Source: Candidatus Saccharimonadota bacterium (GTDB lineage: Bacteria > Patescibacteriota > Saccharimonadia > Saccharimonadales > UBA10212). Taken from it: 33,476 nucleotides of DNA. The position numbers and the translations under genes were made by a program. A model generated the notes under the pieces. The model saw only the letters and a list, made by a program, of their open reading frames with translations. It had not been told where the DNA came from and did not search any database. Position 1 is the first letter of the stretch. Each line of letters begins with the position of its first letter. The DNA lies in NCBI GenBank assembly GCA_025934715.1, contig JAICWR010000007.1:1-33476 (forward strand). Direction: 5' to 3'. This document shows positions 1 through 33,476 of this stretch, one piece after another.

Positions 1-766
1 AAACATTGGCGAAGCTTAGGTAACTGCCTTTCTTGCCTTCGGCGTCGACGTAATTCCTGTCCGTTGAACCGCCGCTCCGGATACTTAGCGCCAGCACGTC
101 GCGCAGGGATTTATATAATGCCACCAGTTTTGCTTTCGGCACCTGGCTGACTTGCGTAGCCGGGTGGATTTTGGCGCCCCAAAGCGACTCGTCGGCATAA
201 ATATTGCCTACCCCGGCAACAACTGTCTGGTCCAAAAGCACCGATTTGATGTTGCTTTTCGGCCGGCGCATTAGCCGTTCGATGAATAAATCCACTGTGA
301 AGTTATCGTCCATCGGCTCCGGTCCGACTTTTTTGAAAAAATCAATCTCTGGAATTTCGATAACCGGCAGTAAGCGCATCCAGCCAAACTTGCGCTGGTC
401 ATTGAAATAAAGCTTACTGCCGTCTTTGAAATCGATCGCCACGCGGGTGGATTTGACCGGCAGTTCAGAGATTAAAGAATCAGTGGGGTGGCCGGCGCCG
501 AAACGCTGGTTTTTACTAACAAAAACCAGCTGGCCGGTCATTTTTAGGTGGATGACCAGCGCCCAGCCGGTGCTCAGTTCAATTATTAAAACCTTGGCGC
601 GGCGCCGGACTTTCATAACTTTAGCGCCAACTAAAAATCTTGCCACATCAGATGGCGCGTTAGGGAACGATTTGTCCCAGTCGTACCAGACATCTTTAAT
701 TACGCGGCCTGGCAGCAGTTTGGCCAAGCCGGCGCGAATCGTCTCCACCTCGGGCAACTCCGGCAT
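1..766 (-). CDS. mutM: Formamidopyrimidine-DNA glycosylase (Fpg/MutM), C-terminus outside window
   Basis: Minus-strand ORF starting ATG at 766 reads MPELPEVETIRAG..., the canonical Fpg N-terminus; reads through to the window edge with ...GGSTDRNYVDAEGKKGSYLSF...; TATAAT 7 nt before ATG. Confidence 0.93.
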   Translation of the reverse strand, partial: MPELPEVETIRAGLAKLLPGRVIKDVWYDWDKSFPNAPSDVARFLVGAKVMKVRRRAKVLIIELSTGWALVIHLKMTGQLVFVSKNQRFGAGHPTDSLISELPVKSTRVAIDFKDGSKLYFNDQRKFGWMRLLPVIEIPEIDFFKKVGPEPMDDNFTVDLFIERLMRRPKSNIKSVLLDQTVVAGVGNIYADESLWGAKIHPATQVSQVPKAKLVALYKSLRDVLALSIRSGGSTDRNYVDAEGKKGSYLSFANV

Positions 767-790
767 GCCTTAGATTATAGCGTGAAGCAA

Positions 791-1096
791 TTAATTATTT
801 TTGGTAACCAGTTCGTCTTCTATATCAAAGAGGATGAAATCCGGATTGCCGTCGCGCATGTACTCTGCTATAGCTAGTGAAGCAGGAGATAGATATCCGT
901 TATTAATTCTTTCTCCTGGTCCAACTCCACATATAAAACCACTCCCATCAGATATAAGCTGGATGTCTACATCCCCAATCCCCTCGCCATCAGATTTTAT
1001 CAGGAACGTAATCCAACTGTTCTCAGCCTCAGCCACCTCCGCAGTAATCAGATGAGAAGACGTTTCGCCGGCAGGCTGAAATTTTATAGGTTCCAT
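791..1096 (-). CDS. Hypothetical protein (101 aa)
   Basis: Intact ORF in the intergenic space; no recognised family. Confidence 0.5.
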   Translation of the reverse strand: MEPIKFQPAGETSSHLITAEVAEAENSWITFLIKSDGEGIGDVDIQLISDGSGFICGVGPGERINNGYLSPASLAIAEYMRDGNPDFILFDIEDELVTKNN

Positions 1097-1174
1097 TTGT
1101 ATGTTGACCGCTTAATTTTCAAATTACGCTTAAGCGAGCAGCAATGCAATAGTGTGGTGGGTTATACTCAGATT

Positions 1175-1414
1175 ATGGATTCACTGCAGGACATATTGGG
1201 CAAGAAAGATTTCACTCCACCGGATGAAATTGCAGTGGTTAAAGAGTACATTGAGCGTCGTTATAAAAGCCCGAGCCGGGTGCGGGTGGAGCGGGATGTG
1301 GTCATTGTGCGGGTGCCCAGCTCTGCCCTGGCGGCTACTCTGCAGCTAGAGCAGATCGCCCTGATTGATTCCTGCCAGCTGACCAAAAAATTAATTATCC
1401 GCAGCGGCCGGTAG
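1175..1414 (+). CDS. Small hypothetical protein (79 aa, MDSLQDILGKKDFTPPDEIAVVKEYI...)
   Basis: Start moved from the ORF track (1052) to ATG 1175, which sits 6 nt after TATACT; 3' end overlaps convergent HAD gene. Confidence 0.6.
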   Translation: MDSLQDILGKKDFTPPDEIAVVKEYIERRYKSPSRVRVERDVVIVRVPSSALAATLQLEQIALIDSCQLTKKLIIRSGR

Positions 1415-1972
1415 CATTTTTTCGAGTTCAGCCCTAAAGCCCTTAAAGTCACGGTACCAGATTGATTTCATACCGACTTTCTCTGCCCCTTGGCAGTAGC
1501 TGCGGATATCGTCGGTGAATAGACACTCGCTGGGCTTAACCCCCAGATTTTTAGCCGATAGTTCATAAATTTTGGCGTCAGGCTTAACGTGGCCGACTTG
1601 ATAAGATAGGACGATGTCATCGAACAGCTCCTTGTCGCCAGCGATGATTTTTTCCACCCAGTCGGCACCGGAGTTCGAGATGATACCAATCTTATACTTC
1701 GATTTGAGGTTTGAGCGGATGTAATTCAGCAGCTCGCTGTTAGGCTGGTACTCCTCGGTGTAATTCAGCACCGTCTCTCTGCTGGCGCCGCTGATTTGGG
1801 CCAAACCGTCAATGAACTCGTCATAGCCCAGCTTGCCGACATTCATGAGGTCTTTAAGTTTGCGGATTTGCTTGTTTTTAGCTTCATCGCCCTTAATAAG
1901 GTCGTTCCGGAATTGGGTCAAGCCCCTGGTGCCCACCACGCCGAAGAAGTCAAAAATAATGGCTTTAACCAT
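1391..1972 (-). CDS. HAD-superfamily hydrolase
   Basis: MVKAIIFDFFGVV (DxD-like motif I region), GIISNSG, CLFTDD motifs. Confidence 0.85.
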   Translation of the reverse strand: MVKAIIFDFFGVVGTRGLTQFRNDLIKGDEAKNKQIRKLKDLMNVGKLGYDEFIDGLAQISGASRETVLNYTEEYQPNSELLNYIRSNLKSKYKIGIISNSGADWVEKIIAGDKELFDDIVLSYQVGHVKPDAKIYELSAKNLGVKPSECLFTDDIRSYCQGAEKVGMKSIWYRDFKGFRAELEKMLPAAADN

Positions 1973-2837
1973 AAAGCAGCTCCAGTTTGTTTTGCAGGAC
2001 CAATTCTAACAGCTGTTTGGCGCGTACGCGGTAATCGGTCCCGTGGCGGTCGTCGTACCAGGCGTCGAACTGCATGCCCAGGGTGCGCTGGACAATTATC
2101 GCCATGAGCTGTTCCCTCTGGTATTCCACCCCCTCGGCTTTATTAAGAAATGATTTAAGGAAGTGCTTGGCAATCGCTATATCATTTTCGAAACTGAACA
2201 GCCGCACATAGGCCCGAGCAACGTCATAATAACGGGAGCCGCTGGGCGTGAAATTTTCTAAATCCAGCCAGCAGATCCGGCCATCGTCCATTAGTAAAGT
2301 GTGGCGGTGGGGCGAAAGGTCGCCGTGGCTGATCCGTGGGCCAAGATATGGCAGCAGCGGTTCTATAATTTGGTTGACGGCGTCAACCTGCCGCTGGGTG
2401 ATTTGGCCGCCTTCCAGCGGTGGAGCTATCCACTTGACGAAACCTTTGCGGATATCGCGGTAGTCAAAGTTGCCGACGAATTTGGTTTTACCATACGGCT
2501 CAATCCTGTCGATATCGGCCAGTTGCTGCGCCAGCAAATCCAATCTTTTTTTAATTTTTTCGGAAGGTATCCCCGGCGCTGAAATCGGCTCGGCTTCAAC
2601 GTACTCGTGTATAAGATAGTCCGGGGCGATCTCATAAAGTTCGGGCACGAACAGATTCACTTTGGGGTGTTTTTTGGCCAAATCCTTTAAAAAGCCCATC
2701 CCGTAGGCTTCGTTTTGGAGGCGCTCTGCCCGGCCAGGCGAAATCGTCGGCTGGACGCTTTTGCGGACAGCCGGCCGGCCCTGCCAGTCGACCATTTCGA
2801 CCTTAAAATCCTCGTTTTGTTGAAGAATTTCACCCAT
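1965..2837 (-). CDS. Aminoglycoside phosphotransferase/choline kinase-like protein
   Basis: ISHGDLSPHRHTLLMDDGRICWLDLENF kinase-like catalytic motif; TATACT 7 nt before ATG. Confidence 0.75.
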   Translation of the reverse strand: MGEILQQNEDFKVEMVDWQGRPAVRKSVQPTISPGRAERLQNEAYGMGFLKDLAKKHPKVNLFVPELYEIAPDYLIHEYVEAEPISAPGIPSEKIKKRLDLLAQQLADIDRIEPYGKTKFVGNFDYRDIRKGFVKWIAPPLEGGQITQRQVDAVNQIIEPLLPYLGPRISHGDLSPHRHTLLMDDGRICWLDLENFTPSGSRYYDVARAYVRLFSFENDIAIAKHFLKSFLNKAEGVEYQREQLMAIIVQRTLGMQFDAWYDDRHGTDYRVRAKQLLELVLQNKLELLYG

Positions 2838-2855
2838 CTAACCCAGTATAGCGGG

Positions 2856-3440
2856 TCAGTCGGTGCCGGTGGCAGAAAGATCGACATTGCCGGTCAGTGT
2901 GTCGTAGTTGGGGATTTGGTTTTGGAACAGGGAGGTGATGGCATCGAGCGCGGTTTTGGAGTTGCCGATAGCCGGGCCGCAGCTGCTAGTCCAGCTGTTG
3001 AACAAGTTGCCGCCCTCCTGGTCCAGGCTGAAGATATAGCGAAAACCCAGCGGGCACTGCCCTTCCGGGTTGGCCGGCAGTTTGGACTTATCGTTCTTAG
3101 CCAAAAAAGCCTCGTTATTGATGGCTTTTAAGAAAACTCTGTAAGCATCCTGGGTGTTATAAAAATTCTTGGTGCCAATGACCCGGCCGCTGTATCCCTG
3201 GATGATATCCAATGTGCGGCTGTTAGCGTCAATAGTGATCCGGATTTGGCGGTGAAGGTCATCGCCATTAATCAGGCCATCGGTGGTAAAGCTGACGCTG
3301 GCATCGGTTGCGAAGTAATCCGGCAGCGGCTTTAAAGGGTTGGCCGGCGCTGGTTTTTTGTGGCCGCCAAAAATAATGGCGAATAGCAAAATAAGGGCAA
3401 TTAGCCCCACGAATATAAAAATCAGGCGCCTGAAATACAT
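2856..3440 (-). CDS. Membrane-anchored hypothetical protein (194 aa)
   Basis: N-terminal hydrophobic segment LIFIFVGLIALILLFAIIF; intact ORF. Confidence 0.7.
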   Translation of the reverse strand: MYFRRLIFIFVGLIALILLFAIIFGGHKKPAPANPLKPLPDYFATDASVSFTTDGLINGDDLHRQIRITIDANSRTLDIIQGYSGRVIGTKNFYNTQDAYRVFLKAINNEAFLAKNDKSKLPANPEGQCPLGFRYIFSLDQEGGNLFNSWTSSCGPAIGNSKTALDAITSLFQNQIPNYDTLTGNVDLSATGTD

Positions 3441-3496
3441 ATCACTGAACCTTTAGTGATATTTTACAACTTTTTAGCGTTTATTGCAATATTATT

Positions 3497-4078
3497 TTAG
3501 GCTGCCAGGCGCAGTGTCTCTTCTTCCAGTTCTATAGCCCCGAACTCCTCGAGGTCATGGGCCACTTCGGTGACATCATCAGGGTGGCGCCCCAGCATCA
3601 GGGCAAGCATTGGGACCTCGTGCTGTCCATTGATATAATTCGCGACCCACCGCTTTGGGTCTTTACGGTCTTGCTCCAATATATCCAAGATGGATTGCCC
3701 CAGATCAGGCCTTATGAATTTCGTGCCCTCTGTCATGGCCCGGTCGATCAGCGCCTCTGCCAGAACTTCGCAAGAGTACATAATATCAGGCTCATCCAGG
3801 CTATCGGCCTCTGGCATGCAGTCGCAGGCGACATGAAACATCCAGTGCGTCTGCCCTGTTTCCCCATCCATCAGGTGACGGAATATCCAGGCGGCGGTGT
3901 GCGGCTGTCCTTCTTTAAACCCGAAATATAAATGCATTGGATCCGCCACCTCTAGGTACATTTCTCTTCTTTCCCGCGCCCAGTCCGCTAAGGGGCCTTT
4001 GAATATCTCGTCCCTATTCTGCTCTTCCAAGGGACGGTTATATGAAAATGAGTAAGACCGACTTATTTCAAGACTCAT
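3497..4078 (-). CDS. Hypothetical protein
   Basis: Intact ORF; start set to MSLEISRSYSF (4078) with GAGGAAA Shine-Dalgarno-like sequence and upstream TATAAT. Confidence 0.65.
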   Translation of the reverse strand: MSLEISRSYSFSYNRPLEEQNRDEIFKGPLADWARERREMYLEVADPMHLYFGFKEGQPHTAAWIFRHLMDGETGQTHWMFHVACDCMPEADSLDEPDIMYSCEVLAEALIDRAMTEGTKFIRPDLGQSILDILEQDRKDPKRWVANYINGQHEVPMLALMLGRHPDDVTEVAHDLEEFGAIELEEETLRLAA

Positions 4079-4156
4079 GATCTTTGTTTCCTCTGCTTTG
4101 AGGAAAATTATATGCCTGCCGTCAAGCCAGAGCAAATCAGCGAACAGAGACAGACA

Positions 4157-4621
4157 CTAATTATCAACTTGCGGTGAACTCGGCTCAGGGACGAATAGTT
4201 CAATCACAGAATCCGCAACCTCTGCGTCTACCAGATTTAGAGGACTTGTAATTGTCCCGTGCCTATCAAGAGTAAATAAAAGATCCCCTTTACCGTACCT
4301 GTAGTCATAACCATCAGATACCTCAGGATAGACCTCAACTGAAAGTTTTATGCCAGATCGATCAACCGGCACTCTGCGTTCAAAATTTGTTAACAAGAGT
4401 TTACAGGCTCCAGCATCAGAGCTATAGGTAACGGCTTTTTGTTTAACAGGCAGGATGGGATCATCATCTTGTGTCCAATTAATCCCCTGTCTTGTGCTTT
4501 TTTCTTGGGAACGAAGAATTCCAATGGCTTTACGGTAAGCTTGCCTGGCTAATGAAATCTCAATTTCATGAGGCGCAGAACTTAGTATCAATCTATCTAT
4601 CTTTTCTCGGCTTTGATTCAC
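4157..4621 (-). CDS. Hypothetical protein (154 aa)
   Basis: Intact ORF, GTG start. Confidence 0.6.
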   Translation of the reverse strand: MNQSREKIDRLILSSAPHEIEISLARQAYRKAIGILRSQEKSTRQGINWTQDDDPILPVKQKAVTYSSDAGACKLLLTNFERRVPVDRSGIKLSVEVYPEVSDGYDYRYGKGDLLFTLDRHGTITSPLNLVDAEVADSVIELFVPEPSSPQVDN

Positions 4622-4667
4622 ACTTAAATATTAAACTTGGCTGTTAATTATGCAAGCATAAGGGTTA

Positions 4668-5081
4668 TTACTGGGATAGGTTTTTGTAGACTTCTTCGAT
4701 TGTGTCGCAGAAAATAACATATTCAGGGCTTTCAAAAACCGACTCGCGTTCGTGAGAGTCCGGCCCGACTATATAGGCTTTCCGTTTAAGATGATTGTCC
4801 AAACAATTCCTTAAAAATGCCCCAAGCTCCATGTATGCACCCCTTAATTCAGGGTCATCCAGAAAGATAAAAATATCCGCTTCGGAGGCGGCTTTGAGCA
4901 TTTTGGCTTGTGCCTCGAGATTATGTTTGCGGCTTTCTGGGTCCCTGTATGGCCTCCTGATTTCATCGTTCCCCGCCGGCCAATCATAGGTCAATTCATA
5001 GCCCATCGTTTGGAGCATTTCGTGAATCTGTGCAACATCGTTAGCCCGATACTTGGCCCTAGCTGCTACATAGACCTTCAT
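4668..5081 (-). CDS. Nucleoside 2-deoxyribosyltransferase-like protein
   Basis: MKVYVAARAKYR...; DIFIFLDDPELRGAYMELGAFL pattern typical of the family; 4-nt overlap with upstream gene. Confidence 0.65.
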   Translation of the reverse strand: MKVYVAARAKYRANDVAQIHEMLQTMGYELTYDWPAGNDEIRRPYRDPESRKHNLEAQAKMLKAASEADIFIFLDDPELRGAYMELGAFLRNCLDNHLKRKAYIVGPDSHERESVFESPEYVIFCDTIEEVYKNLSQ

Positions 5082-5392
5082 TCTTCAGCGCTTTCCAGAA
5101 AAATTTTGTTTTTGAAGCGGCCGTTGCTGGCGGCTTTTTGGCGACGAATGTCTTCCAGCTCGCCCGCCTGGATGCCGAGGGCTTCGCGGATGGCGATGGT
5201 GATTTCTTTGATGTCCGCCAGCTCTTCGACCGAAGGGTTTTCTTCGAATTCGGCGGCTTCTTCTTTGAGTTTTTTAATCAGCTCGGCCAGGTGCTCTTTG
5301 TCATCCAAAATTCGGGTTTTGAAATTCTTGCCGTCGGCTTTGATGATATCCGGAATCTTATCGCGCACCAGCTTGTTATAAATTTTGGTCAT
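5078..5392 (-). CDS. MazG-like / phosphoribosyl-ATP pyrophosphohydrolase-like NTP pyrophosphohydrolase
   Basis: YNKLVRDKIPDII start and LKEEAAEFEE...EELADIKEI motif. Confidence 0.8.
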   Translation of the reverse strand: MTKIYNKLVRDKIPDIIKADGKNFKTRILDDKEHLAELIKKLKEEAAEFEENPSVEELADIKEITIAIREALGIQAGELEDIRRQKAASNGRFKNKIFLESAEE

Positions 5393-5949
5393 AGGTCGCC
5401 CCAGTTTTTGTGCTGATAAATTTGCTGCATGATGGTTGGGAAGTAAAACACAACGTCGGGAGTGATTTCTGGTACCTCTCCCTTTATCTTTTTAGCTAAC
5501 TCACCAATATCAATCCATTGGATTTCTGCCACCTCTTCTTCTTCGAGTGTCAGCTTAGAACCATCAAGTTCTGTTTTAAGTGAATATAGATCTATGAATA
5601 TTCTATTTGTCCAGTTCTCTGGCATGCTGTGCTCAAATTTTATCCGCTCTACAAAATTAGTATCCTTAATGTCAATTTCCAAACCAAGCTCTTCTTTAAC
5701 CTCTCTTACAAGAGTGTTTTTTGCATTATCGCCTGCAGCAATGTGGCCTGCAACGGCCACGTCCCATTTATTAGGCCAGACTTTTTTATGTGATGACCTT
5801 TTTTGCATTAATGCTTGGTTCTTGGAGTTATATATCCATAAATGCACAACTGGGTGCCATAGACTTTTATTGTGGGCTTCTGATTTCAACATTACTTCGC
5901 CTGTTGGCTCACCTTGTTCGTCGCAAATATCAACCGGCTCATCCTTCAT
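5389..5949 (-). CDS. Nudix hydrolase, isopentenyl-diphosphate isomerase-like subgroup
   Basis: GHIAAGDNAKNTLVREVKEELGLEI Nudix box; WHPVVHLWIYN... as in IDI-like Nudix proteins. Confidence 0.88.
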   Translation of the reverse strand: MKDEPVDICDEQGEPTGEVMLKSEAHNKSLWHPVVHLWIYNSKNQALMQKRSSHKKVWPNKWDVAVAGHIAAGDNAKNTLVREVKEELGLEIDIKDTNFVERIKFEHSMPENWTNRIFIDLYSLKTELDGSKLTLEEEEVAEIQWIDIGELAKKIKGEVPEITPDVVFYFPTIMQQIYQHKNWGDL

Positions 5950-6371
5950 AATTTCCCTACGTATTCTTGTAGGCCCTTGAGCCAGCCGCCAGTGAAGTAA
6001 TCTTCTGGCTTGAACGTTTTGATATCAATCCATTCGAATTTATCGTGGTGGTTTCCAAGCTGGATTTCGCCGCCTAGGTATTCAGCTTCATAGCCAACGG
6101 CAAAAATTCGTACCATTTCGCCTATTCGCTGCTCTTTACGCTCGTGGCGGAAAAAAACTTTGGGCTGGCCGAGATTGTATTTAACTTCTGGACCAATCTC
6201 TTCTACCATTTTCCGTTGGATGACGGATTCTAGAGGCGCTTCGAACTCGTCCTTTTTAATCCGGCCGCCCGGAATATCCCAATCTCCAAACACATCGTGC
6301 GTGATTAGAAGCTTATTACTGTCCCGCAGAAGTATTTTTACGGCTACAAAATAGAGGTCCTGATCTATCAT
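5946..6371 (-). CDS. Nudix hydrolase (variant Nudix box)
   Basis: GDWDIPGGRIKKDEFEAPLESVIQRKMVEEIG. Confidence 0.8.
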   Translation of the reverse strand: MIDQDLYFVAVKILLRDSNKLLITHDVFGDWDIPGGRIKKDEFEAPLESVIQRKMVEEIGPEVKYNLGQPKVFFRHERKEQRIGEMVRIFAVGYEAEYLGGEIQLGNHHDKFEWIDIKTFKPEDYFTGGWLKGLQEYVGKL

Positions 6372-9013
6372 AGTTCGCCCCAGTTTTGGCCGGTGCTGAT
6401 GTCGGCTTTGAGTTTGGCTTTTAGGTCATAGGCGTCTTCCATGGTCTGTTTGACCATTTTGCCGCAGGCTTCGGCCTTGGCTTTGGGAACCTCCAGAATA
6501 AGGCTGTCGTGGATTTGCAACAGCATTTTGCAGTCATTGTCCAGCTTGGCGGCGACATTTATCATGGCTAGTTTCATGATGTCGGCGGCCGATCCCTGCA
6601 TGGGATGATTGATGGCGGCGCGGTAAGCGGCTTCGCGGACCACGAAATTGGACGAATGAACGTCCGGTGTCGGCCGCCGCCGGCCCAGCAGCGTCTCTAC
6701 ATAGCCGTCTTTTTCGGCCTGCTGACGGACCTTTTCGATATATTCTTTCAGCTTGGGCCGGATTTCAAAATAGCGCCGAATAAATTCGCGGGCTTCGGCG
6801 AAAGTCATGCCGGTGCTTTGGCTGAGGGCGTGCGGCCCTAAGCCGTACATAATGCCGAAATTCACTTCTTTTACAGATGAGCGCTGGGCTTTAGTGACTT
6901 TTTCCGGAGCGATGTTATAAATCTGGGCCGCCGTTTCGGTGTGAATATCGGCGTCGCGGTTAAAAGCGTCAATCATATTCTTATCACCGGACAGCGAGGC
7001 GGCAATCCGCAACTCGAACTGGCTGTAATCAGCGCTAATGAGCGCCTTACCCTTACCGGCCACGAAAGCCGTGCGGATGTGCCGCCCTAAATCAGTGCGG
7101 ACCGGGATGTTTTGTAAATTAGGTTCGCTGCTGCTCAGCCGGCCGGTCGGCGCGATGGTCAGGCTGAAAGTAGTATGCAGCCGGCTGTTTTTATCCACTT
7201 GCTGCGGCAAGGTGTCAATGTAAGTGTTTTTGAGCTTGGTGACTTCCCGCCACTGGGTTATTTCATCGATAACCGGATGGGCGCCGCGCAGTTTATCCAG
7301 CTCGCTGGCGGCAGTTGAAAGTCCAGTCTTCCCCTTTTTTATTCCCTGGTGCGGCAAGTTCAATTTTGTGAATAAAGCCTCGGCCAGCTGGCTGGGGCTG
7401 CCTATATTGAATTCATAACCGGCATGCTTATAAATGCTTTTCTCAAGCTGCTTGATGCTTTTATCAATCTCTTTGGAGAACTTTTTCAGGTATTTAACGT
7501 CAAGCTCAATACCTTCCAGCTCCATTCCGGCCAGCACCGGAATCAGCGGCCATTCTTCTTTTTGGGCGACATCTGCCAGCTTGGGCGCCTGTTCCAGGGC
7601 TTTAGATTGGCCATGGTGAAGCTCCCCGATCACAGCAATGATTTCTGGCGCCCGGCTAATCAACTCCTCGTTGTCTAAATCATCCAAATCTGCTCCGTCG
7701 TAGCGCAAAAAACTGGTGGCTAACTCGGTCAAAGTCTGGGTGCGCAGCAGCGGGTTGATCAAGTATGCGGCCACCACCACATCGTGGCCCACAGCCGGCC
7801 AATTATCTATGCCTAGCCTGCGCAAGGCTTTTAGAGATGTTTTTACGTCGTAGCCAATGATAGAGGTTTTAGCGCTAAAAACGGAGGAAAGACTGGCCAC
7901 AGCCGATTTTTGGCTAAGTTTCACTAGGTCCAGGGTGAATATTTGGTTTTCCGTTCCTACAACCAGCACCTGCGGATCAGCTCCGTGCTTGCCGGCGCAG
8001 CGCGTGTAAATATAAAGTTGTTCGGATTTGGGGATTTTAAGGCTTTTGAGTTTCTCGTCGCTGTCTAAGAGCACGTTTTTAGGCAGCTTTAATTTAACGC
8101 CGCCTATGGTATCACTGCTGGGCGCCTGGCTGCGCATACCTTCGGGCAGGGCCCGCAGCAGGCTGCGGAACTCCAGTTTTTCCAGCAAGACTTTTAGCGC
8201 CGCGGCGTCGATTTTGCTGCCGTCAACTTCTTTTAAGTCCAGTTTAAGCGGGGCGTCGGTCCAGATCGCGCCCAGTTTTTTGCTCAGATAGGCCAGGTCT
8301 TTGCCCTGCTCCAGCTTTTTGCGGGTGCTGTCTTTGATGTCGTCTAGATTTTTATAAATACCGTCGAGAGTTCCGTACTGTTTGAGCAAATCAATCGCCG
8401 TCTTTTCGCCGATGCCAGGCACACCGGGGATATTGTCGCTGCTGTCACCTTTCAGAGCTTTCAGGTCAAGGAATTGCTCCGGCTTGAGCTTGTATCTTTG
8501 TTCAAAACTCTCCGGATGGTATTCCTCGATGTTGGAAAAGCCGCGTTTTAGCGCGTAAACCTTCACGTGGCCGTTTATCAGCTGCAGGGCGTCTAAATCA
8601 GAGGTGATCAGCTGCGTTTCGATGCCCTTTTTGCTGGCTTGGACTGCTAGCGTGCCCATAATGTCGTCGGCCTCGTAATCATCCAGCTCGTAAAGCGGCC
8701 AGCCGAAGGCTTTTAAAACATCGTGCAAAATCGGGATTTGGGTGTAAAAATCTGGCGGTGCCGGTTTGCGCCCGGCTTTATATTCTGGATACATCTCCAG
8801 ACGCTTGCGGATATTGGTTTTGGGCTTATCCCAGGCCACGCACACATAGTCTGGTTTGAGTTTTTTGATAAGTTCCAGGGCCATCGTCGTAAAGCCATAA
8901 ACCCCGCCGGTTGGCACGCCATCGCCGGTGCTGAGGTTGGGCATCGCGTAATAACCGCGGTAAAAAACGCTTTTACCGTCGATTATCGCCAGCTTTTTCC
9001 TTGACGCACTCAC
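6368..9013 (-). CDS. polA: DNA polymerase I
   Basis: 5'-nuclease domain (ALKGDSSDNIPGVPGIGEKTA), family-A polymerase motifs ADYSQFELRIAA, RSSVKEVNFGIMYG, QIHDSLILEV; GTG start. Confidence 0.97.
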   Translation of the reverse strand: MSASRKKLAIIDGKSVFYRGYYAMPNLSTGDGVPTGGVYGFTTMALELIKKLKPDYVCVAWDKPKTNIRKRLEMYPEYKAGRKPAPPDFYTQIPILHDVLKAFGWPLYELDDYEADDIMGTLAVQASKKGIETQLITSDLDALQLINGHVKVYALKRGFSNIEEYHPESFEQRYKLKPEQFLDLKALKGDSSDNIPGVPGIGEKTAIDLLKQYGTLDGIYKNLDDIKDSTRKKLEQGKDLAYLSKKLGAIWTDAPLKLDLKEVDGSKIDAAALKVLLEKLEFRSLLRALPEGMRSQAPSSDTIGGVKLKLPKNVLLDSDEKLKSLKIPKSEQLYIYTRCAGKHGADPQVLVVGTENQIFTLDLVKLSQKSAVASLSSVFSAKTSIIGYDVKTSLKALRRLGIDNWPAVGHDVVVAAYLINPLLRTQTLTELATSFLRYDGADLDDLDNEELISRAPEIIAVIGELHHGQSKALEQAPKLADVAQKEEWPLIPVLAGMELEGIELDVKYLKKFSKEIDKSIKQLEKSIYKHAGYEFNIGSPSQLAEALFTKLNLPHQGIKKGKTGLSTAASELDKLRGAHPVIDEITQWREVTKLKNTYIDTLPQQVDKNSRLHTTFSLTIAPTGRLSSSEPNLQNIPVRTDLGRHIRTAFVAGKGKALISADYSQFELRIAASLSGDKNMIDAFNRDADIHTETAAQIYNIAPEKVTKAQRSSVKEVNFGIMYGLGPHALSQSTGMTFAEAREFIRRYFEIRPKLKEYIEKVRQQAEKDGYVETLLGRRRPTPDVHSSNFVVREAAYRAAINHPMQGSAADIMKLAMINVAAKLDNDCKMLLQIHDSLILEVPKAKAEACGKMVKQTMEDAYDLKAKLKADISTGQNWGEL

Positions 9014-9183
9014 CGCATTGACCTGCTTTCCGGCGCAGCCGAAAACGCCGTCAGTGCTTGTGGCGCTCTGCTTCGTTGCCCGCTCCGCTGCTCGTTCACT
9101 GTATTACTTATACAGCTCGCTCCGCTGCTCGCGAGCGCCTTGCATAGCATCCACATGAGGTGCGTCAATGGCTCCACTTTCAC
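9010..9183 (-). CDS. Putative leaderless upstream ORF (57 aa) coupled to polA
   Basis: TATACT at 9191-9196 (minus), 7 nt gap, GTG at 9183; open to TGA at 9010-9012, which overlaps the polA GTG (GTGA). Below the length cutoff of the supplied ORF track. Confidence 0.4.
   Translation of the reverse strand: MKVEPLTHLMWMLCKALASSGASCISNTVNEQRSGQRSRAPQALTAFSAAPESRSMR
9062..9139 (-). repeat. Structured repeat element in polA leader
   Basis: Outer inverted repeat GGCGCTC (9062-9068)/GAGCGCC (9133-9139); inner hairpin CTGTAT/ATACAG (9099-9115); 14-bp direct repeat CGCTCCGCTGCTCG at 9081-9094 and 9118-9131. Confidence 0.7.
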
Positions 9184-9223
9184 AGTAGATAGTATACTCC
9201 ACCTCTGTTATTTGAGCGACTGC

Positions 9224-10069
9224 TTACGCTTTATTGCTGGCTAATCCATAAAGGGCGGCGGGTTGGTGGCGTAGCTTGGCCCACATCTGGTCGCCATAGC
9301 TCCAGTGCCACCATTCGGTCGGGTTGACCTGCAGTTGCGTATCAGCGCCGAAAGCTTTGCCGGTCATAATCGCGTAAAATGCCCGGCGATTACGCCTAGC
9401 CAGCTTATCTTCATCTGTATCCGGCTGCATCAGCTCAAAATAATCGGGCAATACCCTGTTGCTCGTCTCGCCGTCCGCATGCCCCATTGGTATTTCCGAC
9501 CCAGGAATATAGCCTAAGTTGGGTTGAACGTAACGCAAAATCACGTCTACTGCGCCGCCAGTAGCGTGAGGCGAAGGCCTTTCCGGGTCATCGGACGGTT
9601 CAGCTATCAAACTAGTAAGTTTTTCATCTAGTTCCTCGTCAGAAATATCGGGATTTTGCTGCCAAACCAGGTGCGGGAAGACTTCTTCATATAGTTTCTT
9701 TTGAAGTTCATACGTCCGGTGCCCATCTTCAACATAAAGTTCTACTGCCCCACCGAAGAAATCAGCGAAGTACGGATCCCTCAGCATATTATTTATATCG
9801 CACAGCTTTTCGGCCAAAGTTTTTCGGACTCTTATTCTACTTGGGATTCCTGCAAGCACCTCGTCTGTCGTGGCAGTCGGCCTGGAATAATAAGACTGAC
9901 CGGCCACGCCATACGGCGCCAAGTCTACTAGTTCCTCATTATATAAAGGATCCTCTTCATCGATCGGATAATTCCTATATCCGATCTTTATTTCCCTGGC
10001 CAAACTCAGGCCTGGGATAGGCTCGGCCAGTTTTGGTTCTCTCGCTGGAAGCCTTTCATCAGCCGACAT
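9224..10069 (-). CDS. M15-family peptidase, D-alanyl-D-alanine dipeptidase/VanX-like
   Basis: VEDGHRTYELQKKL, SPHATGGAVDVIL and EWWHWSYGDQMWA zinc-peptidase motifs. Confidence 0.85.
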   Translation of the reverse strand: MSADERLPAREPKLAEPIPGLSLAREIKIGYRNYPIDEEDPLYNEELVDLAPYGVAGQSYYSRPTATTDEVLAGIPSRIRVRKTLAEKLCDINNMLRDPYFADFFGGAVELYVEDGHRTYELQKKLYEEVFPHLVWQQNPDISDEELDEKLTSLIAEPSDDPERPSPHATGGAVDVILRYVQPNLGYIPGSEIPMGHADGETSNRVLPDYFELMQPDTDEDKLARRNRRAFYAIMTGKAFGADTQLQVNPTEWWHWSYGDQMWAKLRHQPAALYGLASNKA

Positions 10070-10079
10070 AAGACTTGAT

Positions 10080-10967
10080 TTAAGACACTTCAGCTTCTAC
10101 GGCCATCGCCGCAGCTTTAAGCGTCCGGACTATTTCAGAAAGATACGTAGCAGTGGTTCTCGTGGCAACTAGTTCTGGATCCGAAGGATTGCCGGCAACA
10201 TATACATTAGTTACTCCGAACTCTTTAGCCACCCTTTTTAGATCTAATTCAGTAGAAACCTGATAGATCTGCGTGGTAATGGCCGCAACCGAGGCGTCAC
10301 CGTACTCCACCACATCGGCTTCCTGCAGGGCAGTTAAAACATCCCTGATCACATCAGGGGTTCCAGCTTTTTCGTTATCGGTATAAGATAGTCCGATTAT
10401 CATGCCGGGGTTTTCAGAAGCTACAACTTGGGCCGCTCCGACACAAAGGTCGAATTCGTTTTCGGCATTGGGGGCATAATTGAAGGTATTTTCTTTCTCT
10501 GAATCTATCAACTTCCGGTCTGATCCGGCTACTATAAGATGCCTGTACCTAGGGGCTAAGGAGGGATCCCTTAGGCACTGGACGGCGTATCTTGTACGGT
10601 CCAGGTTAGCCTGCCTGGCGGCACCTAAGCAAATAACGGCGTCATAATTACCCACTAACGGCGTTTCTATACTCTGCGGATTGCCTTCAGGGCCCAATCT
10701 AACCATTCTCATCGCCTCGGCGGTTTTCGTGATTACATCCTTCGTATCCTGCGGCCATTTTTTTTCGTCTTTTTCCAAATCCTGGCGCGTCAGGTTACGC
10801 TTACCTTGATAGCGTGGATCAAGCTGTTTTATTGATTCAATAAATTCCTGGGGAGATTCAATGGGATCAGTTTCTAATCCAAAATGCGACAATAAAGGCT
10901 GCCCTCTTTCTAATACTTCTTGAGGTGAGAGCTGGGTTTCGGCAGGATTAACTGATTTTTCGTGCAT
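10080..10967 (-). CDS. Hypothetical protein, possibly DUF218/YdcF-like
   Basis: DAVICLGAA...RYRHLIVAGSD pattern; candidate leaderless start after TGCTAATAT. Confidence 0.55.
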   Translation of the reverse strand: MHEKSVNPAETQLSPQEVLERGQPLLSHFGLETDPIESPQEFIESIKQLDPRYQGKRNLTRQDLEKDEKKWPQDTKDVITKTAEAMRMVRLGPEGNPQSIETPLVGNYDAVICLGAARQANLDRTRYAVQCLRDPSLAPRYRHLIVAGSDRKLIDSEKENTFNYAPNAENEFDLCVGAAQVVASENPGMIIGLSYTDNEKAGTPDVIRDVLTALQEADVVEYGDASVAAITTQIYQVSTELDLKRVAKEFGVTNVYVAGNPSDPELVATRTTATYLSEIVRTLKAAAMAVEAEVS

Positions 10968-11014
10968 GGTCTATATATTAGCATATTTTTGCTAATTTTG
11001 CAATAAAGGGTAGG

Positions 11015-11518
11015 TTATTCAACGAATTTGATGAGGTCGAAGGCAGGGTCGATTGCCCATGCCCTGGCCGCGATTTGATCAAATGCTAAAGAAAGGTAAT
11101 AATCCCTGATTGGCTCAATGTCTGAAGTTTCTCGCTCTGTAGGGTGGGCCATATGGGCAGAAACATCCACTAGCCGCAGGGTAGCGTCCTTTTTTTCCAT
11201 CGCCCTAACTTCTAAAATGCTTCTGACCGCTTGTACCACTTCTGTTTCTTCGGCCAGGAAACCTAAAATTGCTTCTCTTGCGACTGGCTCTTCCGCGACT
11301 CTTTCTCGATTAGCTGAGTCCTGCAGAGTACTCGGTTCTTCGCCTATCTCATAAGCGATCACAGATTCTATGATGCCGGGGAGGCTATTGGTGTTGTGGA
11401 TTACAAATTCGCAGCCATTCAACTCTATAGGCTTTATCCCAAAGTCCGTCACAAACCGTGGGTCGTAGCGCTGTTCCGGCTCATGCTCCCTAGGCATAAC
11501 TTCGCCGTAGCTGGCCAT
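11015..11518 (-). CDS. Hypothetical protein (167 aa)
   Basis: Intact ORF with GGAGGG Shine-Dalgarno. Confidence 0.65.
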   Translation of the reverse strand: MASYGEVMPREHEPEQRYDPRFVTDFGIKPIELNGCEFVIHNTNSLPGIIESVIAYEIGEEPSTLQDSANRERVAEEPVAREAILGFLAEETEVVQAVRSILEVRAMEKKDATLRLVDVSAHMAHPTERETSDIEPIRDYYLSLAFDQIAARAWAIDPAFDLIKFVE

Positions 11519-11589
11519 AAAAAGATACCCTCCAAATGTTGTTATCTAATCCGTCACAAGAGAGTTGCGGAGATTACGATATGGCTAAA

Positions 11590-12159
11590 TTATATCAATC
11601 CGCTTAGGGCTTTGCCTATAGACCACTTGAACACTTCGAGATTATCGCTGTCGTTATTGATGAATATGTCGGCTTTGGCTTTGACGCCCGAAAGGTTCAG
11701 GGTAGTTTCGTCGCCCTGGTGGCGCATTTGGGCCTGTTCTTCGGCCTTAAATTCTTTAAAAGTGACCTGGTCTTCGGTGCCTTTATTCCTTTTCACCGCC
11801 CTCTGATAGCGGATTTTGAGAGGAGCGTCCAGCCAAATTACTTGACCGCCGAGTTCGTGTATTCTGTCCGCTTCGCCAGGGTTACGCAAGCTAGCCAAGA
11901 CCAGGCCACTGTGTTTGCGCGGCTGTTTATTGAATTCAGTAATCGCTTTATCGACTAAAACGCCTAGGCCTGACCCAGTCCGCCATTCGGCGCTTATATG
12001 CTTAAGTGTGCCGCGCGATAGCGGCATTCCCCTCTTGCGGGCTTCGTTTCTCAATAAATCGGTGACTGAGATAAAAAGCCAGCCATATTCATCCTGCAAA
12101 AATTGACCAAGTGAGTCCTTCCCCGAACCATCCGTGCCGCCAATACCGATGAGCTTCAT
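11590..12159 (-). CDS. P-loop nucleotide/dephospho-CoA kinase-like protein
   Basis: [21 protein letters not shown] Walker A; 4-nt overlap with upstream sigma gene. Confidence 0.75.
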
Positions 12160-13430
12160 ATTGCCCGGCTATTATCGAATAGTTCCTTTATGGCAAGTTT
12201 ACCGTCTTCCCTAACACGAGATGAAGTGCTGGTTATTTTAATCTTCCTGTAAATTTTCCGAAGGTCATCCTTCACTGTTCCTTCCCCTATCCCCATGGCT
12301 TTAGCTATATCCCTGTTTGACTTACCCCGTAACAAAAGGTGGCTAACTATTGTTTGGCGTTCTGTGAAGTTTTCTAGTTTTTGGATTTTATAGAAATGGA
12401 GCATTTCTTCTAGGTCATTGCCGGGTAGTGTTATGAAATTATCATCATCCTTGGTCACATCCCGTAAGCCAGGTACCTCCCTAAGTTCGCTCAAGGCTTT
12501 TGCTTCAATTTTCTTCACAGTGTCGCGAGGGATTCCGAGCTTTTTACTAACTTGGGCAATGGTCATTGGCGCTTGCTCTTCCTGGGCTTCATGGTTTATG
12601 CCATAGCGAAGCCTTAGAACTTTGGCCTGCGCCTTGCCTTCGGCGCCAGAACCTTCCATGTGCTGGAGTATTTCATGTATTAATTTACTCCTGTCTGCCT
12701 CATCAATTGTCTCTTCCCAGCCCGATGAACTCTCTGATTCATCTGGGAACATCTCCATGAGTTCTCCGTCATCATCGCCCTCACCCAGCTTTTTGTTGAG
12801 CGAGAGATTGGCCGAAGGGACACCTTGGTACTCTTCAATCCGTTTAGGCTCATAGTTGGTCAGTTCAGCAAGCTCATCAATGGTCGGCTCCCGGCCATTT
12901 TTCCTTTCAAAAGCTGCCGCAGTGCCATAGATTTTAGTTCGGCGCTCTTCTATGTGCACCGGGATGCGGATTGTCTCGACACCATTATAAATTGCCCTCT
13001 GGCAGGCCTGGCGTATCCACCAGGTGGCGTAAGTGCTGAATTTATAGCCCATGCGGTAATCGAACTTATCAACAGCCCTAGTGAGGCCTTCGGCCACGCC
13101 TTCTTGGACTAGCTCCAAAAGAGATAAGCCCCGGCCCATAAATTCTCGGGCGATGGATATGACCAGTTTATAGTTGTTATCCATCAGTTCCTGGCGTGCC
13201 GCCATATCGCCGCTTTCTATACGCTTGGCCAAAGCCACTTCTTCTGCAGCAGTGAGGATCCTATGCTGGGCCATTCGGTCTATGGCAAACCTTTCGCTAT
13301 CGCTAACAGGCCGGCTAATTACTTCTCCAGCCACCACGCGTAACCCGTCTACCGCAACCCTTGGTTCTGTAACCGCCAATTCGCCAGAGGGCCCATCCTC
13401 CGGTAACCATTCCTGTGCACGCTCGACCAT
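12156..13430 (-). CDS. Sigma-70-family sigma factor with extra C-terminal LuxR/GerE-type HTH
   Basis: Sigma region 2 ([19 protein letters not shown]), region 3/4, then [48 protein letters not shown] matching LuxR HTH pattern. Confidence 0.88.
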
Positions 13431-13502
13431 TTAATTAAATTGTACTTAAATGTTTGAGTTTATTGCAATTTTATCGCGGTTTTTTGAAAGCTGCTGCTGG
13501 TT

Positions 13503-14585
13503 CTACCCGGCCAGCCTAAGCGTTGGCGGCTCCTCATCCTCAAGGGATTTCCTGCCTGCTAGTTCTTCAAAATCGCCAACACTGTTAATACCGTCGCCTC
13601 TCAAGAATGACTCAAGCTCTTTAAGGGCATTTTTTTCTATCTGGCGGACACGCTCACGCGTGACTCCGTACCGGCGGCCCACTTCCTCAAGGGTTTCCGG
13701 CGGCTCCCCATCGAGCCCATACCGGCGGATTAGTATATCGCGGGATTTTTTTTCTCTTATCTTTGAGATCCCGTTTTTTATAATATCCACCTCGCCCTTC
13801 CCTATTGCGTGTCTCTCGGGGTCAATCGCATTTTCATCCTCGACAAAGTCTCCTAGCACACTATAGTCATTGCCAACTGGAGTATCGAGGCTGGCATGAT
13901 CCGCCGCTAACTCCATTAGCCGTAGTACTCTGCCCGGGGTGGAGTCCATCTTGGCCGCGATCTCTTCCGGCGTGGGATCGATGATTTGTTCCTGTTCCAA
14001 TTTGCGGCGGGCATTGACCATTTTTCTCACTTCTTCGTGTACATGAATCGGCAGGCGGACGTTACGCCCCTTCTCGGCAACCGCCCGGGCAATTGATTGC
14101 TTAATCCACCAGGTGGCGTAAGTTGTGACACGGTAGCCCATTTTGTAGTCAAATTTTTCAATCGCCCGGATGAGCCCCAAATTACCTTCTTGGATCAAGT
14201 CCATCATTGGCAAGTACCTGCTTTGGTGGCGTCTGGCTATGGAAATTACCAGGCGTAGGTTGTGTTCTATTAGGGCAGTTTTGGCGGCCTGATCACCTTC
14301 GTCTTTCAGTCGGGCCAGTCGTTTCTCTTCATAGCTGGTCAGCAAACTATTTGGCACCTGCCGGACGTATATTTTAAGCGGGTCTGCCTGCCGGACGGAT
14401 TCTTCCACCAATTCCATTTGTGAAGAAGCTTTCCGCTCAACCGCGAATTCCTCAAAATCAGCTATGAGCCTGGGGTCTTTATCCATTCTGGCCAGCTCGA
14501 TGTCGTACTCAGACATAGGTGGCTGATATTCATCAGAGTTTGAGTTAATCGCGGGTGTGAATTCGTGCTTGTTGGGAAGTGCCAT
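13503..14585 (-). CDS. RNA polymerase sigma-70-family factor (second paralog)
   Basis: DLIQEGNLGLIRAIEKFDYKMGYRVTTYATWWIKQSIARA; TLEEVGRRYGVTRERVRQIEKNALKEL. Confidence 0.95.
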   Translation of the reverse strand: MALPNKHEFTPAINSNSDEYQPPMSEYDIELARMDKDPRLIADFEEFAVERKASSQMELVEESVRQADPLKIYVRQVPNSLLTSYEEKRLARLKDEGDQAAKTALIEHNLRLVISIARRHQSRYLPMMDLIQEGNLGLIRAIEKFDYKMGYRVTTYATWWIKQSIARAVAEKGRNVRLPIHVHEEVRKMVNARRKLEQEQIIDPTPEEIAAKMDSTPGRVLRLMELAADHASLDTPVGNDYSVLGDFVEDENAIDPERHAIGKGEVDIIKNGISKIREKKSRDILIRRYGLDGEPPETLEEVGRRYGVTRERVRQIEKNALKELESFLRGDGINSVGDFEELAGRKSLEDEEPPTLRLAG

Positions 14586-14613
14586 AGTGTGGAGATTAAA
14601 TTACGCTATAGGT

Positions 14614-15765
<1,152 letters not shown>

Positions 15766-15796
15766 AAGCTAATGGTACTCCCTTCGGTTAAAAATT

Positions 15797-17557
15797 TTAC
15801 GGGGTTGTCTGTTTGATCAAACGGTTGAGTTTATCGACTTTCCCAAGCAGTTTCTGGATGTCTTTTTCGGATTTGGCCTGTTCCATGGACTCGGCCAGCT
15901 GGTGTTTTTGGATTTTGACATACCGGTCTATCAGCCGGCGTTTGAGGCTCACGGCCTGTTCTTCCAGGTCATTCAGGGGTAAGTCCTGATAAATTTCCTC
16001 AAACTGTAACATTAGAATTTTAACATATTCTCCATAAGGTTGCAACTGTTCGGCCACCTTAGGATCGCCCTTAAAGTCTGGCTGTTGCTGCATGAACTCA
16101 AAAACTTTCCGTCGCGGGTCGTCGCTGAAAAATTCCGGCTGGCAGTCCTTGATATACATGCGCAATTTGGGCTGCATCAGGGCGATGGCCAGCAGGTGGT
16201 CCTGCAGGCGTTGATATTCGACCGTGGTTTTATCAAACGCCGTGGTAACGTTTTTGGGACGCCGCAACACGACTTGCGGCGCTGGCTGGTTAGCGAATTT
16301 GGTTTGTATGGCTTCCAGGCTGGTATCCGTTAATTTGGCGATTTCCTTTAGGTAATGCTCCTGCTCGACCGGATCGCGCAGCCGGCGGATAGTTGTCAGG
16401 AGCGCGTCAGTAAAAGTTTTTTTACCGGCAGCGGATTTTAAATCGACTTCGTCTTTATAGCGGTCCATCAGCCAGTCCGGGGCATATTGGGCTTGTTCGA
16501 TGGCCTGGTTCCAAAAATGCACGTCTTTTCTAATTAGCTCATCGGGGTCTTTGGCGTCTGGGTCTTTGATAGAGATTATTTTAAGGGCCACACCGGCTTT
16601 TTGGGCCAGTGGGATGATGCGTTCAGTGGCATCGATGCCGGCCCTGTCGGCGTCAAAGCATAGCCTGATATCACCAGTAAAACGTTTCAACTCCTTTAGG
16701 TGCTGCTCCGTCATCGCGGTTCCGGCGCTGGCCACCACATTGGTGGCGCCGGCCTGCCAGCTGGAAATCACATCCAGGTTGCCTTCCACTACGACCACAA
16801 AGCCGGTTTTGCGAATGGCTTCTTTGGCGAGGTGCAGGCCGAAGACCTGCCGGCTTTTGTCGTAAGTGACAGTCTGAGGCGTGTTGATATATTTGGGCGC
16901 GTTAGGCTCATCTTCCAGCAGCCGGGCTGTAAAGCCGACAATCTGGCCGCGGCTGTCGGCCAGCGGAATCATAATACGGCCGCGGAACATATCGCTGGTG
17001 TGGCCAGTCCGCTGGATTACGACCCCGGCCCGTTTCATTTCATCTGTTGTGAAGCCTTGTTTAGTCAGAAAGTTAGTAAGCGCAAAACCAGTGTTAGGCG
17101 CGTAACCAAGCCGCCACTCTAAAATCGTAGTTTTAGTGAAGCCGCGCTGTTTGGCCAAATACTCATAGGCCGGTTTATTAACTGTCAGCTGCTTTTGGTA
17201 GAACTTAGCGGCCAGCTCCAGCACTTCCAGCGCCCGGTTCTTGAGTTTGGCACTGGTGCCGGGCTTAGTACTGCGGAACTGGTCCAGATCAACCCCAGCC
17301 TTGCGGGCCAGATGTTCTAGCGCGCCCTTAAAATCCAGCCCTTCCATTTCCATAACAAAGGTGAACATATCGCCGCCCTTACCGCTGGAAAAGTCGTGCC
17401 ATATCTGTTTTTCAGGGCTGACAATAAAACTGGGAGTTTTTTCATTAGTCCACGGGCTCAAACCCTTAAAGTTCCGGCCAGTCCGCTTCAATTGAACATA
17501 CTCGGATATCACATCCTCAATATTCAACCGGCTTTTAACCTCCGCTACCGCATCCAT
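15797..17557 (-). CDS. dnaG: DNA primase DnaG (zinc-ligand-less N-terminal domain)
   Basis: NEKTPSFIVSPEKQIWH, GFTARLL, VVEGNLDVIS, CFDADRAGIDA toprim motifs; start placed at ATG 17557 (MDAVAEVKSRLNI) rather than GTG 17572. Confidence 0.95.
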   Translation of the reverse strand: MDAVAEVKSRLNIEDVISEYVQLKRTGRNFKGLSPWTNEKTPSFIVSPEKQIWHDFSSGKGGDMFTFVMEMEGLDFKGALEHLARKAGVDLDQFRSTKPGTSAKLKNRALEVLELAAKFYQKQLTVNKPAYEYLAKQRGFTKTTILEWRLGYAPNTGFALTNFLTKQGFTTDEMKRAGVVIQRTGHTSDMFRGRIMIPLADSRGQIVGFTARLLEDEPNAPKYINTPQTVTYDKSRQVFGLHLAKEAIRKTGFVVVVEGNLDVISSWQAGATNVVASAGTAMTEQHLKELKRFTGDIRLCFDADRAGIDATERIIPLAQKAGVALKIISIKDPDAKDPDELIRKDVHFWNQAIEQAQYAPDWLMDRYKDEVDLKSAAGKKTFTDALLTTIRRLRDPVEQEHYLKEIAKLTDTSLEAIQTKFANQPAPQVVLRRPKNVTTAFDKTTVEYQRLQDHLLAIALMQPKLRMYIKDCQPEFFSDDPRRKVFEFMQQQPDFKGDPKVAEQLQPYGEYVKILMLQFEEIYQDLPLNDLEEQAVSLKRRLIDRYVKIQKHQLAESMEQAKSEKDIQKLLGKVDKLNRLIKQTTP

Positions 17558-17662
17558 CCCGTTAGACTCCACTTAACTTTCGCACCTTTAATAACGTCCG
17601 GAGCTCGGTGCTTACTTCGACGAACACGAAACTTTCAAAACCTCCTTGGAGTCTAACGGGAT
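17556..17662. repeat. 16-bp perfect inverted repeat (75-nt spacer) flanking dnaG leader
   Basis: ATCCCGTTAGACTCCA at 17556-17571 and TGGAGTCTAACGGGAT at 17647-17662. Confidence 0.95.
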
Positions 17663-17666
17663 CCAT
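17562..17666 (-). CDS. Putative leaderless upstream ORF (34 aa) preceding dnaG
   Basis: ATG 17666, 7 nt after TAAACT; reads MDPVRLQGGFESFVFVEVSTELRTLLKVRKLSGV, TAA 4 nt before dnaG ATG. Confidence 0.4.
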   Translation of the reverse strand: MDPVRLQGGFESFVFVEVSTELRTLLKVRKLSGV

Positions 17667-17734
17667 ACTTACTAGTTTAAGGCTCCGGGCCCAAAGCCAA
17701 AAGCTTAAGCGACCTGTTTTGCTATGATGAGTTC

Positions 17735-18151
17735 ATGAACCGGCCGGGAGTTGGTGTTGGTGTATTTATTTTTAAAAGCGGTAAATTCTTAATGCTCGAA
17801 CGTCAGGGAGCCCATGGTGCCGGTAGTTGGTCTGTGCCCGGCGGCTGGATGGAATACGGTGAATCATTCGAAGAAACCGCCCGTCGCGAAGTCATGGAAG
17901 AAGTCGGTTTGAAGATTAAGAACATACGCTTTGGCGCGGTTACCAACAATGTCTTCCCCGAAGACAATATCCACTCCGTCACGATTTGGATTTTGAGCGA
18001 TTATGAAAGCGGCGAGCCTAAAGTAGGCGTGCCGGATAAAATCAGCGATTTAAAATGGTGTGATTTCGATTCCCTGCCCCAGTCATTGTTCAAACCGTGG
18101 GACGAGCTGCTGAGCTCCCAGTTTATCGACAAAATCAAAGAATCAGCATAA
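17735..18151 (+). CDS. Nudix hydrolase
   Basis: GGWMEYGESFEETARREVMEEVGLKI Nudix box; TGCTATGAT extended -10, 6 nt before ATG. Confidence 0.92.
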   Translation: MNRPGVGVGVFIFKSGKFLMLERQGAHGAGSWSVPGGWMEYGESFEETARREVMEEVGLKIKNIRFGAVTNNVFPEDNIHSVTIWILSDYESGEPKVGVPDKISDLKWCDFDSLPQSLFKPWDELLSSQFIDKIKESA

Positions 18152-18197
18152 GTGGTTTGTGATATATTTAGCTTAAGTTTAACCAAAGGAAAAATTC

Positions 18198-18731
18198 ATG
18201 AAGAGTGGGCAAAAAGGTTTCACAATTGTAGAAACACTACTGTTATTGATTTTATTAGCGATTTTAGGGTTCACGGGCTATTACGTCTATCACAGCCAAA
18301 AACAAACCGACAAAACATTAAAGACTGCATCAAATGAGCAACTAGCAACTCCAGCCAAAAAATCCAGCACAAACAAGCCAGACACTGCCGCAGCAGAAAA
18401 AGAAGTTAATGATTTTTACGCTGCTTACCTCAAGGCTACACAAACTGATGACCAGAACCAATCAAACTCGGGAGCTACAAATGTTGTTGCACAATATGGT
18501 ACTCAGAATTTCATAAATAACTATCCTAAGATCCAAAATCGGGGCTATGATCCTGTTTTTTGTGCGCAAAATATAGTTGAATCAATTTCAGTTTTAGACT
18601 CCAGCGTTAATCCGTCAGGCAGTGTAACGGTTAATATTTCACGACAAGGCTACGGAGATACAAGTACTAAGCATCCTTCAGTAACTATAGTAGGTAGTAA
18701 AATCGACTCTATTTCATGCCCTACACCTTAG
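18198..18731 (+). CDS. Type IV prepilin-like protein
   Basis: KGFTIVETLLLLILLAILGFTGYYVYHS class III signal peptide-like N-terminus; AAAGGA SD. Confidence 0.75.
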   Translation: MKSGQKGFTIVETLLLLILLAILGFTGYYVYHSQKQTDKTLKTASNEQLATPAKKSSTNKPDTAAAEKEVNDFYAAYLKATQTDDQNQSNSGATNVVAQYGTQNFINNYPKIQNRGYDPVFCAQNIVESISVLDSSVNPSGSVTVNISRQGYGDTSTKHPSVTIVGSKIDSISCPTP

Positions 18732-18762
18732 TTCCTGACCCTTCTCCTATATAATTGTGCTT

Positions 18763-19365
18763 ATGCCTCCCAAGAGTCCGAATCCGGATTTCGATTTTAT
18801 GCTTAAAGACCAGCCGCCAGCCCGGCGCGGCCTGCCGCTGCCTAGCCTTAACCTGCCCCGGCCCCTAAAAATAGTTTTGTGGGCAGTAGGCGGTATAGTC
18901 CTGCTGATTATCATCGTTTCTGCTTTCTCGGGACGCAGTAGCGGCAGCACAACTGCTATCGCAGGTGCGCTGGCGCGCGGCCAGGAAACGCTCAGAGTGA
19001 CCGCTCTGGTGCAGCAGCTCCAGCTGCAAGACCCCCAGACCCAAGGTTTAGCAGCCACGGTAAGCAATTCTTTGACCAGCGACCAGATCCAGCTCAAAAA
19101 TTATTTGGCACGCAATCACGATAAGGTCAGCCCAGCCCAACTGGCGGCCGACACAGATAGCACCACGGACGCCAGCATGCAGTCAGCTTCACAGAACAAC
19201 GGCTTAGATGACGCTTATGTCAGTTATTTGCGCTCCAGCCTTGGCAAGTACGAACAGGATCTGCAAAACGCCTACAAACTAGCCGGGCCGAACGGCAAGA
19301 GACTGCTTAGCGCCGATTTTGACAGCGCCCAGACACTTTTATCGTCACCCCCGATTAAGTCTTAG
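18763..19365 (+). CDS. Single-pass membrane hypothetical protein
   Basis: TM segment IVLWAVGGIVLLIIIVSAF; TATAAT 7 nt before ATG 18763. Confidence 0.7.
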   Translation: MPPKSPNPDFDFMLKDQPPARRGLPLPSLNLPRPLKIVLWAVGGIVLLIIIVSAFSGRSSGSTTAIAGALARGQETLRVTALVQQLQLQDPQTQGLAATVSNSLTSDQIQLKNYLARNHDKVSPAQLAADTDSTTDASMQSASQNNGLDDAYVSYLRSSLGKYEQDLQNAYKLAGPNGKRLLSADFDSAQTLLSSPPIKS

Positions 19366-19675
19366 CCACTAGGTCGTAGCTGTGCTTGATTAAGTCTTTG
19401 ACCTCGTCCCAGCCCAACTGGCCGGTCAGGACAATTGTGTTCCAGTTCTTTTTATTCAAATGATATCCGGGCATGACGGACTCATACTTTTGGCGTAATG
19501 TTTCCGCCAACAATGGCTCGCACTTTAGGCTGATTTGCACCGGCATTTTTTTCTCTGTCACTAGGGCGAACATTTTGTCTTTAACTTTATAAACCGCGGT
19601 GTTTTCACCAAAAGGATAATCCAGCCTGGCATTTGGCATACTTAGAAGATATTCCTCGACCTTTTTGTGAGTCAT
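19355..19675 (-). CDS. MmcQ/YjbR family protein
   Basis: [20 protein letters not shown]...[13 protein letters not shown] family pattern. Confidence 0.85.
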
Positions 19676-20079
19676 TTCTTAGCTTTATCTTTTGGGTCGA
19701 AGCCTAGCGCGGCGGAGTTTATGCAAAAGCGCATGCCGGTCGGCTGGTCGGGCGCGTCGTTGAAGACATGGCCCAGGTGGCTACCGCAGTTGGCGCACTG
19801 CACTTCAACCCGGTGCATACCGCCGCTTTTATCTTCAATCAGTCTGGCAGCGTCGCTTTTAGCCACTTCGTAAAAGCTAGGCCAGCCGCTGCCGCTTTCA
19901 AATTTAGTGTCGCTGCTGAACAGCTCTGCGCCGCAGACGGCGCAGGTGTACATGCCGTTTTCGTGATGGTTAAGGAATTTTCCGGTGAATGGCTGCTCGG
20001 TTCCCTTCTCGCGCAGAATATGATACTGCTCGGGCGTCAGTTTCTTTTTTAATTCTTCGTCGGTGTATTGCTTGGCCAT
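19672..20079 (-). CDS. msrB: Peptide-methionine (R)-S-oxide reductase
   Basis: [38 protein letters not shown]. Confidence 0.97.
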
Positions 20080-20080
20080 T

Positions 20081-21679
20081 TTAAATCCTTTCCGGGGCTT
20101 CTATATTTAAGATTGCAAGGCCGCTCTTAAGCACTTGGCTGTAATATTTGACGAGATTTAGACGTTGCGCTTGGCGCCCGTCGCCAATGACCCGGTTCTT
20201 TTCATAAAAGCTATTAAAGGCTTGGGCCAGCTCATAAAGATAGGTGCAGATGTGGTGCGGCATCAGCTCGTTAACTGATTTTTCAACCACTTCCGGGTAT
20301 TCGCTGATTTTTCGCGCCAGGCTGCGCTCGCCTTCACTTAGATCAGTTACTTCACTGGCAGTATCGCCGGCTTTAGCCAAAATACTGCAGGCCCGGGCAT
20401 GGGCATACTGCAAGTATGGCCCGCTGTTACCTTCTAAACTGATCGATTCAGCGACGTCGTAAACGATATCCGAACCGAGCCGGTGCTTTAAAAACCCGTA
20501 TTTTATAGCGGCATTACGAACACTGTCGGAATCCTGGCTAAATAGCTTTTCCACCGCCTGCCCGACATCATTTATAAGGTTAAGTGCGCTATAAACCTCA
20601 CCAGTCCGGCTGCTCATTTTGCCGGTGCTCAATGAAACAAAGCCATGATAAAGATGGGTGGTTTTTTCAGCTAGAGGTTTATTGATTTCCGCCAACGCGG
20701 CCAGCATAACTTTGAAATACTCTGCCTGCTCGTGGGCCGTGACGATGATGGACTGGGCGGCATTAGGATAATCTTTGTTTTTCAGCTCGGCCAGCCCCAG
20801 GTCCTTGGTTTCGTAAGTTGGTAATCCTTGCGAAGTTAAAAACACCCTGGTGTGCAAGCCAGCTTTTTCGCCTTCATAAACCACCGCGCCTTCGCTCTCT
20901 TTGAAAACCGTGCCGATATTTTGTTTAACAATTTCTGTCCCCTGCTCCGCCGACTGGCTTTCGAAGTATTGCTTTTCTGGGGAAATACTTAACATGTTAA
21001 GTATTTTATCGAAATGCTCGAAGCTGATTTGCTTTCCCTGCTCATAAAGCCCGTTGATTCCAGTGTCGTCTTTTTTGTAAACATGTCCGTTGATGGCATT
21101 TATTTCTTGCTTGGCCTGCTCGTCCGCTTCGTAAGCTTTAGCGCCGTGGGCGTAAGCGGCGCTGACATCGTCCGTGCCGATTTTTTGCATTCCCCAGATA
21201 GCCTTGGCCACATGCAAGCCGACATCACCGTGGTAGCTAAGGCGCTGGACCTTGGCGCCCCTAGCCTCCAGCAGGCTTGAGATGGCATCACCAGTGACGT
21301 AGCTGTAAACGTGGCCGACATGCATCTCTTTGAAGGGGTTGGGGTCGCCGAACTCGACTAAAAACTCTTGGCCCTGACGGGTTTTTGGCAGGTCGGCGGC
21401 CGACATCGCGGCTCGGGCCAGCACCTCGTCTTTAAGCCGGAAGTTTATAAAGCCCGGCCCGGCGACCTGCACTTCCTGGAGTTCTGATAAGTTCCTTAAC
21501 TCATTTGCCAGCTGTTGGGCTAATTCGCGCGGATTCTTGCTTTGCTCTTTAGCCAGCTGTAAGGCTGCGCTCGTGGCGTAATCGCCAAATTTTTCATCAG
21601 GCCGGGTCAGTCCCGGCTCGACGTCAGCATCAAATAACCTTCTGCAGGCGTCTTTAAGCGCCCGCTTTAACTCCTGCAT
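20081..21679 (-). CDS. argS: Arginine--tRNA ligase
   Basis: [17 protein letters not shown] (HIGH-type motif), [11 protein letters not shown]-terminal DALR-like domain. Confidence 0.95.
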
Positions 21680-21710
21680 TCTCTAATAATAACACCTTAC
21701 GGCATAGGTT

Positions 21711-22382
21711 TTAGCCGTAAAAGATGAGCCATTGGGGACTAGAGATTAGCGACTGCATCCTAAAATCAACGTCCTTGAGCATCTGGGTCCGTTCCTCGGG
21801 CGACGCCGACCATAAATTAAGCGCCATGTAGGGTTCGTGGACATTGAAGCCGCAGGCCGCCAGAGTGCCGTGGTTAAGCGCGTACAAGACTTGGGTCGGC
21901 GTCGCCCGGTAGCGGCCATCGACCTTGAAATAATCAACCGGGTTGCCGGCCGCCGCGACCACCATGGCCTGTTTGCCCCGCAGCATACCGTTTTCGAAAA
22001 TCTTGTCCTTGTCCCAGGCCACGCCCATGGCCAGGACCCGGTCGAACCAGCCCTTTAAAATCGCTGGCACGCTCAGCCACCACAAAGGAGTGATGAACAG
22101 CACGATGTCGGCGTTCTTCAGTTTTTGGATTTCGCCCAGAATATCCGGCGAAAATGACATTTCCAGGTTGGCGGCGTGCCTTTGTTCGAGGCTGTAATTG
22201 AAGTGGCTGCCGCTGATGGTCACGAAATCCCACTTTTGGGCGACAGCCGAAAAACCTTGCCCATATAAGTCGCTGACGACCACAGAGTGGCCTTGCGCTT
22301 CCAGCACCTGGGTGGCCACATTTTTCATGGCCGAGGTGAAACTGGCCGGCTCGTGATGCGCGTAAACTATTAGGACATTCAA
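21711..22382 (-). CDS. NAD(P)H oxidoreductase / flavodoxin-fold quinone reductase-like
   Basis: NVLIVYAHHEPASFTSAM, DIVLFITPLWWLSVPAILKGWFDRVLAMGVAW; start probably TTG 22382 (family proteins begin M-N-V-L-I-V-Y). Confidence 0.88.
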   Translation of the reverse strand: MNVLIVYAHHEPASFTSAMKNVATQVLEAQGHSVVVSDLYGQGFSAVAQKWDFVTISGSHFNYSLEQRHAANLEMSFSPDILGEIQKLKNADIVLFITPLWWLSVPAILKGWFDRVLAMGVAWDKDKIFENGMLRGKQAMVVAAAGNPVDYFKVDGRYRATPTQVLYALNHGTLAACGFNVHEPYMALNLWSASPEERTQMLKDVDFRMQSLISSPQWLIFYG

Positions 22383-22436
22383 GGTAGGGCCCAACGCTTC
22401 ATGAGCCTATTTTAGCTTAAGCTGGTTGAAAAATCT

Positions 22437-22895
22437 TTAGGCAGCGGCGGGCAAACCGATTGGCCTTACAGCCTGGTCCTGCAAGCGGAAAATCATCTGG
22501 CTGATTTTCCAGCTGCCGGTGCTGGTCTTGACCAAGATGTAATCGATGGTTCCGCGAACCGTCCACACGTAGCGGTCGCCGCGGTCGGCCACATAGTGCA
22601 GGTGCTCCACTGATGTGCTGACCTTAGCCCGCCGTGAGCTGACCATCCGTACCGCTGTTTTACGTATAAAGTGCCGTGTCGCGTAAAAGTAGCTGCCGAT
22701 TTCGCGACGCCAGCCGTCAATCAGCCGTTTTTTGGGAATGACCGCCGGCATTTCGCCGCTTAAAGCTTTGTTATCAACATAGGGTTTTTTGACAAAATAA
22801 TCTTCCAGGCGCTCCCACTGCTTGAGGTCCTGTAGCTGGGCCACGCTGCTTACGATTTCTTTTATGACTTCTTTGTCGCTTAGGTTGTCGTTCAT
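22437..22895 (-). CDS. SnoaL/NTF2-like fold protein (tentative)
   Basis: LQDLKQWERLEDYF...HYVADRGDRYVWTVRGTIDYILVKTSTGSWKISQM pattern; SD GGAG. Confidence 0.55.
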   Translation of the reverse strand: MNDNLSDKEVIKEIVSSVAQLQDLKQWERLEDYFVKKPYVDNKALSGEMPAVIPKKRLIDGWRREIGSYFYATRHFIRKTAVRMVSSRRAKVSTSVEHLHYVADRGDRYVWTVRGTIDYILVKTSTGSWKISQMIFRLQDQAVRPIGLPAAA

Positions 22896-23075
22896 TTTAA
22901 GTTCTCCTTCTTCTGGATTTTGGTTTGTAAAAACAGTTTGTCAGGCCTTCCTGAAAATTAGCTAAGAAAGTTGGCCGGCGCGGTAAGAATTGTCACAGCG
23001 TTTATGTTTTCTTAGCCGCTACAGCCATTATACAACCGGCCTTGAACGCCTGAATGTTAAAATAACGTCTGTTGC

Positions 23076-23166
23076 GGAGGGGTCGCCTAGTTGGTCTATG
23101 GCGCCGCCTTGGAAAGGCGGTTTACCCGCAAGGGTATCCAGGGTTCGAATCCCTGTCCCTCCGCCA
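23076..23166 (+). tRNA. tRNA-Ser (anticodon GGA), CCA encoded
   Basis: GGAGGGG acceptor pairs with TCCCTCC; anticodon arm CCGCC-TTGGAAA-GGCGG; long variable arm; GGTTCGAATCC T-arm; GCCA end. Confidence 0.96.
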
Positions 23167-23265
23167 TTTTTGTAGCGGATTTTGCAATCTTTTTTTCTTG
23201 TAGAAATTGTTACTTAAAGAGTAAACTATAGATATAGAGACTTAGGTCCCGAGGGGTACAAAAAC

Positions 23266-23291
23266 AAAAGAGGGGGTATCGCCTCTTTTTT
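23266..23291 (+). terminator. Intrinsic terminator hairpin upstream of ABC transporter genes
   Basis: AAAAGAGG-GGGTATCG-CCTCTTTT followed by TT. Confidence 0.75.
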
Positions 23292-23337
23292 AATATTTAA
23301 AATTCACTAACATAACTGCGGAGCAGCTTAGGCAAAC

Positions 23338-24213
23338 ATGGCGCTGATTGAGATTGCGGAAACATCCAAGCTATACGGCTTCGGCGACGCCACCACTTTG
23401 GCATTAGACGAAGTCACTTTATCTGTCGAAAAGGGCGAATTCGTGGCGGTCATGGGGCCGAGCGGCAGCGGCAAGACAACTCTGCTTAACCTCATCGGCC
23501 TGCTGGACCAGCCGACCCACGGCGATTATAAACTGGACGGCCGGCTGGTCTCGCGCTTGAGCTCCAATCAGCAGGCCAAATTGCGGCGCGATTACATCGG
23601 TTTCGTGTTCCAGTCCTTCAACCTTTTGTCCCGGCTCAGCGTGATTGATAACGTGTCCCTGCCCCTTGCCTACAAAGGCATGCCGCCGGTGCGGCGGGCC
23701 AAGCGGGCCAGCGACATTCTGGAGTTGGTTGGCATGCGGGACCGCGAGTACTTCATGCCGCACCAGTTGTCCAGCGGCCAGGCCCAGAGGGCAGCCATCG
23801 CCAGGGCGCTTATCAATAAGCCGCGTATCATTATCGCCGATGAGCCAACCGGCAACCTGGACAGCCACGACAGCAAAGTCGTGATGGAACTGTTCGCCGA
23901 AATCCACCGCCAAGGGAACACAATCATGCTGGTGACCCATAATCCCGAACTGACCCGCTACGCCAATCGGGTGCTCTATATGTACGACGGCATGATTGTC
24001 GGCGACGAACGGACACCGATTGGTTACATGGCCAAACACGCCCGTAGGATTTACTTCAAAAAGTTGCGTACAACAGATGACGACATCGCCGCGGGGGTGT
24101 CTGCCCTGCTTAAGGATGTACCAGGCCAAGAAATCACCACCAAGGGCCAGAAGCGCAAGCCGCAGGGCCGTAAACGCGGCCTTAAGCAAAAAGTCAGCCG
24201 GAGTAAGCGCTAA
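23338..24213 (+). CDS. ABC transporter ATP-binding protein (MacB/LolD-type)
   Basis: GPSGSGKTTLLNLIGLLDQPT Walker A, LSSGQAQRAAIARAL signature, IIIADEPTGNLD Walker B. Confidence 0.95.
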   Translation: MALIEIAETSKLYGFGDATTLALDEVTLSVEKGEFVAVMGPSGSGKTTLLNLIGLLDQPTHGDYKLDGRLVSRLSSNQQAKLRRDYIGFVFQSFNLLSRLSVIDNVSLPLAYKGMPPVRRAKRASDILELVGMRDREYFMPHQLSSGQAQRAAIARALINKPRIIIADEPTGNLDSHDSKVVMELFAEIHRQGNTIMLVTHNPELTRYANRVLYMYDGMIVGDERTPIGYMAKHARRIYFKKLRTTDDDIAAGVSALLKDVPGQEITTKGQKRKPQGRKRGLKQKVSRSKR

Positions 24214-25445
24214 TGTGGAGTGGTAATCTCAGAAATGCCCTATCAAGCCTGCGCCAAAGCCGCTGGCGCACCACCTTCACAATGTTAGGTATCATCATCG
24301 GGGTTGTTTCGGTGGTGACAATAGTCAGCCTGGGCGATGGGCTTAAACGCCAAGTGTCTGGCCAGATAAACCAGCTCGGCAAAAATGTCCTGACGGTCAG
24401 GCCGGGCACAATCGACGGCAAACATAAGAGTATTAGCAATCTCAATCTTTATAGCTACCTGGCGCCCAGTACGCTCAGCCTGCAAGACGTCGCCTCAATC
24501 CAAAACCTGCCATCGATACAGGCGGCTGCGCCGATTGACTTTGTATCGGCTTCGGCCACCGGCGATGACGGTCAATTCGGTGATGTGTTCGTGGCCGGCA
24601 CCAGCCCGGGGCTGTGGGATATCCTGCATGAACGGGCTGCCTACGGTTCGCTTTTTGCCGACGATTCCTCCACCGACCAGCAGAATAACATCGCGGTGAT
24701 TGGCAGCGATATCGCCACTAAGCTATACAGCGCCCTTAATCCAGTGGGCAACAGTATCAAAATCAACGGGCAGTCTTTCACGATTTACGGCGTATTGCCC
24801 GCCTCTGCCGGCAGCCTGCTTTCTGTGACCGGGGCCGACCTCAACTCCTCTGTTTTCATACCCGAATCAGCTGCCCAAAACCTTACCAACAACCACTCCA
24901 ATATCTTGCAGATCTTCGCCCAAACCAAACCCGGCGCTAACCTTGATAGTTCGGTAAAGGCCATCCAGCAGGCGGTTTCCACCAGCCACAACGGCGTTAA
25001 CGATTTCACCGTCTTAAAACAGAATGAGCTGCTGGCGGTTTCCGACCAGCTGGTTGGCACGGTCACCAGCTTTATGTCCGGCATCGCGGCCATCGCCCTG
25101 GTCGTCGGCGGTATCGGCATCATGAATATCTTGCTGGTCTCTGTCAGCGAGCGGACCCGCGAGATTGGCATCCGCAAAGCCATCGGCGCCACCAACCGCC
25201 AAATACTCAACCAGTTCCTGGTTGAAGGCCTAGTCCTGACAGTCGGCGGGAGTGTCATTGGCATCGGCCTGGCGATGCTTATAAACCTGCTGCTGAGGCT
25301 CTACAGCAGCTGGCGGCCGGTTGTGTCTTTGCCGATTATAATTCTGACCGTGGGCATCTCGCTTGCCGCTGGCGTATTGTTTAGCATCGCCCCGGCGCTC
25401 AAAGCCGCCCGCAAAAACCCTATTGACGCCCTCCGCGGCGAATAG
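24213..25445 (+). CDS. ABC transporter permease (MacB/FtsX-type)
   Basis: Starts RNALSSLRQSRWRTTFTMLGIIIGVVSVV; SERTREIGIRKAIGATNRQILNQFLVEG; 1-nt overlap with ATPase gene. Confidence 0.95.
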   Translation: MWSGNLRNALSSLRQSRWRTTFTMLGIIIGVVSVVTIVSLGDGLKRQVSGQINQLGKNVLTVRPGTIDGKHKSISNLNLYSYLAPSTLSLQDVASIQNLPSIQAAAPIDFVSASATGDDGQFGDVFVAGTSPGLWDILHERAAYGSLFADDSSTDQQNNIAVIGSDIATKLYSALNPVGNSIKINGQSFTIYGVLPASAGSLLSVTGADLNSSVFIPESAAQNLTNNHSNILQIFAQTKPGANLDSSVKAIQQAVSTSHNGVNDFTVLKQNELLAVSDQLVGTVTSFMSGIAAIALVVGGIGIMNILLVSVSERTREIGIRKAIGATNRQILNQFLVEGLVLTVGGSVIGIGLAMLINLLLRLYSSWRPVVSLPIIILTVGISLAAGVLFSIAPALKAARKNPIDALRGE

Positions 25446-25450
25446 CTGAC

Positions 25451-26485
25451 TTAGCCAAGTTGTTTTTTGAATTTTTCGACCAGATCCACGGGGCCGGGAT
25501 CGACGCCGTTGAGCAGCGCCAGGTAAATCGTCACGAAATCGCCGAAATTAATCGTCCAAAGCAGCTGCTGCAGCAAAGTTTTACCTTGGGCCTGGACAAC
25601 GTGGGCCGCCGGCCGGCGGCCGCTGAGCAGTTTATCCGACAGCTCGAAACGCTTCTGCACCCTTTCATTTTCCAGATTTGAACGCAAATCAACCACGCCG
25701 TAGAGTTTTTCGACCGGGTGGCTGCTCCAACCAATGAACTCGTTATGGTTAAACTCCGGGTACTGCCCCCACCAAGCCACGTTTTTGGCGTTTTCATTAA
25801 AGCTGATTTTCCATTTATAGGCGGCTGGCGCCAGCAGCGGCCCGGCGTAAACTACCCCTGATTTACCAACTAGTTCCATGGCTAATTGCTTAGCGGGGTT
25901 CTGCTTTTCCGGCACAGTTGGCAGCCAGCTTAGGACGGCTGCCTGTAGAAAAGCCGCGGTCTTGGTCAGTTCAGCGTCAATTTCCGGCACCGTGACCTGC
26001 CCGGTGGCCTCCAGAATCGTTAACAGCGCTTTGAAATTATAAAAAACCGAATAACGCGGCTGGGCGGCTTTGGGCAGCAGCAGGAACGGATAGCCTTTTT
26101 CTTTGGCGATTTCCTGCAATTTACCGCCACCGGCCAGCACCACAACTTGAGCGCCCTTTTGGTCAGCTTCCTCTAAAGCCGCTAACGTCTCCTCGGTGTT
26201 ACCGGAGGAGCTGGCGGCGATAAATAAGGTCTTGTTGGACACATAGGCCGGAACCTGGTACTGGCGGCAAACTTCAAATGGCATTTTGTAACCGGGCCAG
26301 CTTTGGCTGATAAGCGCCGCCAGAGCCGAGCCCCCCATGCCGGCGTAAACAACGTCGGAAACAAGCTGCAAGCCTGAAAAAACCGACGCGTCAAATTGGT
26401 ATCCCAGCTGTTGGTATTGTTTTTCAGCGATGCCAAGCGCGTCCTGGCTGTCCCGCTGGTGTATATATTTCAAGTCATCTAGCAT
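25451..26485 (-). CDS. Bifunctional phosphoglucose/phosphomannose isomerase-like (SIS domain)
   Basis: YAGMGGSALAALIS, FIAASSSGNTEETLAALEEA; start placed at MLDDLKYIH. Confidence 0.85.
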   Translation of the reverse strand: MLDDLKYIHQRDSQDALGIAEKQYQQLGYQFDASVFSGLQLVSDVVYAGMGGSALAALISQSWPGYKMPFEVCRQYQVPAYVSNKTLFIAASSSGNTEETLAALEEADQKGAQVVVLAGGGKLQEIAKEKGYPFLLLPKAAQPRYSVFYNFKALLTILEATGQVTVPEIDAELTKTAAFLQAAVLSWLPTVPEKQNPAKQLAMELVGKSGVVYAGPLLAPAAYKWKISFNENAKNVAWWGQYPEFNHNEFIGWSSHPVEKLYGVVDLRSNLENERVQKRFELSDKLLSGRRPAAHVVQAQGKTLLQQLLWTINFGDFVTIYLALLNGVDPGPVDLVEKFKKQLG

Positions 26486-26572
26486 AAGCTTATTTGATTT
26501 AGCCAACTCCCCATGACTATAATTGTAAATGATTAAGTTTAAATTGAGATTGAAAAATAAACGGGGGGTGGT

Positions 26573-27013
26573 ATGTTCGGCACAAACAGTGATGATACTC
26601 AATCAGCCGGAGCACCAAGCTCAGATCCGGCTATAATGCCGGATAATCCGTTTGCCGATAGCCAGGCGCCGCCCGCTTCGGAGCCTGCTGCACCGGCAAT
26701 GGCGCCCAGTCCTGCACCCTCTACTGATCCGGAGCCGGCTGCTGCCAAGCCGCCGGCTCCGGCAGATGACAGCCTTATGAGCCTCAAACAGTCGGCTCTG
26801 CAGAGTCTTCAGCCACTGGTCAGCCATCTGGACCAAACCCCAGAGGAAAAATTCAAAACCACTATGATGATGATCCAGGCCACCGATAATCCTTCACTGG
26901 TCAAAGAGGCTTATGAGGCCGCCAATCAAATAACAGACGAAAAAGCCCGCGCCCAGGCCCTGTTAGACGTGGTTAACGAGATAAACTACTTCACGCACAA
27001 AGACGAAAAATAA
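26573..27013 (+). CDS. Hypothetical protein with Pro/Ala-rich N-terminal segment
   Basis: Intact ORF with GGGGGTGG upstream; low-complexity PA-rich region then helical segment. Confidence 0.65.
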   Translation: MFGTNSDDTQSAGAPSSDPAIMPDNPFADSQAPPASEPAAPAMAPSPAPSTDPEPAAAKPPAPADDSLMSLKQSALQSLQPLVSHLDQTPEEKFKTTMMMIQATDNPSLVKEAYEAANQITDEKARAQALLDVVNEINYFTHKDEK

Positions 27014-27047
27014 AAAAAGGGAGTAGGCAATAGAAGAAAAGGGGAAA

Positions 27048-27545
27048 CTATTGCCTATTGTCTATTGCCTTGTTAGAGCGTCGAAGCTGTACTATGTAAT
27101 GCAATGCACCGGCCGCGAAGCTAGCCACTGCGAACACGCCGATAACATTTCCCGGCCCGTTATTCGGCAAGGTGGTGCTTTTACCGGCTTCAGTTTTGTT
27201 GCGGGGCGGGTTATTTTCAGTGCCGCCAGGCAATGATATTGAACTGCCGTTATGAGAGCCACTGCCAGACGTGACTGATAAGCCGCCTTTACCTGCGGCC
27301 TTATTTTGGGATTGGGAGGTGGATGGCGGATGGGTGCCGCTAGTATGCTTGGTGGCGTGGTAAATCCAGCGCGCTAAAAACACTAAGCCTACAATCAGGC
27401 CGGCGGCTACGAGTATAAGCGCAGCGTGAAGCGGCCAATTGGAGTGGCTGCCACTGGTGTCACGGCTTGCAGCCCGCGGTTCGGCATCATCCGGCTCATC
27501 AGTTTTTACGGCCTCCGGGTCGTCCGGCTCAATCAGCTTTTCCAT
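27048..27545 (-). CDS. Membrane hypothetical protein (165 aa)
   Basis: TM segment AALILVAAGLIVGLVFLARWIY; AAAGGAGAGGG SD. Confidence 0.7.
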   Translation of the reverse strand: MEKLIEPDDPEAVKTDEPDDAEPRAASRDTSGSHSNWPLHAALILVAAGLIVGLVFLARWIYHATKHTSGTHPPSTSQSQNKAAGKGGLSVTSGSGSHNGSSISLPGGTENNPPRNKTEAGKSTTLPNNGPGNVIGVFAVASFAAGALHYIVQLRRSNKAIDNRQ

Positions 27546-27593
27546 CCCTCTCCTTTAAGATTCAAATTATAACATAAAAGCACCGCTTAAGCT

Positions 27594-27625
27594 AATAAAA
27601 ACCCCACTACAAGGATAGCGGGGTT
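27594..27625 (-). terminator. Intrinsic terminator of groES-groEL
   Basis: Minus strand AACCCCGCTATCCTTGTAGTGGGGTT followed by TTTATT. Confidence 0.85.
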
Positions 27626-27649
27626 CGGAATTTAATGCTTCGAAATTTT

Positions 27650-29290
27650 TTACATGCCCATGTCCATGCCGCCGCCCATCGGAGGCATCGGAGGGGTCTT
27701 TTCGGGCACATCCACCACTAAAGCACCCATAGTCATGCTGGTGCCGGCGATAGAAACAGCGTTTTGGACGGCTTCTTTAGTGACGCGCGCGGGGTCAACG
27801 ATACCGGCAGCCTTGAGATCTGTCAGCTTGCCGGGATTGTTGACGTCCACGCCCATGCCGCCCTTGCCTTTCTTGACTTGGGGCAGCCACTCATCCGGGT
27901 TGAGCCCGGAGTTGGCCAGCAGGATTCGGAAGGGCTGTTCTAGGGCGTCTTTGAGCAGCTTGGCGCCGGCGGTGGTGGAACCGCTACCTTCAGTGTTAAT
28001 GCCTTTAGAAGCATCAATCAGTGTCACGCCGCCGCCGGCCACGATTCCTTCGTCGAGCGCGGCTTTGACGGCTGCTACGGCGTCGTCCACACGGAATTTC
28101 TTTTCTTCAATCTCAGTTTCGGTGGCGCCCCCGACTTTAATCACGGCCACCTTGCCGCTCAAAGCCGCGCGCCGCTTCTCCAGGTTTTCTTTGTCATACT
28201 CGCTGGTGGCGGCATCGACTTGCTGGTTGATTTGGTCGATCCGGGCTTTGACGGCTGCGGCCGTACCGGTGCCTTCAATAATGGTCGTCTCGTCTTTGGT
28301 GGCGATCACTTTCCGGGCGCTGCCGACCACTGATAGGTCAGCGTTCTCAAAAGTCGTACCGGTGTCCTCGCTGATGACCTCGCCGCCGGTCAGGGTAGCG
28401 ATATCCTGCAAAATATCCTTACGGCGATCACCAAAGGCTGGCGCCTTAACCGCCACAGTGTTAAACACGCCTTTCAGACGGTTAAGCACCAGTGTGCCCA
28501 GGGCTTCGCCTTCCACGTCTTCGGCGATCAACACCAGGTCTTTCTTGCCGGTCTGGGCCAGCTTTTCCAGCATCGGCAAAAAGTCCTGGATAGAGCTGAT
28601 TTTCTGGTCGGTGATGACGATAGCCGGCTTGTCATAGACGGCTTCCATTCGGGCGGTGTCGGTAACCATATAGGGGCTGACGTAGCCGCGGTCCATGGTA
28701 AAGCCTTCTACCACTTCGCTCTCCAGCGCCAGGCCCTGCCCTTCTTCAACCGTCACGACGCCGTCTTTACCGACTTTTTCCATGACTTCAGCGATCAGGT
28801 TGCCGATCTCGGCGTCGCCGGCACTGATGGTCGCCACCTCGGCCACCCGGTTTTTCTTGTTCTGGATATTTTCACTATGAGAGCTTAGTTGCTTGATGAC
28901 AGCTTGGGAGGCTTTTTCCAGTCCTTTGCGCAGCTGTATCGGATTATGCCCGGCAGCTATTAATTTATTGGCTTCGTTTAGGATGTGGTAGGTCAGCACT
29001 GTCACCGTTGTGGTGCCGTCGCCGGCCACATCATTCATCTTGCTGGCGGCTTGTTTAATCAGTTCGGCGCCGATTTTATAGCCCAGGGTCTCGTCGTCAA
29101 CGTCCTCGATTTCCACGCCCTTGGCAACAGTCACGCCGTCGTGGGTGACCGTCGGGTTCCCGTAACTCTTGCTAATCACCGCGTTGCGGCCTTTGGGGCC
29201 CATGGTCGTCTTTACGGCGTCATATAAGATCTGCGCGCCGCCCAGCACCCGCCGGCGAGCGTCATCGTCATAAAATACTTTTTTAGCCAC
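27650..29290 (-). CDS. groEL: Chaperonin GroEL
   Basis: KTTMGPKGRNAVI, VAGDGTTTVTVL, C-terminal GGM-type tail. Confidence 0.98.
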   Translation of the reverse strand: MAKKVFYDDDARRRVLGGAQILYDAVKTTMGPKGRNAVISKSYGNPTVTHDGVTVAKGVEIEDVDDETLGYKIGAELIKQAASKMNDVAGDGTTTVTVLTYHILNEANKLIAAGHNPIQLRKGLEKASQAVIKQLSSHSENIQNKKNRVAEVATISAGDAEIGNLIAEVMEKVGKDGVVTVEEGQGLALESEVVEGFTMDRGYVSPYMVTDTARMEAVYDKPAIVITDQKISSIQDFLPMLEKLAQTGKKDLVLIAEDVEGEALGTLVLNRLKGVFNTVAVKAPAFGDRRKDILQDIATLTGGEVISEDTGTTFENADLSVVGSARKVIATKDETTIIEGTGTAAAVKARIDQINQQVDAATSEYDKENLEKRRAALSGKVAVIKVGGATETEIEEKKFRVDDAVAAVKAALDEGIVAGGGVTLIDASKGINTEGSGSTTAGAKLLKDALEQPFRILLANSGLNPDEWLPQVKKGKGGMGVDVNNPGKLTDLKAAGIVDPARVTKEAVQNAVSIAGTSMTMGALVVDVPEKTPPMPPMGGGMDMGM

Positions 29291-29307
29291 TTAAATACCT
29301 CCTTAAA

Positions 29308-29568
29308 TTAGACTTTGAAGTAAACTTCTTCTTCTTTCATGTAGACATACTCGACATTGTCGATTTTGACCGGCGAGCTGTAATTGGAATAAAATACCTT
29401 GTCGCCTTTTTTGACTTCCTTGACATCCTTGCCTACGGCAACGACTTCGGCAAATTTCACGTCTTCTTTGGCCGCCTCGGGCAGATAAAAGCCGGATGTG
29501 GTCTTATTGTCGGCCTCCAGTTTTTTGGCCACGATTTTATCACCAAAAGCGGTAATCGCTTTCGCCAT
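29308..29568 (-). CDS. groES: Co-chaperonin GroES
   Basis: MAKAITAFGDKIVAKKLEADNKTTSGFYLPEAAKE; AAGGAGG SD. Confidence 0.95.
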   Translation of the reverse strand: MAKAITAFGDKIVAKKLEADNKTTSGFYLPEAAKEDVKFAEVVAVGKDVKEVKKGDKVFYSNYSSPVKIDNVEYVYMKEEEVYFKV

Positions 29569-29583
29569 ATAACCTCCTTGTTC

Positions 29584-29609
29584 TGGCACTCATGATATAT
29601 GAGTGCTAA
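29584..29609. promoter_or_regulatory. CIRCE element (HrcA operator)
   Basis: TGGCACTC-N9-GAGTGCTAA; overlaps the -10 region downstream of minus-strand TTGACA (29616-29621). Confidence 0.9.
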
Positions 29610-29630
29610 ATCGCCTGTCAACCCCTGCCA

Positions 29631-29654
29631 AATAAAAACCGCCCATCCGGCGGT
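29631..29654 (-). terminator. Intrinsic terminator between small ORF and groES
   Basis: Minus strand ACCGCC-GGATG-GGCGGT followed by TTTTATT. Confidence 0.75.
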
Positions 29655-29662
29655 GTGCGGGT

Positions 29663-29695
29663 GATGGGCAGGCGGTTTAGGGCCGCCTGCCCATC
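29663..29695. repeat. 13-bp perfect inverted repeat
   Basis: GATGGGCAGGCGG-TTTAGGG-CCGCCTGCCCATC. Confidence 0.9.
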
Positions 29696-29722
29696 TATCG
29701 ATTAGGTCCATGTGGAGTCGAG

Positions 29723-30022
29723 CTAGGCCGCGTGTTCTTCCGCAAAGGGAAACCTGGCGGCGAACTCTTGCCGGTCGAGCGCATCTTGGTCGCGTCGGCT
29801 CTGGACGGCGGCGCGTACCAGGCCGGCTCCGGTGCTGTAAGGCTGGAAGTCTCGACCACTGGGTGCGACGAGTGGCCGCGGATCAAGACGCTTCACCCTC
29901 TTAGCCACAGCTCGCCGGACTACGGTCCCTTTCTCGCGCGAGGTGTCACGCATTCTGTGGAACCGCCTGCGATTTTCCCGCTTCTTGTGGTTTCTCAAAC
30001 TCTGTTCGAGATCGACGCACAT
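29723..30022 (-). CDS. Small basic hypothetical protein (99 aa)
   Basis: ATG with GAGAGGA SD-like sequence; promoter TTGACA-N16-TACGAT upstream; terminator downstream. Confidence 0.5.
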   Translation of the reverse strand: MCVDLEQSLRNHKKRENRRRFHRMRDTSREKGTVVRRAVAKRVKRLDPRPLVAPSGRDFQPYSTGAGLVRAAVQSRRDQDALDRQEFAARFPFAEEHAA

Positions 30023-30188
30023 TGGCCGGGTCCTCTCTTAGTTGTGTTTTTGCGAACGAACGTCAGTCCCTTATTAGGACCTAATCGATTGTTCAAATCG
30101 TACCACTATGGTAACCTCTGTCAAGCTTATACCGACTATTTCTGGAGGCAAACGCTCATCCGCCACGCGGCCTATTCATAAATTTAAG

Positions 30189-30220
30189 AGGGGTGATGAC
30201 GGCTAACCGTCATCACCCCT
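30189..30220 (-). terminator. 14-bp perfect hairpin, probable transcription terminator
   Basis: AGGGGTGATGACGG-CTAA-CCGTCATCACCCCT; loop contains the stop codon of the 30203-30517 ORF; only a weak T tract. Confidence 0.65.
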
Positions 30221-30517
30221 TGGTCTGTCCCCCGGCGATTCCCTTCGTTCGTCTTCCGAACGCCTTGCCGCAAGCTCCTCGAAGACTCGTTCGAGGTCTT
30301 GCGGCGTGAATCCGCCGAGGTCATGGTGCTCTGGAACGCCGTCCGGGAAGATCCGGGCGAGCTGGTTGGCGCATTGGCTGCACCTTTCGGCGTCACGCCG
30401 GGCCTGCCTCAGCAGGCCCGGGTTGTCGATCATCACCAGCCTCACCCAACTGTCACCATCGATGGCCAGCAGCCGGTCGATGATGTGTCCTCTCGACGGC
30501 GGGTTCGCGGTCGCCAA
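30203..30517 (-). CDS. Small hypothetical protein (104 aa, TTG start)
   Basis: GAGGAAAGGAAGG purine-rich SD region, TATAAT upstream, hairpin at stop codon. Confidence 0.5.
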   Translation of the reverse strand: MATANPPSRGHIIDRLLAIDGDSWVRLVMIDNPGLLRQARRDAERCSQCANQLARIFPDGVPEHHDLGGFTPQDLERVFEELAARRSEDERRESPGDRPRGDDG

Positions 30518-30579
30518 GAGCCTTCCTTTCCTCGCGGAATGAGCCCGAATATAATAACATAATTATAACTAAAAGTAAA

Positions 30580-31458
30580 CTACTGTAGCTGGTCTAACTC
30601 GGTCAGAAGCTCGTCAATTTTTTGCCCATAGCGCGCGGCCCGCACTTCAAAGTTTTCGCCCACCGCGGTGTCGGCTGCCGGGCTGAGCTCCCTGACCCGA
30701 TACTCATGCAGGCCATATTCTTCAGGCCGGCTGTATGAAGCCTGCTGCAGATCCCCCGCCGTTCGGCCAACTGAATCAACGCTTTTCACCTGAATATCCA
30801 GCCTTTTTGCGCCTTGCAGGCAGACTATATCCACGTTCCTTAAATCTTCGGCTGCCGACGCCCAACGCACCTCGACGCCATGTTCTTTTCCAAGCTCCGC
30901 TAGGCAGTTCTTAGTACCTACCTCAACCGCGAGACCCCGTTCCAAAGCCGCCACTTCTTCGCTTTCTTGCGGCAGCCCGTAAGTCGCGCCGATTATGGCG
31001 CGGAGGTGGCGCCGGCCAAATCCCATATTTTTACCGAATTCGCTGTCCGCCAGTTCGGTAAAGTTATGGTTCATTTGAATCAGCCGTTCTTTATTTTCCC
31101 TAGACGCACCCGCTCTGTCGCGCCGCAGTTGGAGTTCAACCAACCTGCCGAATATCCCATCACAAGCCATATCAATAACCAACGCCCTTTTTTGGCTGTC
31201 CGCCAATATTTCGGGATAATTACCAGTTGCAATGGTGCTTTCAATGTGGCTTCTCAACTGGGGTGAATAAATAATCGCGTCAGCCGCCCTCAATTGGCTA
31301 TCGCTAAATCCAAGCTGGGATTCTGCCACCGCCAAACCATGCCGGATCAAACCAACGACGTCACCATATGCAGCGCAGAAATTATCAGCACTGTACTCAG
31401 CCTCTTGCTGTTCCGCCAGTATCCGCGGAGAGGGTTCTAAGAGGGTTTCCGAAGGCAT
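30580..31458 (-). CDS. Hypothetical protein with possible PD-(D/E)XK-like nuclease motif
   Basis: RNVDIVCLQGAKRLDIQVKSVDS resembles D-X(n)-(E/Q)XK core. Confidence 0.6.
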   Translation of the reverse strand: MPSETLLEPSPRILAEQQEAEYSADNFCAAYGDVVGLIRHGLAVAESQLGFSDSQLRAADAIIYSPQLRSHIESTIATGNYPEILADSQKRALVIDMACDGIFGRLVELQLRRDRAGASRENKERLIQMNHNFTELADSEFGKNMGFGRRHLRAIIGATYGLPQESEEVAALERGLAVEVGTKNCLAELGKEHGVEVRWASAAEDLRNVDIVCLQGAKRLDIQVKSVDSVGRTAGDLQQASYSRPEEYGLHEYRVRELSPAADTAVGENFEVRAARYGQKIDELLTELDQLQ

Positions 31459-31469
31459 CTTGGACTTCT

Positions 31470-31766
31470 TTATCTAATCTGTTCGTGGTTTTTGCGGTAT
31501 TCGGCCCAGAGTTCCCACTCATCGTAATGTTGGTCATCAGGATGATACGGCTCTGGATTAGTTGTTCGACCGTGGCCGCTGGGCACAGCGCTTAACGCGT
31601 CCTTGGTTTCCCTGACGGCATGCTTAGCCAGCAATAATCCGCGGCGGTCTTCCCAGTCGTCACGACGGGCGCCGCGCTCCGACTCGAAATCGTCACGGGT
31701 GGCGTTGCTGACATCGTGTTCGATTGTCCGGGCGTGTTCTTGGCCGCTTGGTGATAGTACTGACAT
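31470..31766 (-). CDS. Small charged hypothetical protein (98 aa)
   Basis: Intact ORF in otherwise empty space; A-rich upstream, no clear SD. Confidence 0.5.
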   Translation of the reverse strand: MSVLSPSGQEHARTIEHDVSNATRDDFESERGARRDDWEDRRGLLLAKHAVRETKDALSAVPSGHGRTTNPEPYHPDDQHYDEWELWAEYRKNHEQIR

Positions 31767-31845
31767 TTTTTATTTTTTTGTTTTTGGTAAACTAGTTAGA
31801 TAGTACCACAAAACCCCAAAAATTGCAACCTTAAGCTTATTACCG

Positions 31846-33207
31846 TTATTTGGCAAGTTTTTTGAGGAGGGTGCGGGCGGTTTGGACTTCGCTGTAGGGG
31901 CGGTCGACGACGCGGCGGGGGTCATTATCGTCTTGCTGTAAGTGGCGCAGCTCGGCCGCCTTGGGCCCGGGGCTTAAAATGCCCTTTTCGTGGCCTTTGC
32001 CAAGCAGCAGTACCACGTCGCCCTTTTTGGCCCGGCGGAAAGCCGCCTCAATGGCTTCTTCCCGCTTATGGATCAAAAACAGGTCTTGGCCGCGGGTTTT
32101 GCCGGCTTTTTCGGCGCCGGCGGCGATTTGTTCCATAATCTCTGTTCCGTCAATATCGCGGTCGTCTTCCTCGGTAATAAACACTATATCGGCGTACTGG
32201 CCGGCTAAAGCGCCCTGCACCGGCCGTTTTTTTTCATCCCGCCGCCCGGCCGAGCCGAAAACCACGATTAGCTTTCCCTTGACTAGCGGCGTGATATCCT
32301 TAAACAGTTTCTCGAAACTGTCCGGCGTATGGGCGTAATCGACGATGACTTCAAAAGCCTGGCCCTCGTTAATGTTCACCATCCGCCCCTCAACGCTTTT
32401 TAAGGCCGCTATACCCTGTTCTATCTGCTTTTTTGATAGTCCCAGCGCCCGGCCAACGCCAGCCGCCGCCAGGGCGTTATAAACGTTAAAACTGCCCGGC
32501 AAATGACAGGCGATGTCGTAGCTATCTTTATCAATTTGGGCTTTGAACTGGCTGCCGGAGGCGCTCAGCTTTAAGCTACTGGCCCTAAGCTCGCCCTTGT
32601 CGATGCCATAAGTTATGGGGTTAGTGATATCACCGGCGAATAGTCTGGCACTGGGATCATCGGCGTTTATTACGCCTGTCCGTAACCCCTTTTTGTTTGA
32701 ATTAGCCAGCTTAAACAGCCGCCGCTTGGCGTCGCGGTAACGCTCAAATGATCCATGGTAATCCAAGTGCTCCTCAGTCACATTGGTCATCACCGCTAAA
32801 TGGAACGGCACGCCCCAGACACGGTGTTGGGCCAGCGCGTGGCTGGTCACTTCTATCACTAGCCACTCTGACCCCTGTTCACCCAGTTCTTTTAGGCGTT
32901 TTATCATCTTGCCGGCTGGCAGTGTAGTCATGTGTTCGGCCTGGGGCTTTATAGCATCGCCTACCCCGTAGCCGACAGTGGTCATAAGCCCCGCCTTGAA
33001 GCCGGCCTCATGCAGCATGCGGTGAATCAAAAAACAGGTAGTGGTTTTGCCGTTAGTACCGGTAACGCCGATGACTTTCATCTTGCGGGCTGGTGAGCCG
33101 CCCTTTAAGGTGTTCATCAGCACCGCTTCCCCCAAATGCCCGATAGGCTCAAGCTTGCGGAAGGCGCTCTTAGGAATAACCTTCTTGACCACTGTTCTAG
33201 GATTCAT
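31846..33207 (-). CDS. murE: Mur ligase family protein, MurE-like
   Basis: VIGVTGTNGKTTTCFLIHRML, MTNVTEEHLDYHGSFERYRDAKRRLF, VDYAHTPDSFEKL, LLLGKGHE. Confidence 0.9.
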   Translation of the reverse strand: MNPRTVVKKVIPKSAFRKLEPIGHLGEAVLMNTLKGGSPARKMKVIGVTGTNGKTTTCFLIHRMLHEAGFKAGLMTTVGYGVGDAIKPQAEHMTTLPAGKMIKRLKELGEQGSEWLVIEVTSHALAQHRVWGVPFHLAVMTNVTEEHLDYHGSFERYRDAKRRLFKLANSNKKGLRTGVINADDPSARLFAGDITNPITYGIDKGELRASSLKLSASGSQFKAQIDKDSYDIACHLPGSFNVYNALAAAGVGRALGLSKKQIEQGIAALKSVEGRMVNINEGQAFEVIVDYAHTPDSFEKLFKDITPLVKGKLIVVFGSAGRRDEKKRPVQGALAGQYADIVFITEEDDRDIDGTEIMEQIAAGAEKAGKTRGQDLFLIHKREEAIEAAFRRAKKGDVVLLLGKGHEKGILSPGPKAAELRHLQQDDNDPRRVVDRPYSEVQTARTLLKKLAK

Positions 33208-33213
33208 GCCCTT

Positions 33214-33221
33214 AGTATACT
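33214..33221. promoter_or_regulatory. Palindromic shared -10 element (AGTATACT) between murE and tsaD
   Basis: TATACT on both strands; 6 nt before murE ATG and 9 nt before tsaD ATG. Confidence 0.6.
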
Positions 33222-33230
33222 GTAGAACAG

Positions 33231-33476
33231 ATGAGGATTTTAGGGATTGAAACCAGCTGCGACGAAACAGCCGCCGCCGTGATTGAAGACGGACATAAAA
33301 TGCTGAGCAACGTAATCAGCAGCAGCGTTGATTTACACGCCGCCTACGGCGGCGTGGTGCCCGAAATCGCCGCCCGCAGCCACGTAGAGGTTATTATCCC
33401 TGTTATTAAGCAAGCCCTGGTGGACGCTGGAGCGGATTGGGGCAAAATAGACGCCATTGCCGTCACCAACCGGCCA
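33231..33476 (+). CDS. tsaD: tRNA N6-adenosine threonylcarbamoyltransferase TsaD, C-terminus outside window
   Basis: [21 protein letters not shown]...[22 protein letters not shown]. Confidence 0.96.

Follow-up and report, generated by a model that had tools for sequence, protein, structure and literature searches.

A dnaG Leader in Saccharibacteria Is Apparently One Copy of a Family of Tiny Mobile Elements That Insert at Gene Start Codons in Patescibacteria

Anatomy of the dnaG Start

Why should the primase gene dnaG begin directly behind a short open reading frame (ORF) and within the arm of a long hairpin? The window considered here, which is the whole 33,476-nt stretch of DNA that was analysed, carries on its minus strand, in this order, TAAACT (17674–17679), 7 nt, an ATG (17664–17666) opening 34 codons, a TAA (17562–17564), CGGG, and the dnaG ATG (17555–17557). 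This layout, with the stop of the 34-codon ORF 4 nt before the dnaG ATG, was described in an earlier note on this DNA and is exact on re-reading. The leader ORF with its TAA (MDPVRLQGGFESFVFVEVSTELRTLLKVRKLSGV) occupies 17562–17666, and dnaG itself (15797–17557, 586 aa) is intact. The 16-nt inverted repeat that had been called perfect is indeed 100% complementary; its left arm (17647–17662) and right arm (17556–17571) are 75 nt apart, and it is the sole inverted repeat detected in 601 bp. The right arm contains a GGAG (17567–17570), the TAA of the leader, and the AT of the dnaG ATG. The RNA fold predicted for the leader has an energy of -46 kcal/mol (z = -3.5), and none of 200 shuffles was equally stable. 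A second copy of the arm was found neither in the window (up to three mismatches) nor in the 0.71-Mb genome (up to two mismatches), which argues that the inverted repeat is more than chance. The description of GGAG as the only evident Shine–Dalgarno (SD) sequence holds near the dnaG ATG, where it is the sole SD-like motif, but a stronger AAGGAGG (17641–17647) lies just inside the loop. Directly downstream of dnaG (12156–15765, minus strand) are three consecutive genes for sigma-70-like proteins of 383, 360, and 424 aa, which is many for a 0.7-Mb genome.

dnaG in Related Genomes

Judged by dnaG, the named close relatives of the window genome are Saccharibacteria metagenome-assembled genomes, with which it groups; all genomes compared are draft assemblies. 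No such leader precedes dnaG in 29 other Saccharibacteria-type genomes read. A promoter-like TANNNT stands 4–9 nt before the dnaG ATG in 23 of these 29, most often at 6 nt, an arrangement of the leaderless type. We therefore read the -10-like TAAACT, 7 nt ahead of the left ATG in the window, as the ancestral leaderless dnaG promoter and the left ATG as the ancestral dnaG start codon. The same-genus genome G002 has an empty site, TTATACTTAAAGT-ATGGACGCGG, where the window reads TTAAACTAGTAAGT-ATGGAT[CCCGTTAGA...TCTAACGGG]ATGGATGCGG and G012, a member of another genus, reads TATAAACTTAACGT-ATGGAT[CCCGTTAGACC...GGTTCTAACGGG]ATGGACGCGG (inserts in brackets). The insertion point is after the ancestral ATGGAT in both, and the site is empty in G004 and G015, which are congeners of G012. 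Because the inserts of the window and G012 belong to different subfamilies (103 vs. 106 nt), dnaG has probably been struck twice, by separate insertions at the same base.

A Dispersed Family at Start Codons

Among 393 genomes of the order, 17 contain the arms-only pattern CCCGTTAG N64-94 CTAACGGG, with up to 19 copies per genome; the backwards control of the pattern gives almost no matches. Forty-six copies were gathered with their flanks by arm sequence alone. An RTG stands immediately behind the element in all 46, opening an ORF of at least 57 codons in 45 of them, and an RTG also stands in front of the element in nearly all. Gene starts make up 13 of the 1005 TGRR sites in this window, so the position of the element is not random. 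Position relative to the start codon was tested only by arms-only searches, the start-constrained pattern including the start codon itself. The host genes are unrelated as judged by their N-termini, which are recO-, rpiB-, tsaD-, uvrD-, murB-, pilM-, and rfbA-like. At the pilM start the element is present in G015 and absent in at least 10 relatives; the pilM query was approximate (68% identical to the G015 protein) and was used solely for finding orthologues. At the pilM start of another genome (L286, G011), ATGAGC is immediately preceded by a minimal hairpin, CCGTTAGCTCC-GGAGGAGCATAACGGG, which may be what is left of a collapsed element. We conclude that the dnaG leader is apparently one copy of a tiny mobile-element family in Patescibacteria that inserts at gene start codons.

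The borders of the copies indicate how the element is delimited. The left and right ATGRR agree in RR (AA, GA, AG, or GG) in nearly all copies, and the RR positions are not paired to each other by the stem. With an ATG as the right start, CCCG is preceded by T; with a GTG, it is preceded by C in 3 copies and by T in 1. This preceding base thus pairs in every copy with the right start codon's first base. Copies away from starts, which have, for example, G.TTTA, G.TCTA, or A.TCAA behind the element, obey the same Y-R end-pairing rule. These sequences are most simply read as an element YCCCG...CGGGR flanked by a 4-bp duplication TNNR, which at starts would be TGRR, the element giving the first base of the start codon. 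On this reading the duplicated target in the window is TGGA, with its left copy at 17662–17665 and its right copy at 17553–17556, and the inserted element YCCCGTTAGA...TCTAACGGGR spans 105 nt (17557–17661, minus strand); its final base is the A of the dnaG ATG, and it encloses the 103-nt subfamily core CCCG...CGGG (17558–17660). L142 and L155 (G491) show a nested insertion, in which an older copy has received a second element at TTTA/TCTA sites within its right end.

Stem, Leader Frame, and Translational Coupling

Covariation in the 16-bp stem across the 46-copy alignment is 0.232, compared with 0.109 in shuffles (none of 500 reached the observed value) and at most 0.095 in slid controls; the eight inner pairs are invariant by construction, CCCGTTAG and CTAACGGG being the search pattern, and the signal comes from the other eight. 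The proposed stem burying the SD sequence and start codon is thus real, and the copies show what a coupled leader calls for in this respect, a stable stem over both sites that is backed by covariation. Read from the left ATG, 39 of 46 copies keep an open frame through the element; the two remaining forward frames are open in 2 and 0 copies, and dinucleotide shuffles give 9.0 ± 2.7. In copies of length 1 mod 3 the open leader frame ends at a TAA 4 nt before the gene start, in those of length 2 mod 3 it ends on the ATGA of the gene or up to 11 nt upstream, and both copies of length 0 mod 3 among the 46 have an early stop. The elements at L160 (G004) and L175 (G006), of 63 and 66 nt (0 mod 3), are stop-free and form an in-frame N-terminal extension of the host gene instead of a coupled leader. 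Substitutions inside the leader have no codon-position bias; by this measure conservation extends to the openness and end point of the leader and not to its peptide, and we rejected a conserved leader peptide on this ground. Translational coupling would call for just such a leader, open and terminating at the gene start. The earlier suggestion that leader translation opens the dnaG ribosome-binding site (RBS) is thus sustained as far as the frame is concerned, which is kept open and ends where coupling predicts; the coupling itself we infer from sequence, the anatomy fitting a downstream translation that would depend on leader translation.

A Full-Length Form with a GIY-YIG Nuclease

L167, a copy of 272 nt containing a GIY-YIG gene, was reached from element ends that had no partner close by, and a search was then made with the L167 protein. 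GIY-YIG genes flanked by the same ends as the short copies are present at 11 loci, and these longer copies, of ~273 nt, encode a UPF0213-like nuclease. The nuclease matches the Pfam GIY-YIG model (1.2e-16), and its nearest solved structures are the UPF0213 proteins of PDB entries 1zg2 (E 1.1e-6) and 1ywl (E 0.037). In six intact fusions (L209, L210, L211, L214, L215, and L218) the frame begins at the host ATG, passes through MSPVRA or MNPVRA into the nuclease, and ends with LKRFLALTG or similar, its TGA overlapping the ATGA of the host gene. The six proteins have catalytic-type Y, R, and E positions in common and a mean column identity of 76% in the alignment. With its frame fused to the host ATG and its stop on ATGA, the nuclease is placed for expression from the host promoter and start, and the host gene for expression by reinitiation.

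The mobile unit contains the GIY-YIG domain in the full-length relatives; the window copy is without it. The interiors of short copies do not match the nuclease gene, and their descent from the full form therefore rests on their ends and architecture. No GIY-YIG gene with these ends was found in the window genome (assembly ~95% complete), for which reason we take the window copy to be, in all probability, an immobile relic. Further small GIY-YIG genes are flanked by different terminal repeats. Two of these genes, L236 (G012) and L219 (G696), abut the RNase P RNA motif AGGAAAGTCCG, and Rfam confirms rnpB beside the gene at L236; the small GIY-YIG genes at rnpB are likely a sister class inserted there.

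Given these observations, we consider it likely that the dnaG leader belongs, as a non-autonomous copy, to a family of GIY-YIG elements that insert at start codons and keep the host gene expressed by translational coupling. The sequence features behind this reading are the dispersed family, the target duplication, the empty sites, the start-codon position, the covariation, the open frame, and the nuclease fused to host starts; beyond them, the nuclease would move the elements, the short ones in trans, translation would be coupled, and survival at start codons would depend on the coupling. An element would have entered an ancestrally leaderless dnaG in the region of its start codon and duplicated 4 bp of target (TGRR of RTGRR), which would re-create the host start codon directly behind the element, with its first base supplied by the element. 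In a full-length relative of ~273 nt, the host promoter and start codon would open the nuclease frame (MNPVRA..., MSPVRA...), which would end on the ATGA of the regenerated start, and the host gene would be translated by termination-reinitiation. A ribosome in the leader would melt the stem that hides the SD sequence and start codon, stop within a few nucleotides of the start, and restart. The copies of ~100 nt, including that of dnaG, have no nuclease but keep the ends, the stem, and an open frame, so that the host gene would still be expressed.

Range across Patescibacteria

Of 380 genomes drawn over the phylum, 17 contain the start-constrained pattern; close nuclease relatives are present in 67 of 380, many with CCCGTTAGA-type ends. 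No nuclease relatives were found in plasmid and phage collections at 1e-5, and the 17 matches of ATGGATCCCGTTAGA in viral contigs do not exceed the number roughly estimated to arise there by chance for a 15-mer. In other Patescibacteria lineages, eight or more arms-only copies lie away from start codons and the leader often stops early, which argues that coupling is not universal. We therefore claim the strict start-codon habit for the window's own order and make no such claim for the phylum. Somewhat less firmly than in the case of the dnaG leader, we lean toward a phylum-wide class of autonomous elements of ~273 nt, with one GIY-YIG nuclease of ~93 aa, that would invade start codons, borrow the host promoter and ATG, and rebuild the start with a coupled, stem-gated reinitiation site. 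This class would include nuclease-less derivatives spreading in genomes and would have sister classes, distinguished by other terminal repeats, at rnpB and perhaps within rRNA genes.

Leaders at polA

The earlier note had observed that polA and dnaG both have leaders in this window. The polA leader is indeed an addition of ~170 nt that is absent in the same-genus G001, where the polA start reads GGAGTATACTATCT then GTAATGGCTCAG, but its sequence is unrelated to the dnaG element, and we rejected a common dnaG/polA leader for this reason. It opens with GTG and ends on GTGA (9014–9200, minus strand), and its TTGACGCACCTCA can pair with TGAGTGCGTCAA in the polA coding start. Different hairpin inserts occur at the polA starts of L238 (G005; CCCCGGCACTAAAA..TTTTAGTGCGGGG) and L241 (G006; CCCCAGCACCAAAATC..GATTTGGTGCGGGG), the latter apparently duplicating the polA start.

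Alternative Explanations

We regard it as very improbable that the leader was selected to control primase through leader-peptide translation and an RBS-hiding hairpin. The stem and the coupled ORF are real and the dnaG of G012 has the same architecture, but dnaG is without it in the 29 relatives while the element stands at many unrelated genes, the peptide has no codon-position bias, and two dnaG copies of different subfamilies point to separate insertions. The dnaG-specific (replication) regulatory leader of the earlier note is also disfavoured by the target duplications, the empty sites, and the longer relatives with a nuclease gene, and we reject it on the distribution of the element, which occurs at dozens of unrelated genes. 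Even less credible to us is removal or skipping of the insert at the level of RNA or ribosome, by intron-like splicing or by bypassing from the left to the right ATGRR. The stem would bring two identical ATGRR together and removal would restore the ancestral leaderless mRNA; against this, the right start codon makes removal needless, an open frame ending at the gene start is something that removal would not require, and the element matches no Rfam intron or ribozyme.

An ordinary miniature inverted-repeat transposable element (MITE), moved by an unseen conventional transposase (DDE or other) with the GIY-YIG gene as cargo and with selection against other insertions as the only cause of the start position, is unlikely but deserves more weight. 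Terminal repeats and a short target duplication are typical of DDE elements, and some copies in other lineages are off starts. Terminal repeats with 4-bp duplications are not known as products of GIY-YIG enzymes, and a recombinase not seen here could therefore be responsible. Against an ordinary MITE, the sole gene found between these ends, at 11 loci, is the GIY-YIG nuclease, and selection alone should leave copies at intergenic TGRR sites, yet 46 of 46 are at RTG.

Comparison with Known Systems

Like the MITEs Correia/NEMIS, ERIC, and RUP, the element is short and dispersed, with terminal inverted repeats, a target site duplication, and non-autonomous copies. It differs from them in its start-codon position in 46 of 46 Saccharibacteria-type copies, its fixed orientation to the gene, and the GIY-YIG identity of the gene between the same ends; no transposase partner was found between these ends in a census that was not exhaustive. 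Neither the window nor nine element loci gave an Rfam match at gathering score to a riboswitch or intron, including a group I or II core as expected of self-splicing introns. Integron attC sites were considered and rejected: the arm letters resemble GTTRRRY/RYYYAAC in reversed order, and the copies are single at gene starts. The UPF0213 proteins 1zg2 and 1ywl were deposited as stand-alone hypothetical proteins, in contrast to the element nuclease, whose gene is flanked by terminal repeats and fused to host starts. We found no published description of the terminal repeats, start-codon insertion, or short derivatives in the open-access literature searched, and we know of no family for which start-codon replacement with restored expression has been described.

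Rickettsia palindromic elements (RPEs) are palindromic inserts of ~100–150 bp at unrelated genes that are compatible with translation (PMC10969869), and in these respects the short inserts described here are alike. RPEs form in-frame fusions inside ORFs, whereas the element lies exactly at start codons, with the start regenerated and the leader frame mostly ended there; in-frame insertion was seen only as the N-terminal extensions at L160 and L175, and only the element has related full copies that encode a nuclease. A 2024 survey of rRNA genes in the Candidate Phyla Radiation (CPR) reported GIY-YIG proteins in inserts matching no intron class, as well as ORF-less inserts of <200 bp, mostly at the top or base of stems (PMC11270868). 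Those inserts are described in rRNA genes only, with no description there of terminal repeats, target duplication, or start-codon insertion (PMC11270868); they and the start-codon elements may be the same class.

If our reading is true, these elements would rank with the smallest self-encoded mobile elements known, and they would account for the dispersed hairpins and leader ORFs at gene starts in CPR bacteria. Leader ORFs of Patescibacteria that begin with M(N/D/S/G)PVR should then be annotated as element and not as host, and it would become testable by what route a GIY-YIG nuclease could bring about an insertion that has terminal repeats and a target duplication.
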